Assembly (NCBI RefSeq): GCF_003857035.1
Contig: NZ_QGSY01000168.1
Location: 1-64,000, forward strand
From: Micromonospora arida
GTDB lineage: Bacteria; Actinomycetota; Actinomycetes; Mycobacteriales; Micromonosporaceae
DNA length: 64,000 nt
Reading direction: 5' to 3'
Notes under the pieces: model-generated
Seen by the model: only the letters and a program-made list of their open reading frames with translations
The model's database searches: none
What the model was told of the DNA's origin: nothing
Made by a program: the position numbers and the translations under genes
In this document: piece after piece, positions 1-64,000 of the stretch
Numbering within the stretch: the stretch's first letter is position 1
Layout of the letters: each line of letters starts with the position of its first letter

Positions 1-91
1 GGCCCGCCCGGCGCCGGCCGGCGAACCAGCCGGCGTCCCAGCGCAGCAGCGCCTGCACGGGGGCGAGCGCGCCGTCGGCGACCACCACCAC
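1..91 (-). pseudogene. Inverted internal segment of priA
   Basis: Read on the minus strand from about base 91 to base 1, this stretch encodes VVVVADGALAPVQALLRWDA followed by GWFAGRRRAG. That resembles the conserved segment that in actinobacterial PriA lies just upstream of the PPAVRMASVTG motif. Here that motif follows on the opposite (plus) strand from base 92. The two pieces should be collinear, so a short internal piece of priA looks inverted, or the sequence was joined wrongly in a GC-rich hairpin. The left end lies outside the window, so the size of the inversion cannot be seen. Confidence 0.6.
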
Positions 92-352
92 CCGCCGGCC
101 GTGCGGATGGCGAGCGTCACCGGAGCGGCCGAGGCGGTGGCGGACCTGCTGGCCGCGGCCCGGCTGCCGGACGACGCCGAGGTGCTCGGGCCGGTGCCGG
201 CCGAGGAGGGCCGGGAGCGGATGTTGGTCCGGGTGCCCCGGGCCCGGGCCGCCGCGCTCGCCGAGGCGTTGCACTCGGCCGCCGGCGTCCGGGCCGCTCG
301 CAAGGCCGCCGATCCGGTTCGTCTCCAGGTCGATCCGCTGAGCCTGTTCTGA
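92..352 (+). CDS. priA: Primosomal protein N' (PriA), C-terminal end
   Basis: The frame reads PPAVRMASVTG at its left end and closes with RLQVDPLSLF and TGA at 350-352, which fits the C-terminus of actinobacterial PriA, the replication-restart protein. Actinobacterial PriA proteins often lack working helicase motifs, but that part is outside the window. The downstream order def-fmt-rsmB is the usual neighbourhood of priA. The reading frame can be extended to base 2, but residues before PPAV (HHHPP and upstream) do not look like PriA because that DNA carries the PriA sequence on the other strand. The gene may therefore be broken here, or this is an assembly fault. Confidence 0.7.
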   Translation, partial: PPAVRMASVTGAAEAVADLLAAARLPDDAEVLGPVPAEEGRERMLVRVPRARAAALAEALHSAAGVRAARKAADPVRLQVDPLSLF

Positions 353-457
353 GGCGTTTCGGCCGGTGCGGAGGGTCGCGGACCTCGCCCGGGGCCGGGG
401 CGCCTCGCACACCGCGTCCGGCAAAGCGGTGGCGCCCGAGTGGTAGCATCGCCCGTC

Positions 458-592
458 ATGCCAAGGCGTACGACGGGCTCCAGGTCGCGAGGGGGCGTCA
501 GCCGCGCCGAGCTGGAGCCGTCGCGGGATGGCGCGACGATGGCGGGAACGCGTCGGTCGGGCGCGAGGTCGATGATGTCAATGAGCCGGTGA
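458..592 (+). CDS. Possible leaderless short ORF upstream of the kinase gene
   Basis: A TAGCAT hexamer at 444-449 is followed eight bases later by ATG at 458, the spacing expected of a leaderless transcript. The 44-residue frame is rich in Arg and Ser (begins MPRRTTGSRSRGG), has GC-rich third positions and ends at TGA 590-592, just before the kinase start at 610. It has no recognisable domain. It could be a leader peptide coupled to the kinase gene, or simply open frame in GC-rich DNA. The rest of 353-609 holds nothing I can name. Confidence 0.2.
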   Translation: MPRRTTGSRSRGGVSRAELEPSRDGATMAGTRRSGARSMMSMSR

Positions 593-609
593 TCAGGGGT
601 GGACCAGTC

Positions 610-1593
610 GTGACCGTTGGACAATCGATCGTCTTCAACGGCGACCTCGGCAGCGGCAAGAGCACCGTGTCGGTCGAGATCGCCAAGCGGCTCGGCATGC
701 GCCGGGTCAGCGTGGGGGACCTCTACCGGGAGATGGCGCAGCAGCGGCAGATGACCGCGCTGCAGCTCAACCTGCACGCCGAGCTCGACCAGGCCGTCGA
801 CGGCTACGTCGACCAGCTCCAACGGGACATCGCCGCCTCCGGTGAGCGCCTCGTCATGGACTCCCGGCTGGCCTGGCACTTCTTCACCGACGCGCTCAAG
901 GTGCATATGATCACCGAGCCGGGCGAGGCGGCCCGTCGGGTGCTCGCCCGCCCCTCCGGGCCGGCGGAGAGCTACGCCTCCCTGGAGGAGGCCAAGGCCA
1001 AGCTGCGGGAGCGCAGCGTGAGCGAGCGCAGCCGGTTCATCATCCGTTACGGGGTGGACAAGGCCCGGCTGCGCAACTATGACCTGATCTGTGACACCAC
1101 CCGGGCGTCCGCCGCCGAGGTGATCGAGCACATCGTGGCCGCGTACGAGGGCACGCTCGGCGCCGAGGTGCTGCGCGACGCGCCGCCGCTGCTGCTGCTG
1201 GACCCGGCCCGGGTCTACCCGACCGAGGACATCGCCACCCTGCGCGGTCTGTGGGACACCGACTTCGTCGGTGGGGTGGCCGAGGCCGGCGACGAGGCCC
1301 TCGAACCGCTGAAGATCGGGTTCACCGGCGAGTACTTCTTCGTCGTCGACGGCCACCGCCGCCTCAGCGCCGCCCTGCAGAACGGCTTCTCCCTGGTCCC
1401 CGCCCAGTTGGTCGCCGAGGTCGACGAGCCGGTCGTGGGTGGGATGACCGCGATCGAATACTTCGCCAACCAGGTGCGCCCCGGCCTGATCTACGACTGG
1501 GAGGCGGCTCACAAGATCCAGCTGCCGCTGCCCGAGCCCGCGCTGCTCCGCGGCGACGCGGTGCTCGCGGGGGACCCGGGCGCCAGCGTCTGA
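610..1593 (+). CDS. P-loop (cytidylate kinase-like) protein with ParB-like C-terminal half
   Basis: The N-terminal half carries a Walker A loop, NGDLGSGKST, near residues 10-19, and a layout like CMP kinase/AAA_17 proteins, suggesting a nucleotide kinase or P-loop ATPase. The C-terminal half contains FFVVDGHRRLSAAL, close to the DGHHR signature of the ParB/sulfiredoxin-like fold. The GTG at 610 is chosen because AGGGGTGG lies seven bases upstream; an in-frame GTG at 589 lacks such a site. The gene stands alone and ends about 75 bp before the convergent protease gene. The substrate cannot be read from the sequence. The kinase-plus-ParB reading is inferred from motifs only. Confidence 0.65.
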   Translation: MTVGQSIVFNGDLGSGKSTVSVEIAKRLGMRRVSVGDLYREMAQQRQMTALQLNLHAELDQAVDGYVDQLQRDIAASGERLVMDSRLAWHFFTDALKVHMITEPGEAARRVLARPSGPAESYASLEEAKAKLRERSVSERSRFIIRYGVDKARLRNYDLICDTTRASAAEVIEHIVAAYEGTLGAEVLRDAPPLLLLDPARVYPTEDIATLRGLWDTDFVGGVAEAGDEALEPLKIGFTGEYFFVVDGHRRLSAALQNGFSLVPAQLVAEVDEPVVGGMTAIEYFANQVRPGLIYDWEAAHKIQLPLPEPALLRGDAVLAGDPGASV

Positions 1594-1667
1594 GCGAGGC
1601 CGAGCCGACGCGCGGGGTACGCGCGCCGGCCCGGCCACCGAGTCGTACGGCGGATCGCTGGTACGGC

Positions 1668-2948
1668 TCAGCCGAGGACGACGCCCGAGGCGCCGACGCC
1701 GGCCATGCCGGAGAAGATGTCCTCGTAGTAGAACCGCCAGGCGCAGACCCGGCCGGTGGGGCGGTAGCCGGTACAGGCCGTCGACGTGTTGGTGTCGTCG
1801 ATGGCGGTGTTGGTGCCGGTGGCCCAGACCTGGAGGGTGTTCGCCGCGTTCACGATCTCCACCGGGCCGCCGCTGTCACCCTGGCCGACGGCGTTGGTGT
1901 GGAGGGTGTTCTCCGCCTGGACCTGGCCGCAGACCTGGCCGAAGTCGCGCACGTTGATGCAGAGGTTGCGGGCCTTCACCTGGATCGAGCAGCGGGTGCC
2001 GGAGTACGCGCCGGAGGTGCACACCCAGTTGCCGACCTGGCTGGCCGACGCGCCGATCACCTGGTTGCTGAACTCACTGACCACGTTGCCGTTCGCGTCG
2101 GTGCTGTTGTTGAAGACCCGGCCGCCCGAGGCGCCGGAGAGCAGCAGGGTGTCGGTGCCGGCGTTGCGGGTGCCGACGATGCCCATCGACTGCCCGGTCG
2201 GGTCGGTCGCGGCGTTGTTGATGTTGCCGCAGTGCGCGGCGGAGAGGATCCGCGCGGACCCGCCCTGGAAGACCCCGAAGCCGGTCGAGCAGCCGCCGCC
2301 GGTGGTGGCGTTGCGCCAGGCGGCACCGCCCCACCACGGCGCCGTGTCGTCCCATCGGGTCGCCGGCGCGGCGGCGACCCTGGTCTGCACGGTCACCGGC
2401 ACACCGGCCAGCGCGGTGGCACCGAGCAGCCCGTCCTGCGTGCCGACGAGCAGGCCGGCGCCGTCGGCGCGCGGCCCGACCGTGGTGATCTTGTTGCCGG
2501 CGGCGGCCCGTAGCCGGTCGGCCGCGACCATGAGTTCCCGCTGCGAGTACGCGGCGGGCAGCACCTGGGTGGCGACGGTGGCCCGGGCGGTGGCCACCAG
2601 GTTGGCGGGCGGCTCACCCTTCCAGTAGACCTGGAGGTGGCGGGTGGTGGGGTCGGCGACGATGCCGGCGAAGCCGGAGTTGGCGCTGCGCTGCGCCGCG
2701 TTCGTGATCTGGGCGGCGGCGTTGTTCATGCGCTGCTGCAACCGGAGCAGTTCCGACCAGGAGGCGAAGCCGCCGGGCACCGGCGTGCTGTCGACGAACG
2801 ATCCGGTGGTGGGGGCCTTGCCCCCGGGTGCGGCGGTGGCCGGTGTGGCGGTCAGGCCTGCGGCGAGCAGCGCGAGACTGATCGCGGTGACGGCGACGCG
2901 ACGCAGCATCGCGACCGGGCGCCGGGTGGTCGGGTGTGGACGGATCAT
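1668..2948 (-). CDS. Secreted trypsin-like serine protease (S1 family)
   Basis: The 426-residue product has an N-terminal signal peptide: a basic start, a hydrophobic run (AVTAISLALLAAGLTATPA) and an Ala-rich cleavage zone. A prodomain-like region of about 170 residues follows, then a chymotrypsin-fold domain with the catalytic triad visible as SAAHC (His), GTDTLLLS (Asp) and GQGDSGGP (Ser). Paired cysteines suggest disulfides. The start at 2948 has GGAAGAGG a few bases upstream; the open frame continues further but without signal-peptide sense. It is divergent from the NB-ARC regulator and separated from it by 238 bp holding phased repeats. Its natural substrate is unknown. Confidence 0.85.
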   Translation of the reverse strand: MIRPHPTTRRPVAMLRRVAVTAISLALLAAGLTATPATAAPGGKAPTTGSFVDSTPVPGGFASWSELLRLQQRMNNAAAQITNAAQRSANSGFAGIVADPTTRHLQVYWKGEPPANLVATARATVATQVLPAAYSQRELMVAADRLRAAAGNKITTVGPRADGAGLLVGTQDGLLGATALAGVPVTVQTRVAAAPATRWDDTAPWWGGAAWRNATTGGGCSTGFGVFQGGSARILSAAHCGNINNAATDPTGQSMGIVGTRNAGTDTLLLSGASGGRVFNNSTDANGNVVSEFSNQVIGASASQVGNWVCTSGAYSGTRCSIQVKARNLCINVRDFGQVCGQVQAENTLHTNAVGQGDSGGPVEIVNAANTLQVWATGTNTAIDDTNTSTACTGYRPTGRVCAWRFYYEDIFSGMAGVGASGVVLG

Positions 2949-3034
2949 CGGGTACCTCTTCCCCCAGGGGTCGTGGAGCGGGCCGTGCCCGCACCAGGAC
3001 GGTGGCAGGGGCGTTGACGCCAGGGGGCGGATCC

Positions 3035-3069
3035 TGGACGGGACTGGACACCGCTGGACACCGCTGGAC
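3035..3069. repeat. Four TGGAC direct repeats phased at exactly 10 bp
   Basis: TGGAC occurs at 3035, 3045, 3055 and 3065; the two middle units have the same flanks (CCGC-TGGACA). One-helical-turn phasing between two divergent genes, one of them a regulator, is typical of an operator for a protein that binds side by side on one DNA face. No binding protein is shown by the sequence itself. Confidence 0.5.
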
Positions 3070-3114
3070 GGGGAACGGTCCGCAGTGGAACTGTCAAACA
3101 TTGGCGGCCGTCTA

Positions 3115-3142
3115 TCGACCGGCGTGGGGCCGGAATTACCCT
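3115..3142 (+). promoter_or_regulatory. Possible promoter of the XRE-NB-ARC regulator gene
   Basis: TCGACC at 3115-3120 and TACCCT at 3137-3142 are separated by 16 bases and lie 44 bp before the start codon at 3187. The match to the actinobacterial TTGAC/TAnnnT pattern is moderate. Confidence 0.3.
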
Positions 3143-3186
3143 GCCCGTGCGCGTCCGGGGGGCCGGATGACCGGGGTGGGGGTCGC

Positions 3187-5670
3187 ATGTCTGAGCAGTG
3201 GGTACCGTCCGGAACTCATCAGACGTCACACGGGTCAGCCGAGCTGGTCCGCGTCGGCACTGAGGCGCAGACACTGCCCGAGTTGGCCGGGTTGCTGCGC
3301 CAGCTGCGCCGCCGCGAAGCCCGACAGCAGGGCGAGACCCTGCTGACGTACCGGCAGTTGGCCGCGAAGACCGGCTGGTCGCGCGGGATCATCGGGGAGT
3401 ACTTCGCCGGCAACATCCTGCCGCCGCCGGAGCGGTTCGACGCTCTCATCCGACTGCTCGGGGCCAGCCCTGCCGAACAGGGGGTGCTGGCCACCGCGCG
3501 GGACCGGGTCGAGGAGCGACGCCGACGCCCGAACCGGGGGCACGCCACCACCGGGCGGGCGGTCGCGCGGGCCGGGGTCGGCGGCCCACGCGCCGGCACC
3601 ACGTCCCCCCGGTTCCCGATACCCCGCCAGCTGCCCCCGGCGCTGCCCGGGTTCGTCGGGCGTGCGACCCAACTCGCCCAGCTCGATGCCGAATGCGCTC
3701 GCGCCGTGGCGCCCGAGAACGACGGCGTGGCGTCGGTCACCGTCATGACGTTGTCCGGTACGGCCGGGGTCGGCAAGACGACCCTCGCTGTCAACTTCGC
3801 GCACCGGGTCGCCCACCGCTTCCCGGACGGCCAGCTCTACGTCGACCTGCGCGGGTTCGACGCCACCGGAACGGTGGTGACGGCCGTCGAGGCGGTCCGA
3901 GGTTTCCTGGAGGCCCTCGAGGTACCACCCGAACGCATCCCCACCCACCTGCCCGCGCAGGTGGGCCTCTACCGCAGCCTGCTCGCCGGCCGCCGGATGC
4001 TGGTGCTGCTGGACAACGCCCGCGACGCCGACCAGATCCGACCCCTGCTGGTCGGCAGCCCGAACTGCCTGGTCCTGGTAACAAGCCGCAACCGGCTCGC
4101 TGGCCTGATCGCCGCCGAGGGCGCCCGGCCGATCGGCGTCGACCTGCTCAGCACCGCCGAAGCATGGCAACTGTTGGCCCGGCGGCTCGGCACGGACCGG
4201 TTGGCGGCCGAGCCGCAGGCGGTGGACGAGATCATCGAGCGGTGTGCGCGGCTGCCGCTGGCGCTGGCCGTGCTCGCCGCGAGAGGTGCGGAGAAGCCGA
4301 CGTTCCCGCTGGCCGCCCTCGCGGCCGAACTGCGGGCGGCGCCGCGACCACTCGACTCGTTCGACGGAGGGGACGCCGGCACCGACGTGCAGGCCGTCTT
4401 CTCATGGTCGTACCGGAGCCTGACCTCGGCGGCGGCCCGCCTGTTCCGGCTCTTCGGCTGCCACCCCGGACCGGACATCGGGGTCGCCGCGGCGGCCAGT
4501 CTGGCCGGGCTGCCCCGGGCCCAGGTGCCCCGACTGCTGGCCGAACTGGCCCACGCGCACCTCGTCACCGAGCACGCCCCCGGTCGGTTCGGCGCGCACG
4601 ACCTGCTCCGGGCGTACGCGGCCGAGCAGGTCGAACGTCTCGAACCGGAGCAGGCTCGGCGGGCCGCGATCCGGCGCGGGCTGGACCACTACCTGCACAC
4701 CGCCCACGCGGCGGCACTGCTGTTGCAACCGGGACGGGACCCGGTCACCCTCACCGCCGCCGCGCCGGGTGTGCTGCCCGAGGAGATCACCGACCTCGGT
4801 CAGGCGCTCGCCTGGTTCAGCGTCGAGTATCCGGTGCTGCTCGCGGCGGTCGCCCACGCGAGGCGGGCCGGGTTCGACGGTCACGCGTGGCAGCTGGCCT
4901 GGACACTGGTGGACTTCCTGCAACGCCGGGGGCGGTGGCCGGACCTGGCCGTGGCGCAGCGCAACGCCCTGGCCGGGGCGCAGCGGGTCGGCGACCGACC
5001 CGGGCAGGCGAACGCCCACCGTGACCTCGCCCGGGTGCTGTCCCGGCTGGGCCGGGTGAACGAGGCGGCGAGGAACTACCGGCAAGCCCTGGTGATCTTC
5101 GCGGAGCTGAATGACCCCACCGGGCAGGCGCGCACCCACCGGGCGTTCGGCGCGATGCTCGACGGGCTCGGCCGGCACGCCGAGTCCCTGGAGCAGAGCG
5201 AGCGGGCCCTGGCGCTGTACCGGGCCGCCCGGCACGTCGCCGGGGAGGCCAGCGCCCGTAACGCGGTGGGGTGGGCGTACGCCCAGCTCGGCCGGTACGA
5301 GCCGGCGCTCGGGCACTGCCGGGAGGCGTTGGCGCTGCTGCGGACGACAGGCGACCGGCACGGCGAGGCGAACACCTGGGACAGCCTCGGCTTCATCCAC
5401 GCCCGACTGGCCGACCACCCGGCGGCGATCCGCTGTTTCCAGCGGGCCCTCGGGCTGTACCGGCGGGTCAGCGACCGCTACGACGAGGCGGACACCCTGT
5501 CCCGGCTCGGCGAGAGCCGGCAGGCGGTGGGGGACGCGGCCGGCGCCGCGCGTACCTGGCGGCGGGCCCTGGTCATCCTCGACGATCTCGGCCACCCGGA
5601 CGCCGAGCGGGTGCGGGAGCTGTTGGCCGGGGAGCCCGCCGGTGACGCTGGGCACACCGGCGGTGGTTGA
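3187..5670 (+). CDS. XRE-NB-ARC-TPR transcriptional regulator (STAND ATPase)
   Basis: The 827-residue protein has an N-terminal helix-turn-helix (TYRQLAAKTGWSRGIIGEYF, about residues 55-75), an NB-ARC NTPase domain with Walker A SGTAGVGKTT near residue 195 and Walker B MLVLLDN, then a long C-terminal half of TPR units of about 40 residues. This is the architecture of actinobacterial STAND regulators, which often act as switches for secondary metabolism or development. ATG 3187 follows a GGGGTGGGGG stretch; the frame is open far upstream but lies over intergenic repeats. The last codons lie inside a 52-bp repeat that recurs at the end of the P450 gene. The ligand and targets are unknown. Confidence 0.8.
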   Translation: MSEQWVPSGTHQTSHGSAELVRVGTEAQTLPELAGLLRQLRRREARQQGETLLTYRQLAAKTGWSRGIIGEYFAGNILPPPERFDALIRLLGASPAEQGVLATARDRVEERRRRPNRGHATTGRAVARAGVGGPRAGTTSPRFPIPRQLPPALPGFVGRATQLAQLDAECARAVAPENDGVASVTVMTLSGTAGVGKTTLAVNFAHRVAHRFPDGQLYVDLRGFDATGTVVTAVEAVRGFLEALEVPPERIPTHLPAQVGLYRSLLAGRRMLVLLDNARDADQIRPLLVGSPNCLVLVTSRNRLAGLIAAEGARPIGVDLLSTAEAWQLLARRLGTDRLAAEPQAVDEIIERCARLPLALAVLAARGAEKPTFPLAALAAELRAAPRPLDSFDGGDAGTDVQAVFSWSYRSLTSAAARLFRLFGCHPGPDIGVAAAASLAGLPRAQVPRLLAELAHAHLVTEHAPGRFGAHDLLRAYAAEQVERLEPEQARRAAIRRGLDHYLHTAHAAALLLQPGRDPVTLTAAAPGVLPEEITDLGQALAWFSVEYPVLLAAVAHARRAGFDGHAWQLAWTLVDFLQRRGRWPDLAVAQRNALAGAQRVGDRPGQANAHRDLARVLSRLGRVNEAARNYRQALVIFAELNDPTGQARTHRAFGAMLDGLGRHAESLEQSERALALYRAARHVAGEASARNAVGWAYAQLGRYEPALGHCREALALLRTTGDRHGEANTWDSLGFIHARLADHPAAIRCFQRALGLYRRVSDRYDEADTLSRLGESRQAVGDAAGAARTWRRALVILDDLGHPDAERVRELLAGEPAGDAGHTGGG

Positions 5671-5690
5671 GCGAGGTGCGCCGCCCGGCG
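5639..5690. repeat. 52-bp perfect direct repeat, copy 1
   Basis: The stretch beginning CCGGTGACGCTGGGCACACC is identical to 7010-7061. This copy spans the stop codon of the NB-ARC gene (TGA 5668-5670). With copy 2 it brackets a 1,371-bp unit containing the whole P450 gene. Confidence 0.9.
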
Positions 5691-5812
5691 GATCGAGCAC
5701 ATCGTGGCCCCGCGCCGAGCCCAGCCGTGCCCGCGCCGCCACGACGGGGACTGCCGGGAGCGGCCACCACCGGGATGATGGGGTCTCCGACGCATCGACG
5801 GGGAGGCCGACC

Positions 5813-7081
5813 ATGGACGCTGCCGAGGCGCTCACACTGCTCATGTCGCCGCAGGGGCGCGTCGATCCGTACCCGACCTACGAGCGGCTGCGCGCGCACG
5901 GGCCGGTGGTGCAGGCCATGCCGGGCCTCTACGTGGTGACCGGCTATCCGGAGGTCGACGAGCTGCTCCGCGATCCCCGCCTCGGGGTGCTGGACGACGC
6001 GCTGCGTGACCAGATGTGGCCGAACTGGCGGGAGAGCCCCGCGGTGTCGTCGATCGCCCGGTCGATGCTGCGGACCAACCCGCCCGACCACAGTCGGATG
6101 CGTCGGCTCGCCTCCGGCGCGTTCAGCCCGCGCCGGGTCGCCGGGATGCGCGACGTGGTGCGTGTCCAGGCCGAGGAACTGCTCGACTCGATGGTGGCAA
6201 AGGCCGAGAGCCACGCCCCGGTCGACGTGCTGGCCGACTTCGCGTACCCCCTGCCAGTGGGCGTGATCTGCGCGCTGCTCGGCGTGCCGGCGGCGGATCG
6301 GCCGCTGTTCCGCCGCTGGGCCGGTGACCTGACCGGGGTGCTGGAGCCGGAGATCACCCCCGAGGAGCTGGCCGTCGCCGACGCCGGCGCCACCGAGCTG
6401 CGCGACTACTTCGTCGAGTTGGTCGTCGCGCGGCGTCGTGCGCCAGCCGACGACCTGACCACCGCGCTGGTCCAGGTGCACGACGCTGGTGGCGACCGGC
6501 TCACCGGTCCCGAGTTGCTGGCCAACCTGGTGGTGCTGTTGGTCGCCGGCTTCGAGACCACCACCAACCTGCTCGGCAACGGTCTTGTCGTGCTGCTGGG
6601 TCACCCCGAGGCCGCTGCCGCGCTGCGCGCCGATCCGGACCTTGCCCCGGCGTACGTGGAGGAGCTGCTGCGCTACGACTCCCCGGTGCAGCTGACCACC
6701 CGGACCAGCACCGCGCCGGTGCGCTGCGGCGGGCTCGACCTGCCGTCCGGCAGTACGACCCTGTTGCTGCTGGGTGCCGCCAACCGCGACCCGCGCCGGT
6801 TTTCCGACGCGCAGCGCTTCGACCCGACCCGTGCGCAGGCGCACCCGCTGTCCTTCGGCGCCGGCCCGCACTACTGTCTCGGCGCGGGCCTGGCCCGGCT
6901 GGAGGCGCAGTTGGCCTTCCCGATGCTGCTGCGCCGCCTGCCCGAGCTGGCCCTGGCCGAGGTTCCCCGGCACCGCACCCGGCTCACTCTGCGAGGCTAC
7001 GAGAGCGTCCCGGTGACGCTGGGCACACCGGCGGTGGTTGAGCGAGGTGCGCCGCCCGGCGCCCGGCCGGGCACTCCGTAG
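5813..7081 (+). CDS. Cytochrome P450
   Basis: A 422-residue bacterial class I P450, probably soluble. Landmarks are the I-helix oxygen-binding motif AGFETTTN, the K-helix EELLR, and the heme-binding loop FGAGPHYCLGAG with ligand Cys at about residue 355. The start has GGGAGG nine bases upstream. The native family end is near RGYESVPVTL; the extra tail TPAVVERGAPPG is encoded by the second copy of the 52-bp repeat. No ferredoxin or reductase gene lies beside it, so it must borrow electron partners. It may serve a natural-product pathway, but the window shows no biosynthetic cluster, and the substrate is unknown. Confidence 0.93.
   Translation: MDAAEALTLLMSPQGRVDPYPTYERLRAHGPVVQAMPGLYVVTGYPEVDELLRDPRLGVLDDALRDQMWPNWRESPAVSSIARSMLRTNPPDHSRMRRLASGAFSPRRVAGMRDVVRVQAEELLDSMVAKAESHAPVDVLADFAYPLPVGVICALLGVPAADRPLFRRWAGDLTGVLEPEITPEELAVADAGATELRDYFVELVVARRRAPADDLTTALVQVHDAGGDRLTGPELLANLVVLLVAGFETTTNLLGNGLVVLLGHPEAAAALRADPDLAPAYVEELLRYDSPVQLTTRTSTAPVRCGGLDLPSGSTTLLLLGAANRDPRRFSDAQRFDPTRAQAHPLSFGAGPHYCLGAGLARLEAQLAFPMLLRRLPELALAEVPRHRTRLTLRGYESVPVTLGTPAVVERGAPPGARPGTP
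7010..7061. repeat. 52-bp perfect direct repeat, copy 2
   Basis: Identical to 5639-5690. It begins in the PVTL codons near the natural C-terminus of the P450 and encodes the added tail. It ends just before the def promoter hexamer at 7079. Confidence 0.9.
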
Positions 7082-7126
7082 ACTGGTACGGCACCGCTCG
7101 TCCGTCCGAAGAAGGAGCCGTCCCGC

Positions 7127-7684
7127 GTGACCGTCCAGCCCATCCGTCTGTTTGGGGATCCGGTGCTGCGCACGCCGGCCGATCCGGTGGTCGACTTCGA
7201 CGCCGAGCTACGTCGGCTCGTCGCCGACCTCACCGACACGATGCGTGAGCAGAACGGCGCCGGCCTGGCCGCGCCACAGCTCGGTGTGAGCCTGCGGGTG
7301 TTCACCTTCGACGTCGACGATGTCCTCGGGCACCTGATCAACCCGGTGCTGGAGTTCCCCGACGAGGAGGAGCAGGACGGCCCGGAGGGCTGCCTGTCGA
7401 TCCCCGGGCTCTACTTCGACACCAAGCGTCGGCAGAACGTCGTCGCCAAGGGCTTCAGCTCGTTCGGCGACCCGATGCAGATCGTCGGCACCGGCCTGAT
7501 GGCGCGCTGCGTGCAGCACGAGACCGACCACCTCGACGGGGTGCTCTTCCTGGACCGACTGGACCCGGAGGGGCGCAAGGATGCCATGAAGGCGATCCGC
7601 CAGGCCGAGTGGTACGACGCCGCGGCCCCGCCCACGGTCAAGCTCAGCCCGCACATCAGCGACCCCTTCGGTCTGGGGCGCTGA
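7127..7684 (+). CDS. def: Peptide deformylase
   Basis: Removes the N-formyl group from nascent proteins in the cytoplasm, using a bound metal. All three signatures are present: [10 protein letters not shown] (residues 44-53), EGCLS (87-91, Cys metal ligand) and HETDH (131-135, two His ligands and catalytic Glu). The length of 185 residues is normal. The GTG start has GAAGGAG ten bases upstream. A TAGACT hexamer at 7079-7084, overlapping the P450 stop, is a likely -10. It stands directly before fmt, which makes the formyl group that Def removes. Confidence 0.97.
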
Positions 7685-7689
7685 CCCGG

Positions 7690-8616
7690 ATGCGCGTGAT
7701 CTTCGCCGGTACGCCGGCCGTCGCCGTTCCCGCCCTGGCCGCCGTCGCCGCCTCCCGCCACGAGCTGGTGGCCGTGGTCACCCGGCCCGACGCGCCCGCC
7801 GGGCGTGGGCGGGGCCTGTCCCGCTCGCCGGTCGGCGCGTGGGCCGACGAGCACGGCGTCGAGGTGCTCACGCCGGCCCGACCCCGCGACCCGGAGTTCC
7901 TCGACCGGCTGCGCGAGCTGGAGCCGGCCTGCGTGCCGGTGGTCGCTTACGGCGCGCTGGTGCCGCCGGCGGCCCTGGAGATCCCCCGGCACGGCTGGAT
8001 CAACCTGCACTTCTCCCTGCTGCCCGCGTGGCGTGGCGCCGCGCCCGTGCAGCACGCCGTGCTGCACGGCGACGAGCTGACCGGGGCCAGCGTCTTCCAG
8101 CTGGAGGAGGGTCTGGACACCGGCCCGGTCTACGGCACGCTGACCGACGAGATCCGCGCCACCGACACCTCCGGCGACCTGCTGGGGCGGCTCGCTGATT
8201 CCGGCGCCGGGCTGCTGGTGGCGGTGCTCGACGCGATCGCCGACGGCACTGCCCGCGCCGAGCCGCAGCCGGCCGACGGGGTGTCGCTGGCGCCGAAGCT
8301 GACAGTGGACGACGCGCGGGTGCGCTGGGGCGACCCGGCCTTCGCCGTGGACCGGCGAATCCGGGCCTGCACGCCCGCGCCGGGCGGCTGGACCACGTTC
8401 CGCGACGAGCGGGTGAAGCTCGGCCCGGTCGTCCCGGTGCCCGACGGCCCCGAGCTGAAGCCGGGGGAGTTGCTGGTGGAGAAGTCCCGGGTGCTGGCCG
8501 GCACGGCGACGGTGCCGGTACGCCTCGGTGAGGTCCGCGCCGCGGGCAAGCGGGCGATGGACGCGACCGACTGGGCGCGCGGCGTCCGGGTCGGCACAGG
8601 AGAGGACTTCGCGTGA
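7690..8616 (+). CDS. fmt: Methionyl-tRNA formyltransferase
   Basis: Transfers a formyl group from 10-formyl-tetrahydrofolate to initiator Met-tRNA. The 308-residue product opens [16 protein letters not shown], the nucleotide/folate-binding start typical of Fmt, and contains [20 protein letters not shown] with the catalytic region. It begins five bases after the def stop and overlaps rsmB by four bases (GTGA), so def-fmt-rsmB is probably one coupled operon. Confidence 0.97.
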
Positions 8617-10049
8617 CGGCACCGGAGGGAACCCGACCGACGCGCTCCGGCCCGTCGACCGGCCGTGGCGGGGATCGCCGCCCGGTCCGACCACCGCTGG
8701 ACCGACCGCGCCGCGCCGCGTACGAGGCGGTGGCGGCGGTGCACCGGGACGACGCGTTCGCCAACCTGGTGCTGCCCATCATCCTGCGGGAGGAGGGGCT
8801 GTTCGGTCGGGACGCGGCCTTCGCCACCGAGCTGACCTACGGCACCCTGCGCCACCTGGGCACGTTGGATGCGATCCTGACCGACGCGGCCGGCCGGGAC
8901 GTGGCCCGGATCGACCCGCCGGTACGCGACGCGCTGCGGCTCGGGGCGTACCAACTGCTGCACACCCGGGTGCCGGCGCACGCCGCGGTCTCGTCGACGG
9001 TGGACCTGGTCCGTTCGGTCGCACCGGGGGCTACCGGTTTCGCCAACGCGGTACTGCGCGAGGTGTCCAGCCGTGACGCGGACGCCTGGGTGGCGAAGCT
9101 CGCTCCACCGATGGAGACCGACCCGGTCGGGCACCTCGCGTTGGCGTACAGCCACCCGCAGTGGATCGTGCGGGCCTTCTCCGAGGCGCTCGGCGGCGAT
9201 CTGGGTGAGACGGAGCGCCTCCTGATCGAGGATAATGAGCGCCCGCCGGTGCACCTGTGCGCCCGGCCCGGCCTGATCGACCCGGTCGAGCTCGCCGACC
9301 AGGTCGGCGGTGCCCCCGGTGCCTTCTCGCCGTACGCCGTCTATCTTCCCGGCGGATCGCCGGGCGACATCCCGGCGGTGGTCGACGGCCGGGCCCACGT
9401 CCAGGACGAGGGCTCCCAACTGGTGGCCACCGCGCTCGCCGACGCGCCGCTGGACGGCCCGGACGGACGTTGGCTGGACCTGTGCGCCGGCCCGGGTGGC
9501 AAGGCCGGGTTGCTCGGCGCGCTGGCCGCGCAGCGCGGTGCCCGGGTGACCGCGGTGGAGGTGGCCGAGCACCGCGCCCGGCTGGTCTCCCTGGCGACCC
9601 GGGACCTGCCGGTGGCCGTGCTGACCATGGACGGCCGTGAGGTCGGCGGCGACCCGAAACTGCCGGAGCAGCACTTCGACCGGGTGCTGGTCGACGCACC
9701 GTGCACCGGGCTGGGGTCGCTGCGTCGTCGGCCGGAGTCGCGCTGGCGTCGCCAACCGTCCGACCTGCCGCCGCTGACCCGGCTGCAACGGGAACTGCTC
9801 GGCGCGGCACTGCGGGCGGTCCGCCCGGGTGGCCTGGTCGCCTATGTCACCTGTTCGCCGCACACCGTCGAGACGCACGTGACGGTGACCGAGGCGGCCC
9901 GCCGCAGCGGGGTTGCGGTGGACTTCGTGGACGCCCGCCCGCTGCTGCCGGCCGGCATGCCCGGTCTCGGTGACGGGCCGACCGTGCAGCTCTGGCCACA
10001 CCGCCACGGCACCGACGCGATGTTCCTCGCCGTCCTGCGCCGAGGCTGA
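8613..10049 (+). CDS. rsmB: 16S rRNA (cytosine-967 C5)-methyltransferase
   Basis: A 478-residue RsmB/Sun-family enzyme. The N-terminal part is a NusB-like RNA-binding domain ([20 protein letters not shown]), and the C-terminal part is an SAM-dependent methyltransferase with [16 protein letters not shown] (SAM loop), [15 protein letters not shown] (motif IV Cys) and [12 protein letters not shown] (catalytic Cys of motif VI). It starts with GTG overlapping the fmt stop. A 14-bp stem hairpin follows it. Confidence 0.95.
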
Positions 10050-10058
10050 TCCGACCCA

Positions 10059-10092
10059 CGCGTCCGGCCGGTCACCCGACCGGCCGGACGCG
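10059..10092. terminator. Bidirectional terminator-like hairpin
   Basis: CGCGTCCGGCCGGT at 10059-10072 and its perfect complement at 10079-10092 form a 14-bp stem with a six-base loop between the convergent rsmB and lipoprotein genes. No U tract is present, as is common in high-GC actinobacteria. Confidence 0.7.
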
Positions 10093-10100
10093 GTGCGCGC

Positions 10101-10991
10101 TCAGGTGACCGGGAGGCCCTTGGTGCCGGCGTTCTTCATCGAGCGGGTCAGGTTCCGGTCGGAGATCCAGAGGAAGCACTGCACGCCCCGGTTCCCGTTG
10201 CGCCACTCCTCCTCGTACGGCTGGTAGTAGATCGTGCCGGCGCGGAAGTCGAGCTGGGAGTTGTCCGGAACCTTGGCGTACTTGGCGATCATCGTCTGAC
10301 AGGCCCGGTGGGTCCGCTTGGTGCTGCGGGTGAACTCGGCGTAGCTGGTGTCCGGCGCCTGCCAGACGCCGACGAACTCGGCGTGGTGCTTGGCGGTGCA
10401 GGAGACCGGGACCATCTCGTCGATGTCGTCCTTGACCAGCTTCGGGTTGAAGCAGCGGTACGCCAGCGGGGCCGCTCCGGACAGCGCGCCCCGGAGGCTG
10501 CCGGTGCGCAGGTCGACCGCGGTGTCGTCGATGCTGGCGATCTCGGTGACGTCGCAGCGGTACCAGCGGGCCCCACCCGACCAGGCCTGCGGTGACGGCA
10601 GCACGACGGTCAGGCCGAGCCGCCCGGAACGCCAGTCGGCCCCCACCGCCTTGTTGACCGCCGTGTCGCACCCCGTCTGCGCGGCCCGCATGCCGGCCGA
10701 GCCGGGCTGCGGGGGAGTGCCGCCGTCGGCGCCCGGGCCGGTGAGGGTGCCGACGTGCATGGTCTCCACCCGGTGCGCCTCGGTGCACGCCGTCGGGTTG
10801 TAACCGGTCAGGAAGCCGACCTGCTGGGAACTCTGGTGGCAGACGTCGGCAGCGGGGACGAACTGCTGCGCCGCGACGGGCGCCGGCCAGTCGTCGATGA
10901 GGTCAGTGTCGATTCCGGCGGGTGCGCCGCACCCGGCCAGTGCCAGGGCCAGCGCCCCACCCCCGGCGAACGCCGCCAGCCACCGTCGCAT
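10101..10991 (-). CDS. Septum-formation-family lipoprotein, copy B
   Basis: The 296-residue product has a lipoprotein signal ending LALAGC (lipobox Cys near residue 22). Two segments of the form C-x3-H-x2-E are visible (CTEAHRVETMHVG and CTAKHHAEFVGV), which match the Septum_form (PF13845-type) pattern. It is probably anchored outside the membrane; no enzymatic motif is seen. The start at 10991 has GGGAGG upstream. It is a paralogue of the gene immediately upstream at 11074-11964, equal in length and sharing phrases such as GGARW, AGTIYY/AGSIYY and QCFLW/RCFLW. The function of the family is poorly defined. Confidence 0.75.
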   Translation of the reverse strand: MRRWLAAFAGGGALALALAGCGAPAGIDTDLIDDWPAPVAAQQFVPAADVCHQSSQQVGFLTGYNPTACTEAHRVETMHVGTLTGPGADGGTPPQPGSAGMRAAQTGCDTAVNKAVGADWRSGRLGLTVVLPSPQAWSGGARWYRCDVTEIASIDDTAVDLRTGSLRGALSGAAPLAYRCFNPKLVKDDIDEMVPVSCTAKHHAEFVGVWQAPDTSYAEFTRSTKRTHRACQTMIAKYAKVPDNSQLDFRAGTIYYQPYEEEWRNGNRGVQCFLWISDRNLTRSMKNAGTKGLPVT

Positions 10992-11073
10992 TCCGACCTC
11001 CCGCCGCTGCTGGCCCCCGACCGGACCCAGCCGGTCGATGGCGCCACGGCGCAGCAGCATACGGCAACGACGC

Positions 11074-11964
11074 TCAGATCGCGGGCAGTCCCTCGGGACC
11101 GGCGCCGCGCATCGAGCGGGTGAGTTTGCGGTCGTCGCTCCACAGGAAACAGCGCACCCCACGGTCGCCCTCCTCCCACTCCCGCTGTGACGGTGGGTAG
11201 TAGATGGACCCGGCCCGGTACGGCAGCTCGCTGTTGTTGGGTACCGCCGCGTACTCGGCGATCAGGGCCATGCAGCGCTGGTGCGCCTGCTCGGCGGACT
11301 TGGTGAACTCCGCCCAGCTCATGTCCCGCTCCTCGTAGACGCCCACGAACTCGGCGCGGTGCGGCTCGGTGCAGAGCACCGGCGCCATGTAGTTGAGGTT
11401 GTCGCCGATCAGTTTGGGGTCGAAGCAGCGGTGCGTCAGTGGCGTGTCGCCGATCAACGCGCCGCGCAGGCTGCCGGTGCGGTTCACCGGGCGGGTGTTG
11501 TCGATGCTGCCGGTCTCGCTGAGGTCGCAGCGGAACCAGCGGGCGCCGCCGGCCCAGGCGGGCGCGGACGGCAAGGCGAGGGACAACGCGAGTCGGGCGG
11601 TGTGCCAGTCGCCGCCGAGCACCTCCCGGGCCCGCTGGTCGCATTCGGCGCGAGCCGTGCTCAGCGCCGACGATCCGGGTTCCGGTCGGGCCTCGGTCAG
11701 CGCGTCGGGCCCGACGAAGGTGCCGACGTGGATGGTCTCGGCCAGGTGGTTGCGCGCGCAGTCCACCGTCTCGTACGTGCTGGCCTGCACGACTGTGGCG
11801 ATCCGTGGCAGGCAGGTGTCGGTGGCGGGGGCGAACGGCTTCGGAACCCGCAGCGTCGGCCAGTCGTCGGTGAGATCACCGTCCGCGCCCCGCGCCGGCG
11901 TGCAGCCGGCCAGCAGCATCGTCGTGACGCTGGCCAGCACCAGCGCTGGAAGCCACCGTCGCAT
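11074..11964 (-). CDS. Septum-formation-family lipoprotein, copy A
   Basis: The first gene of a tandem paralogous pair, also 296 residues. The signal peptide ends TTMLLAGC, a lipobox. The duplicated motif C-x3-H-x2-E appears as [13 protein letters not shown] and [12 protein letters not shown]. The start at 11964 is supported by GGGAGG eight bases upstream. The 82-bp gap to copy B includes a second ribosome-binding site, so both could be read from one message. The clear divergence between the copies suggests an old duplication with separate roles. Confidence 0.75.
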
Positions 11965-12206
11965 CGTCCGCCCTCCCGGGAGCTGGCGGCCGGTCGCCGC
12001 GCCCCGCGGCGAGACCCCGGCGGGCGTGCAGCCTACGGCACCGTCCCGGTTGGAGTGTCGTCGCGTTTCCGTCGATCGGCCAGTGGCTGATGTCTGTTCG
12101 TCCGGATTCGGGGGTCCGGAGCGTCCAATTCTGCACCAGTGGTCACTGCTGGATCACAGCGCGTCCCCGATGGTGCCGCGATGCGGGTGGCGGGTCGCCA
12201 CGTTCG

Positions 12207-12212
12207 TACACT
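12207..12212 (+). promoter_or_regulatory. -10 element (TACACT) of rpe, leaderless layout
   Basis: TACACT is followed by exactly six bases and then the GTG start of rpe at 12219. No ribosome-binding site fits in that space, so the message is probably leaderless. Confidence 0.55.
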
Positions 12213-12218
12213 GGCCCC

Positions 12219-12899
12219 GTGACCGTACCGCCGCCGATCGTCGCGCCGAGCATCCTGGCCGCCGATTTCGCCCGCCTCGCCGAAGAAGTCCGCGCCATCG
12301 AGGACGCCGCGGACTGGTTGCACGTCGACGTGATGGACAACCACTTCGTGCCGAACCTGACCATTGGGCTGCCCGTGGTGCAGAGCCTGCGGGCTGTCAC
12401 GGCGATGCCCTTCGACGTGCACCTGATGATCGAGGACCCGCGCCGGTGGGCCCCCGGGTACGCCGACGCCGGGGCGTACAACGTCACCTTCCACGCGGAG
12501 GCGTCCGACGACCCGGTGGCGCTCGCCAAGGACCTGCGTTCGGCCGGTGCGAAGGCGGGCCTGGCCATCGACCGGGACACCCCGATCGAGCCCTACCTGG
12601 ACCTGCTGCCCAGCTTCGACACCCTGCTGATCATGACGATCAAGGCGGGCTTCGGTGGGCAGCGGTTCATTCCGCAGCTGCTCGAGAAGGTGCGGACGGC
12701 CCGGCAGCACGTGTCGGCCGGGCACCTGGAGCTGCGCATCGAGGTGGACGGCGGGATCGCCGCCGACACCATCGAGCAGGCGGCCGCGGCGGGCGCCGAC
12801 GCGTTCGTGGCCGGCACCGCCGTGTACGGGGCCGCCGACCCGGCGGAGGCGGTACGGCACCTGCGGGCACTGGCGGAACGCGCGGCGCCCGGGGCCTGA
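12219..12899 (+). CDS. rpe: Ribulose-phosphate 3-epimerase
   Basis: Interconverts D-ribulose 5-phosphate and D-xylulose 5-phosphate in the pentose phosphate pathway. The 226-residue TIM barrel shows [11 protein letters not shown] at the start, [17 protein letters not shown] (metal ligand and catalytic Asp), FDVHLMI, and EVDGGI plus FVAGTAVYG (phosphate-binding). The pathway link to riboflavin is direct, since ribulose 5-phosphate is a substrate of the ribBA product encoded downstream. One base separates its stop from the following response-regulator start. Confidence 0.96.
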
Positions 12900-12900
12900 G

Positions 12901-13857
12901 GTGGAGCCCGAGGCCGACCGCAAGGACATCATTCTCGTCGTGGACGACGACGAGGACATCGCCCGGTTCGTCGAGTTCAACCTGCGGCTGCACGGCTTCG
13001 AGGTGATCCACGCCAGCGACGGCCAGGAGGCCCTGGAGATCATCGAGCGCCAGCGGCCGGACCTGGCGGTGGTCGACCTCATGATGCCCCGGATCGACGG
13101 GCTGGAGCTGACCCGCCGGTTGCGCGCCGACCCGATGACGTCCGCCCTTCCGGTGATCATGCTGACGGCCAAGGGGATGACCGTCGACAAGGTGCACGGG
13201 CTCAGCGCCGGCGCGGACGACTACCTGGTCAAGCCGTTCGACACCGCCGAGCTGGTGGCCCGGGTCTCGTCCACGCTGCGCCGCAACAAGGAGTTCCGGG
13301 AGGTCTCCCCGCTGACCGGGCTGCCCGGCAACAGCCGGATCCGTCGGGAGATCAGCGATCGGGTCCGAAACGGCGTGGACTACGCCGTCGGCTACGTCGA
13401 CATCGACCGGTTCAAGAGCGTCAACGACCGGTACGGCTTCGTGCGCGGCGACGACTTCATCTCCGCGCTCGCCCGCAGCCTGCACCGGGCGGTGGTGGGC
13501 GTCGGGCTGCCTCCGGCCTTCCTCGGTCACGTCGGCGGTGACGACTTCGTCATCGTCTGCGCCCCGGACCAGGTGCGCCCACTGACGTCCCGGGCGGTCG
13601 TCGACTTCGAGACCGCCGCCGACACGCTCTACGACCCGACCGACCGGGAGCGCGGCTTCGTCGAGTTGAAGGATCGACGCGGCAACATCCGGCGGGCGGC
13701 CCTGGTCACGCTGTCCATCGGGGTGTCCCTCTCCGACGCCGGCAAGCGCTTCACCGACCCGCTCGAAGCGATCGCGGTGGCCTCGGAGATGAAGACGGTG
13801 GCCAAGAGCCAACCGGGCTCGTACGTGGCGGTGGACCGGCGTCGCGGCGTCACCTGA
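12901..13857 (+). CDS. Response regulator with REC and GGDEF-like output domain
   Basis: Residues 8-125 are a receiver domain: acidic pocket VVDDDED, phospho-acceptor Asp in VVDLMMPRIDG, and conserved Lys in YLVKPFD. Residues 140-310 resemble a diguanylate cyclase domain (VDIDRFKSVNDRYG, GDDF), but the active-site loop reads GGDDF rather than GGDEF or GGEEF, so cyclase activity is uncertain. The GTG start is one base after the rpe stop, hence translational coupling. No histidine kinase gene is adjacent. It may make c-di-GMP, or only bind nucleotide and act through partners. Confidence 0.85.
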   Translation: MEPEADRKDIILVVDDDEDIARFVEFNLRLHGFEVIHASDGQEALEIIERQRPDLAVVDLMMPRIDGLELTRRLRADPMTSALPVIMLTAKGMTVDKVHGLSAGADDYLVKPFDTAELVARVSSTLRRNKEFREVSPLTGLPGNSRIRREISDRVRNGVDYAVGYVDIDRFKSVNDRYGFVRGDDFISALARSLHRAVVGVGLPPAFLGHVGGDDFVIVCAPDQVRPLTSRAVVDFETAADTLYDPTDRERGFVELKDRRGNIRRAALVTLSIGVSLSDAGKRFTDPLEAIAVASEMKTVAKSQPGSYVAVDRRRGVT

Positions 13858-13937
13858 GCGTGATACCGCTGTGAAGTAGCTCGCCTAGGTGGCGGCGGAG
13901 CCGGATCGGCGTGTAAGACTTCCCGTGTACCCACCAC

Positions 13938-14102
13938 GCGCTGGCGGGACTCGGTGAAATTCCGAACCGGCGGTGATCCACGGTCCAACCGTGGTCAGCC
14001 CGCGACCCGGACGGCTCTGCCGTCCGGTGGACCTGGTGAAAATCCGGGGCCGACGGTTGGGGGCGGTTCGTCCGCGCCCAGACAGTCCGGATGGGAGACA
14101 GC
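13938..14102 (+). ncRNA. FMN riboswitch (RFN element)
   Basis: The RFN core is recognisable: GGTGAAATTCCGAACCGGCGGT near 13952, then a variable stem, GTGAAAATCCGGGGCCGACGGT near 14036, and CAGTCCGGATGGGAGACA at the 3' end. It binds FMN and represses the rib operon. In the 170 bases to ribD, CCTGCCC at 14195-14201 is complementary to GGGCAGG at 14257-14263 beside the ribD start, a candidate for ribosome-site masking. The region 13858-14272 holds no gene besides this element. Confidence 0.93.
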
Positions 14103-14272
14103 GCGCGGGACGGACGGGTCCGAGCCGGCCGCTGGCTTCAGCGTGCCGTGCCGACCCCCCGGGGCGGCTGTGCCGTTCCCGGAATCCGCCACCGCCTGCC
14201 CGTGGCCCCATGGCCACCGCCTCCCTGACCGCCCGCGCGCGGACCGGCGAGTGAGAGGGCAGGGGCAGCGCA

Positions 14273-15334
14273 ATGGCCAGCGTCTCCGTTGATGAGGCGA
14301 TGCGGCGTGCGATCGAGTTGGCAGCGCGCGGGCTCGGCACCACCAGCCCCAACCCGGTGGTCGGGTGCGTGCTCCTCGACGAGGGCGGCGAGGTCGTGGG
14401 CGAGGGCTTCCACGCGTACGCCGGGGGGCCGCACGCCGAGATCGTCGCCCTGGCGCAGGCCGGGCTGCGGGCGAAGGGCGGCACCGCTGTCGTCACTCTG
14501 GAACCCTGCGATCACACCGGCCGCACCGGCCCCTGTAGTTCCGCGCTCGTCCAGGCCGGGGTGGGTCGGGTGGTCATCGCCGTCCCCGACCCGAACCCGG
14601 TCGCTTCCGGGGGTGCCGCCACCTTGCGCGCCGCCGGGGTCCGGGTCGATCTGGGGGTACGCGGTGAGGAGGCCGAGGCCGGCAACGTCGCGTGGTTGAC
14701 CTCGATGCGCCGGGGCTGGCCGTACGTGATCTGGAAATACGCCGCCACGCTCGACGGGCGCTCCGCCGCGGCCGACGGCACCAGTATGTGGATCACCTCG
14801 GAGGCGGCCCGGATCGACGTGCACGCGCTGCGCGGCACTGTCGACGCGGTCATCGCCGGGGTGGGCACCGTGCTCGCCGACGATCCCCGGTTGACAGCCC
14901 GCAACCTGCGCGACGGCAGCCTGGCCATCCGGCAGCCGCTGCGGGTGGTGGTGGACAGCTCGGGGCGTACCCCGGCTGACGCCCGGGTCCGCGACGGCGC
15001 CGCACGGACGTGGATCGCGACCGCCGACGAGGTCGGCGCCGACCCGGACGGCCGGGTCGACCTGTCGGCGCTGCTCGCGGCGCTGCACCAGCGCGGGGTC
15101 CGCGCGGTGCTCCTGGAGGGCGGCCCCCGGCTGGCCGGCGCGTTCCTGGAGGCCGGCCTGGTCGACAAGATCGTCGGGTACGTCGCGCCGCGGTTGCTCG
15201 GCGCCGGCCCGACCGCTCTGGTCGACGCGGGAGTGACCACCATCGCCGAGGCCATCGATCTGGAGTTCGTCGACGTTACGCAGATCGGTCCGGATCTCCG
15301 GATCACCGCTTTGCCCCGGAAAAGGGAGGGCTGA
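14273..15334 (+). CDS. ribD: Bifunctional pyrimidine deaminase/reductase RibD
   Basis: Carries out the second and third steps of riboflavin synthesis: deamination of the pyrimidine, then ribosyl-chain reduction with NADPH. The N-terminal zinc deaminase has HAE and PCDHTGRTGPC; the C-terminal reductase has KYAATLDGRSAA, GTVLADDPRLT and LLEGGPRLAGAFL. At 353 residues it has the usual length. It is the first gene after the FMN riboswitch and ends one base before ribE. Confidence 0.96.
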   Translation: MASVSVDEAMRRAIELAARGLGTTSPNPVVGCVLLDEGGEVVGEGFHAYAGGPHAEIVALAQAGLRAKGGTAVVTLEPCDHTGRTGPCSSALVQAGVGRVVIAVPDPNPVASGGAATLRAAGVRVDLGVRGEEAEAGNVAWLTSMRRGWPYVIWKYAATLDGRSAAADGTSMWITSEAARIDVHALRGTVDAVIAGVGTVLADDPRLTARNLRDGSLAIRQPLRVVVDSSGRTPADARVRDGAARTWIATADEVGADPDGRVDLSALLAALHQRGVRAVLLEGGPRLAGAFLEAGLVDKIVGYVAPRLLGAGPTALVDAGVTTIAEAIDLEFVDVTQIGPDLRITALPRKREG

Positions 15335-15335
15335 G

Positions 15336-15980
15336 ATGTTCACCGGCATCATCGAGGAATTGGGCGAGATCGTCCGGGTCGCGCCGACGGCAGGCGATTC
15401 GGCGCTGCTGGGCGTACGCGGCCCACTGGTCACGTCCGACGCCCGGCACGGCGACTCGATCGCCGTCAACGGTGTCTGCCTGACCGTCGTGGAGGTGGCC
15501 GACGGTGTCTTCACGGCCGACGTGATGGGGGAGACGCTGCGCCGCTCCGCGCTGGGCGCGCTGCGCCCCGGGGACCCGGTCAACCTGGAGCGGGCCGCCG
15601 CGCTCGGTAGCCGGCTCGGCGGGCACCTGGTGCAGGGCCACGTCGACGGCGTCGGTGAACTGATCTCCCGGGAGCCGGCCGAGCAGTGGGAGACCGTCCG
15701 GTTCCGACTGCCCGCCGCCCTGTCCCGGTACGTGGTGGAGAAGGGCTCGATCACCATCGACGGCGTCTCGTTGACCGTCGCCGCCGTCGGCGCGGACGAG
15801 TTCGCCGTCGGGCTGATCCCGACCACGCTCAAGCTGACCACGCTCGGCGCGAAGGGCGTCGGCGACCCGGTCAACCTGGAGGTCGACGTGCTGGCCAAGT
15901 ACGTGGAGCGGCTGCTCGGCGACCGGCTCACCGACGCCGACGCTCGCAAGCTGGCCTCCGACCCGGGCGGGGTGGCCTGA
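15336..15980 (+). CDS. ribE: Riboflavin synthase, alpha chain
   Basis: Dismutates 6,7-dimethyl-8-ribityllumazine to riboflavin. The 214-residue sequence shows the internal duplication of the family: MFTGIIEELG at the start, VNGVCLTV in repeat one and IDGVSLTV in repeat two, with GHLVQGHVDG between. Its stop overlaps the start of the pnuC-like gene (TGATG), implying coupled translation. Confidence 0.96.
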   Translation: MFTGIIEELGEIVRVAPTAGDSALLGVRGPLVTSDARHGDSIAVNGVCLTVVEVADGVFTADVMGETLRRSALGALRPGDPVNLERAAALGSRLGGHLVQGHVDGVGELISREPAEQWETVRFRLPAALSRYVVEKGSITIDGVSLTVAAVGADEFAVGLIPTTLKLTTLGAKGVGDPVNLEVDVLAKYVERLLGDRLTDADARKLASDPGGVA

Positions 15981-16665
15981 TGGGCCCGCTCAGCTGGCTG
16001 CTGGACGCGCAGGTGCACGTCGCCGGCTCGCCGGTGCTGGCCAGGGAGATCGTCGGCAACGCCTTCGGGTTGGTCTCGGCGCTGCTCGGGTTGCGCCGGC
16101 TGGTCTGGGCGTGGCCGGTCGGCATGATCGGTAACGCGCTGCTCCTCACCGTCTTCCTCGGCGGGGTGTTCGCCACCCCGCAGGAGCACGACCTGTACGG
16201 GCAGGCCGGCCGGCAGGTGTTCTTCTTCGCGGTCAGCGTCTACGGCTGGTGGCGCTGGCAGCGCAACCGTCGCGCCGACGCCGGGCAGGCGGCGGTCGTG
16301 CCGCGCTGGGCCACCGGACGGGAGCGACTGATGCTGCTGGTGGCCGCAGTGATCGGCACCGCCGCGGCGTACCCGCTGCTCAAGGCTCTGGGCTCCTGGG
16401 GCCCGCTGCCCGACGCCTGGATCCTCACCGGCAGCCTGCTGGCCACGTACGGCATGGCCCGCGGCTGGGTGGAGTTCTGGCTGCTCTGGATCGCTGTGGA
16501 CGCGGTCGGCGTGCCGCTGCTGCTACGCGGCGGGTTCTACCCGTCGGCCGTCATGTACCTGATCTACGGCGCCCTCTGCGTCTGGGGCTTCGCCGCCTGG
16601 TGGCGCACCTCCCGCGCCGTCCGACCGGCGACCGTCCGTACGCCCATCTACACGGAGGCTGTCGC

Positions 16666-16669
<4 letters not shown>
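15980..16669 (+). CDS. PnuC-family membrane transporter, probably riboflavin uptake (PnuX-like)
   Basis: The 229-residue protein has about seven hydrophobic segments and PnuC-family features ([55 protein letters not shown]). PnuC proteins classically carry nicotinamide riboside, but relatives in actinobacterial rib operons (PnuX) take up riboflavin. The position between ribE and ribBA under an FMN riboswitch, with overlaps at both ends, argues for riboflavin as substrate here. That substrate is inferred from context, not from a motif. Confidence 0.85.
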
Positions 16670-17927
<1,258 letters not shown>

Positions 17928-17931
<4 letters not shown>

Positions 17932-18434
17932 CGATGGCGGGTTTCGGTGAGCCGGGAGTCGAGGCGGTCGACGCCGCGGGGCTGACCGTCGGGGTCGTTG
18001 CCGCCCGCTGGCACGGCGAGCTGACCGATCACATGCTGGAGCGTGCGGTGGCCGCCGCCGAGGCGTGCGGCGCGCGTTCCGTGGTCGCCCGGGTCGCCGG
18101 CTCGGTCGAGCTGCCGGTGGTCGCGCAGGCCCTCGCCCGCCGCTGCGACGTGGTGGTCGCCCTCGGCGTGGTGGTCCGTGGGTCCACCGCCCACTTCGAC
18201 TACGTGTGCCGTTCGGTCACCGACGGGCTGACCCGGGTGGCGCTGGACGAGGGCAAGCCGGTGGCGCACGGAGTGTTGACCGTGGAGACCATCGAGCAGG
18301 CCCGCGACCGCGCCGGTCTGCCCGGCTCGGCGGAGGACAAGGGCTGGGCCGCCACAGTGGCGGCGCTCGACGCGGCGCTGGCCGTGCGGACGGTGGCGGC
18401 GGGCAACGCCCAGCGGGTCGGCTTCGGCGGCTGA
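17928..18434 (+). CDS. ribH: 6,7-dimethyl-8-ribityllumazine synthase
   Basis: Condenses the pyrimidine and the butanone phosphate to lumazine; family members form icosahedral or pentameric shells. The 168-residue product has [43 protein letters not shown] (with catalytic His) and [17 protein letters not shown] 17928 overlaps the ribBA stop; a second in-frame ATG lies at 17934. It is the last gene of the rib operon and is followed by a hairpin. Confidence 0.96.
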
Positions 18435-18448
18435 CGCCTCGGCCGCTT

Positions 18449-18484
18449 CGGCCGTCTCTGAAGGCGGGCCCTCAGAGACGGCCG
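18449..18484. terminator. Bidirectional terminator-like hairpin after ribH
   Basis: CGGCCGTCTCTGA (18449-18461) pairs perfectly with 18472-18484, a 13-bp stem with a ten-base loop. It overlaps the stop codon of the convergent ABC ATPase gene. Confidence 0.7.
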
Positions 18485-19215
18485 GCCTCGATGATCCGGC
18501 GCAGGAACTGCCGGGTACGAGGCTGGGTCGGCTCGCCCAGCACCTGCTCGGGCGGGCCGCTCTCGATGACCCGCCCGGCGTCGAGGAAGCACACCTCGTC
18601 GGCGACCTCCCGGGCGAAGCCCATCTCGTGGGTGGCCAGCACCATGGTCATGCCGTCGGCCTTCAGGTCGCGGATCATCGCCAGCACCTCGCCGACCAGC
18701 TCTGGGTCGAGCGCGGAGGTGACCTCGTCGAGCAGCATCAGTCGAGGTGAGTTGGCCAGCGCCCGGACGATCGCCACCCGCTGCTGCTGCCCGCCGGAGA
18801 GCCGGTCCGGGTAGGCGTCCGCCTTGGCGCCGAGCCCCACCCGGTCGAGCAGTTCCCGGGCCTGCGCCTCGGCCTCCGCCCGGCCCCGCCGGTGTACGCG
18901 GCGCGGCGCGAGGGTGATGTTGTCCAACACGCTCAGGTGCGGAAAGAGGTTGTACGCCTGGAACACCATGCCGATCCGCCGCCGGACCCGATCGGGGTCC
19001 ACCCGGGGATCGGAGATGTCCTCCCCGTCCAGCTCGATGGTGCCGTCGTCCAGCTCCTCCAGCAGGTTCACGCACCGCAGCAGTGTCGACTTGCCCGACC
19101 CGGACGCGCCGATCAGCGCCACCACCTGATGCTCGGCGACGGTCAGGTCGAGGTGGTCGAGCACGGCGTGCCCGCCGAACTCCTTGCGCAGGCCCCGACA
19201 GCGCAACAACGCCAT
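18472..19215 (-). CDS. Polar amino-acid ABC transporter, ATP-binding protein
   Basis: A 247-residue HisP/GlnQ-type ATPase: Walker A GASGSGKST, Q-loop FQAYNLFPHL, signature LSGGQQQR, Walker B LMLLDEVTSALD and switch His in ATHEMGF. It energises amino-acid import with the permease and binding protein just upstream; three bases separate its start from the permease stop. The specificity (Glu, Gln, His or a related solute) cannot be read from the ATPase. Confidence 0.95.
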   Translation of the reverse strand: MALLRCRGLRKEFGGHAVLDHLDLTVAEHQVVALIGASGSGKSTLLRCVNLLEELDDGTIELDGEDISDPRVDPDRVRRRIGMVFQAYNLFPHLSVLDNITLAPRRVHRRGRAEAEAQARELLDRVGLGAKADAYPDRLSGGQQQRVAIVRALANSPRLMLLDEVTSALDPELVGEVLAMIRDLKADGMTMVLATHEMGFAREVADEVCFLDAGRVIESGPPEQVLGEPTQPRTRQFLRRIIEAGRL

Positions 19216-19218
19216 GGG

Positions 19219-20064
19219 TCAGCCTCCCGACTGTCGGCGGGCCGCGCGCAGCGTCACCCAGTCGGTGACCGCGATCAGCGGGATCGCGAGCAGGACGAAG
19301 AGGACTCCCGCCACGACGTACGGCGTGTAGTTGAAGGTCTGGGCGGTGGCGATCTGCGCGGCGCGGACCGCGTCGATGGGCCCGGCGAGCGAGACCAGCC
19401 CGACGTCCTTCTGTAACGCCACCACGTCGTTGAGCAGGGGTGGCGCCACCCGGCGGACGGCCTGCGGCAGGACCACGTGCCGCATCGTCTGCCGGTAGGT
19501 CAGGCCCAACGAGCGGGCCGCGGCGAGTTGGCTGGAGTGCACCGACTCGATGCCGGCCCGGAACACCTCGGCGAGGTAGCCGCCGTAGGTGAGGACCAAC
19601 GCGATCCCACCCAGCACCAGCACCGGCGGCATGCCCTGCAACCGCAGCCCCGGCACGCCGAGGGTGAGCAGGTACAGCACGATGATCAGCGGCAGGCCGC
19701 GGAAGGTGTAGGTGTAGCCGGCGGCCAGCGCGCGGACCGGGAAGAAGACCGGCCCGCGCAGCGTCCGCAGCACGGCGATCACCAGCCCGAGCAGCAGCGC
19801 GCCGACCGCACAGCAGGCCAGCAGCCGTACGTTGAGCCAGAGCCCGCTCAGCACCGTCGGCAGCGCGTCGCGGGCGATCTCCGGATCCAGGAACGACCGC
19901 CGGACCCGGTCCCAGCCCGGCGCCCCGGTCACCGCGATCACCAGCAGCGTGCCGAGCGCCGCCGTCGAGGACGCCGCGACGAGCACGCTGTAGACGGTCT
20001 GCCGACGCCGGTACGCCGACCGCCGCAGCTGCGCCTCCGAGGGCACGTGATCCAGAAGCGTCAC
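19219..20064 (-). CDS. Polar amino-acid ABC transporter, permease
   Basis: The 281-residue HisMQ-type permease has five to six membrane segments and the EAA-loop region EVFRAGIESVHSSQLAAARSLG, which contacts the ATPase. The GTG start overlaps the binding-protein stop (GTGA), so translation is coupled. A single permease gene implies a homodimeric channel. Confidence 0.92.
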   Translation of the reverse strand: MTLLDHVPSEAQLRRSAYRRRQTVYSVLVAASSTAALGTLLVIAVTGAPGWDRVRRSFLDPEIARDALPTVLSGLWLNVRLLACCAVGALLLGLVIAVLRTLRGPVFFPVRALAAGYTYTFRGLPLIIVLYLLTLGVPGLRLQGMPPVLVLGGIALVLTYGGYLAEVFRAGIESVHSSQLAAARSLGLTYRQTMRHVVLPQAVRRVAPPLLNDVVALQKDVGLVSLAGPIDAVRAAQIATAQTFNYTPYVVAGVLFVLLAIPLIAVTDWVTLRAARRQSGG

Positions 20065-20924
20065 CGCAGCTCGGCCGCCCCCGCCACCTGCGCGAGCCAC
20101 TTCTGTTCCAGCTCCTTCAGCGTGCCCGCCGCGGCGAGCTGACCGACCGCCCCGCTCACGCAGGAGGTCAGTGGGGAGTTCTTGTCCAGCAGCAACCCGA
20201 ACGCCTCGGGCGTACCGACCTGCGGCACCTGCCCGACGATCGTCGCGTCGGTGATCTCCGCGCCGGTGATGTAGAAGGCGGTCGGAAGATCCACCACGAG
20301 ACCGTCCAACTGCCCGTTCTGAAGGGCCTTCTTGGCATCGTCGTTGCTGTTGTAGACCTGCGGCTTGGCGGTGGGCTTGATCACGTCGGTGATCGCCTGG
20401 TAGCTGGTGGTGCCGACCTGCGCGCCGAGCCGAGCGTCCCGCAGTTCGGCCAGCGACTTCCGGCCGGCGATCTTCGAGGACTTCAACGCGATGACGGTCT
20501 GCCGCACCAGGTAGTACGGCGCGGAGAAGTCGACCGCCTGCTTGCGCTCGTCGGTGATGGAGAACTGGTTGATGTCGAAGTCGAAGTCCTTCGGCCCCGG
20601 CGCGATGGCGGTGTCGAACTTGACCCGGGTCCACGTGACGTCGCCGCGGGCGTAGCCGAGCTTCTCGGCCACCGCGTACGCGACAGCGGATTCGAAGCCC
20701 TCGCCGCTGTCCGGCTTGTCCTTGGCGAACCACGGTTCGTACGCGGGCTGGTCGGTGGCGATGGTCAGCTTGCCCGGCGTACGCGTGGGCAGGCTGTCCT
20801 TGGCGCAGGACGGCGCGGCGGTGACATTGGGGGTGGGTTTCTCGTCCTGTGGCGCGCATCCGGCGGTGGCTACGACGACGGCACCGGCGAAGGTGAGCGC
20901 GAGGAGACGTGAGCGGCTGGCCAT
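20061..20924 (-). CDS. Amino-acid ABC transporter substrate-binding lipoprotein
   Basis: The 287-residue SBP_bac_3-type protein has a lipoprotein signal with lipobox VATAGC. The mature part has GKLTIATDQPAYEPW, GFESAVAYAVAEKLG and DFDINQFSITDERKQAVDFSAPYY, the classic two-lobe solute-binding signature. It is the first gene of the minus-strand operon binding protein-permease-ATPase. The start at 20924 lies seven bases after a TACGCT hexamer, so the message may be leaderless. Confidence 0.93.
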   Translation of the reverse strand: MASRSRLLALTFAGAVVVATAGCAPQDEKPTPNVTAAPSCAKDSLPTRTPGKLTIATDQPAYEPWFAKDKPDSGEGFESAVAYAVAEKLGYARGDVTWTRVKFDTAIAPGPKDFDFDINQFSITDERKQAVDFSAPYYLVRQTVIALKSSKIAGRKSLAELRDARLGAQVGTTSYQAITDVIKPTAKPQVYNSNDDAKKALQNGQLDGLVVDLPTAFYITGAEITDATIVGQVPQVGTPEAFGLLLDKNSPLTSCVSGAVGQLAAAGTLKELEQKWLAQVAGAAELR

Positions 20925-20931
20925 GGCGGAC

Positions 20932-20993
20932 AGCGTAGAGCTCCATGGGCGTCGATCGACAATTGTCCCACCATGTTGGTAGGGAATTGTCCG
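20932..20993 (-). promoter_or_regulatory. Promoter and operator-like palindromes of the ABC transporter operon
   Basis: On the minus strand TACGCT (20932-20937) is a -10 and TTGTCG about 19 bases upstream a -35. Overlapping and upstream lie the palindrome GACAATTGTC and a larger imperfect inverted repeat from 20962 to 20990 (AATTGTCCCACCA against TGGTAGGGAATT). This suggests a repressor site between this operon and the divergent hisE. Confidence 0.5.
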
Positions 20994-21057
20994 CTTGCTG
21001 GATTTTGGCGGACCCGGACGTGGGGGGTCATCCGGGTGGCTGGAAGAATCGTTCCCC

Positions 21058-21321
21058 GTGAAGACGTTCGAGGAGTTGTTCGCCGAGCTGCAGGCCAAGG
21101 CCGCCGCCGGCACCCCGGGCTCGGGCACCGTCGCCGCGTTGGACAAGGGCGTGCACTTCATCGGCAAGAAGGTCGTCGAGGAGGCGGCCGAGTCGTGGAT
21201 GGCCGCCGAGCACGAGGGGCCGGAGCGCACCGCCGAGGAGATCTCCCAACTGCTCTACCAGGTCCAGGTGCTGATGCTCGCCAGCGGTCTCGAGCTCAAG
21301 GACGTCTACCGACATCTGTGA
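21058..21321 (+). CDS. hisE: Phosphoribosyl-ATP pyrophosphatase
   Basis: Hydrolyses phosphoribosyl-ATP to phosphoribosyl-AMP, the second step of histidine synthesis. The 87-residue all-alpha MazG-like protein has [25 protein letters not shown] with the metal-binding Glu cluster. It starts with GTG, with GGAAG upstream. It lies 49 bp before hisG; in actinobacteria this pair is commonly separate from the main his operon. Confidence 0.95.
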
Positions 21322-21370
21322 GTGCCCCCACCCCTGTTGATCACCAACCGGATCCAAGGAGCACTCCGTC

Positions 21371-22216
21371 ATGCTGCGTGTCGCCATTCCCAACAAGGGC
21401 ACCCTGGCCGAACCGGCCGCACAGATGCTGCGCGAGGCGGGCTACCGCCAGCGCACCGACCCCAAGGACCTCGTCTGCCGGGACGAGGCGAACGACGTCG
21501 AATTCTTCTACCTGCGCCCGAAGGACATCGCCACCTACGTCGGCTCCGGTGACCTCGACCTCGGGATCACCGGCCGGGACCTGCTGATCGACTCGGCCGC
21601 GCCGGCCGAGGAGGTCGTCGACCTCGCCTTCGGCCGGGCCACCTTCCGCTTCGCCGCCCGCCCCGACGACATCGCCTCTGTGCAGGAGCTCGGCGGTCAC
21701 CGCATCGCCACCGCGTACCCGGGGCTGGTCGAACGGCACCTCGGCGAGGTGGGCGTCAAGGCCGACGTGATCCGCCTCGACGGCGCGGTGGAGAACGCCG
21801 TACGCCTCGGTGTCGCCGACGTGATCGCGGACGTGGTGGAAACCGGCGCGACCCTGCGTCAGGCGGGCCTGGTGGTCTTCGGCGAGCCGCTGCTGCGCTC
21901 GTCGGCGGTGCTGGTCCGGCGCGCCGGCGCGCCCGCCCAACCGCAGGCCGAGCAGTTGCTGCGTCGCCTGCACGGCGTGCTGGTGGCCCGCCGTTACGTG
22001 ATGCTCGCCTACGACGTGCCGGCCGGTCTGCTGGACCGGGCCAGCGGGCTCACCCCGGGCATCGAGTCGCCCACCGTGTCGCCGCTGCACCGTGAGGGCT
22101 GGGTGGCGGTGCAGGCGATGGTGCTCCGCGACGACGTGCACCGCATCATGGACGAGCTGTACGAACTGGGCGCCCGCGCCATCCTCGTCACCAACATCCA
22201 CGCCTGCCGCCTCTGA
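21371..22216 (+). CDS. hisG: ATP phosphoribosyltransferase (long form)
   Basis: Catalyses the committed step of histidine synthesis from ATP and PRPP. At 281 residues it is the long form with a C-terminal regulatory domain for histidine inhibition (the stretch GVLVARRYVMLAYDVPAGLL through WVAVQAMVLRDDVHRIMDEL). The catalytic part has IPNKGTLAEPA, GITGRDLL and the PRPP loop region ADVIADVVETGATLRQAGL. GGAGCACTCC precedes the ATG. Confidence 0.96.
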   Translation: MLRVAIPNKGTLAEPAAQMLREAGYRQRTDPKDLVCRDEANDVEFFYLRPKDIATYVGSGDLDLGITGRDLLIDSAAPAEEVVDLAFGRATFRFAARPDDIASVQELGGHRIATAYPGLVERHLGEVGVKADVIRLDGAVENAVRLGVADVIADVVETGATLRQAGLVVFGEPLLRSSAVLVRRAGAPAQPQAEQLLRRLHGVLVARRYVMLAYDVPAGLLDRASGLTPGIESPTVSPLHREGWVAVQAMVLRDDVHRIMDELYELGARAILVTNIHACRL

Positions 22217-22217
22217 T

Positions 22218-22250
22218 CGTCGGGGCCTCGGCGCCCGGGCCCTCCCGACG
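22218..22250 (+). terminator. Terminator-like hairpin after hisG
   Basis: CGTCGGG (22218-22224) pairs with CCCGACG (22244-22250), with further pairing possible inside (GGGC/GCCC). It begins two bases after the hisG stop codon. Confidence 0.45.
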
Positions 22251-22263
22251 GACCCGCCCCCGG

Positions 22264-22341
22264 CAAGATCGCGCTCGATCATTGAAGTAGTGGTCTCGAT
22301 CTCGACGGAGGCCACTGGATCCTGGATCGAGCGCGATCTTG
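22264..22341. repeat. Long intergenic hairpin element with CAAGATCGCG arms
   Basis: A 17-bp perfect inverted repeat (CAAGATCGCGCTCGATC, 22264-22280, against 22325-22341) encloses an inner nine-pair stem (AGTGGTCTC against GAGGCCACT). The outer core CAAGATCGCG recurs in a second element at 29365-29453, suggesting a dispersed palindromic repeat family. Confidence 0.65.
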
Positions 22342-22425
22342 AGGCGGCTGGTGGCTGGTGGGGTAGGGGTGATGGATCGGCGGGTGGTGCGTTCGATGAC
22401 CGAGTGCGGATGGCAGACTGGTGGG

Positions 22426-22899
22426 GTGAGTGAAACCGAGCTGGTCCGCCTGAAGCCCCGCCGCATCCGCGTGGTCTGCTGGTCGGCGGCGGTTGCCCTG
22501 GTGGTGGTGTTCGGCCTGGTCGCCACGTCGCTGAGCGGCCCGACCGGCGATGGTTACGGCAGCTTCCAGCGCGGTGACCAGATCGCCATGATCGGCCTGG
22601 GCATCTTCGGGGCGCTGGGCTTCCTGCTGTTCACCCGTCCCCGGGTGGAGGCGGACGCACGGAGCATCCGGGTCCGTAACGTCATCAGCTCCTACGAACT
22701 GCCCTGGGAGGTTGTCCGGGGCGTCCGCTTCGACCGGGGCGCGCCGTGGGCCAGCCTGGAGCTGCACGACGACGATCTGCTGCCGATGGTCGCGTTGCAG
22801 GCCGCCGACAAGGAGTTGGCCGTCGACGGGGTCCGCGCGCTGCGCCGGCTGCACGAGGCCCACCAGGCCCGCCTCGCCGAGCGCGCCGTCGGCCGCTGA
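22426..22899 (+). CDS. PH-domain membrane protein (bPH_6-like)
   Basis: The 157-residue product has two hydrophobic segments (VVCWSAAVALVVVFGLVATS and IAMIGLGIFGALGFLLF) followed by a cytoplasmic bacterial PH-like domain (RVEADARSIRVRNVISSYEL, PWEVVRGVRFDRGAPWASLE). This matches small actinobacterial membrane proteins related to the mycobacterial antigen CFP-6 group. The GTG start is chosen where the hydrophilic lead-in begins. Its role is unknown. It sits between hisG and the infC promoter and is not obviously part of either operon. Confidence 0.75.
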   Translation: MSETELVRLKPRRIRVVCWSAAVALVVVFGLVATSLSGPTGDGYGSFQRGDQIAMIGLGIFGALGFLLFTRPRVEADARSIRVRNVISSYELPWEVVRGVRFDRGAPWASLELHDDDLLPMVALQAADKELAVDGVRALRRLHEAHQARLAERAVGR

Positions 22900-22993
22900 C
22901 CCGGCCGAACCCAGATCCTGGCGCGCGCCGCGACGTGGTGACGGCGCGGCGGCGACGCGACGCGGCGCGGCGTGGCCGCAGGTGGTGCCCGGT

Positions 22994-23023
22994 TTGGGGG
23001 TCGCCGGGGCGCCGGTGTAGTGT
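22994..23023 (+). promoter_or_regulatory. Promoter of the infC-rpmI-rplT operon
   Basis: TTGGGG (22994-22999) and TAGTGT (23018-23023) are separated by 18 bases. Transcription would start near 23030 and give a leader of about 255 bases before the infC start. Confidence 0.45.
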
Positions 23024-23036
23024 TATCGAGTCGACC

Positions 23037-23219
23037 AGGCTGTCTCCGCGTGCGAGCAGACAGCCTTGAAAGCGGAGCGCCTGCTCCCACCCGAGTCGCC
23101 GCTACGGTGGCCGGGTCCGGTCACCGGTTCCGGGCATGTCCCGGTCCCGGATGCGCGATCCTTGTGATCGTGCTGACCGGTCGAGCGGGCCCTGGCATGC
23201 GCCGGGGCCTTCTGCTTTT
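23037..23219 (+). promoter_or_regulatory. Structured leader with transcription attenuator upstream of infC
   Basis: A 9-bp stem, AGGCTGTCT/AGACAGCCT (23037-23066), opens the leader. An intrinsic terminator follows: GGCCCTGG (23188-23195) pairs with CCGGGGCC (23202-23209) and is trailed by TTCTGCTTTT. An upstream segment, GGTCCCGG (23143-23150), can pair with the same 3' arm (one G-U pair), so terminator and antiterminator forms would exclude each other. The gap 22900-23284 holds no gene. The trigger may be the L20 or IF3 product, as in other infC leaders, but that is inference. Confidence 0.6.
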
Positions 23220-23284
23220 CAGGTCGGTTCCCTCCCGGGAGCCGCAGGGGTCGGCGAAGAGCAGAAACGACTCGAGGAGGCCCC

Positions 23285-23953
23285 ATCAGCGTCGAACCAC
23301 GCGTGAACGAGCAGATCCGGGCACGTGAGGTCCGACTGGTCGGCCCAGAGGGTGAGCAGGTGGGCATCGTCCCGCTGGAGCGCGCTCTTCAGCTGGCCGC
23401 GGACGTCGATCTGGACCTGGTCGAGGTTGCGCCGATGGCGCGCCCGCCGGTGTGCAAGCTCATGGACTTCGGCAAGTTCAAGTACGAGAGCGCACTCAAG
23501 GCGCGCGAAGCGCGGCGTAATCAGCAGCAGACCGTCATCAAGGAAATGAAGCTTCGGCCGAAGATCGACCCGCACGACTACGAGACCAAGAAGGGTCACG
23601 TGGTGCGGTTCCTCAAGGCGGGCGACAAGGTCAAGGTGACGATCATGTTCCGCGGTCGCGAGCAGAGCCGCCCGGAGCTGGGTTACCGGCTCCTGCGCCG
23701 GCTCGAATCCGAGATCACGGAACTGGGATACGTCGAGGCCGCTCCGAAGCAGGACGGCCGAAACATGATCATGGTTCTCGCCCCGCATCGGGCCGTCAAG
23801 GCCTCCGCGGTCGCCGCTACGGCGTCTCGCGGCGGACCTCGGGACCGGGCAGCGGACGAGTCCGCCACTCCGGAAGCCGATGAGACCGCGGCGGTCAGCG
23901 AGACCGCAGCAGCCGGTGACACCGGCCTCGCCGCCGACACCAGCGGCGAGTAA
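23285..23953 (+). CDS. infC: Translation initiation factor IF-3
   Basis: Prevents premature subunit joining and monitors start-codon selection on the 30S subunit. The protein has the IF3 N-domain ([20 protein letters not shown]), a linker and a C-domain ([31 protein letters not shown]), plus an acidic low-complexity tail of about 35 residues. The start is taken as ATC at 23285: GAGGAGG ends four bases upstream and the residues before the first in-frame GTG (23303) look like family sequence. A rare infC start is the known basis of IF3 autoregulation. Confidence 0.95.
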
Positions 23954-23973
23954 CAGGGGAGAAGACGTTCCAC

Positions 23974-24168
23974 ATGCCGAAGATGAAGAGCCACACGGGT
24001 ATGGGTAAGCGGGTCAAGGTGACCGGCAAGGGCAAGATCGTTGCCCAGCAGGCCGGCCTCCGCCACAACCTGGAGAAGAAGCCCTCCACCCAGACCCGCC
24101 GGCTGACCGGCACGGTCGTGCTGGCCAAGGCCGACGTCAAGCGCATCAAGAAGCTGCTCGGCCGCTGA
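23974..24168 (+). CDS. rpmI: 50S ribosomal protein L35
   Basis: The 64-residue basic protein starts MPKMKSHTGMGKRVKVTGKG, the L35 signature, and is rich in Lys and Arg. It sits 20 bases after infC and 31 before rplT, the standard infC-rpmI-rplT order. Confidence 0.97.
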   Translation: MPKMKSHTGMGKRVKVTGKGKIVAQQAGLRHNLEKKPSTQTRRLTGTVVLAKADVKRIKKLLGR

Positions 24169-24199
24169 CGCGCGCCACCTTACGTAATTAGGAGTTGAG

Positions 24200-24592
24200 A
24201 TGGCACGCGTCAAGCGGGCTGTAAACGCCCAGAAGAAGCGTCGTACCCTGCTGGAGTCCGCGAGTGGTTACCGCGGTCAGCGCTCCCGCCTGTACCGCAA
24301 GGCCAAGGAGCAGGTGCTGCACTCGATGCAGTACGCCTACCGGGACCGTCGCGACCGCAAGGGCGACTTCCGGCAGCTGTGGATTCAGCGGATCAACGCG
24401 GGTGCCCGGGCAAACGGGATGACCTACAACCGTCTGATCCAGGGCCTGCGTCTGGCCGGCATCGAGGTCGACCGCAAGATCCTGGCCGACATGGCTGTCA
24501 ACGACGCCGCCTCTTTCGCGGCGATCGTCGAGCTGGCCCGGGCCGCGGTCACGGCCGAGGGCACCGGCGGCGCGGCGGCTCAGGCCGCCTGA
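24200..24592 (+). CDS. rplT: 50S ribosomal protein L20
   Basis: The 130-residue rRNA-binding protein has [35 protein letters not shown] and [20 protein letters not shown], all typical of L20, an early assembly protein of the large subunit. TTAGGAGTTGAG precedes the ATG. In several bacteria L20 controls its own operon through the leader, relevant to the attenuator upstream of infC. Confidence 0.97.
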
Positions 24593-24609
24593 TCCCCACG
24601 CACCAGAGC

Positions 24610-24651
24610 GAGGCGTCTCCCGTGTCGGCACCGCCGTCCGGGGGGCGCCTC
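24610..24651 (+). terminator. Hairpin terminator after rplT
   Basis: GAGGCGTCTCCCG (24610-24622) and CGGGGGGCGCCTC (24639-24651) can form 13 consecutive pairs including two G-U pairs, placed 18 bases after the rplT stop. It separates the ribosomal operon from the methyltransferase gene. Confidence 0.6.
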
Positions 24652-24675
24652 AATCGTGCCGGAGGAGCGCACATC

Positions 24676-25473
24676 ATGGCTTTCACCCCGCGTACCCCCA
24701 GGGTTGTCGCCGCCCGCCGCCTGCAGCGCCGCCGGGACCGCGACGCCACCGGCCGTTTCCTGGCCGAGGGCCCGCAGGCGGTCCGCGAGGCACTGGCACG
24801 GCCGGGGGTGGTCACCGAACTGTTCGGTACGACCACCGCGCTCGACCGGTATCCGGAGTTGGCCGCCACGGCGGCCCGCGCCGACGTGCCGGTCTCCGAG
24901 GTGACCGACGACGCCATCGCAGCACTGGCCGAGACCGTCGCCCCGCAGGGGCTGGTGGCCGTCTGCCGGCACCTGGACGTCTCGCTGGAACAGGCGCTCG
25001 CGGGTGCGCCCCGGCTGGTGGCGGTGCTCGCCGAGATCCGCGACCCGGGCAACGCCGGCACGGTGCTGCGCACCGCCGACGCGGCCGGTGCGGGTGCGGT
25101 GATCTTCGCCGGAGACGCCGTCGACCCGTACAACGGCAAGTGTGTGCGGGCCTCGGCCGGCAGCCTCTTCCACGTCGACGTGGTGCGCGCCACCGACCCG
25201 GTCGCGGTGGTCGACGCACTGCGCGCCGCCGGGCTGTCCATCTTCGCCACCACCGGGTACGGCGACAGCGACCTGGACGACCTGACCGACTACGGCCGGC
25301 TCGTCGGGCCCACCGCCTGGTTGTTCGGTTCCGAGGCGCACGGCCTGCCCGAGGAGTTGACCGCCGCCGCCGACACCACGGTGCGGGTGCCGCTGTACGG
25401 GCGCGCGGAGAGCCTCAACCTGGCTGCCGCCGCCGCGGTCTGCCTGTACGCTTCAGCGAGAGCACAGCGCTGA
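24676..25473 (+). CDS. TrmH/SpoU-family rRNA 2'-O-methyltransferase
   Basis: The 265-residue SPOUT methyltransferase has an N-terminal substrate-binding domain and the trefoil-knot motifs IRDPGNAGTVLRTADAAG (motif 1), FGSEAHGLPEEL (motif 2) and SLNLAAAAAVCLY (motif 3). It methylates a ribose in rRNA or tRNA; the exact site is not evident. GGAGGAGC precedes the ATG. The position between rplT and pheS is typical of actinobacteria. Confidence 0.92.
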   Translation: MAFTPRTPRVVAARRLQRRRDRDATGRFLAEGPQAVREALARPGVVTELFGTTTALDRYPELAATAARADVPVSEVTDDAIAALAETVAPQGLVAVCRHLDVSLEQALAGAPRLVAVLAEIRDPGNAGTVLRTADAAGAGAVIFAGDAVDPYNGKCVRASAGSLFHVDVVRATDPVAVVDALRAAGLSIFATTGYGDSDLDDLTDYGRLVGPTAWLFGSEAHGLPEELTAAADTTVRVPLYGRAESLNLAAAAAVCLYASARAQR

Positions 25474-25520
25474 GGGTGAACGCCTGCGGCGCGACTGACA
25501 GCAGGGGAGAGCGTCCGTCC

Positions 25521-25580
25521 ATGAACGCGACACGGCGTTCGTTTAGCCAGCCCGCCGGTGTCGGCGGGCGGCGGGCCTGA
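25521..25580 (+). CDS. Possible leader peptide before pheST
   Basis: ATG at 25521 opens a 19-codon frame (MNATRRSFSQPAGVGGRRA) with one rare TTT Phe codon just before GCCCGCC, which can pair with GGCGGGC at once or with CCGGCGGG near 25603. The layout recalls attenuation, but one Phe codon is thin evidence and the closer promoter at 25633 would bypass it. Confidence 0.2.
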   Translation: MNATRRSFSQPAGVGGRRA

Positions 25581-25632
25581 CCTGCTCCCTGCGCAACTCC
25601 TACCGGCGGGCTGCGGCACAGCCGCGCGTCCG

Positions 25633-25638
25633 TAGACT
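25633..25638 (+). promoter_or_regulatory. -10 element (TAGACT) upstream of pheS
   Basis: The hexamer lies 55 bases before the pheS ATG and matches the TAnnnT pattern; the same hexamer sits upstream of def at 7079. No strong -35 is seen. Confidence 0.4.
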
Positions 25639-25692
25639 CGCCTAGCCGCCCCGGTGAGGGCTGGCGCCGCCGTGAGGGAGTGCCCGTACGCC

Positions 25693-26772
25693 ATGAGCTA
25701 CCGCAACGATCCGTACGACCCGAAGCAGGTCGCCCTGCTCGACCCCGCCGCCCTGGCCGAGGCCGTCGCGGACGCCACGAAGGCGTTCGAGGCCGCCGCC
25801 GACCCGGACGCGCTGACCGCGCTGCGCTCGGTGCACCTTGGTGACCGGTCACCGGTCTCCCTCGCGCGCCGGGAGATCGGCGCGCTGCCGCCGGCCGCGA
25901 AGTCCGACGCCGGCAAGCGGGTCAACGAGGCCCGCCGGGCGATCGAGTCCGCGTACGCCGAGCGCGCCGAGGTGGTGGAGCGCGAGCAGGCCGAGCGGGT
26001 GCTGGTCGAGGAGCGGGTGGACGTCACCCTGCCCTACGACCGGCGTCCGCGCGGCGCCCGGCACCCGTTGAGCGTCCTGATGGAGTCGATCAGCGACCTC
26101 TTCGTCGGGATGGGCTACGAGGTGGCCGAGGGGCCCGAGGTCGACCTGGAGTGGGTCAACTTCGACGCGTTGAACATCCCCGCCGACCACCCGGCGCGCG
26201 GGTTGATGGACACCTTCCACATCGCACCCGCTGCTGGCTCCGCGGGCTCGGGCCTTGTTCTACGAACGCACACCTCGACGGTGCAGACCCGCACGATGCT
26301 CAGCCGCAAGCCGCCGATCTACGTGATCGTGCCGGGCCGCGTCTACCGCACCGACGAGATCGACGCCACCCACAGCCCGGTGTTCCACCAGGCCGAGGGC
26401 CTGGTGGTCGACAAGGGCATCACGATGGCCCACCTGCGGGGCACGCTGGACCACTTCGCCCGGGCGATGTTCGGCCCGGAGGCGAAGACCCGGTGGCGGC
26501 CGCACTACTTCCCGTTCACCGAGCCGTCGGCGGAGTTCGACGTGTGGTTCCCGGAGCACCGTGACGGGCCACAGTGGGTCGAGTGGGGTGGCTGCGGCAT
26601 GGTCAACCCCCGGGTGCTGCGCGCCTGCGGCGTCGACCCGGAGGTCTACTCCGGATTCGCCTTCGGCATGGGCATCGACCGGACCTTGATGGTCCGGCAC
26701 GGGGTCAGCGACATCCGCCATCTCTTCGAGGGCGACGTGCGGTTCAGCCGCGCGCTCGGGACCGGGGCGTAG
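25693..26772 (+). CDS. pheS: Phenylalanyl-tRNA synthetase, alpha subunit
   Basis: Catalytic chain of the alpha2beta2 synthetase that charges tRNA-Phe. The 359-residue product has an N-terminal coiled-coil tRNA-binding region and class II motifs: [38 protein letters not shown] (motif 2) and [17 protein letters not shown] (motif 3). It is followed 40 bp later by pheT, its partner gene. Confidence 0.97.
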
Positions 26773-26812
26773 GCGATGCGGGTACGAGACACGGGAACGG
26801 TGGTCTGAAGTC

Positions 26813-29359
26813 ATGCGAGTTTCTGTCAGTTGGTTGCGGGAGTACGTCGACCTCCCCGCCGACCTGCCCACCGGTGACCTGGAGCAGGCCCTGGTCGACC
26901 TCGGCATCGAGGTCGAGTCCGTGGTGGACCTGGCCGAGAGCGTCACCGGCCAACTGGTCGTCGGTGAGGTCCGCGAGATCGAGGAGCTCACCGGCTTCAA
27001 GAAGCCGATCCGGTTCTGCCGGGTCGACGTGGGTGCCGCCAACGGCACCGGCGAGCCGCAGGAGATCGTCTGCGGTGCCCGTAACTTCGCCCCGGGCGAC
27101 CGGGTCGTGGTGATCCTGCCCGGCGGCGTGCTGCCCGGCGGCTTCGCCATCGGCGCCCGCAAGACGTACGGGCACAACTCGGCGGGCATGATCTGCTCGG
27201 CCAAGGAACTGGGCCTGGGCGACGACCACTCCGGCATCATCGTGCTGGGGTCGGACGTGACGGCCAAGCCGGGCGACGACGCGCGTCCCGTGGTCGGCCT
27301 CGACGACGTCGTCCTCGATCTGGAGATCACCCCTGACCGGGGGTACGCACTGAGCCTGCGCGGCCTGGCCCGGGAGCTGTCGCACGCGTTCGACGTGCCG
27401 CTGCGCGACCCGGCCCTGGCGCCGGCCCCGGTCGGCACCGAGACGCCGGCGTACCCGGTGGAGGTCCGCGACACGGTCGGCTGCGACCGGTTCACGGCCC
27501 GCCTGGTCCGCGGGGTCGACCCGACCGCGCCCACACCGTCCTGGATGCAGCAGCGGCTCGTCACCGCCGGCATCCGCAGCATCTCCCTGCCCGTCGACAT
27601 CACCAACTACGTGATGCTGGAGCTGGGCCAGCCGATGCATGCCTTCGACGCCGACCGGATCGCCGGGCCGCTGGTGGTCCGCCGCGCCGAGGCGGGGGAG
27701 AAGCTGACCACCCTCGACGGGGTCAACCGGGTGCTCACCGCCGACGACATGGTGATCTGCGACGACAGTGGTCCGATCTCCCTCGCCGCGGTGATGGGCG
27801 GCGAGACCAGCGAGGTCGTCGCCGGCACCACCACGGTGCTCTTCGAGGCGGCGCACTGGGACCCGGCGATGGTCGGGCGCACCGCCCGCCGGCACAAGCT
27901 GTTCAGCGAGGCCGCGAAGCGCTGGGAGCGGGGCGTCGACCCGGCCGTGGCGCTGGTCGCGCTGGAGCGTGCCGTGCGGCTGCTCACCGAGCACGGTGGG
28001 GGCACGCCGGGCGCGGAGATCCTGGACATCGATCACGTCCGGCCGCGTACCCCGATCAGCCTTCCGGCGGACCTGCCGACCCGGCGGGTCGGCGTCGAGT
28101 ACCCGCCGGCGCGGGTGGTCGCCCTGCTGGAGCGGGTCGGCTGCACGGTCGCGCAGGGCGCGGACCGGTTGTCCGAGGACCCGGGCGCGGTCGGCGTGGC
28201 CAGTGGCGTCGGGACGGTGCTGAGCGTGACCCCGCCGACCTGGCGGCCCGACCTGACCGATCCGGCCGACCTGGTCGAGGAGGTGGTCCGCCTCGACGGG
28301 TACGACAAGGTGCCGTCGGTGCTGCCGACCGCGCCCCCCGGTCGTGGTCTGACCCCCCGGCAGCGTCGCCGCCGGGCGGTCGCGAACTCGCTGGCGGAGC
28401 GGGGGTACGTGGAGGTGCTCGCGCACCCGTTCGTGTCGCCGGAGCTGGCCGACCAGCTCGGCCTGCCGGCCGACGACCCGCGTCGGCCCGCGGTGGGGCT
28501 GGCCAACCCGCTGTCCGAGGAGGAGCCGCTGCTGCGCACCACGCTGCTCGGCCCGCTGCTCGGCATCCTCAAGCGCAACCTCGGCCGGGGTCACCGCGAC
28601 CTCGCCCTCTACGAGATCGGTGCGGTCTTCCACCCGCGCGTCGGCGCCGGCAGCCCGCCGGCGATGGGCGTGGACCGGCGGCCCACGGACGAGGAGTTCG
28701 CGGCCGCCGACGCGGTGGTGCCGGCGCAGCCGGTGCACGTCGCGGTGGTGCTCACCGGGGACATCGACCCCGCCGGCTGGTGGGGGCCGGGCCGGCCGGC
28801 CGGCTGGGCGGACGCGATCGAGGCGGCCCGGGACGTGCTGGCCGCCGCCGGGATCCCCGACGAGCGGGTCGAGGTGCGTGCCGCCGAGTACGCCCCGTGG
28901 CACCCGGGCCGCTGCGCCGAGCTGCGGGTCGACGGCTCTGTCGTCGGACACGCCGGCGAGCTGCACCCGGTGGTGGTAGCGGCGTTGGAGCTGCCCCGCC
29001 GCACCAGCGCGATGGAGCTGAACCTCGACACGCTGCCGCCGACCCCGGTGACGCCCGCGCCGACGGTCTCCGGCTTCCCGCCGGCGCTGATCGACGTGGC
29101 CCTGGTGGTGGACGACTCGGTTCCGGCGGAGCAGGTGCGCCGGGCGCTGGAGGCGGGCGCCGGTGAGCTGCTGGAGGACGTGCGGCTGTTCGACGTGTAC
29201 TCCGGCGCGCAGCTCGGCGAGGGGCGCCGGTCGTTGGCGTACAAGCTGACCTTCCGGGCACCGGACCGGACGCTGACCGTCGAGGAGGCGGTCGCGGCAC
29301 GAGACGCGGCGGTCGCCGTCGCGGCGGAACGCCTCGGCGCCACCCTGCGCGGCGCCTGA
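26813..29359 (+). CDS. pheT: Phenylalanyl-tRNA synthetase, beta subunit
   Basis: The 848-residue beta chain has an N-terminal EMAP/OB-type tRNA-binding domain (GQLVVGEVREIEEL), B3/B4 editing domain (B3_4, hydrolysing Tyr-tRNA-Phe), B5 domain with DITNYVMLELGQPMHAFD, and a C-terminal ferredoxin-like anticodon-binding domain (FPPALIDVALVVDDSVPAEQ, SLAYKLTFRAPDRTLT). Length is normal. A long hairpin element follows six bases after its stop. Confidence 0.97.
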   Translation: MRVSVSWLREYVDLPADLPTGDLEQALVDLGIEVESVVDLAESVTGQLVVGEVREIEELTGFKKPIRFCRVDVGAANGTGEPQEIVCGARNFAPGDRVVVILPGGVLPGGFAIGARKTYGHNSAGMICSAKELGLGDDHSGIIVLGSDVTAKPGDDARPVVGLDDVVLDLEITPDRGYALSLRGLARELSHAFDVPLRDPALAPAPVGTETPAYPVEVRDTVGCDRFTARLVRGVDPTAPTPSWMQQRLVTAGIRSISLPVDITNYVMLELGQPMHAFDADRIAGPLVVRRAEAGEKLTTLDGVNRVLTADDMVICDDSGPISLAAVMGGETSEVVAGTTTVLFEAAHWDPAMVGRTARRHKLFSEAAKRWERGVDPAVALVALERAVRLLTEHGGGTPGAEILDIDHVRPRTPISLPADLPTRRVGVEYPPARVVALLERVGCTVAQGADRLSEDPGAVGVASGVGTVLSVTPPTWRPDLTDPADLVEEVVRLDGYDKVPSVLPTAPPGRGLTPRQRRRRAVANSLAERGYVEVLAHPFVSPELADQLGLPADDPRRPAVGLANPLSEEEPLLRTTLLGPLLGILKRNLGRGHRDLALYEIGAVFHPRVGAGSPPAMGVDRRPTDEEFAAADAVVPAQPVHVAVVLTGDIDPAGWWGPGRPAGWADAIEAARDVLAAAGIPDERVEVRAAEYAPWHPGRCAELRVDGSVVGHAGELHPVVVAALELPRRTSAMELNLDTLPPTPVTPAPTVSGFPPALIDVALVVDDSVPAEQVRRALEAGAGELLEDVRLFDVYSGAQLGEGRRSLAYKLTFRAPDRTLTVEEAVAARDAAVAVAAERLGATLRGA

Positions 29360-29364
29360 CGGAG

Positions 29365-29453
29365 CCCACTCCCGCGATCTTGCATTTCGTGTTGCCGATA
29401 CGCACCTTTTCGTCGGTTGTGCAGGGGCGGCAAGTGCAAGATCGCGGAGTGGG
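29365..29453. repeat. Long intergenic hairpin element after pheT
   Basis: The arm CCCACTCCCGCGATCTTGCA (29365-29384) pairs with 29435-29453 with one bulge; inner blocks TTGCC/GGCAA and GCAC/GTGC add pairs. Its core CAAGATCGCG is shared with 22264-22341. It may end pheT transcription, but its size and recurrence suggest a dispersed palindromic element. Confidence 0.65.
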
Positions 29454-29467
29454 CGGGGTTCACATCA

Positions 29468-29537
29468 TCATGCACTCGGCTGCATGAATTTGCACTCGTG
29501 AGTCGTCCTTGTTAATCTTCGCTGCATAGTCATGCGG
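29468..29537 (+). promoter_or_regulatory. arg operon promoter with ArgR-type boxes
   Basis: TTGCAC (29490-29495) and TAATCT (29513-29518) are 17 bases apart, a strong vegetative promoter. It is flanked by TGCA-type inverted repeats: TCATGCA/TGCATGA at 29468-29487, TGCATGAATTTGCA at 29481-29494, and TGCATAGTCATGC near 29524. These resemble ARG boxes bound by ArgR with arginine as corepressor; argR lies in the same operon, so this is a feedback loop. Confidence 0.75.
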
Positions 29538-29545
29538 AGGTGAGT

Positions 29546-30547
29546 ATGGGGATCCGAGTCGCGGTCGCCGGAGCGAGCGGGTACGCCGGTGGTGAGCTGC
29601 TGCGCCTGATCGCCGGGCACCCGGAGTTCGACCTTGTCGCCGCCACCGCACACAGCCAGGCCGGGCACCGCGTCGACGTGGTGCACCCGCAGCTCACCGG
29701 GCTCGACCTGGTGCTCGCCGAGACCGATCCGACGATCCTGGCCGACGCGGACCTGGTCTTCCTGGCCCTGCCGCACGGCCAGTCGGCGGCCCTCGCGGCC
29801 CAGCTTCCGGCCGAGGTGCGCATCGTCGACCTGGGCGCCGATCACCGGCTCGCCGACCCGTACGCCTGGGCGCAGTACTACGGCGGCACGCACGCCGGGC
29901 AGTGGACCTACGGCCTGCCCGAGTTGCCCGGCCAGCGGGAGCTGATCGCCGACTCCACCCGGGTGGCGAACACCGGCTGCTACGCCGCCGCGATCACCCT
30001 GGCGCTCGCGCCGCTGATCGCCGACGGCGCGGCCAACCCCGCCGACGTCGTGGTGGTCGCCTCCTCCGGCACCTCCGGCGCCGGCCGGGCGGCCAAGGCG
30101 CACCTGTTGGCCAGCGAGGTGATGGGCGACCTGTCGCCGTACCGGGTGGGCACCCACCAGCACGTCCCGGAGATCAAGCAGGCCACCGGCGCGACCGGGC
30201 TGTCGTTCACCCCGGTCCTGGCGCCGATGCCGCGCGGCATCCTGGCCACCGTCACCGCGGCGCCGGCGCGCGGCGTCGACCCGCAGGAGGTGCTGGCCCG
30301 GGCGTACGCGGACGCGCCGTTCGTGCACGTGCTGCCGGAGGGCCGCTGGCCGCACACCGCCGCGACCCTGGGCTCCAACTCATGTCACCTACAGGCCACC
30401 GTCGACGTCGACTCGGGTCGTCTGATCGTGCTCAGCGCGTTGGACAACCTGGGCAAGGGCGCGGCCGGTCAGGCCGTACAGAACGCCAACCTGATGCTCG
30501 GCCTGCCGGAGACGACGGGCCTGTCGATATGGGGAGTCACCCCTTGA
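29546..30547 (+). CDS. argC: N-acetyl-gamma-glutamyl-phosphate reductase
   Basis: Reduces N-acetylglutamyl phosphate to the semialdehyde with NADPH. It has GASGYAGGELLRL (dinucleotide fold), ALPHGQS, and the catalytic Cys in VANTGCYAAAITLAL. ATG 29546 is chosen because GCGGAGG ends five bases upstream; an in-frame GTG at 29540 would lie inside that site. First gene of the arginine operon. Confidence 0.96.
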   Translation: MGIRVAVAGASGYAGGELLRLIAGHPEFDLVAATAHSQAGHRVDVVHPQLTGLDLVLAETDPTILADADLVFLALPHGQSAALAAQLPAEVRIVDLGADHRLADPYAWAQYYGGTHAGQWTYGLPELPGQRELIADSTRVANTGCYAAAITLALAPLIADGAANPADVVVVASSGTSGAGRAAKAHLLASEVMGDLSPYRVGTHQHVPEIKQATGATGLSFTPVLAPMPRGILATVTAAPARGVDPQEVLARAYADAPFVHVLPEGRWPHTAATLGSNSCHLQATVDVDSGRLIVLSALDNLGKGAAGQAVQNANLMLGLPETTGLSIWGVTP

Positions 30548-31716
30548 GCGTCACCACCCCTCGGGGGTTCCGGGCGGCCGGTGTGGCCGCCGGCCTCAAG
30601 ACCAGCGGCGGCGCGGACGTCGCCCTGGTGGTCAACGACGGCCCGGACGCCGGAGTGGCCGGTGTCTTCACCACCAACCGGGTCAAGGCCGCGCCGGTGC
30701 TCTGGACCCAGCAGGTCGTGCAGGGCGGTGTGGTCCGCGCCGTGGTGCTCAACTCCGGTGGCGCCAACGCCTGCACCGGCCCGGCGGGCTTCCAGGACAC
30801 GCACGCCACCGCCGAGCACACCGCCGCGGCGCTGACCTCGGTCAGCCCACGGCTGATCCTCGGCGCCGGTGAGGTCGCGGTCTGCTCGACCGGCCTGATC
30901 GGTGAGCGGCTGCCAATGCCGAAGCTGCTGCCAGGCGTCCGCTCGGCGATCCGTGGGCTGTCCCGCAACGGTGGCCCGGCCGCCGCCGAGGCGATCATGA
31001 CCACCGACACCCGGCCGAAGACCACTGTGGCCCGGGGGAGTGGCTGGACGGTCGGCGGCATGGCCAAGGGCGCCGGGATGCTCGCGCCCGGGATGGCCAC
31101 CATGCTCTGCGTGTTGACCACCGACGCGGTGGCTGGGCCGGCGACGCTGGACGAGGCGTTGCGGGCGGCCACCCGGGTCAGCTTCGACCGGGTCGACTCC
31201 GACGGCTGCATGTCCACCAACGACACGGTGCTGCTGCTGGCCAGCGGCGCGAGCGGCATCGAGCCGACGCCGGCCGAGCTGGCTGCCGCCGTCACCGCGG
31301 CCTGTCACGACCTGGCCCAGCAGTTGGTGGCCGACGCCGAGGGTGCCACCAAGCAGATCGCCATCGACGTGGTCGGCGCGGCGGACGAGGACGAGGCGGT
31401 TGAGGTCGGCCGTACGGTGGCCCGCAACAACCTGGTCAAGACGGCGTTGTTCGGCAACGACCCCAACTGGGGTCGGATCCTCGCCGCCGTCGGCACCACC
31501 GCCGCCGCGTTCGAGCCGGACGAGGTGGACGTGGCGGTCAACGGGGTGTGGGTGTGCCGGGGCGGCGCCGCCGCCGAGGACCGGTCGAAGGTCGACCTGA
31601 CCGGGCGGGACGTGACCATCCGGATCGACCTGCACGCGGGTACGTCGGCCGCCACGATCTGGACCAACGACCTGTCCCACGCGTACGTGCACGAGAACTC
31701 GGCCTACTCCACGTGA
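30544..31716 (+). CDS. argJ: Bifunctional ornithine acetyltransferase / N-acetylglutamate synthase
   Basis: Recycles the acetyl group from N-acetylornithine to glutamate, making the arginine pathway cyclic. The self-cleavage site KGAGMLAPGMATMLCVLTTDA with its catalytic Thr splits the protein into two chains; NLVKTALFGNDPNWGRI is the C-terminal signature. The TTG at 30544 overlaps the argC stop (TTGA), has GGGGAG seven bases upstream and gives the usual MSVTTPRGFRAAGVAAG start; an in-frame ATG at 30529 is the alternative. Confidence 0.95.
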   Translation: MSVTTPRGFRAAGVAAGLKTSGGADVALVVNDGPDAGVAGVFTTNRVKAAPVLWTQQVVQGGVVRAVVLNSGGANACTGPAGFQDTHATAEHTAAALTSVSPRLILGAGEVAVCSTGLIGERLPMPKLLPGVRSAIRGLSRNGGPAAAEAIMTTDTRPKTTVARGSGWTVGGMAKGAGMLAPGMATMLCVLTTDAVAGPATLDEALRAATRVSFDRVDSDGCMSTNDTVLLLASGASGIEPTPAELAAAVTAACHDLAQQLVADAEGATKQIAIDVVGAADEDEAVEVGRTVARNNLVKTALFGNDPNWGRILAAVGTTAAAFEPDEVDVAVNGVWVCRGGAAAEDRSKVDLTGRDVTIRIDLHAGTSAATIWTNDLSHAYVHENSAYST

Positions 31717-31825
31717 GCGCGAGGAACGCAGCGCAGCGGAGTCCCGCAGTCGCGAACGGAAGGCGGGCGCGGTGAGCGCGAGGAACGCAGCGCAGCGGAG
31801 TCCCGCAGTCGCGAACGAAAGGCCG
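31713..31825 (+). repeat. Tandem pair of intergenic elements between argJ and argB
   Basis: GTGAGCGCGAGGAACGCAGC and the 27 bases after it occur at 31713 and again at 31772, a 59-bp period with near identity over about 47 bases. The first copy includes the argJ stop codon. The end of the second supplies GAACGAAAGG as ribosome site for argB. A diverged relative lies before argH (36668-36725). Confidence 0.8.
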
Positions 31826-31830
31826 GCGAC

Positions 31831-32732
31831 ATGAGTCTCAGCAGCGATTTGGCCCGCGCCCAGGTCAAGGCGGAGACGTTGATCGAGGCGCTGCCCTGGT
31901 TGGCACGCTTCACCGGCTCGACGGTCGTGGTCAAGTACGGCGGCAACGCGATGACCGATCCGGAGTTGCAGCGGGCGTTCGCGGCCGACATGGTCTTCCT
32001 GCGCTACGCCGGCCTGAAGCCCGTGGTGGTGCACGGCGGCGGTCCGCAGATCTCCGCCATGCTGGGTCGCCTCGGCATCGCCAGCGAGTTCCGGGGTGGT
32101 CTGCGGGTGACCACCGCCGAGGCGATGGACGTGGTCCGGATGGTGCTGGTCGGTCAGGTGGGCCGGGAGCTGGTGGGCCTGATCAACTCGCACGGTCCGT
32201 ACGCCGTCGGCCTCTCGGGTGAGGACGCCCGGCTGTTCACAGCGGTGCGGCGTCCGGCGTACGTGGACGGGGTGCCGGTCGACGTGGGCCAGGTCGGGGA
32301 CGTCGAGTCGGTCGACGTGTCCGCGGTGACCGATCTGATCGAGGCCGGTCGGATTCCGGTGATCTCCACGGTGGCGCCGGACGTGGAGGGTGTGCTGCAC
32401 AACCTCAACGCGGACACCGCCGCCGCGGCGCTGGCCATCGCGTTGCGGGCCCGCAAGCTGGTCGTGCTCACCGATGTGGCCGGCCTGTACGCGGACTGGC
32501 CGGACACCACCAGCCTGGTTTCCGAGATCGCCGCGGACGACCTGGCCAAGCTGCTGCCCAGCCTGGAGTCGGGGATGGTGCCGAAGATGGAGGCCTGTCT
32601 GCGGGCGGTGCGTGGGGGAGTACCCGCCGCGCACGTGGTCGACGGCCGGGTGGCGCACTCCACGTTGCTTGAGGTGTTCACCTCGGAAGGGTTCGGAACG
32701 ATGGTGGTGCCGGGAGACGGGACGGACGCGAC

Positions 32733-32736
<4 letters not shown>
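31831..32736 (+). CDS. argB: Acetylglutamate kinase
   Basis: Phosphorylates N-acetylglutamate, the controlled step in many bacteria. The 301-residue amino-acid kinase fold shows [22 protein letters not shown], and the nucleotide-binding [12 protein letters not shown]. The N-terminal helix ([21 protein letters not shown]) is the type found in arginine-sensitive enzymes. It overlaps argD by four bases. Confidence 0.97.
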
Positions 32737-35450
<2,714 letters not shown>

Positions 35451-35454
<4 letters not shown>

Positions 35455-36662
35455 CCGATCGGGTCGTGCTCGCGTACTCCGGCGGGTTGGACACCTCCGT
35501 CGCCATTCCGTACCTGTCCGAGCAGACCGGCGCCGAGGTGATCGCGGTCGCGGTCGACGTCGGGCAGGGCGGTGAGGATCTCGACGCCATCCGGCAGCGT
35601 GCCCTGGACTGCGGCGCCGCCGAGTCCGAGGTGGTGGACGCGCGCGACGAGTTCGCTGCCGACTACTGCCTGCCGGCGATCCGGGCCAACGCGCTCTACA
35701 TGGACCGCTACCCCCTGGTGTCGGCGCTGTCCCGGCCGCTGATCGTCAAGCACCTGGTGGCGGCGGCGCGCAAGCACGGCGGCACGATCGTGTCGCACGG
35801 CTGCACCGGCAAGGGCAACGACCAGGTCCGGTTCGAGGTGGGTCTGAACGCGCTGGCCCCCGACCTGAAGATCATCGCGCCGGCCCGGGACTTCGCCTGG
35901 ACCCGGGACAAGGCGATCGCCTTCGCCGAGGAGAAGGGGCTGCCGATCGACGTGTCGGCCAAGTCGCCGTACTCGATCGACCAGAACCTGTGGGGGCGCG
36001 CGGTGGAGACCGGCTTCCTGGAGGACATCTGGAACGCCCCCGTCGAGGACCTCTACTCATACACCTCCGACCCGGCCCAGGAGCGCGACCCCGACGAGGT
36101 CGTGATCACTTTCGACGGCGGCGTGCCGGTGGCGATCGACGGTGAGACGGTCACCCCGTACCAGGCGATCCTGGAGCTCAACCGGTGCGCCGGCGCTCAG
36201 GGCGTGGGCCGGCTCGACATGGTCGAGGACCGCCTGGTCGGCATCAAGAGCCGAGAGGTGTACGAGGCGCCCGGCGCGATCGCGCTGATCACCGCCCACC
36301 AGGAGCTGGAGGCGGTGACCGTCGAGCGGGACCTGGCCCGGTTCAAGAAGGGCGTCGACCAGCGCTGGGGCGAACTCGTCTACGACGGGCTGTGGTTCTC
36401 GCCGCTGAAGGACTCGCTGGACGCGTTCATCGACGACGCGCAGCGGCACGTGAGCGGCGAGGTACGGATGATCCTGCACGGCGGCCGGGCCACGGTGACC
36501 GGCCGGCGCTCCGAGGCGAGCCTCTACGACTTCCAGATGGCCACCTACGACACCGGCGACACCTTCGACCAGTCCCTGGCCAAGGGCTTCGTGCAGCTGT
36601 GGGGGCTGCCGAGCCGGATGGCCGCCGCTCGGGACGCCCGGTTGGGCGGTGACGGCCAGTGA
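35451..36662 (+). CDS. argG: Argininosuccinate synthase
   Basis: Joins citrulline and aspartate with ATP. The 403-residue protein begins [20 protein letters not shown], the PP-loop ATP motif, and contains [15 protein letters not shown] and [15 protein letters not shown], all conserved in ArgG. It overlaps the argR stop by four bases. Confidence 0.97.
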
Positions 36663-36667
36663 CACGT

Positions 36668-36725
36668 GTGAGCGCGGAGACTGAACAAGCGCGGCGAGCG
36701 GGCCCCGCAGTCGCGAGCGAGAGGC
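36668..36725 (+). repeat. Diverged copy of the arg intergenic element
   Basis: It begins GTGAGCGCGGAGAC and ends CCCCGCAGTCGCGAGCGAG, matching both ends of the elements at 31713 and 31772 while the centre has diverged. It lies between argG and argH. Confidence 0.55.
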
Positions 36726-36735
36726 AACCAACGCA

Positions 36736-38202
36736 ATGATGGGCGACGTGGACGACAAGAGCCTGACCGAGAACAGCGCCGCCACCAACCGGACGAGCCT
36801 CTGGGGTGGCCGGTTCGCGGGTGGCCCCGCCGAGGCGCTCGCCCGACTGTCGGTGAGCGTGCAGTTCGACTGGCGCCTGGCCCCGTACGACATCGCCGGT
36901 TCCCGGGCGCACGCCCGGGTCCTCGCCGGCGCCGGCCTGCTCGATCCGGAGGAACTGGGCCGGATGCTGGCCGCGCTGGACGACCTGGAGGCGGCCTGCG
37001 CCTCCGGAACGTTCCGCCCCACCATCGACGACGAGGACGTGCACACCGCGCTGGAGCGTGGTCTGCTGGAGCGTCTCGGCAGCCTCGGTGGCAAGCTGCG
37101 CGCCGGCCGGTCCCGCAACGACCAGGTCGCCACCGACCTGCGGCTCTACCTGCGCGATCACGCCCGGGGTGTGGCCAGCCGCCTGGTCGAGTTGGCGGAG
37201 GCGCTGGTCGAGCAGGCGGAGCGGCACATCGACACCGCCGCGCCGGGCATGACCCACCTCCAGCACGCCCAGCCGGTCACCTTCGGGCACTGGCTGCTCG
37301 CCCACGTGCAGCCACTGCTGCGCGATCTGGAGCGGCTGCGCGACTGGGACCACCGGGCGGCGATCAGCCCGCTCGGCGCGGGTGCCCTGGCCGGTTCCGG
37401 GCTCCCCCTGGACCCGGTGGCCGTGGCCAAGGAGCTGGGCTTCCGTACGTCGTTCGCCAACTCGATGGACGCCGTAGCCGACCGGGACTTCGTGGCCGAG
37501 TTCCTCTTCACCACCGCCCTGATCGGGGTGCACCTGTCCCGGCTCGGCGAGGAGGTGGTGCTCTGGACCTCACACGAGTTCGGCTGGGTGGAGCTGGACG
37601 ACTCCTTCGCCACCGGCTCGTCGATCATGCCGCAGAAGAAGAACGCGGACATCGCCGAGTTGGCCCGGGGCAAGTCCGGGCGTCTGGTCGGCGGCCTGAT
37701 GACAGTGCTCACCATGCTCAAGGGCCTGCCGATGACCTACGACCGGGACATGCAGGAGGACAAGGAGCCGGCCTTCGACGCGGTCGACACCCTGGAGCTG
37801 CTGCTTCCGGCCCTGGCGGGAATGATCTCCACGATGACGGTCCGGGTGGACCGCCTCGTCGCCGCCGCCCCGGTCGGCTTCTCCCTCGCCACCGAGGTCG
37901 CCGACTGGCTGGTCCGACGCAACGTGCCGTTCCGCGACGCGCACGAGATCACCGGCCAGTTGGTGGCGCTCTGCGCGGCTCGGGAGTGCGAGCTGAACGA
38001 CGTCTCCGACGAGGACCTGGCCGCGATCAGCGGGCACCTCGACCCGTCGGTGCGCGACGTGCTGTCGGTCCGTTCGGCTCTCGCTGCCCGGACCACGCCC
38101 GGTTCCACCGGCCCCGGCCCGGTCGCCGACCAGCTCGCCGCCGCGGCGGACCGGCTGGCCAGCTGGCGGGAGTGGGCCTCCGAGCGGGTCGTTCCGCGCT
38201 GA
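36736..38202 (+). CDS. argH: Argininosuccinate lyase
   Basis: Cleaves argininosuccinate to arginine and fumarate, completing the pathway. The 488-residue fumarase-superfamily enzyme has LWGGRFAGGPAEALARLS, AGRSRNDQVATDLRLYLRD, the catalytic loop GSSIMPQKKNADIAEL and TYDRDMQEDKE. It is separated from argG by 73 bases holding a repeat element. The start codon is not certain: ATGATG at 36736 has an AGAGG site 13 bases away. Confidence 0.96.
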   Translation: MMGDVDDKSLTENSAATNRTSLWGGRFAGGPAEALARLSVSVQFDWRLAPYDIAGSRAHARVLAGAGLLDPEELGRMLAALDDLEAACASGTFRPTIDDEDVHTALERGLLERLGSLGGKLRAGRSRNDQVATDLRLYLRDHARGVASRLVELAEALVEQAERHIDTAAPGMTHLQHAQPVTFGHWLLAHVQPLLRDLERLRDWDHRAAISPLGAGALAGSGLPLDPVAVAKELGFRTSFANSMDAVADRDFVAEFLFTTALIGVHLSRLGEEVVLWTSHEFGWVELDDSFATGSSIMPQKKNADIAELARGKSGRLVGGLMTVLTMLKGLPMTYDRDMQEDKEPAFDAVDTLELLLPALAGMISTMTVRVDRLVAAAPVGFSLATEVADWLVRRNVPFRDAHEITGQLVALCAARECELNDVSDEDLAAISGHLDPSVRDVLSVRSALAARTTPGSTGPGPVADQLAAAADRLASWREWASERVVPR

Positions 38203-38245
38203 CCTGTGCCGTGGCGTCGGCGCTGGCCGTCGGCGCCGCGGCGGT

Positions 38246-38599
38246 TCAGGCCGTCGGGCGCTCCCGCTTGGGGAGCTTGGCCACCACCATGTCGTACGAC
38301 GAGTCGACCGCCTCGGTCAGCTCCTCGTCGTCGATCCCGCCGTCCAGGCGCAGCGTGTTCCACCCGGACCGGCCGATGTAGGGCATCACGCTGGCGTCGC
38401 CGGGGTGTCGGTGCAGCCACTCGTCGGCCACCTCCCGGGTCGGCCCGCACTTGATGCCGACCGTCGGCTTGCCGCTGTCGCTGCCGAGGAACGCGAAGAT
38501 CCGGCCGCCCACCTTCACCACCTCGTCGCCCTCCCACGGTTGGTCCAGCCACGCTCCCGGCTTGGCCAGGCAGTACGCCAGCATCTCCGCGCGCTCCAT
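38246..38599 (-). CDS. MmcQ/YjbR-family DNA-binding protein
   Basis: The 117-residue protein matches the MmcQ/YjbR (CyaY-like fold) family: LDQPWEGDEVVKVGGRIFAF, VGIKCGPTREVADEW, SVMPYIGRSGWNTLRLDG. Family members are annotated as DNA-binding, but firm function is lacking. It is convergent with argH and marks the shift from the arginine operon to the island. Confidence 0.85.
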   Translation of the reverse strand: MERAEMLAYCLAKPGAWLDQPWEGDEVVKVGGRIFAFLGSDSGKPTVGIKCGPTREVADEWLHRHPGDASVMPYIGRSGWNTLRLDGGIDDEELTEAVDSSYDMVVAKLPKRERPTA

Positions 38600-38691
38600 G
38601 GGTGCCTCCTCGTCGTGCGCACAGTGTGCCCGCCCAACCGCCGTCGCAGGCGCGGCGTGCCGATCCGGGCGTCGGTTCGGGGGGCGCCGGT

Positions 38692-39117
38692 TCAGGCGGT
38701 CTGCTCGGCGGAGCGGGCGGCAACCCGTTCGTAGCGCTGCCGGGCCGCCTGCGCGCTGCCCAGCCCCAGCCCGTACGCGATCGCCTGCCAGGTCAGCCCC
38801 CGGTCGCGGGCCAGCGTCAGCAGGCCGGCCTCCAGGGCGTCCAGCTCGGCGCGGACGTGGGGGAGCAGGGTCAGCGCGGCGGTCAGGTCGGCGGCGTCGA
38901 TCGGCTCCTCGGCGGGTTCGCGTTCGGCCCCGCCGGCGGCCAGCGCGGTGACCAGGGCGACCGCCTCCCACGGGTCCAGCACGTAGGGGTGGGCCCAGCG
39001 GCCCCGCTGGGTGTCGGTGCCGGCGTGCCGCTCGCTGATCCGCTGTAACGCCTCGTACGTCCGGTGGGCGCGGGCTCGGCCCGGGTCCGGTGCGGTGAAG
39101 ATGTCCTCGGTCGTCAT
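38692..39117 (-). CDS. Small HTH-type DNA-binding protein
   Basis: The 141-residue product has an N-terminal region (RTYEALQRISERHAGTDTQR), a middle helix rich in Ala, and a C-terminal helix-turn-helix-like stretch LTWQAIAYGLGLGSAQAARQ. Similar actinobacterial proteins are annotated as HSP18-type regulators or simply DNA-binding. It has a strong promoter with only six bases to the ATG, so the message should be leaderless, and it is divergent from the type III restriction operon, which it might regulate. That role is inferred from position only. Confidence 0.6.
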   Translation of the reverse strand: MTTEDIFTAPDPGRARAHRTYEALQRISERHAGTDTQRGRWAHPYVLDPWEAVALVTALAAGGAEREPAEEPIDAADLTAALTLLPHVRAELDALEAGLLTLARDRGLTWQAIAYGLGLGSAQAARQRYERVAARSAEQTA

Positions 39118-39123
39118 ACCCCG

Positions 39124-39162
39124 AGCACACCGCATGAACGCCAGGTTGTCAACACAATGTTG
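39124..39162 (-). promoter_or_regulatory. Leaderless promoter with operator-like inverted repeat
   Basis: On the minus strand TTGACA (39147-39152) and TGTGCT (39124-39129) are 17 bases apart, and six bases separate the -10 from the ATG at 39117. The inverted repeat CAACA-CAA-TGTTG (39150-39162) overlaps the -35, as an operator would. The opposite restriction operon has a possible -10 (TAGGCT) near 39261 with no clear -35. Confidence 0.6.
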
Positions 39163-39311
39163 ATGCGCGGCGGGTTGGCGTTGTCGATTCTGGTTCCTTG
39201 ACACTCCCCGCATGCCGATGTTGGGGACAGGTGCCGTGCCGAGAGTCCTTAACACCCGGTATAGGCTGTCGCTCTGTTCTGCAACATCGCACTCAACCGG
39301 GAGGTCTAGCG

Positions 39312-42300
39312 GTGAGCGACCGGGTCATCGACAACCCGATCATCAACTCACCGTACGGGCGGCCGGACCGGCATTTCGCCTTCGACCGTGACGGCATTAC
39401 CGACCGGATTGAGGAGAAGCGGCGCCCGTCGAGTTTCTTCATTCCGGTGCCCCGGCCCCGCAAGCGGGGGCAGCAACTTGAGCTGCAGGTCTTCACCGAA
39501 GACGACATCAAGCCCAACAAGCAGGTCAACGACGTCCGTGAACGTGTCGACGCTTGGCGGGAGGCCGGCTGGCCCAACGTCACGCCGGTGACTCGGCGCC
39601 TGCTGGAGTACTGGAGCGATCCGGAGCGGGACAACAAAGTCTTGTTCTGCCAGCTTGAGGCTGTCGAGACGGCGATCTTCCTGGCCGAGGGCGCGACCAA
39701 GTGGCACGGAAGCTGGATCAACAACGATCTGGACGCGCACAACGCTGAGTACAACAACGGGATGCCGCGCGTCGCGTTGAAGATGGCGACCGGCACCGGT
39801 AAGACGGTCGTGATGGCCATGCTGATCGCCTGGCAGACGGTCAACAAGGTCCATGCACCGTATGACAAGACGTTCGCCAAGCGATTCCTGGTGGTGGCAC
39901 CCGGCCTCACCATCCGCGACCGGTTGCGGGTTCTACTTCCCGAGGACACCGGGAACTACTACCGCGAGCGGGACCTGGTGCCGGTCGAATTCATCGACGA
40001 CCTCGGCCAGGCAAAGATCGTTATCACCAACTTCCATGCCTTCCAACTCCGAGAGACCCGCTTCGGTCGCAACGCGACCGGGAACACGAAGCTCCTGGTC
40101 GCGCCTGGTCGACCCAATCCCTTCCAGGAGTCACCCGCGCAGATGGTCAGCCGGGTGCTCCGCGAGCTCGGCGGGTCTTCGGAGATCGTCGTCTTCAACG
40201 ACGAGGCGCATCACTGCTACCGGGGACGGATCGGCGACCCGGAGCCGGACGCCGACACCGTCGAGAACCTGCGGGGCGAGGACCGTAAGGAAGCCGCCGA
40301 CCGGGCAGAGGAGGCTCGGGTCTGGTTCAACGGGTTGGAGGCAATTCGGGCCAAGATCGGCATTAAGAAGGTGTACGACCTCTCCGCGACGCCGTTCTTC
40401 CTGTCCGGCTCCGGCTACCGCGAAGGCACGCTCTTTCCCTGGGTGGTCAGCGATTTCTCCCTGATCGACGCCATCGAGGCCGGCATCGTCAAGATTCCCC
40501 GGGTGCCGGTGGACGACGACCGGGTCGCCAACCGGGTGACGTACCTGAATCTGTGGCAAGAGGTGCGGGACGCTCTGCCCAAGGGCGGACGTAGGTCCAA
40601 CCAGGGCTTCACCGCAATGGATCTGCCCGGCACGTTGACCGCCGCCCTGCACAGTCTCTACGGCTCCTACGTAAGGGCCTTCGAGGCTTGGGAGAAGTCA
40701 GCGGCGGCATCGCACGGGCAACCGCCGCCCGTGTTCATCGTCGTTTGCAGCAACACGACGATCTCGAAGGCGGTCTATGAGTGGATCGGCGGTTACGACC
40801 GTGAACAGGGTGGTGCCCTGCTACCGACGGCCGGACAGCTCTCCCTGTTCAGCAACGTGATCGACGGGCAGTGGCGGAATCGACCGAGGACGATCCTCGT
40901 CGACGCTGCGGAGTTCGAGTCCGGCAGCCTGTCACCGGAGTTCCGGCGCGCGGCGGACCGTGAGATCGCCGAGTTCAAGCAGGAGTACGCCGAGCGGTTC
41001 CCCGGTCGAACCGCCGACGACATCGGCGATGCGGAACTGATGCGAGAGGTGATGAACACCGTCGGGAAACCGGGAAAGCTCGGTGAACCCGTGCGGTGCG
41101 TCGTCAGCGTTTCCATGCTGACGGAGGGGTGGGACGCCAACACGGTCACCCACATCCTGGGAGTCCGAGCCTTCGGCACTCAACTGCTGTGCGAACAGGT
41201 GGTCGGCCGTGGCCTGCGGCGGCGCTCGTACGTCGCCGACGAGAACGGCATGTTCACTCCCGAATATGCGGATGTCTATGGGGTTCCGTTCCAGTTCATC
41301 CCCACTGTGGCCGTGACCCGCGAGCTTCCAATGAAGCCGGTTCGCAACGTGCGCGCCGAGCCGGACCGGGACGCGGGCAAGCTGGAGATCACCTTCCCTC
41401 GGGTGGTCGGCTACCACCTGGAGGTGCCGGACGAGCGGCTGGTTGCCGACTTCTCGGACCCAGGCCTGCGATTGACCCTGTCCCGAGCCGACCTGCCAAC
41501 GAAGACCACGATGGCGGGACAGATCGGCGATGAGGAAGTCCATGACCTTGAAAGGTTGAAGCGCTACCGTGGACAGTTCGTGGCGTACCGGCTGGCCAGC
41601 GAGGTGCTCAAACGCAAGTTGCGTACCGATGAGGGTGATCTGCGGCCGTGGTACTTCCCGCAGGTACTGGAGATCGCCGAGGAGTGGCTGCGGCGCTGTG
41701 TCGACCTTCGTGACGACCAGGCGATCGGTCTCATCCTGCTGCGCGAGGCCGAGGCAGTGGAGAAAATCTGGCAGTCGATCGTTCGGCAGGGTGATCGGGA
41801 GCGGTGGGTGCTGCCGGTTCTGCGGACGACCGACCCGATCGGCACCACGTCCACGGTGGACTTCCGGACGATCAGGGAGGTCTGGCCGACGGACCCGAGG
41901 CGGTGTCAGGTCAACCTCGTGACGCTGGACGGCAAGGACGGCAACGCCTGGGAGCGGGCGGTGGCGCAGGCGATTGAGTCGTTACCCGAGGACCAGGTCG
42001 CCGCATACGTCCGCAACGATCACCTCGACTTCTTCATCCCGTACGAGCACGCCGGCCGGAGCCGGCGGTTCTACCCCGACTTCCTGTTGAAGTTGGCCGA
42101 TGGCGGCGACGGGATCACCCGCACTCTGATCGTCGAGGTGTCCGGCGGCCGCAAGTCGCAGGCCGAGGCCGCGCAAAAGGCGTGGGCCGCCCGCAAACTC
42201 TGGGTGCCTGCGGTCAACAACAGCGGCACCTTCGGGCGCTGGAGCTTCTGCGAGCTCCATGACCCGACCACCGCCAAACGAGATCTTCGACCTGCTATCG

Positions 42301-42371
42301 ATGCGCTGTTTGCCCTGCAAGGTGCCTCGGCGCTTACTGATGCCATGTCCGCCGAGGAGGAACTGGTCTGA
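39312..42371 (+). CDS. Type III restriction endonuclease, Res subunit (BPTD_3080-like)
   Basis: The 1,019-residue SF2 helicase-nuclease has a Q-like motif FCQLEAVET (112-120), Walker A ATGTGKT (159-165), DEAH (297-300), SAT (358-360) and motif VI EQVVGRGLRRR. The C-terminal PD-(D/E)XK nuclease is seen as PDF (Asp 923), VEVSGG (Glu 942) and a shifted Lys 948. It would translocate and cut unmethylated DNA together with the Mod protein. The GTG start follows GGGAGG by eight bases. It overlaps the methyltransferase gene by one base, so the pair is one operon. Confidence 0.88.
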   Translation: MSDRVIDNPIINSPYGRPDRHFAFDRDGITDRIEEKRRPSSFFIPVPRPRKRGQQLELQVFTEDDIKPNKQVNDVRERVDAWREAGWPNVTPVTRRLLEYWSDPERDNKVLFCQLEAVETAIFLAEGATKWHGSWINNDLDAHNAEYNNGMPRVALKMATGTGKTVVMAMLIAWQTVNKVHAPYDKTFAKRFLVVAPGLTIRDRLRVLLPEDTGNYYRERDLVPVEFIDDLGQAKIVITNFHAFQLRETRFGRNATGNTKLLVAPGRPNPFQESPAQMVSRVLRELGGSSEIVVFNDEAHHCYRGRIGDPEPDADTVENLRGEDRKEAADRAEEARVWFNGLEAIRAKIGIKKVYDLSATPFFLSGSGYREGTLFPWVVSDFSLIDAIEAGIVKIPRVPVDDDRVANRVTYLNLWQEVRDALPKGGRRSNQGFTAMDLPGTLTAALHSLYGSYVRAFEAWEKSAAASHGQPPPVFIVVCSNTTISKAVYEWIGGYDREQGGALLPTAGQLSLFSNVIDGQWRNRPRTILVDAAEFESGSLSPEFRRAADREIAEFKQEYAERFPGRTADDIGDAELMREVMNTVGKPGKLGEPVRCVVSVSMLTEGWDANTVTHILGVRAFGTQLLCEQVVGRGLRRRSYVADENGMFTPEYADVYGVPFQFIPTVAVTRELPMKPVRNVRAEPDRDAGKLEITFPRVVGYHLEVPDERLVADFSDPGLRLTLSRADLPTKTTMAGQIGDEEVHDLERLKRYRGQFVAYRLASEVLKRKLRTDEGDLRPWYFPQVLEIAEEWLRRCVDLRDDQAIGLILLREAEAVEKIWQSIVRQGDRERWVLPVLRTTDPIGTTSTVDFRTIREVWPTDPRRCQVNLVTLDGKDGNAWERAVAQAIESLPEDQVAAYVRNDHLDFFIPYEHAGRSRRFYPDFLLKLADGGDGITRTLIVEVSGGRKSQAEAAQKAWAARKLWVPAVNNSGTFGRWSFCELHDPTTAKRDLRPAIDALFALQGASALTDAMSAEEELV

Positions 42372-45058
42372 TGCCCCCGAGGAGTCGCAAGCCTGCCGCC
42401 GGCGTGCCCGTCCAAGCGATCGCGCACCCGACCGACCGGCGAGTGCATCTGCCGACCGCTGACGGCCAGGAGTTCGTCTCACCCGATGCTGCCCGGATCG
42501 AGCAGGTTGTCAAGAAGCGCGACTCAAGTCTGGACCCGCAGCTCGTCTGGATCGGCAAGGAGCAGCAAGACGCCGAAGATCTGGTGGTCGAGGCACCACC
42601 AATCTACATCCAGGAAAAGATCGCCCCGCGCACTCTGGTCGAGGAGGTGCGCAGGGCCAGCGAGAGTTCCCGCGATCGGGGGAACGAGCAGCTCGGCCTA
42701 TTCGCTGACGACTACGCAGACTTCGACGGCTTGGACGACTGGCAGTCAGTCGAGTACTACCAGCACGAGGCCAACTGGTCGAACCGGATGATCCTCGGCG
42801 ACTCGCTGCGCGTGATGGCCTCGCTCGCGGAGAAGGAACGGTTGCGCGGCAAGGTACAGATGATCTACATCGACCCGCCGTACGGCATCAAGTTCGGCTC
42901 CAACTGGCAAATGTCGGCGCGGAAGCGGGACGTCAAGGACGGCAACCTTGCCGACGTGACCCGTGAGGTTGAGCAGATCAAGGCTTTCCGGGACACCTGG
43001 GAGTTGGGGATCAACTCCTACCTGGCGTATCTGCGGGACCGGTTGCTGATCGCCGGCGACCTGCTCACGGAGTCCGGCAGCATCTTCGTCCAGATCGGCG
43101 ACGAGAACGTCCACTTGGTCCGGTGCCTCCTGGACGAAATCTTTGGTTTAGACAACTTCGTTTCGCTGATTACATATAGCAAGACTGGTGGAGCAACCGC
43201 GGAGCTATTGCCTAATACCAGTGATTTCATCTTGTGGTACGCGAAAGACAAAAGCGTGGTGAAATACCGTCGGCCTTTTCAGGCTAAAGTCTTGCGAGGG
43301 GCTGGCGCTGACAAATACGACCGAGTTGAGCTGCCGAACGGACAGCGTCTTCCGTTGAGTGCTGACTCATTATCTACTGGCCGACCGTATCGGCTGGACA
43401 ATTTAACGAGTCCCCGCGTACGTGAAGCGCGTACCGGATACTATCCAGTTGAAATCGACGGTAAGAGCTTTATTCCGAATTCGGGGGAGTGGAAGACTCA
43501 CCGCGAAGGCATGCGAAAGCTCACCCTAGCCAAGCGGGTAGAAAGAACCGGGAATTCTCTTAGCTACGTCCGGTTCCTTGATGACTTCGCCGCCTTTCCG
43601 TTAAGCAACAACTGGAGTGACGTCGGAGGGGTCCAAAGTCGTGTGGACCCGAAGGTCTACGTCGTGCAGACCTCCGCTACTGCCGTCCAACGGTGCATGT
43701 TAATGGCAACCGACCCAGGAGACTTGGTGCTGGACCCGACCTGTGGATCCGGCACGACTGCGTATGTGGCTGAGCAGTGGGGGCGGCGGTGGATCACCAT
43801 CGACACCTCCCGGGTCGCGATCACGCTCGCCCGGCAGCGGCTTATCGGCGCGAAGTACCCCGCCTACCTGCTGGCGGACTCCGTCGAGGGCCGGGCCAAG
43901 GAGCGGCAGCTGTCCGGCGCTGAACCGCCGCCCAGCGCCCCTGGTCAAGACATCCGAAAGGGCTTCGTCTACGAGCGCGTGCCGCACGTGACCCTCAAAT
44001 CCATTGCCAACAACCCGGAGATCAAGGAGGGCATGACCCGCCAGGAGATCGACGCGGCGATTGCCCGGCACGCCGACACTGAGCTGCTGTACGACCGGCC
44101 GTACGAGGACAAGAAGCGCGTCCGCGTCGCCGGCAGGTTCACCGTCGAGAGCCTGTCACCGCACCGTCCAGCGACGTTCTCGGTGGGCGAGGAACAACCT
44201 AGCGGTACCGACGTCAACGCGTACCACAAGACGATCCTGGACAACCTCGCCAAGGCCGGCGTGCAGAACGGCTGGCGCAACGAACGGTTGGAGTTCGCGT
44301 CGCTGGCTCCGCACCCGGGGAAGCTCATTCACGCGGAAGCTGCCCGGCGTAACGACGACGGTACGTCGGCGCGGATCGCCGTGAGTGTCGGCCCGCAGTA
44401 CGGCACGGTGGATGCCGACTGGGTCAAGGACGCGGCCCGAGAGGCGCTCCGGGGTGTCGGGTTCGACCTGCTGCTGGTGTGTGCGTTCAGCTTCGGCGGG
44501 CGTGCCAGCGAGGCTGCTGGCGAGTTCGCGCCGGAGGGCGACGACTTCGCCACCGTTGCGGAGCAGCGTCAGCTCGGCCGGCTTCCCGTGCTGCTGGTTC
44601 GAATGAACGCGGACCTGGCGATGGGCGACACTTTGTTGAAGAAGACCGGGACGGCAAACCTCTTCATGGTCTTCGGTGAGCCGGACATCGCCATCGACCC
44701 AGCACCGGATGGGCTCGTGGTCGAGGTCCGTGGCGTCGACGTCTACAACCCCACCACGGGTGAGCTGCGGCCGGATAACGGGGTTGAAGACATTGCTCTG
44801 TGGATGATCGACACTGACTACAACGGGGAAGAGTTTTTCGTCCGCCACATCTACTTCGCAGGCCGTGAGGGTAAGCCGGACGGGCTGGATCCGTACGAGC
44901 GGCTACGAAAGGCACTCCGGGCGCAAATCGACGAGTCGGCCTGGGCCAGCCTCTACGGGCACCGGTCCCGCGCGTTCCCCCGACCCGAGTCCGGGAAGAT
45001 CGCGGTGAAGGTGGTCAATCACTACGGCGACGAGGTGGTCAAGGTCTACGAGGTCTGA
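42371..45058 (+). CDS. Type III-like site-specific DNA adenine methyltransferase (Mod)
   Basis: An 895-residue N6-adenine methyltransferase of the beta order: catalytic DPPYG (168-172) precedes the SAM motif DPTCGSGTT (about 455). The segment between, about residues 255-445, is the expected target-recognition domain and differs in composition: 249 of 480 bases are G or C (52%, hand count over 43141-43620), and TTA codons occur at 43148, 43370, 43403, 43601 and 43700. The C-terminal 400 residues carry an extension with a Rossmann-like part (FDLLLVCAFSFGG). It starts with ATG overlapping the Res stop. Confidence 0.88.
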   Translation: MPPRSRKPAAGVPVQAIAHPTDRRVHLPTADGQEFVSPDAARIEQVVKKRDSSLDPQLVWIGKEQQDAEDLVVEAPPIYIQEKIAPRTLVEEVRRASESSRDRGNEQLGLFADDYADFDGLDDWQSVEYYQHEANWSNRMILGDSLRVMASLAEKERLRGKVQMIYIDPPYGIKFGSNWQMSARKRDVKDGNLADVTREVEQIKAFRDTWELGINSYLAYLRDRLLIAGDLLTESGSIFVQIGDENVHLVRCLLDEIFGLDNFVSLITYSKTGGATAELLPNTSDFILWYAKDKSVVKYRRPFQAKVLRGAGADKYDRVELPNGQRLPLSADSLSTGRPYRLDNLTSPRVREARTGYYPVEIDGKSFIPNSGEWKTHREGMRKLTLAKRVERTGNSLSYVRFLDDFAAFPLSNNWSDVGGVQSRVDPKVYVVQTSATAVQRCMLMATDPGDLVLDPTCGSGTTAYVAEQWGRRWITIDTSRVAITLARQRLIGAKYPAYLLADSVEGRAKERQLSGAEPPPSAPGQDIRKGFVYERVPHVTLKSIANNPEIKEGMTRQEIDAAIARHADTELLYDRPYEDKKRVRVAGRFTVESLSPHRPATFSVGEEQPSGTDVNAYHKTILDNLAKAGVQNGWRNERLEFASLAPHPGKLIHAEAARRNDDGTSARIAVSVGPQYGTVDADWVKDAAREALRGVGFDLLLVCAFSFGGRASEAAGEFAPEGDDFATVAEQRQLGRLPVLLVRMNADLAMGDTLLKKTGTANLFMVFGEPDIAIDPAPDGLVVEVRGVDVYNPTTGELRPDNGVEDIALWMIDTDYNGEEFFVRHIYFAGREGKPDGLDPYERLRKALRAQIDESAWASLYGHRSRAFPRPESGKIAVKVVNHYGDEVVKVYEV

Positions 45059-46203
45059 GCTGGCAGGTGGTAGCCGTATGCTGCCAACCGATCGCGGGCA
45101 ATTTCGATCTCCTCATCGGTGAACAGCCCAGCGAAGCGGTCCTGTAGAACCACCGCTTCCACGGCAAGATCAAGTCGGCCCTTCTCCCACAGCGTGGTGA
45201 AGCCGCTGGACACCGAGCTTGCCCTGATTAACCGCCGGGCCGCTTCCAGCCCGCCTACCTCCTGCACCATCTTCAGGAAGTAGGCGGCGTTGTAGTTCAG
45301 CTCTTTCTTGGCCTTGCGGTAACCCTCCAGCATGGCGGCGTGGAACTCGGCGGCGACCTTCGGATCCTGCTCCTGGGTGACTCGCCGGGATGGCACCGTT
45401 GCACTTCGACGCGAGTCTGACGCCTGCCTCGGCTTGGCAGCCGGTGAAGTCGCTGGGCGATAGGCGCGATTGCGGGTCAGGGCGATGTGGTCGGCCAGAT
45501 CAGTGCCGAGACGCTGCGGACGCGGCATGCCGCTCGCTAGCAGCGCCCGGGTCAGCGCGGGGTAGATCTCGCCGAGCGTCAGCAGCCGCCCTCCACCTGG
45601 GACGCCCTGCCGCAGCGTGTTCAACAATTCGCCGGTGAAGGCCGTGAACTGCGCACCGACCGGTGCGACCGCTGTCTGGTGTGCAGGTGCGGAGGCCAAG
45701 GTGTACGTGCCACGGATGTCGAGCTTTCCACTGACCGCCGAGGCGGTACCAGACATCGCCTGTGCGGCGTGCCCGGAAAAACAACAATCCAGGATCAGGA
45801 TTCGGTTATGCGCAGGGCTGTCGGCGAGCGCGGACCGGAACCATTCCATCGGCACACCTGAGTAGTGCACCCGTCGCGAGTCGGGATCGGTGCCTTCGAT
45901 GGCCAAAAACAGGTCACCACGCTGACTGAGGACCCCGTGGCCTGCGTAGTACAACACGAGCGTGTCCAATGCCTCGTCCACGACAGCATGGAGCTGGTCT
46001 CCGATCTGCTGCGTCGTTGGGTCCGTCAGCATTCGACAACCCGATTGATCGAAGCCGCCAAGAGTCGGATCGGTGAGCGCTTCGGCCAACGCCTGCACGT
46101 TGTTGACCACTGCTGGAAGATCGTGCAGGTCCTGGTTGGAGAACCGTGACGACCCTATGAGTAGCGCCCGCGACGTCTGTCGTTCCGGCATCCTCGCGCT
46201 CAC
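45046..46203 (-). CDS. Caspase-like protease with C-terminal effector-associated domain
   Basis: A 385-residue peptidase C14 (caspase/metacaspase-like) protein: catalytic His 89 in YYAGHG and Cys 141 in LDCCFSG. A linker follows, rich in Ala, Arg and Ser, then a helical C-terminal domain of about 95 residues (FHAAMLEGYRKAKKELNYNA to FTDEEIEIARDRLAAYGY) that I recognise as recurrent near defence and restriction genes but cannot name. The GTG start overlaps the EACC1 stop. The 3' end overlaps the methyltransferase gene tail to tail by 13 bp. Likely a suicide or processing effector; the target is unknown. Confidence 0.82.
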   Translation of the reverse strand: MSARMPERQTSRALLIGSSRFSNQDLHDLPAVVNNVQALAEALTDPTLGGFDQSGCRMLTDPTTQQIGDQLHAVVDEALDTLVLYYAGHGVLSQRGDLFLAIEGTDPDSRRVHYSGVPMEWFRSALADSPAHNRILILDCCFSGHAAQAMSGTASAVSGKLDIRGTYTLASAPAHQTAVAPVGAQFTAFTGELLNTLRQGVPGGGRLLTLGEIYPALTRALLASGMPRPQRLGTDLADHIALTRNRAYRPATSPAAKPRQASDSRRSATVPSRRVTQEQDPKVAAEFHAAMLEGYRKAKKELNYNAAYFLKMVQEVGGLEAARRLIRASSVSSGFTTLWEKGRLDLAVEAVVLQDRFAGLFTDEEIEIARDRLAAYGYHLPAQTS

Positions 46204-46562
46204 GGCAGCGTCCGCTCCGAGACTAGTGAGTCGTACAACTCCTTGACCGAGGCTTCGTTACGGGCTTCGACCTCTACCCTCCGAAGGGTTTCGCCCGTTT
46301 CGTTGACGACGAACTCCACGCTGATCCGAGCGCGCCGCGTCTGCAGCCACGTCGTCAGGGCGCCGGCCAGAACGGCAGCCGCGCCACCGCTGCTCAGCGC
46401 CACGGAGACGATCTCCACGGCGCCGCCCATCTCGTGCGGGCCGGGTTGGCGAGGCAGCGTCCGTACTCTCCCGCGGAGTTCGTCGGTGCGCTGAAGCCAA
46501 CTGAACAGGGAATGTAAATCACTCGGGCTGCCGTCGAGTAGCGACACGTTGATCAATGCCAT
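46200..46562 (-). CDS. EACC1-like effector-associated protein
   Basis: The 120-residue protein begins MALINVSLLDGSPSDLHSLF and contains LRGRVRTLP, a hydrophobic helix (GGAVEIVSVALSSGGAAAVL) and LTTWLQTRRARISVEF, the hallmarks of effector-associated constant component 1. EACC1 is described as a constant partner of NTPase- and protease-effector conflict systems. ATG 46562 is preferred because GATAAT lies six bases upstream, a leaderless layout; ATG 46577 would add five residues. It is the first gene of the minus-strand pair with the caspase. Confidence 0.78.
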   Translation of the reverse strand: MALINVSLLDGSPSDLHSLFSWLQRTDELRGRVRTLPRQPGPHEMGGAVEIVSVALSSGGAAAVLAGALTTWLQTRRARISVEFVVNETGETLRRVEVEARNEASVKELYDSLVSERTLP

Positions 46563-46678
46563 GACGCCATTATCCATTAGCGAGCAACGTCAGCTTACGC
46601 ACGTGGCCGACCGTTCGGTCTTTGTCTAGCTGATCGACTCACAACTCTTCCCGCCGATGAGGCTCGCGCGTACGGTGA

Positions 46679-46693
46679 GGTACACGATGTACC
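46679..46693. promoter_or_regulatory. Perfect palindrome GGTACA-CGA-TGTACC
   Basis: A 15-bp inverted repeat placed just downstream of a possible -10 (TACGGT, 46671-46676), at the expected transcription start of the XRE gene. It also lies within the short divergent region shared with EACC1, so it could govern both. Confidence 0.5.
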
Positions 46694-46714
46694 CCAGTAG
46701 GTGAGGTGTCGTTC

Positions 46715-47926
46715 GTGACCAGTCAGCAGCAGCCCACGCCAGGCCAGCGTGTCGAGCGTCTACGTCGAGCCGCCGGGCTGTCCCGGGAACGTCTAGCCAA
46801 CTTGAGCGGGCTTTCGGCGACTACCGTGAAGTTCATCGAGAACGGCCGTCGGTCATTGACCCTGCGGGCCGCACAGCAGTTGGCGCCGCAACTCGGGGTC
46901 CGGGATCTCGGCGATCTGTTCGGTCCATCTGTGTCGTTGTCTCTCGACGGTCGAGCCAGCCATCCCGCTGTCCACGAGGTTCGACGTGCGTTGACCGCCT
47001 GGCACATCGTCCTCGACGGCGAACCGGAAAGCATTGACTACCTTCGCGGCGCGATCGACTCCGCCTGGCAGACCTGGCACACTTCTCGACACCAGCGGAC
47101 GGCGGCGGGGGATGTCCTGCCCGGCCTGCTTGACACCACCCAGCGGGCCGCTCGGCTGCACTCGGGCGACGAGCGGCGGGCGAGCCTCGCCCTGCTCGCG
47201 CAGGCCTATCACCTTGCGCAGGCGTACCTCGCTTGGCATGGCGACCGCGAACTGGTTTGGTTGACCGTCGATCGCGGGATGGCCGCTGCCCTGGATGCGG
47301 ACGACCCGCTGGCCATCGCGCAGGCGAGTTGGTACGCCGCGCATCTGCTGCGTGCGGTCGGCCGGGGTGACGAGGCGTTGGAGCGGCTTCGTGAGGCGCG
47401 CGGGCTGATCGAGCCCCGCGTTGCGGAGGGCGGTACAGAATGGGCTGAGATGCTGGCCGACCTGCATCTCTGTGCTGCGCTCACCCGCGCCCGCACCGGC
47501 GACCAAGGCGCCTGGTCGGATTGGGACGCCGCGCGGTTGGTCGTAGACCGGGCCCTGCCCGACGGCTTTGTGGGTCTGCGGACCCGGGTGTCGCGGCCCC
47601 TGGTTGATGTGTACGCGATCATGTGCGCAGTGGATCTCGGTGACCCTGACGAGGCGCAGCGCCGTGCCCACACCCTTGACCCGGCGACGATCCCGTCGAC
47701 CGAGCGCCGCGGAAGGCACTATGTGGAACTGGCCCGTTCGGCGGACCTGGAGGGTGCCCGGGAAGCGACGTTGCACTTGCTCGGACGAGCCGATGCAACG
47801 TCGCCGGAGACAGTCCGCTTCTCGCCTGCTGCCCAGGAGATGGTCACCCGGCTATGCCATGAAGCGCCGGCGGCGATACGCGGCGAGGCGCTCGACCTCG
47901 CACGTCGAATTGGCACGACTGACTAG
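46715..47926 (+). CDS. XRE-family regulator with TPR-like C-terminal region
   Basis: Residues 10-65 form an XRE helix-turn-helix (QRVERLRRAAGLSRERLANL, SGLSATTVKFIENGRRSLTL). The remaining 330 residues are alpha-helical, TPR-like (LALLAQAYHLAQAYLAWHGD, ASWYAAHLLRAVGRGDEALE). Such proteins are common actinobacterial regulators. GTG 46715 is preferred because GGTGAGG lies eight bases upstream; an in-frame GTG at 46706 overlaps that site. It is divergent from the EACC1-caspase pair and probably controls it, by position only. Confidence 0.75.
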   Translation: MTSQQQPTPGQRVERLRRAAGLSRERLANLSGLSATTVKFIENGRRSLTLRAAQQLAPQLGVRDLGDLFGPSVSLSLDGRASHPAVHEVRRALTAWHIVLDGEPESIDYLRGAIDSAWQTWHTSRHQRTAAGDVLPGLLDTTQRAARLHSGDERRASLALLAQAYHLAQAYLAWHGDRELVWLTVDRGMAAALDADDPLAIAQASWYAAHLLRAVGRGDEALERLREARGLIEPRVAEGGTEWAEMLADLHLCAALTRARTGDQGAWSDWDAARLVVDRALPDGFVGLRTRVSRPLVDVYAIMCAVDLGDPDEAQRRAHTLDPATIPSTERRGRHYVELARSADLEGAREATLHLLGRADATSPETVRFSPAAQEMVTRLCHEAPAAIRGEALDLARRIGTTD

Positions 47927-47941
47927 GTACACCTGGTCACC

Positions 47942-47958
47942 GGGTACGCCGCGTACCC
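47942..47958. promoter_or_regulatory. Inverted repeat GGGTACG-CCG-CGTACCC
   Basis: A 17-bp near-perfect palindrome, similar in style to the GGTACA palindrome at 46679, lies 16 bases after the first XRE gene and upstream of the second regulator unit. It may be an operator. Confidence 0.4.
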
Positions 47959-48121
47959 CATCCCCTCAGCATGGTTGCTTAGCGTACTCGGACAGTGGCG
48001 TTAGGGAGTTCCTGGTCAGGGCGGCTGTGTCCTCCAATCGAGCCACGAGCACGCAGTGGCGGATCGCCCCCGGGAGTCGGCCGGGCGGTCTGCCGCCGCT
48101 TCCGATGGCGAGGGAGTTGGT

Positions 48122-48289
48122 ATGAGCGGCCAGGAAGGCACCGGTACACCCAGTAGGGGTGACCACATTGAGGCTGTAGAACGGGGGGCGGCGAGAGGCC
48201 GATTGCTCGCTCAGGCCGAGGCCCAGCGGATTCCGGTAGAGGAGACGACTCGGGCTGTGCCGGACCGGCGGTGGCGTCGTGGGCAGTGA
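48122..48289 (+). CDS. Small hypothetical protein upstream of the second XRE gene
   Basis: A 55-residue frame with a good ribosome site (GAGGGAG, seven bases before the ATG). The product has charged helical content (HIEAVERGAARGRLLAQAEA) and a basic C-terminus (VPDRRWRRGQ); no family is recognised. It overlaps the XRE start by 11 bases, so the two are probably coupled. The palindrome CACCC-AGTAG-GGGTG lies inside it at 48147-48161; its centre matches CCCAGTAGG near 46694 upstream of the first XRE gene. Confidence 0.45.
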   Translation: MSGQEGTGTPSRGDHIEAVERGAARGRLLAQAEAQRIPVEETTRAVPDRRWRRGQ

Positions 48290-49472
48290 GTTTTTGCCCA
48301 TCGGTCGACGTGTGGCGTACTGGCGAGGTAGGCGCCGAATGTCCCAGCAGGTCTTCGCCGACCGGGTGGGTAAGTCGAAGAGTTGGGTGGACAAGATCGA
48401 GCGTGGCGCCCGGTCGCTCAACAAGATCTCCACCATCGCTGACATCGCCGCTATCCTCCGGATTGACCCGGCGATCCTGCTCGATCGCGACACTCAACCC
48501 TCTGACACAGGTGAGCGGGCCTACGGCGTGGAGCGGGTCCGGGCGGCGCTATCGACGTACGAGATGGCTCTGGACCGGCGGGTGCCGGGCCGGGACGTGC
48601 TTCCGGCGGCGCAACTCGCAGCCAGCGTCGAGCATGCCTGGACCACCTATCAGCACGCGCGGTACCCGCAGTTGATCGAAGGGTTGCCGGACCTGGTGGT
48701 CGCGGTGCAGCGCGGCTACGTCCGAGAGCCCAGGGCGATGCGGGTGTCGCTGGTGGAGATGTACCGGGTGACCGCATCACTATTAGTGAAACTGGGTGAG
48801 ACCGAACTGGCGTGGCTCGCTGCCGACCGAGCGATGACGATTGCTACCGGCGACGCGGTCCTGGTGGCAGCCGCGGCGGTGCAGCTCGGACAGGTGATGC
48901 GCGCCGGCCGGGCACGTTCGGCGGTGCCGATCATGCTGGCTGCCGCGTACCGCGTCGCCCCGCCGGACCTTGAGGGTGGCCCGGCGGCGCAGCTGTCGCT
49001 CTGCGGCACGCTGCTCGTGCAGGCCGCTCTCGCGGCGGCCCAGCACGGTGACGAGAAGGCCACGGCGCGCCTGATCGACGAGGCAGTGGAGCTGGCGGCG
49101 CGGGTGGGCGACGGCCACGACTATCACCGAACCGGGTTCGGACCCACCGCCAGCGCAGCGGCGCGGATGCTGGTGGCGTTGGAGCTGGGCGATACAGGTG
49201 AGGCGCTGGCCTGGCACGAGAAGACGGTCGGTAGTGTTGGCTGGCGGTGGCTGCCGGCTGAACACCGCGCAGCCCACCTGGTCGACGCCGCCCGCGCCCA
49301 CCTCCAGGCAGACGAGCCGGCCGCCGCCGGGAAGCTCCTGCTGGAGGCCGCACCGGCCGAGGTACGGTACCGGCCCGTCGCCCGCGATGTGCTTGCCCAG
49401 GTGATGCGGAGCCCAGACGCGCCGAGCGCGATCATTCCACTCGCCGTTGCACTCCAGGTGCCGGTGGGATGA
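48279..49472 (+). CDS. XRE-family regulator with TPR-like C-terminal region
   Basis: The 397-residue protein has an XRE helix-turn-helix (GRRVAYWRGRRRMSQQVFAD, KSKSWVDKIERGARSLNKI) and a long helical region (LVEMYRVTASLLVKLGETEL, AAAVQLGQVMRAGRARSAVP) of TPR type. It is similar in plan to the other XRE gene of the island but not a close copy. GTG start; the small gene at 48122 overlaps its start and the zinc-motif ORF overlaps its stop (ATGA), giving a three-gene unit. Confidence 0.78.
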   Translation: MGSEFLPIGRRVAYWRGRRRMSQQVFADRVGKSKSWVDKIERGARSLNKISTIADIAAILRIDPAILLDRDTQPSDTGERAYGVERVRAALSTYEMALDRRVPGRDVLPAAQLAASVEHAWTTYQHARYPQLIEGLPDLVVAVQRGYVREPRAMRVSLVEMYRVTASLLVKLGETELAWLAADRAMTIATGDAVLVAAAAVQLGQVMRAGRARSAVPIMLAAAYRVAPPDLEGGPAAQLSLCGTLLVQAALAAAQHGDEKATARLIDEAVELAARVGDGHDYHRTGFGPTASAAARMLVALELGDTGEALAWHEKTVGSVGWRWLPAEHRAAHLVDAARAHLQADEPAAAGKLLLEAAPAEVRYRPVARDVLAQVMRSPDAPSAIIPLAVALQVPVG

Positions 49473-49663
49473 CCGCACCGTTTCTGTCTCTGGCTCAGAT
49501 CCTCAACCGGCTGGCCCTAACGGCCCGTTGGACTCTCCGCGACCACCGTCCCGCCCTCGACGGCACCTGTGCGTTGTGCCATTCACCCGACTGCCCGCCC
49601 GCTATTGCCGCCCGCGACGTGCTCGAAACGATCCGGCAGCTGCGCTGGCGCGACACTCCGTAA
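49469..49663 (+). CDS. Small CxxC-motif protein
   Basis: A 64-residue product with an amphipathic N-terminus (LSLAQILNRLALTARWTLRD) and a Cys pair plus third Cys, CALCHSPDCPP, that may bind metal. It is coupled to the XRE gene by ATGA overlap. Similar short proteins often follow XRE regulators in actinomycetes, but no function is known to me. Confidence 0.55.
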   Translation: MTAPFLSLAQILNRLALTARWTLRDHRPALDGTCALCHSPDCPPAIAARDVLETIRQLRWRDTP

Positions 49664-49696
49664 CTGAGACGCCGAACGCCTGGGTACCGTTAGATC

Positions 49697-50341
49697 GTGC
49701 AGATCACGCCGGATGACACCCCCACTGCCGAGGCGGGTTTGGGGGCGCTGGCGGACCTGCTCGCCGGCCCGCTGCTGCCGGCGGCGCGCGGGCTCCTGGG
49801 CTGCCGGTTGCACGTCGGCGGGGTCACCGCCCGGATCACCGAGGTCGAGGCGTACGCGGGAAGTGGCGGCGATCCCGCCTCGCACGCCCACCGGGGCCGC
49901 ACCCCGCGCAACGCCGTGATGTTCGGCCCCGCCGGGTACGCCTACGTCTACTTCACCTACGGGATGCACTGGTGCATGAACGTGGTCACCGGGGTCGAGG
50001 GGGAGGCCTCCGCCGTGCTGCTGCGTGCCGGTGAGGTGGTCGACGGGCTGGCCACGGCACGGGAGCGCCGGCCGGCCATCCGGCGGGACCTGGACCTGGC
50101 CCGCGGGCCGGCCCGGCTCTGCTCCGCGCTCGGCGTCGACCGCGAGGCGTACGGGGCGTACCTGCTCGGCGACGGGCCGGTCCGGCTGCGGCCCCCGGCC
50201 CGGCCGGTGCCGCCGGAGGCGGTGGTGGCGGGTCCCCGGGTCGGCGTGACCGGTGCCCACGACCTGCCCTGGCGGTTCTGGCTCGACGGCGATCCCACGG
50301 TCAGCGCGTACCGCCGGCACGTGCCCCGCATCCGGCGCTGA
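49697..50341 (+). CDS. mpg: DNA-3-methyladenine glycosylase (AAG/MPG family)
   Basis: Excises alkylated or deaminated purines to start base-excision repair. The 214-residue protein has ARITEVEAYAGSGGDPASHA, RTPRNAVMFGPAGYAYVYFT, YGMHWCMNVVTG and ARGPARLCSALGVD, the expected AAG motifs. TACCGT at 49686-49691 plus six bases before the GTG suggests a leaderless transcript. It marks the return to conserved chromosome after the island. Confidence 0.95.
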   Translation: MQITPDDTPTAEAGLGALADLLAGPLLPAARGLLGCRLHVGGVTARITEVEAYAGSGGDPASHAHRGRTPRNAVMFGPAGYAYVYFTYGMHWCMNVVTGVEGEASAVLLRAGEVVDGLATARERRPAIRRDLDLARGPARLCSALGVDREAYGAYLLGDGPVRLRPPARPVPPEAVVAGPRVGVTGAHDLPWRFWLDGDPTVSAYRRHVPRIRR

Positions 50342-50426
50342 GCGCCCCCGGCGTGTGGGCGGCGGAGGTTGTCGGGGGGTGTGGCCATAATCACCGGACC
50401 TGCTCACCGACGGTTCGGAGGACGTC

Positions 50427-51512
50427 ATGGCAACACTGCTCGCGATCGGCACAGCCAAGGGATTGTTTCTCGCCACCAGCACCGACGGCCGGCGCAGTTG
50501 GGAGATCACCGGTCCGCACTTTCCGATGACCGGTGTCTACGCGGTGGCGGTCGACACCCGTCGTTCCACCCCGCGGCTGCTCGCCGGCATGACCAGCTCA
50601 CACTTCGGCCCCAGCGTCGCCACCAGCGACGACCTCGGCGCTTCCTGGGACGAGCCCGACGAGGCGCCGGTCGCGTTTCCGGCCGACACCGGCGTCTCCC
50701 TCGGCCGTGTCTGGCAGTTGATGCCGGCCGGCCCCGACGAGCCGGACGTCATCTGGGCCGGCACCGAGCCCTCGGCGTTGTTCAAGTCCACCGACGGTGG
50801 CCGCAGCTTCGAGCTGGTCCGTTCCCTCTGGGACCACCCGCACCGCCCGCAGTGGGAGGCCGGCTTCGGTGGTCAGGCAGTGCACACCGTGCTGCCCCAT
50901 CCGCGTGACCCGGCTCGGCTGCTGGTCGCCATGTCCACCGGCGGGGTCTACCGCTCGGAGGACGCCGGGGCGAGTTGGGCACCGGGCAACACCGGCATCC
51001 GTGCCTACTTCATGCCGGACGAGTGGCCGGAGTTCGGCCAGTGCGTGCACAAGGTCGCCCGGGACGCCGGCAATCCCGAGCGGCTGTACGCGCAGAACCA
51101 CCACGGCGTCTACCGCTCCGATGACGACGGCCGCACCTGGTCCTCGATCGCCGATGGGCTGCCCAGCGACTTCGGCTTCCCGATGGTGGCCCACCCGGGG
51201 CGCGGGGGCGTGGTGTGGACCTTCCCGTTGGTGGCCGACGGCGAGCGGTTCCCGACCGACCACCGCTGCCGGGTGTTCCGCTCCGCCGACGCCGGCGGCA
51301 AGTGGGAGCCGCTGTCGGTGGGGCTGCCCGAGGGCCCGTTCTATCCGGCGGTGCTGCGGGACGCGATGTGCGCCGACGACGCCACCCCGGGCGGCGTCTA
51401 CTTCGGCACCCGCTCCGGCTCGGTCTTCGCCAGCCGCGACGAGGGTGACTCCTGGTCGACTGTCGCGGCGCACCTGCCCGACGTGCTCTGCGTTCGCGCA
51501 GCGGAGGTCTGA
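50427..51512 (+). CDS. BNR/sialidase-like beta-propeller protein
   Basis: The 361-residue product contains repeated Asp-box units (STDGRRSW, TSDDLGASW, STDGGRSF, SEDAGASW, SDDDGRTW, SADAGGKW, SRDEGDSW), spaced as in VPS10/BNR propellers. No signal peptide is seen and no glycosidase active site can be identified, so a cytoplasmic binding or scaffold role fits as well as hydrolysis. The preceding gap carries a CATAAT hexamer. It is followed two bases later by the MoaD/ThiS-like gene. Confidence 0.8.
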   Translation: MATLLAIGTAKGLFLATSTDGRRSWEITGPHFPMTGVYAVAVDTRRSTPRLLAGMTSSHFGPSVATSDDLGASWDEPDEAPVAFPADTGVSLGRVWQLMPAGPDEPDVIWAGTEPSALFKSTDGGRSFELVRSLWDHPHRPQWEAGFGGQAVHTVLPHPRDPARLLVAMSTGGVYRSEDAGASWAPGNTGIRAYFMPDEWPEFGQCVHKVARDAGNPERLYAQNHHGVYRSDDDGRTWSSIADGLPSDFGFPMVAHPGRGGVVWTFPLVADGERFPTDHRCRVFRSADAGGKWEPLSVGLPEGPFYPAVLRDAMCADDATPGGVYFGTRSGSVFASRDEGDSWSTVAAHLPDVLCVRAAEV

Positions 51513-51514
51513 GC

Positions 51515-51790
51515 GTGGTCACCGTGCTGCTGCCCGGCCCGCTGCGCGGCGAGGCCGGGGGCGCGAGTCGGCTGAACGTCACCGCTGCCGGGACGCTGCG
51601 GGCGGTCCTCGACGAGATGGCGGTCGCGCACCCCCGGCTGGCCCGGCGCATCCGCGACGAGCGTGGCGAGCTGCGCCGCTACGTCAACGTCTTCGTCGAC
51701 GGGGAAGACTGCCGGCATTCCGGCGGTCTGGCCACCCCGGTCAAGGACGGCGCGGAGGTGCAGGTGCTGCCCTCGGTGGCGGGCGGCTGA
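51515..51790 (+). CDS. MoaD/ThiS-like ubiquitin-fold protein
   Basis: The 91-residue beta-grasp protein ends in VAGG, the di-glycine tail that is adenylated and loaded with sulfur in MoaD, ThiS and CysO relatives. The body (YVNVFVDGEDCRHSGGLATP, VKDGAEVQVLPSVAGG) fits. It is coupled to the BNR gene; the acceptor pathway (cofactor, cysteine or other) cannot be told from the sequence. Confidence 0.85.
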   Translation: MVTVLLPGPLRGEAGGASRLNVTAAGTLRAVLDEMAVAHPRLARRIRDERGELRRYVNVFVDGEDCRHSGGLATPVKDGAEVQVLPSVAGG

Positions 51791-51952
51791 CCGGGTCGAC
51801 ACCGAGGGCAGTCTCGGACCGGATGTCCGGCTACGGGGGTGACCGGCGCCACTGCGGGGCGTCCCGCCGGTGGAATAGTTGCGTCGTCAAATAAGTTGTG
51901 AGCTGCGTCCGGGTACCACGACGGCACCCGGTTGACACGCGAGGAGCTGGTC

Positions 51953-53095
51953 ATGCAGTTCGGAATCTTCACCGTCGGTGACGTCACGGTCGATCCGACC
52001 ACCGGTCGGGAGCCGACCGAGCATGAGCGGATCAAGGCGATGGTCGCGATCGCGTTGAAGGCCGAGGAGGTCGGTCTGGACGTCTTCGCCACCGGCGAGC
52101 ACCACAACCCGCCGTTCGTGCCGTCGTCGCCGACCACCATGCTCGGCTACATCGCGGCGCGTACCGAGCGGCTGCTGCTGTCCACCGCCACCACGCTGAT
52201 CACGACCAACGATCCGGTGAAGATCGCCGAGGACTACGCGATGCTCCAGCACCTGTCCGACGGCCGGGTGGACCTCATGATGGGCCGCGGCAACACCGGC
52301 CCGGTCTACCCGTGGTTCGGCAAGGACATCCGCGCCGGCATCCCCCTGGCCATCGAGAACTACGACCTGCTGCACCGGCTGTGGCGCGAGGACGTGGTCG
52401 ACTGGAAGGGCAAGTACCGCACCCCGTTGCAGTCGTTCACCTCGACGCCGCGCCCGCTCGACGGCGTGCCCCCGTTCGTCTGGCACGGCTCGATCCGCAG
52501 CCCGGAGATCGCCGAGCAGGCCGCGTACTACGGCGACGGCTTCTTCGCCAACCACATCTTCTGGCCCAAGGAGCACACCCAGCGGATGATCGCGCTCTAC
52601 CGCCAGCGGTACGCGCACTACGGCCACGGCTCCGCCGACCAGGCCATCGTCGGCCTCGGTGGGCAGGTGTTCATGCGCCGCAACTCGCAGGACGCGGTCC
52701 GGGAGTTCCGGCCCTACTTCGACAACGCCCCGGTCTACGGGCACGGGCCGTCGCTGGAGGAGTTCACCCGGGAGACCCCGCTGACCGTGGGCAGCCCGCA
52801 GCAGGTCATCGACCGCACGCTCGGCTTCCGCGAGTACGTCGGTGACTACCAGCGGCAGCTGTTCCTGATGGACCACGCCGGGTTGCCGCTGAAGACCGTG
52901 CTGGAGCAGCTCGACCTGCTCGGCGAGGAGGTCGTGCCGGTGCTGCGCAAGGAGTTCGCCGCGCTGCGCCCGGCGCACGTGCCGGCGGCGCCGACGCACG
53001 CCTCGCTGGTCGCCGCCGCGGGCGGTGCCAAGGACAGCACCGTGCACGCCGTCGACGACGTGACCGGCAAGGCGCCGGAGGGGGCGACCCGATGA
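51953..53095 (+). CDS. LLM-class flavin-dependent oxidoreductase
   Basis: The 380-residue luciferase-like TIM barrel begins MQFGIFTVGDVTVDPTTGR and has TGEHHNPPFVPSSPTTML, ISTATTL-like region LLLSTATTLITTNDPVK and VDLMMGRGNTGPVYPWFG. It needs reduced FMN, which the adjacent reductase should supply. GAGGAG precedes ATG 51953. The gene pair overlaps by four bases. The substrate is unknown. Confidence 0.9.
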   Translation: MQFGIFTVGDVTVDPTTGREPTEHERIKAMVAIALKAEEVGLDVFATGEHHNPPFVPSSPTTMLGYIAARTERLLLSTATTLITTNDPVKIAEDYAMLQHLSDGRVDLMMGRGNTGPVYPWFGKDIRAGIPLAIENYDLLHRLWREDVVDWKGKYRTPLQSFTSTPRPLDGVPPFVWHGSIRSPEIAEQAAYYGDGFFANHIFWPKEHTQRMIALYRQRYAHYGHGSADQAIVGLGGQVFMRRNSQDAVREFRPYFDNAPVYGHGPSLEEFTRETPLTVGSPQQVIDRTLGFREYVGDYQRQLFLMDHAGLPLKTVLEQLDLLGEEVVPVLRKEFAALRPAHVPAAPTHASLVAAAGGAKDSTVHAVDDVTGKAPEGATR

Positions 53096-53727
53096 CCCGC
53101 CGCACCCTGGCAGTCGTCTCGGCGGGGCTGAGTCAGCCCTCGTCGACCCGGCTGCTCGCCGACCAGCTCGCCGCGGCCACCCGCGACGAGTTGGTCCGGC
53201 GGGGCTCCGAAGTGGAGCTGCACGTCGTCGACCTGCGCGAGTACGCCCACGACGTGGTGAACAACATGCTCACCGGGTTCGCGCCGGCAGCGCTGCGCGA
53301 GGTCATCGACACGGTGACCGGGGCGGACGGGCTCATCGCCGTCACCCCGATCTTCAGCGCCTCGTACAACGGGCTGTTCAAGTCCTTCTTCGACGTGTTG
53401 GATTCCGAGTCGCTGGTCGACCGCCCGGTGCTGATCGGCGCGACCGGCGGCACCGCCCGGCACTCGTTGGCACTGGAGCACGCCGTCCGCCCGATGTTCG
53501 CCTACCTTCGGTCGGTGGTCGTCCCGACCGCCGTCTTCGCCGCCCCGGAGGACTGGTCCGACGGCACCGCCGATGGCGCGTTGCGGGCTCGGATCCGACG
53601 TTCGGCCGGGGAGTTGGCCGACCAGATCGAGCGCCGGCCACCGGCCACCGGGCCGGCCGACCCGTTCGCCCTCACCACCGACTTCCTGCAGATGCTCGGC
53701 CGAGGTGACGACGCGCCGGTCAGCTGA
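53092..53727 (+). CDS. NADPH-dependent FMN reductase partner of the LLM oxidoreductase (CE1759-like)
   Basis: The 211-residue flavodoxin-like protein has LAVVSAGLSQPSSTRLLADQ, VTPIFSASYNGLFKSFFDVL and LIGATGGTARHSLALEHAVR, the signature of reductases paired with LLM monooxygenases. It overlaps the oxidoreductase by four bases (ATGA) and ends eight bases into the convergent stress-protein gene. Confidence 0.9.
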   Translation: MTRRTLAVVSAGLSQPSSTRLLADQLAAATRDELVRRGSEVELHVVDLREYAHDVVNNMLTGFAPAALREVIDTVTGADGLIAVTPIFSASYNGLFKSFFDVLDSESLVDRPVLIGATGGTARHSLALEHAVRPMFAYLRSVVVPTAVFAAPEDWSDGTADGALRARIRRSAGELADQIERRPPATGPADPFALTTDFLQMLGRGDDAPVS

Positions 53728-54592
53728 CCGGGTGGGCGACCAGCACCGGGCAGTGCGCGTGCTGGATCGCCGCCTGACTGACCGACCCGAGCAGCAGACC
53801 GGCGAACCCGGCCCGGCCCCGGGTGCCCACGACCAGCAGCGACGCCGTGCCGCTGGCCTCGATGAGCCCCTGGGCCGCGCCGGTCGCCCGGACCGGATGC
53901 TCGCGGACCACAAGGTCGGGGTGTTCGGCGCGCACCACGGCGGAGGCGTCGGCCAGGAGTCGCACCACCTCGGCCTGGTACGCGGCCTGCGACTCCTCGA
54001 TGTCCTCCGGCACCGCCCGGTCCCCGTCCGAAGGACCGACGTGCACCAGCACCAGCGGCACGTCCCGCAGCGCCGCCTCGTCGGCGCCCAGACCCACGGC
54101 AAGTCGGGACGACTCGGACCCGTCCACGCCCACCATCACCGGACCGTCCACCGGAATCGGTTGCTCGTCCGGGCGGACCACCAGCACCGGGCAGTGCGCG
54201 TGCGCGGCCACCTGCGTGCCGACCGAGCCGAGTAGCAGCCCGGTGAACCCGCCCAGGCCACGGCTGCCCACCACGACCAGATCCGCCCGGCGGGACTCCT
54301 CGATCATGGTGGCCCCCGGGCCCCCGAGGACCTGACGCACCTCGACGGCGAGGCCGGGCCACCGGCCGGTCAGCTCGGCCGCCGTGCGCTCCAACATCTG
54401 CTGGGCCTCCTCCGACGGCGCCGGCACCCCGAGGTCGTACGGGTTGAATGGCACGCCGTAGCCGGACGGATGGAGATAGCCGTGCACCAGGAGCAGCGGT
54501 CGGGAGCGGAGCACGGCGGCCCGCGCCGCGTGTTCGGCGGCGACGAGGCTGGACGGCGATCCGTCCACGCCCACCACGACAGGTCGGTTCAT
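53720..54592 (-). CDS. Universal stress protein, tandem Usp domains
   Basis: The 290-residue protein has two Usp domains, each ending with the ATP-binding loop (VVGSRGLGGFTGLLLGSVGT and VVGTRGRAGFAGLLLGSVSQ). The fold begins VVVGVDGSPSSLVAAEHAAR. It probably binds ATP and acts in stress or dormancy. GGGAGC precedes the ATG. It lies downstream of another Usp gene and a P-type ATPase on the same strand. Confidence 0.92.
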   Translation of the reverse strand: MNRPVVVGVDGSPSSLVAAEHAARAAVLRSRPLLLVHGYLHPSGYGVPFNPYDLGVPAPSEEAQQMLERTAAELTGRWPGLAVEVRQVLGGPGATMIEESRRADLVVVGSRGLGGFTGLLLGSVGTQVAAHAHCPVLVVRPDEQPIPVDGPVMVGVDGSESSRLAVGLGADEAALRDVPLVLVHVGPSDGDRAVPEDIEESQAAYQAEVVRLLADASAVVRAEHPDLVVREHPVRATGAAQGLIEASGTASLLVVGTRGRAGFAGLLLGSVSQAAIQHAHCPVLVAHPVS

Positions 54593-54760
54593 CGGCGCTC
54601 CCTGGGTCGGTCAGGTCATTGTCGGCGGTTCGCAGCCGTCACGGCGCCGAACGCGCCGGCACCGGCCGACCGAACGCGCCGGCCAGGCGTTGTGACGTGA
54701 CAGCGAACGCGGTCCGCGCCGGCCGTGGGGGGAACGGCCGGCGCGGAGGGGGAGGAGGTG

Positions 54761-55651
54761 TCAGTGCTTGCGATCCTCGCGGCGGTGCCGCACGACCACC
54801 ACCGGGCTGTGCGAGTGATGTAGCACCGTGTGACTCACCGAGCCGAGCAGCATGCCGGCCAGCGCGCCACGGCCGCGTGCACCGACCACGGTGAGCTGCG
54901 CCGCGGCCGACTCCTCCACGAGCATCCGCGCTGGGGCGCCGTACGCCACGCGGCGCCGTACCGGCACGTCGGGGTAACGCTCGGACCAGCCCGCGATCGC
55001 CTCGGCGAGCACCCGCTCCTCCTCGGCGGCGAGCGCTTCCACGTCGTAGGCCACCGGCAGGAGGTCGCTCGGCGCGACCGGGATGATCCAGGCGTGCACG
55101 GCCACCAGTTCGGTGTCCCGCAGCGAGGCTTCCTCGAAGGCGAACCCCAGAGCCTGGGCGGACAGGGCCGAGCCGTCGACTCCGACCAGGACGGGCCCGT
55201 CGGCGCGGGCCTCACCCTTGACGACGAGCACCGGGCAGTCGGCGTGGGCGGAGACCTGCACCGCCACCGAGCCGATCAGCAGCCCGCCGAAGCCGCCCAG
55301 GCCCCGGCTGCCGAGCACCAGCAGGGCCGCGTCCCGCGCCTCGGCCAGCAGCACCGGCGCGGCCGCGCCCTCGACGACCGCGCCGGTGACGGCGACCTCC
55401 GGTGCGACCTTGCCGGCCTCGGTCACCGCCTCGGCGACCAACTGCTCCGCCTGGTGCCGGAACCCGGCGTTGACGGGAGCGCCCGGCGCCGGTGTCAACG
55501 ACACGCCGTAGAGCGACCAGATGAACGCGTGCACCACCCGCAGCGGGCGGCCGCGCGTCGCGGCCTCCCGGGCGGCGAGCCGCACCGCCTCCAGCGCCGA
55601 TGTCGAGCCGTCCACAGCCACCACCACGGGGGCACCGGATCTGTTGGTCAT
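54761..55651 (-). CDS. Universal stress protein, tandem Usp domains
   Basis: A paralogue of the next gene, 296 residues, again with two Usp domains (VLGSRGLGGFGGLLIGSVAV and VVGARGRGALAGMLLGSVSH). ATG 55651 is preferred with AAGGAGG five bases upstream; a GTG at 55654 is the alternative. The clustering ATPase-Usp-Usp is reminiscent of mycobacterial dormancy regions, which is an analogy only. The 168 bp to the downstream Usp gene hold no clear signal. Confidence 0.92.
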   Translation of the reverse strand: MTNRSGAPVVVAVDGSTSALEAVRLAAREAATRGRPLRVVHAFIWSLYGVSLTPAPGAPVNAGFRHQAEQLVAEAVTEAGKVAPEVAVTGAVVEGAAAPVLLAEARDAALLVLGSRGLGGFGGLLIGSVAVQVSAHADCPVLVVKGEARADGPVLVGVDGSALSAQALGFAFEEASLRDTELVAVHAWIIPVAPSDLLPVAYDVEALAAEEERVLAEAIAGWSERYPDVPVRRRVAYGAPARMLVEESAAAQLTVVGARGRGALAGMLLGSVSHTVLHHSHSPVVVVRHRREDRKH

Positions 55652-55701
55652 CACGTCCTCCTTAGTTCCGTCTTCATCCTCCTGCGGTGCGGGCCGGACG
55701 G

Positions 55702-58320
55702 TCAGGGGCGGAAGGTAAGTAACCGGGGGCCATTGGTCCCGTCGACCCGGTCGCTCGGCGGTGTCGGACGGCGACGGGTCAGCCGCAGCACCAACCCGGG
55801 CAGGGCGCTGACCACCGCGCAGGCCAGCAGCACGGTCGGTGCCAGGGGGTCGGTGCCGAGCAGGTCCCGCAGCGGGGCGAACAGCACCCCGCCGACCTGC
55901 AGCAGTGCCGACACTGCGACCGCGACGAGGAGGCCGGGGTTGCCGCGCCGCGCGCCCGCTGGCCGGGGTGCCCGGACGGCCAGTGCCACGCCGAGCTGGG
56001 CCAGCCCGAGCACCACGAAGACCACCGACTGCCAGGGCAGTTCCCGGGCGGCGGCGACCACACCGGCGCCGAGCACCACGGCGGCGATCAGCGCGCCGGT
56101 GACCAGGACGTCCCGACCGAGCCCGGCGCCGAGCACCGACTCCTGGGGCGAGCGGGGCGTCCGGCGCAGGGTGCCGGGTTCGGCCGGCTCGGCACCGAGG
56201 GCCACCCCGGGCACGCCGTGGGTCAGCAGGTTGATCCAGAGGATCTGTGCGGGCAACAGTGGTACGGCCAGCCCGAACAGCGGGCCGATGAGCATCACCA
56301 GGATTTCGGCCACCCCGCCGGAGAGGGCGTACCGCAGGAACCGGCGGATGTTGTCGTAGATGCGGCGGCCCTCACCGATGGCGGCGGCCACTGTGGACAG
56401 GTCGTCGTCGACGAGGACCAGGTCGGCGGCCTGCCGGGCGACCTCGGTGCCGCCACCCATCGCCACCCCGATGTCGGCGCGGCGCAGCGCCGGCGCGTCG
56501 TTGACTCCGTCGCCGGTCATCGCGACCACGTGACCGCGGGCCTGCAGGTCCGCGATGATGTCGAGCTTCTGTTCCGGCTGGGTCCGGGCGAAGACCCGGG
56601 TGTCCGGGTGTGCCGTCGAGTCGTCGTCGCCGCGGGCGAGAGGATCACCGTCCTGCCAGAGGCCGAGCTGGGAGCCGATCGCGGCGGCGGTGGCCGGGTG
56701 ATCGCCGGTGATCAGCAACAGCCGTACCCCGGCGGCGTCGAGACTCTGGGCGATCTCGGGGGCGCCGTCGCGCAGCGGGTCACCGACGGCGACCAGACCG
56801 AGCGGGCGCAGGCCGGTCGGCGCGGCAGGGTCCGGCGACGTGTCCGCCAGGGCGGCGGCGACGGCGAGCACCCGCAGGCCCTCCCCGGCGAGCCGGTGGG
56901 CGGTGCGGGTCAGCGCGGCGATCTCGTCGTCGGTGGCGTCGAGCAGGGGCGTCGTGAGGACGCTCTCCGGGGCGCCCTTGCACACCACGAGATAGCGCTG
57001 GTCGCAGGAGCGGTGCACGGTGACCATCCGCCGTTGGGCCTGGTCGAATGGGTGCTCGGCGACCCGTGGCCAGGCGGCGCGAGTGTTCTGCGGGTCGAGG
57101 CCGCACCGGGCCGCGAAGGCCACGAGCGCCGCTTCGAGCGGATCCCCCACGGCACCCCAGTCGCGTCGTTCCTCGTCCGGGGGTGACAGGGCGGCGTCGT
57201 TGCAGAGCAGCCCGGCCCGCGCCAGCCGGCGGAGTTCCTCCGGTACGGGCACCGGCGCGCCATCCTGGTGTACGGCGCCGTGCGGGGCGTACCCACTGCC
57301 GGTGACCTCGTACCGCGCCCCGTCGGTGGTGGCGACGTGCTGTACCGCCATGCGCCCCTCCGTGAGGGTGCCGGTCTTGTCGGAGGCGATCACGGTCACC
57401 GAGCCGAGCGTCTCCACCGCGTGCAGCCGACGCGGGATGGCGCGCGCGGTGGCCATCCGGCGCGCGCCCAGCGCCAGCGCCAGGGTCACCACCGCCGGCA
57501 GCGACTCGGGTACCGCCGCGACGACCAGGCTCACCGCCGTGATGGCCATGTCGACCACCGGCCGACCGCTGATCAACCCGATCGCGAAGACAAGCCCTGA
57601 CAGCGCGACCGCGACCAACCCGAGCGTGCGGCCCAGGGCGGAGAGCCGGCGCTGCAGGGGAGTGGCGGCGGGCCGGGTGCCCGCCACCAGGGTGCTGATC
57701 CGACCCAACGCGCTCGCCGGCCCCGTCCGGATCACCGTGCCGTCCGCGCGTCCGGTGGTGACCACCGTCCCAGCCAGCGCCTCCTGACCGATGGTCCGCC
57801 CCACCGGTACCGACTCACCACTCAACGCGGATTCATCCAGTTGCAGCCGGTTCGCCTCGACCAGCAGCAGGTCGGCCGGCACGATGTCGCCGGCCTCGAT
57901 CCGGACGAGGTCGCCCTGAACCAGGTCGGCGGCGGGGACGGCCAGGTCCCGGCCGTCACGGACCACCCGGGCGGTGGGGGCGGCGAGTTGGCCGAGCGCC
58001 GCGATGGCGCGGTCCGCGCGGATCTCCTGCACCACCCCGATGATCGTGTTCACCAGCACGACCAGGACGATCACCGCGGTGTCCGGGTAGTCGCCGAGCA
58101 CCGTGGTCACCACCGCGGCGGCGAGCAGCAGGGCCACCAGTGGGTCGGTGAGCTGGTTCAGCACCCGTACGGCCGCATGCCGGCGCGGCGGCGGCGCCAC
58201 CGCGTTGGGTCCGTTCGCCCGTAACCGGGCGGCGGCCTCTGCCGCATCGAGGCCGACCGCTACGGGCACATCGATCGTGCCCTCCAGCGTCCGGCCCGGA
58301 CCGCCGGTCTTCACCACCAC
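55702..58320 (-). CDS. Cation-transporting P-type ATPase (P2-like)
   Basis: The 872-residue protein has all P-type landmarks: the actuator motif SGES in LDESALSGESVPVG, phosphorylation site DKTGTLTEG, nucleotide-binding region KGAPESVL, and the hinge TGDGVNDAPALRRADIG. Membrane helix 4 reads VPESLPAV, the P2 (Ca-like) pattern. About ten membrane segments are seen. One of three consecutive GTG codons (58320, 58317, 58314) is the start; GGGGAGG lies just upstream. The cation is probably Ca, Mg or another divalent, but not proven. Confidence 0.92.
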   Translation of the reverse strand: MVVKTGGPGRTLEGTIDVPVAVGLDAAEAAARLRANGPNAVAPPPRRHAAVRVLNQLTDPLVALLLAAAVVTTVLGDYPDTAVIVLVVLVNTIIGVVQEIRADRAIAALGQLAAPTARVVRDGRDLAVPAADLVQGDLVRIEAGDIVPADLLLVEANRLQLDESALSGESVPVGRTIGQEALAGTVVTTGRADGTVIRTGPASALGRISTLVAGTRPAATPLQRRLSALGRTLGLVAVALSGLVFAIGLISGRPVVDMAITAVSLVVAAVPESLPAVVTLALALGARRMATARAIPRRLHAVETLGSVTVIASDKTGTLTEGRMAVQHVATTDGARYEVTGSGYAPHGAVHQDGAPVPVPEELRRLARAGLLCNDAALSPPDEERRDWGAVGDPLEAALVAFAARCGLDPQNTRAAWPRVAEHPFDQAQRRMVTVHRSCDQRYLVVCKGAPESVLTTPLLDATDDEIAALTRTAHRLAGEGLRVLAVAAALADTSPDPAAPTGLRPLGLVAVGDPLRDGAPEIAQSLDAAGVRLLLITGDHPATAAAIGSQLGLWQDGDPLARGDDDSTAHPDTRVFARTQPEQKLDIIADLQARGHVVAMTGDGVNDAPALRRADIGVAMGGGTEVARQAADLVLVDDDLSTVAAAIGEGRRIYDNIRRFLRYALSGGVAEILVMLIGPLFGLAVPLLPAQILWINLLTHGVPGVALGAEPAEPGTLRRTPRSPQESVLGAGLGRDVLVTGALIAAVVLGAGVVAAARELPWQSVVFVVLGLAQLGVALAVRAPRPAGARRGNPGLLVAVAVSALLQVGGVLFAPLRDLLGTDPLAPTVLLACAVVSALPGLVLRLTRRRPTPPSDRVDGTNGPRLLTFRP

Positions 58321-58457
58321 TGACCTCCCCGTCCAGCGCGGCGCGTCACCGGCACGCCGTCCGTCCCACCATCCCGCTGCATGATCACGCCGGGCAGAGG
58401 CGTTGCGCCCGAGAGGCTCGGGACCAAAGCCCCGCTCTGGACGCCCCAGACACCGGG

Positions 58458-58486
58458 TTGTACGTAAATACGTTTGTGCGTAGTAT
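58458..58486 (+). promoter_or_regulatory. Leaderless promoter with internal palindrome for the ArsR-like gene
   Basis: TTGTAC (58458-58463) and TAGTAT (58481-58486) are 17 bases apart, and six bases separate the -10 from the ATG at 58493. The spacer contains the inverted repeat ACGTA-AA-TACGT (58462-58473), a probable autoregulator site. Confidence 0.7.
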
Positions 58487-58492
58487 CGACGT

Positions 58493-58996
58493 ATGACCAC
58501 CATGGAATCGCGGCTCGCCGCGCTGGAGACCCAGGTCGCCGCGTTGAGCGAGCGCCTGACGGCGACGCCACCAGCGCCGCCCGCATCCGAGGGCACGTTC
58601 TGGGCACTCGACGGCCTCAAACAGCGGCTGCCGCCCGACGGCACCGGCGCGGTCCTCTACACCGGCACCGTCCGCGTCGCCGGCCAGCACTACGACTGGC
58701 AGTACGGCCGCACGGTCGACGACGTGCTCGCCGCCGACTGGACGGAACTGGCCAGCACGCTCTCCGCGTTGGCCCACCCGGTGCGGCTGCGGCTGCTCCG
58801 CGAGATCCTCGACGGCCGGCAGAGCACCAGCGAGCTGGCCGAGATCGAGGAGCTGGGCACGACCGGCCAACTGCATCACCACCTGCGCCAGATCACTGCC
58901 GCCGGTTGGCTGCGCAGCACCGGCCGAGGCCGGTACGCGGTCCCCGCCGAACGCGTGGTGCCCCTGCTGGCCATCCTCACCGCCGCCGGCCGCTGA
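58493..58996 (+). CDS. ArsR-like winged-helix regulator
   Basis: A 167-residue protein with an N-terminal coiled-coil (MESRLAALETQVAALSERLT), a middle domain (LYTGTVRVAGQHYDWQYGRT), and a C-terminal winged helix, LSALAHPVRLRLLREILDGR with TTGQLHHHLRQITAAGWLRS. No metal-binding Cys pair is seen, so it is unlikely to sense arsenic. It precedes a membrane serine hydrolase by 52 bp and may regulate it together with itself. Confidence 0.8.
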   Translation: MTTMESRLAALETQVAALSERLTATPPAPPASEGTFWALDGLKQRLPPDGTGAVLYTGTVRVAGQHYDWQYGRTVDDVLAADWTELASTLSALAHPVRLRLLREILDGRQSTSELAEIEELGTTGQLHHHLRQITAAGWLRSTGRGRYAVPAERVVPLLAILTAAGR

Positions 58997-59048
58997 CCCA
59001 CGCCCGCAGCACCGACCGCCCCCACGACAAACAGCAGGGAGAAGCACC

Positions 59049-60524
59049 ATGCGCCGGACGACCGTGATCACCATCGTCGTCGCGCTGATCGCCGGCCTCG
59101 CCGGAATCGCGCTCATGCCCCGGGTGGCCCGCCTCGGCGCGCAGACCACCGGCGATGCCGACCTGGCCGGCGCCGCACGCGCGGCCGTACGCGACCCGTC
59201 GGGGCACCGCGGCCTCGCCGTCGCACTGGTCGAGAACGGCCGGATCCGCACCGCCGGCCTGGGTGACCGGGACCGGACCGGCCAGCCCGTCGAGCCCGGC
59301 ACCTCGTTCGAGATCGGCTCGGTCACCAAGGCGCTCACCGGCATGCTCCTCGCCGACCAGGCCGCCGCCGGCGTCGTCCGCCCCGACGACCCTCTCGGCG
59401 CCACCTGGCCCACGGTCACCGGCCCCGCCCGCGACGTGACGCTCGCCGAATTGGCCAGCCACCGCGCCGGCCTGCCCCGGCTCGCCCCCGACGGCATCCT
59501 GGGCTGGGCACGCATCCTCTGGTCCAACGTGTCCGGCGGCAACCCGTACGGCGGGCAGGACATCGACGCCATCCGCAGCGCCGCCGACCGGGTCACCCCC
59601 GACGGCGACGAGCGCGGCGAGGTCCACTACTCCAACCTCGGGCCGTCCGTGCTCGGCCACGCGATCGCGGCGAAAGCCGGCGTCGCGTACGCCGATCTGC
59701 TGCGGGCGCGGCTGCTCCAACCGCTCGGCATGAACGCCACAGTGATCGCCACCCACGCCGACGACCTGCCGTCCGGCCGCGCCCATGGCGGCCGGGCCTC
59801 CGGCCGGCCCCTCGACACCTGGTCGGGAGTCGGGTACGCCCCGGCCGGCGTCGGCCCCTGGTCCACCGCCGAGGACCTGGGCCGGCTGGCCGCCGCGACC
59901 CTCGCCGGCACCGCGCCCGGCGCCGACGCCACCAACGCCCGCTTCCGTGAGGACCAGAACACCCGCATCGGGTACGGCTGGTTCACCAGCCGGCACGGCG
60001 ACCACGAGGTGGTCTGGCACAACGGCGCGACCGGCGGGTTCGGGTCCTACATCGGCCTCGAACGGGCCACCGGCAGGGCGGTGGTGGTGCTCGGCAACAC
60101 CGACAAGGGCGTCGAGTCGATCGGGCTGCGACTGCTCGGCGTACCGGAGAGGGAGGCGGCGGAGGCGGCACCGGCGGCTCCCGTCTGGATCGGCGCCGGT
60201 CTCGCAGTGGCGTTCACCTTCCTCGGCGGCCTGTCCCTGCTCGGCACCGCCCGCCGCCGCGAACTGGACCGGGTGACCCTGGTGGCGGCGGTGGTGTGGG
60301 CGTTCGCCTACCTCGGGTTGGCGCACCGGATGGGCGACTGGTCGGTGGTGCCGGTCTGGCTCTGGCCGCTCGGGGCCGGTCTGTCCGCGGCGGGAGCGAC
60401 CCTGGCCGTGACCCGGTGGTCGGCCCTGCCGGTGGTCGACGCGCGGGTGCCGTGGCGTCGCCTGCTGTCGGTGGCCAGCTCCCTGCTTGCCGCCGTGCTG
60501 GCGGTCGCCGCCGTGAGCGACTGA
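59049..60524 (+). CDS. Beta-lactamase-family serine hydrolase with membrane C-terminus
   Basis: The 491-residue protein has an N-terminal membrane anchor or signal (TVITIVVALIAGLAGIALM), a penicillin-binding/class C fold with SVTK (nucleophile Ser, SxxK), YSN in VHYSNLG, and HNGATGGF in place of KTG. The last 130 residues contain about four membrane segments. Such proteins act on cell-wall peptides or esters; the real substrate is not known. It lies just downstream of the ArsR-like gene. Confidence 0.85.
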   Translation: MRRTTVITIVVALIAGLAGIALMPRVARLGAQTTGDADLAGAARAAVRDPSGHRGLAVALVENGRIRTAGLGDRDRTGQPVEPGTSFEIGSVTKALTGMLLADQAAAGVVRPDDPLGATWPTVTGPARDVTLAELASHRAGLPRLAPDGILGWARILWSNVSGGNPYGGQDIDAIRSAADRVTPDGDERGEVHYSNLGPSVLGHAIAAKAGVAYADLLRARLLQPLGMNATVIATHADDLPSGRAHGGRASGRPLDTWSGVGYAPAGVGPWSTAEDLGRLAAATLAGTAPGADATNARFREDQNTRIGYGWFTSRHGDHEVVWHNGATGGFGSYIGLERATGRAVVVLGNTDKGVESIGLRLLGVPEREAAEAAPAAPVWIGAGLAVAFTFLGGLSLLGTARRRELDRVTLVAAVVWAFAYLGLAHRMGDWSVVPVWLWPLGAGLSAAGATLAVTRWSALPVVDARVPWRRLLSVASSLLAAVLAVAAVSD

Positions 60525-60562
60525 GCGAGCCGCGCGGGCCCGCCGTTGCGTACCCTCGGCCG

Positions 60563-61063
60563 ATGACGTCTGATCTGCGGCTGCGCCCGGTCCTGGAGGA
60601 CGACCTCGTCGAGTTCTTCCTGCACCAGCAGGACCCGGAGGCCAACCGGATGGCCGCGTTCGGCCCCAAGGACCCGTCCGACCGTCGGGAGTTCGCCGCA
60701 CACTGGGCCCGGGTGCTCACCAACCCGGCGAACCTGGTCCGCACCGTCGAGGTCGACGGCGAGGTGGTCGGCTACGTGAGCGCCTTCCCGGTCGAGGGGC
60801 AGACCGAGGTCAGCTACTGGATCGACCCGGAGCGCTGGGGTCGGGGCCACGCCACGGCGGCCCTGGCCGCCCTGCTGCGCGAGCTGCCCCGGCCGGTGCA
60901 CGCCCGCGCCGCCAAGGACAACACCGCTTCCCTCGCGGTGCTCCGCAAGTGCGGGTTCGTGGTGGTCGGTGAGGACTCGGGGTACGCCAACGGCCGCGGC
61001 GCAGACGTCGAGGAGTGGCTGCTCGAGCTGCCCGCCGACGGCCCTGACCAGGGCGGGCACTAG
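60563..61063 (+). CDS. GNAT-family N-acetyltransferase
   Basis: The 166-residue acetyltransferase has LRPVLEDDLVEFFLHQQDPE, the coenzyme A loop region ERWGRGHATAALAALLRE and the C-terminal KDNTASLAVLRKCGFVVVGE typical of GNAT enzymes. TACCCT at 60551-60556 followed by six bases before the ATG suggests a leaderless message. The acyl acceptor is unknown. Confidence 0.88.
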   Translation: MTSDLRLRPVLEDDLVEFFLHQQDPEANRMAAFGPKDPSDRREFAAHWARVLTNPANLVRTVEVDGEVVGYVSAFPVEGQTEVSYWIDPERWGRGHATAALAALLRELPRPVHARAAKDNTASLAVLRKCGFVVVGEDSGYANGRGADVEEWLLELPADGPDQGGH

Positions 61064-61072
61064 TCTCGCGGC

Positions 61073-61714
61073 GTGAACTGGTTGGATCTCGTCGGCTGGG
61101 CCGGCTCCGCGGTGCTGGTCTGGTCGCTGCTGCAGTCGCGCGTCCTGCGGTTGCGGGCGCTCAACCTCGTCGGCTGTTTCGTGCTGATCGGCTACAACGC
61201 CGCGATCGAGGTCTGGCCGATGGTCGGGCTCAACATCGTGCTCGCGGTGATCAACATCTGGTACCTGCGCGGGATGCTCGCCACCCGGCACGACGAAAAG
61301 ACCTACCAGGTGGTCGAGGTCGGTGTCGACGACCAGTTCCTCGCGCACACGCTGCGGGTGCACGCCGCCGACATCGCCCGGTTCAACCCCGGCTTCCACT
61401 GGGACCCGGACGCGTCGGGGCGCTCGGCGTTCCTCGTGGTCACGGCCGACGAGGTGGTCGGCGTGGTGCTGTCGCACGCCGAGGCGCCCGGCGTCGCCCA
61501 GATCGACCTGGACTACGTGACCCCGAAGTTCCGTGACTTCACCCCGGGCGAGTTCGTCTACCGGCGCAGCCACCTGTTCACCGAACGGGGTTTCCACCGG
61601 GTGGTCAGCCCGCCCCGCATGGTGGCCCCCTACTACCACCGGCTCGGCTTCCGGCCGGAGGGCGACTCGTACGTCCTCGACCTGCCGGGGTCACCGACGC
61701 CCCAGTCGGCGTAA
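61073..61714 (+). CDS. YgjV-like membrane protein with GNAT-like C-terminal part
   Basis: Residues 1-70 contain three membrane segments (LVGWAGSAVLVWSLLQSRVL, NLVGCFVLIGYNAAIEVWPM, VGLNIVLAVINIWYL), matching the YgjV family. The C-terminal half has GNAT-like ends (VVTADEVVGVVLSHAEAPGV, YYHRLGFRPEGDSYVLDL). The -10 TAGTCT (61061-61066) overlaps the previous stop codon, six bases before GTG 61073, a leaderless layout. Function unknown. Confidence 0.7.
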   Translation: MNWLDLVGWAGSAVLVWSLLQSRVLRLRALNLVGCFVLIGYNAAIEVWPMVGLNIVLAVINIWYLRGMLATRHDEKTYQVVEVGVDDQFLAHTLRVHAADIARFNPGFHWDPDASGRSAFLVVTADEVVGVVLSHAEAPGVAQIDLDYVTPKFRDFTPGEFVYRRSHLFTERGFHRVVSPPRMVAPYYHRLGFRPEGDSYVLDLPGSPTPQSA

Positions 61715-61806
61715 CTCACGGTCGCTCCAGTCGGCGTAGCGTCGCCGACGCCCCAGCCGGCGTAGCGTCACCGACGCCCGATTCGGCGTAGCCTCGCCCG
61801 GGCAGG
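61705..61806 (+). repeat. Four-copy degenerate tandem repeat of about 26 bp
   Basis: Units based on GTCGGCGTAGCGTCGCCGAC begin at 61705, 61730, 61756 and 61782 (periods 25, 26, 26). The first overlaps the stop codon of the YgjV-like gene. Units carry partial dyads and could form hairpins; there is no spacer structure to suggest CRISPR. Confidence 0.7.
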
Positions 61807-61917
61807 ATTCGGCCGGCGCCGGACGGGGCAAAGACACGCCTACGCCGGGCGGGCTCGCCGACCGGCGGGTGCCGCGCGTAGCGGCCGGTGCCACCACCAC
61901 GAGGGAGCGAACCGGGC

Positions 61918-63255
61918 GTGCAGAGCTACGGGAGCCAACTGGCCCTGGTCGGAGTCCTGGTCGTGATCAACGCGCTCTTCGCGGGCAGCGAGATGGCGTT
62001 GGTGTCGCTGCGAGACAGCCAGATCCAGCGGCTGGAGCGCACCAGCCGGGCCGGGCGGGTGCTGGCCCGGCTCGCCAAGGACCCGAACCGCTTCCTGGCC
62101 ACCATCCAGATCGGCATCACCCTCGCCGGGTTCCTGGCCTCCGCCGCCGCGGCGGTCTCGCTGGCAAAACCCCTGGTGCCGCTGCTCGGGGTGTTCGGCA
62201 GCGCCGCCGAGACGGTGGCGATCGTGGCGGTCACCCTCGCGCTGACCTTCGTCACCCTGGTCTTCGGCGAGCTGGCGCCCAAGCGGATCGCCATGCAGTC
62301 CGCCGAGCGGTGGGCGCTGCTGGTGGCCCGCCCACTCGATGTGCTCGCCAGCCTCACCCGGCCGGCCGTCTGGGCGCTCGGCGCCACCAGCGACGTGGTG
62401 GTCCGCCTGGTCGGGCTCAACCCCAAACACGAGCCGGAGGAGATCGGCCCGGACGAGCTGCGCGACATCGTCGCCGGCAACCACGGCTTCACCAAGGAGC
62501 AGCGCACCATCATCGCGGGTGCCGTGGAGATCGCCGACCGGCGGTTGCGGGCTGTGCTCGTACCCCGGTTGCAGGTCTTCACGCTCGACAGCGGGACCAC
62601 CGCGGAGGCCGCGCGGCTCGTGCTGGCCGCCACCGGGCACTCCCGGGCTCCGGTCGTGCGCCACGGCGGCCTGGACGACACGGCCGGAGTGATCCACCTG
62701 CGTGATCTGGTGGGTGTGCCCGACGACCGCCCGGTCGACGAGATCGCCCGACCGCCGATGCTGCTGCCCGACTCGCTGCCGGTGGTGGAGGCGCTGCGCC
62801 AGTTCAAGGCCGAGCGTCAGCACATCGCGCTCGTCGTGGACGAGCGCGGCGCCGTCGACGGCATCGTGACGCTGGAGGACATCCTGGAGGAGATCGTCGG
62901 CGAGATCTACGACGAGACCGACCGGGATGTGCGCTCGGTGCGGCGCGACCCCGACGGTGCGCTGCTGCTGCCCGGCACTTTCCCGGTGCACGACCTGCCC
63001 GACATCGGCGTGGAGCTGCCGTCGCGCCCGGACGGCGACTACACCACCGTCGCCGGGCTGGTGCTGGCCCGGCTCGGGCACATCCCCACCGTCGCCGGCG
63101 AGGACGTCACGCTGGACGGCTGGGTGCTGATGGTGGCCGGCATCGACCACCGGGCGATCACCGAGGTACGGCTCAGCCGCGTACCCGATGAGGCCGACGC
63201 CGACGCCGATAGCGACCAGCCCACGGCGCCGATGCTGGACGAGGCCCGCAGTTGA
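61918..63255 (+). CDS. CNNM/HlyC-CorC family transporter
   Basis: The 445-residue protein has an N-terminal CNNM (DUF21) membrane domain with four segments ([40 protein letters not shown]), a CBS pair (RAVLVPRLQVFTLDSGTTAE, QHIALVVDERGAVDGIVTLE) and a C-terminal CorC_HlyC domain. It is likely a magnesium or other ion extrusion or homeostasis protein. GTG 61918 follows GAGGGAG by ten bases; GTG 61888 is in frame but without a site. Confidence 0.88.
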   Translation: MQSYGSQLALVGVLVVINALFAGSEMALVSLRDSQIQRLERTSRAGRVLARLAKDPNRFLATIQIGITLAGFLASAAAAVSLAKPLVPLLGVFGSAAETVAIVAVTLALTFVTLVFGELAPKRIAMQSAERWALLVARPLDVLASLTRPAVWALGATSDVVVRLVGLNPKHEPEEIGPDELRDIVAGNHGFTKEQRTIIAGAVEIADRRLRAVLVPRLQVFTLDSGTTAEAARLVLAATGHSRAPVVRHGGLDDTAGVIHLRDLVGVPDDRPVDEIARPPMLLPDSLPVVEALRQFKAERQHIALVVDERGAVDGIVTLEDILEEIVGEIYDETDRDVRSVRRDPDGALLLPGTFPVHDLPDIGVELPSRPDGDYTTVAGLVLARLGHIPTVAGEDVTLDGWVLMVAGIDHRAITEVRLSRVPDEADADADSDQPTAPMLDEARS

Positions 63256-63277
63256 CCCGTCCGGCGAATGCCGTCGC

Positions 63278-63667
63278 TCAGGCGGGCGAGAGGTTCTGCA
63301 GCCGGACCTGACCACGGGCGACCAGCCGCTCGTCGGCGTCGGTGATCTCCACCTGCCAGAGCTGCTGGCTGCGGCCCCGGTGCACCGGGGTACCGACCGC
63401 CCTCAGCTCGCCATCCCGGACGGCCCGCAGGAAGTCGGTCTGGTTCGACACGCCGACCACCGTGCCCCGGTCGGCCAGCCAGAGGGCGCCGCCCACGCTG
63501 GCCGCGGACTCCACGACCGAGCAGTACACCCCGCCGTGCTGGATGCCGAACGGCTGGTGCAGCTCCGGGCGGACCTGCCAGCTGATGACCACCCGGTCGG
63601 CGCTGGCCTCCTCGAACTTGAGGCCGAGCAGGGCGACGAAACCGCCCGTCAGATCCGGAATCTCCAT
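63278..63667 (-). CDS. Hotdog-fold thioesterase (PaaI-like)
   Basis: The 129-residue protein has PFGIQHGGVYCSVVESAASV and a following core typical of PaaI/4-hydroxybenzoyl-CoA thioesterases, the latter part holding VGVSNQTDFLRAVRDGELRA. It hydrolyses acyl-CoA thioesters. ATG 63667 has GAGGAGGG upstream. Confidence 0.9.
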   Translation of the reverse strand: MEIPDLTGGFVALLGLKFEEASADRVVISWQVRPELHQPFGIQHGGVYCSVVESAASVGGALWLADRGTVVGVSNQTDFLRAVRDGELRAVGTPVHRGRSQQLWQVEITDADERLVARGQVRLQNLSPA

Positions 63668-63761
63668 GGCAAAGCCCTCCTCGATCAACGAGGCGCAAGC
63701 CTAGCGGGGCCGGGTTGCGCCAAACCCGGTACGGGTTGGTGCCGGCGATGGGGGAGAATCG

Positions 63762-64000
63762 GTGACCGTGACCGACAGCAGCCCTCCGCCGTCCGGGCGG
63801 GACTCCCTGACCGATGACCTGCTCTGGCGTGGCCTGATCCAGGACTCGACCGGCCTCGACGAGCTGCGCGAGCTGCTCGACGGTGGAGCGGCCGCCACGT
63901 ACTACGTGGGCTTCGACCCCACCGCGGCGAGCCTGCACGTCGGCAACCTCATGCAGGTCCTCATGGCCCGCCGGCTGCAACTCGCCGGCCACCGCCCGTT
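63762..64000 (+). CDS. tyrS: Tyrosyl-tRNA synthetase, N-terminal part
   Basis: The frame runs off the window end. It encodes [20 protein letters not shown] and [20 protein letters not shown], the latter holding the class I HIGH-type motif (HVGN). Two in-frame GTG starts, 63762 and 63768, lie after GGGGGAG; the first is used. The order mpg to tyrS is the typical actinobacterial neighbourhood. Confidence 0.95.

Follow-up and report, generated by a model that had tools for sequence, protein, structure and literature searches.

Micromonospora arida is a soil bacterium whose draft genome carries a cytochrome P450 gene bracketed by two identical copies of a 52-bp sequence. How did the gene come to lie between them, and was the repeat made by its insertion, as a first-pass annotation of this DNA had proposed? 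We analysed the stretch of 64,000 nucleotides that contains the locus (the window) together with the corresponding loci of relatives. The P450 appears to be an accessory gene that was regained where its ancestors had lost it, the repeat being the tail of the old gene plus the tail of the new copy.

The repeat and its surroundings in the window

The two copies, R1 and R2 (Table 1), are identical and maximal in the window, any extension bringing a mismatch; with mismatches allowed, the match covers 59 nt at 95%, and the spacing from R1 to R2 is 1371 bp. As the first-pass annotation had stated, the repeat is a perfect direct one, the P450 is the only gene in the repeated unit, and the repeat forms both the P450 tail and the end of the NB-ARC protein: R1 contains the last codons and the stop (5668-5670) of NB, and R2 lies within the P450 tail, in a reading frame different from that of R1 in NB. 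The search for further copies that it had recommended yielded no third one in the genome (7,149,450 bases in 345 contigs; query, window 5600-5720), the three matches being the query itself, R2 and a 37-nt match of 84% in the kinase gene at 1107-1143. A chance origin is ruled out by the length and uniqueness of the repeat. Two features went beyond that annotation: a 22-bp piece of kinase sequence stands directly 3' of R1, and R2 continues into the region before def.

Table 1. Genes and elements of the slot between K and def (window coordinates).
Feature	Position	Strand	Basis or remark
K, (d)CMP/adenylate-kinase-like gene, left slot border	610-1593	+	Pfam AAA_18/Cytidylate_kin; also at the slot border in relatives
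Part of K found again at the left joint of P450	1122-1143	+	Exact 19-mer at 1122-1140; 21/22 match
Pr, putative secreted serine protease, first half of the Pr-NB module	1668-2948	-	ORF; motifs by eye
NB, HTH-NB-ARC-TPR regulator, AfsR-like; last codons and stop in R1	3187-5670	+	ORF and profile matches
R1, repeat copy 1; forms the NB 3' end, probably left over from the 3' end of an earlier P450	5639-5690	+	Sequence comparison with relatives
Kinase-like 22-bp piece, left joint of P450	5691-5712	+	Sequence match to K
K-P450 spacer, probably arrived with P450; shares its first 6 nt with the kinase piece; best seen from ~5735 on	5707-5812	+	5707-5809 matches the spacer of M. saelicesensis at 88% identity over 103 nt
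Cytochrome P450 gene	5813-7081	+	Pfam p450; PDB relatives CYP164A2, PikC; orthologues in the genus
R2, repeat copy 2, P450 tail	7010-7061	+	Sequence comparison with relatives
Conserved element before def, CACTCCGTAGACTGGTACGGCA	7072-7093	+	P450 stop TAG (7079-7081) overlaps its TAGACT
def, peptide deformylase, right slot border	7127-7684	+	Pfam Pep_deformylase

At the left joint of the P450, positions 5691-5709 are an exact 19-mer of K that occurs at only these two places in the genome (one further, imperfect match appears with up to 2 mismatches), and from 5707 on the sequence resembles the K-P450 spacer of M. saelicesensis. Together, these matches suggest that the P450 arrived along with sequence of K, normally the gene to its left; the kinase piece could be filler from the genome's own K. 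R1 meets the kinase piece at 5690/5691 without a shared base, the kind of end by which homology-facilitated illegitimate recombination is recognised, and this joint was not seen in the relatives' junctions that we compared.

Within the window, no recombinase family was found among K, Pr, NB, P450 and def by Pfam or among the first four by NCBIfam, and window 1-12000 contained no tRNA and no Rfam match. The protease Pr had no match in Pfam or NCBIfam (E up to 0.001) or among PDB sequences (E up to 0.01); its translation, read by eye, contains SAAHC and GDSGGP, which we take to be serine-protease marks. Farther along, adjacent ORFs at 10101-11162 and 11074-11964 (minus strand) have lipoprotein-like translations that look alike by eye, likely a tandem duplication.

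The repeat as part of the border of def

We compared 65 sequences upstream of def, a chosen part of 160 genomes, in which def is preceded by P450 (27), by NB (14) or by an empty slot (24). The block that runs from GGTGACGCTGGGCACACC to the P450 stop codon before def is the P450 tail in P450 genomes, and it is also found between NB and def in Pr-NB genomes. It is conserved where P450 or NB precedes def; the consensus of the 24 empty slots retains mainly CACTCCGTAGACTGGTACGGC, plus lesser scattered conservation, which rules out R as a constant requirement of def. In a crude match to P450 tails, the empty slots reached their highest value in G076 (0.83), with 0.66-0.74 in G040, G062, G108, G106, G083 and G120. 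TAGACT, of which the P450 stop TAG is part, occurs in 64 of the 65 sequences (it is absent from G156), and CTCCGTAGACTGG in 60. These alignments identify R as the 3' end of the P450 gene, running into the conserved element before def. A putative control region of def would thus lie in the P450 3' end and may act as a promoter; a scan of 5600-7200 for sigma-70 promoters and terminators found none.

Since R stands at the NB end in relatives that have no P450, a target-site duplication created by a transposon or IS insertion is ruled out. For the same reason, and because R is also the P450/def border, the proposal that the repeat arose from an insertion does not hold. Where Pr-NB lies between P450 and def (G016, G010 and G131), the P450's own tail block differs from the def-side block or is shorter, and in G010 it is the Pr-NB module, not the P450, that stands between perfect direct copies of part of the R block, 27 bp long (L113, reverse strand). 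At that locus the inner P450 tail is followed by a seemingly decayed copy of the element before def.

Gene turnover between K and def

To see how the interval varies in the genus, here that of the genome collection, a Salinispora (G061) included, we took the distance from K to fmt in the 144 of 160 genomes that had both among the matches listed, on one contig; outside this set were G047 (K and fmt on two contigs), 10 genomes with one of the two among the matches listed and 5 with neither. The size of K-P450-def (1850-2400) was found in 82 of the 144, that of an empty slot (under 1300) in 38, that of Pr-NB (4300-5600) in 9 and that of both modules (5600-7500) in 6, these classes being distances and not gene content. 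Another 6 genomes fell at 3426-3696, one of them G090 with its protease mostly deleted, and 3 at 1300-1850. Within the former range, the values of 3597-3696 in G050, G146, G027, G138 and G029 form a further slot-size class.

Gene content was read by tblastn in 35 sequences, several of which are the same genome twice. Pr-NB without P450 was found at 10 loci (in G090 with a protease remnant only) and P450 alone at 12 named-contig loci; the order Pr-NB-P450 occurs in the window, G052 and G122 (also as L039), and P450-Pr-NB in G016, G010 (also as L040) and G131. Pr-NB stands as a unit without K or def at 5 loci, L117-L121 (G004, G155, G085, G046 and G086), so this module has homes outside the K-def slot. 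In single loci, the protease of L103 (G090) is down to ~111 nt of match with NB retained, and between the K end at 2629 and the protease end at 3029 of L110 (G135) there is a near-identical palindrome pair around TACCTCAGAGGTATAAATATGCCTCTGAGGTA with an operator-like look.

Gene content is thus variable between conserved core genes across relatives, by distance in 144 genomes and by content in 35 sequences, and transposase, integrase and tRNA genes are absent from the slot in the window. Between K and def lies a turnover slot in which no mobile element was recognised and of which the P450 is a widespread resident. Chromosomal hotspots free of mobile elements, with variable genes between core genes, have been described (2017, PMC5635113). 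As in those hotspots, accessory genes here come and go between a pair of core genes, and the slot yielded no recombinase; unlike there, the 3' end of the accessory gene here belongs to the border and persists as a relic when the slot is in another gene state.

A probable loss and regain of the P450 gene

An rpoB-region tree of 29 genomes chosen from the 160 had 6 of 26 inner branches well supported. Because it was weakly resolved, we used instead 16 kb plus up to 20 kb of core sequence from 14 genomes (up to 36 kb; G037 without the second part, G148 with 2.2 kb of it), the M. arida assembly being a draft and each species represented by one genome. In this core tree the window groups with G089 (L034, M. 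saelicesensis) at 100/99, and a 12-genome clade is separated from two outgroups at 100/100 (86/99 in the 29-genome rpoB tree). Within the clade, 7 genomes have NB-R-def, a single R and no P450 (in one, most of the protease is missing), 2 are empty (G017 and G153), 2 have P450 alone (G089 and G037) and the window has both. Relatives with one copy and no P450, for which the first-pass annotation had advised looking, therefore exist, and they indicate that the NB/R joint predates the window's P450 and that R1 is a relic of an earlier one. The distance from NB codon 827 to def is 89 nt in five of the six relatives L102-L107 and 91 nt in the sixth; this layout is what recombination between R1 and R2 would leave, in agreement with the earlier remark that such an event would delete the P450 cleanly.

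The empty slots also carry traces. G153 resembles the window in the K-Pr spacer and protease end (97% over 60 nt) and in the NB end (78% over 133 nt), and G017 shares just the first of these two stretches (91% over 45 nt); what the NB-end query of G152 matched in G017 is R itself. On the 14-row tree, P450 presence needs at least 3 changes, and protease-NB, with relics counted, also 3. In G047, which is absent from the trees and whose K and fmt are 98% like those of the window, the K contig stops, past K, in a stretch that resembles the P450 leader, and def is preceded by the last 151 codons of an NB gene and then R, behind unrelated genes (L228, L229); G047 has so lost or broken both modules.

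The ratio of P450 dS to flank dS was 4.10 (2.65-6.73) between the window and its sister G089, 3.57 between the window and G037 and 2.77 between G037 and G089; the remaining 75 of 78 pairs (13 genomes) were at most 1.70, and the median over the 78 was 1.10. As the three largest ratios are exactly the pairs among these three genomes, at least two of the three P450s were not passed down the line of descent but entered from outside it, and vertical descent of the P450 along with its flanks is ruled out. The pattern that the first-pass annotation had named as contrary to a recent event, both copies in all relatives and a P450 as diverged as its neighbours, is accordingly not what we found. In the P450 tree, G037 falls in with species other than its neighbours in the core tree. 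Those of the window and G089 are nearest each other in the P450 tree (100/99), so a single gain in their common ancestor with later exchange could also account for them. For NB, the ratios of the window to G065, G090, G148 and G002 (1.51, 1.47, 1.56 and 1.12) are near the median of 1.29 (120 pairs), and NB is therefore compatible with descent. For the protease, the ratio between the window and G065, 3.06, is the largest of 105 pairs (median 0.93), the second largest (G002-G065, 2.17) points partly at G065, and those of the window to G148, G002, G151 and G152 are 1.59-1.87, above the median. Fully vertical descent of protease-NB is thus not upheld for the protease, and these ratios show exchange of the module next to NB as well.

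The reading that we favour, and consider probable as a whole, is that the P450 was lost in the clade ancestor and later regained beside the resident R. The P450 body would have been lost, with the protease and NB-ARC genes in its place, and its last part, R, which abuts or overlaps the putative def control region, would have been kept. In the lineage of the window, DNA from a P450-bearing relative (K-P450-R-def) would then have entered, joined by homology at the R/def side and illegitimately at the other, just after the resident R, and 22 bp of kinase sequence would have stayed behind at the illegitimate joint. R1 would then be that resident R, and R2 the tail of the incoming P450. Sites 7060 (in R2) and 7062 (just after it) are as in G065, G090 and G148 and unlike G089, a hint of resident sequence on a side that is alike throughout. 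Because R is short, its identity says little about the date. Of the recent insertion without transposase that had been envisaged, the gain of the P450 in this lineage and the lack of a recombinase in the scanned slot genes stand, and the making of the repeat by the insertion does not.

A mirror event, which we judge unlikely, would start from a recipient of the form K-P450-R-def, like M. saelicesensis, that took up the protease-NB-R of a relative. Homology in K would have served one end, the other would have been joined inside K, and most of the duplicated K would then have been deleted. The kinase piece that directly adjoins R1 can be read as what is left of the recipient's K, the sister G089 is K-P450-def, and K sites 1468-1469 are common to the window and G089 only among ten genomes compared. 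The protease ratios to clade members, above the median and as high as 3.06, also favour it; the protease exchange lowers our confidence in the regain of the P450 and raises that in the mirror event. However, near-normal ratios for NB and a P450 at four times the flanks against G089 are the reverse of its prediction, and 7 of the 12 clade genomes have NB without P450.

If instead both modules with R1 and R2 were the ancient state, relatives would have lost the P450 repeatedly by recombination between the copies, and the deletion product does equal their layout; yet many independent losses would be needed where 3 changes suffice, and a vertical P450 should be without dS excess, which makes this account very improbable. 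Slighter still is the chance that R is a site-specific attachment site or cassette end, with P450-R and Pr-NB-R as cassettes of a hypothetical recombinase. Both orders do exist, Pr-NB-R-P450-R in the window and P450, a variant R, Pr-NB and R in G016, G010 and G131, and the repeat around Pr-NB in G010 is perfect, but G052 and G122 have Pr-NB-P450 with no repeat above 9 nt there, the kinase piece is unexpected, the scanned slot proteins include no recombinase, and five genomes hold Pr-NB in loci without K or def. An assembly artefact, for which a draft of many contigs and a short repeat could speak, is the least credible: a 52-bp repeat is shorter than usual sequencing reads, and repeat collapse would not create the kinase piece.

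Homology-facilitated illegitimate recombination, or one-sided homologous integration, has itself been described (PMC3240628). There, homology at one end is combined with an illegitimate joint at the other, as we infer for 5690/5691; here the event is read from a junction found in nature, at which 22 bp of a flanking gene stand, unlike the experimental observation there. A literature search for Micromonospora, peptide deformylase and cytochrome P450 together found no paper. With both the type of slot and one-sided integration known, the P450 turnover is a new instance of ordinary gene turnover; what is less common is that an accessory gene bears, in its 3' end, the border element of the essential gene def.

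It is possible, and we offer this tentatively, that a def control region within the accessory gene's 3' end makes gene loss tend to leave a homologous stub, a built-in landing pad, so that the interval would work as a cassette slot that is free of transposases and anchored by the promoter of an essential gene. If so, the same gene or rival modules could re-enter the K-def locus repeatedly. On the reading that we favour, one can follow in this locus how a gene disappeared and came back at the same position, no mobile element having been found, and the case suggests that some slots become re-enterable because a control region lies in the 3' end of a neighbour. It also shows that a perfect direct repeat around a gene need not stem from its insertion.
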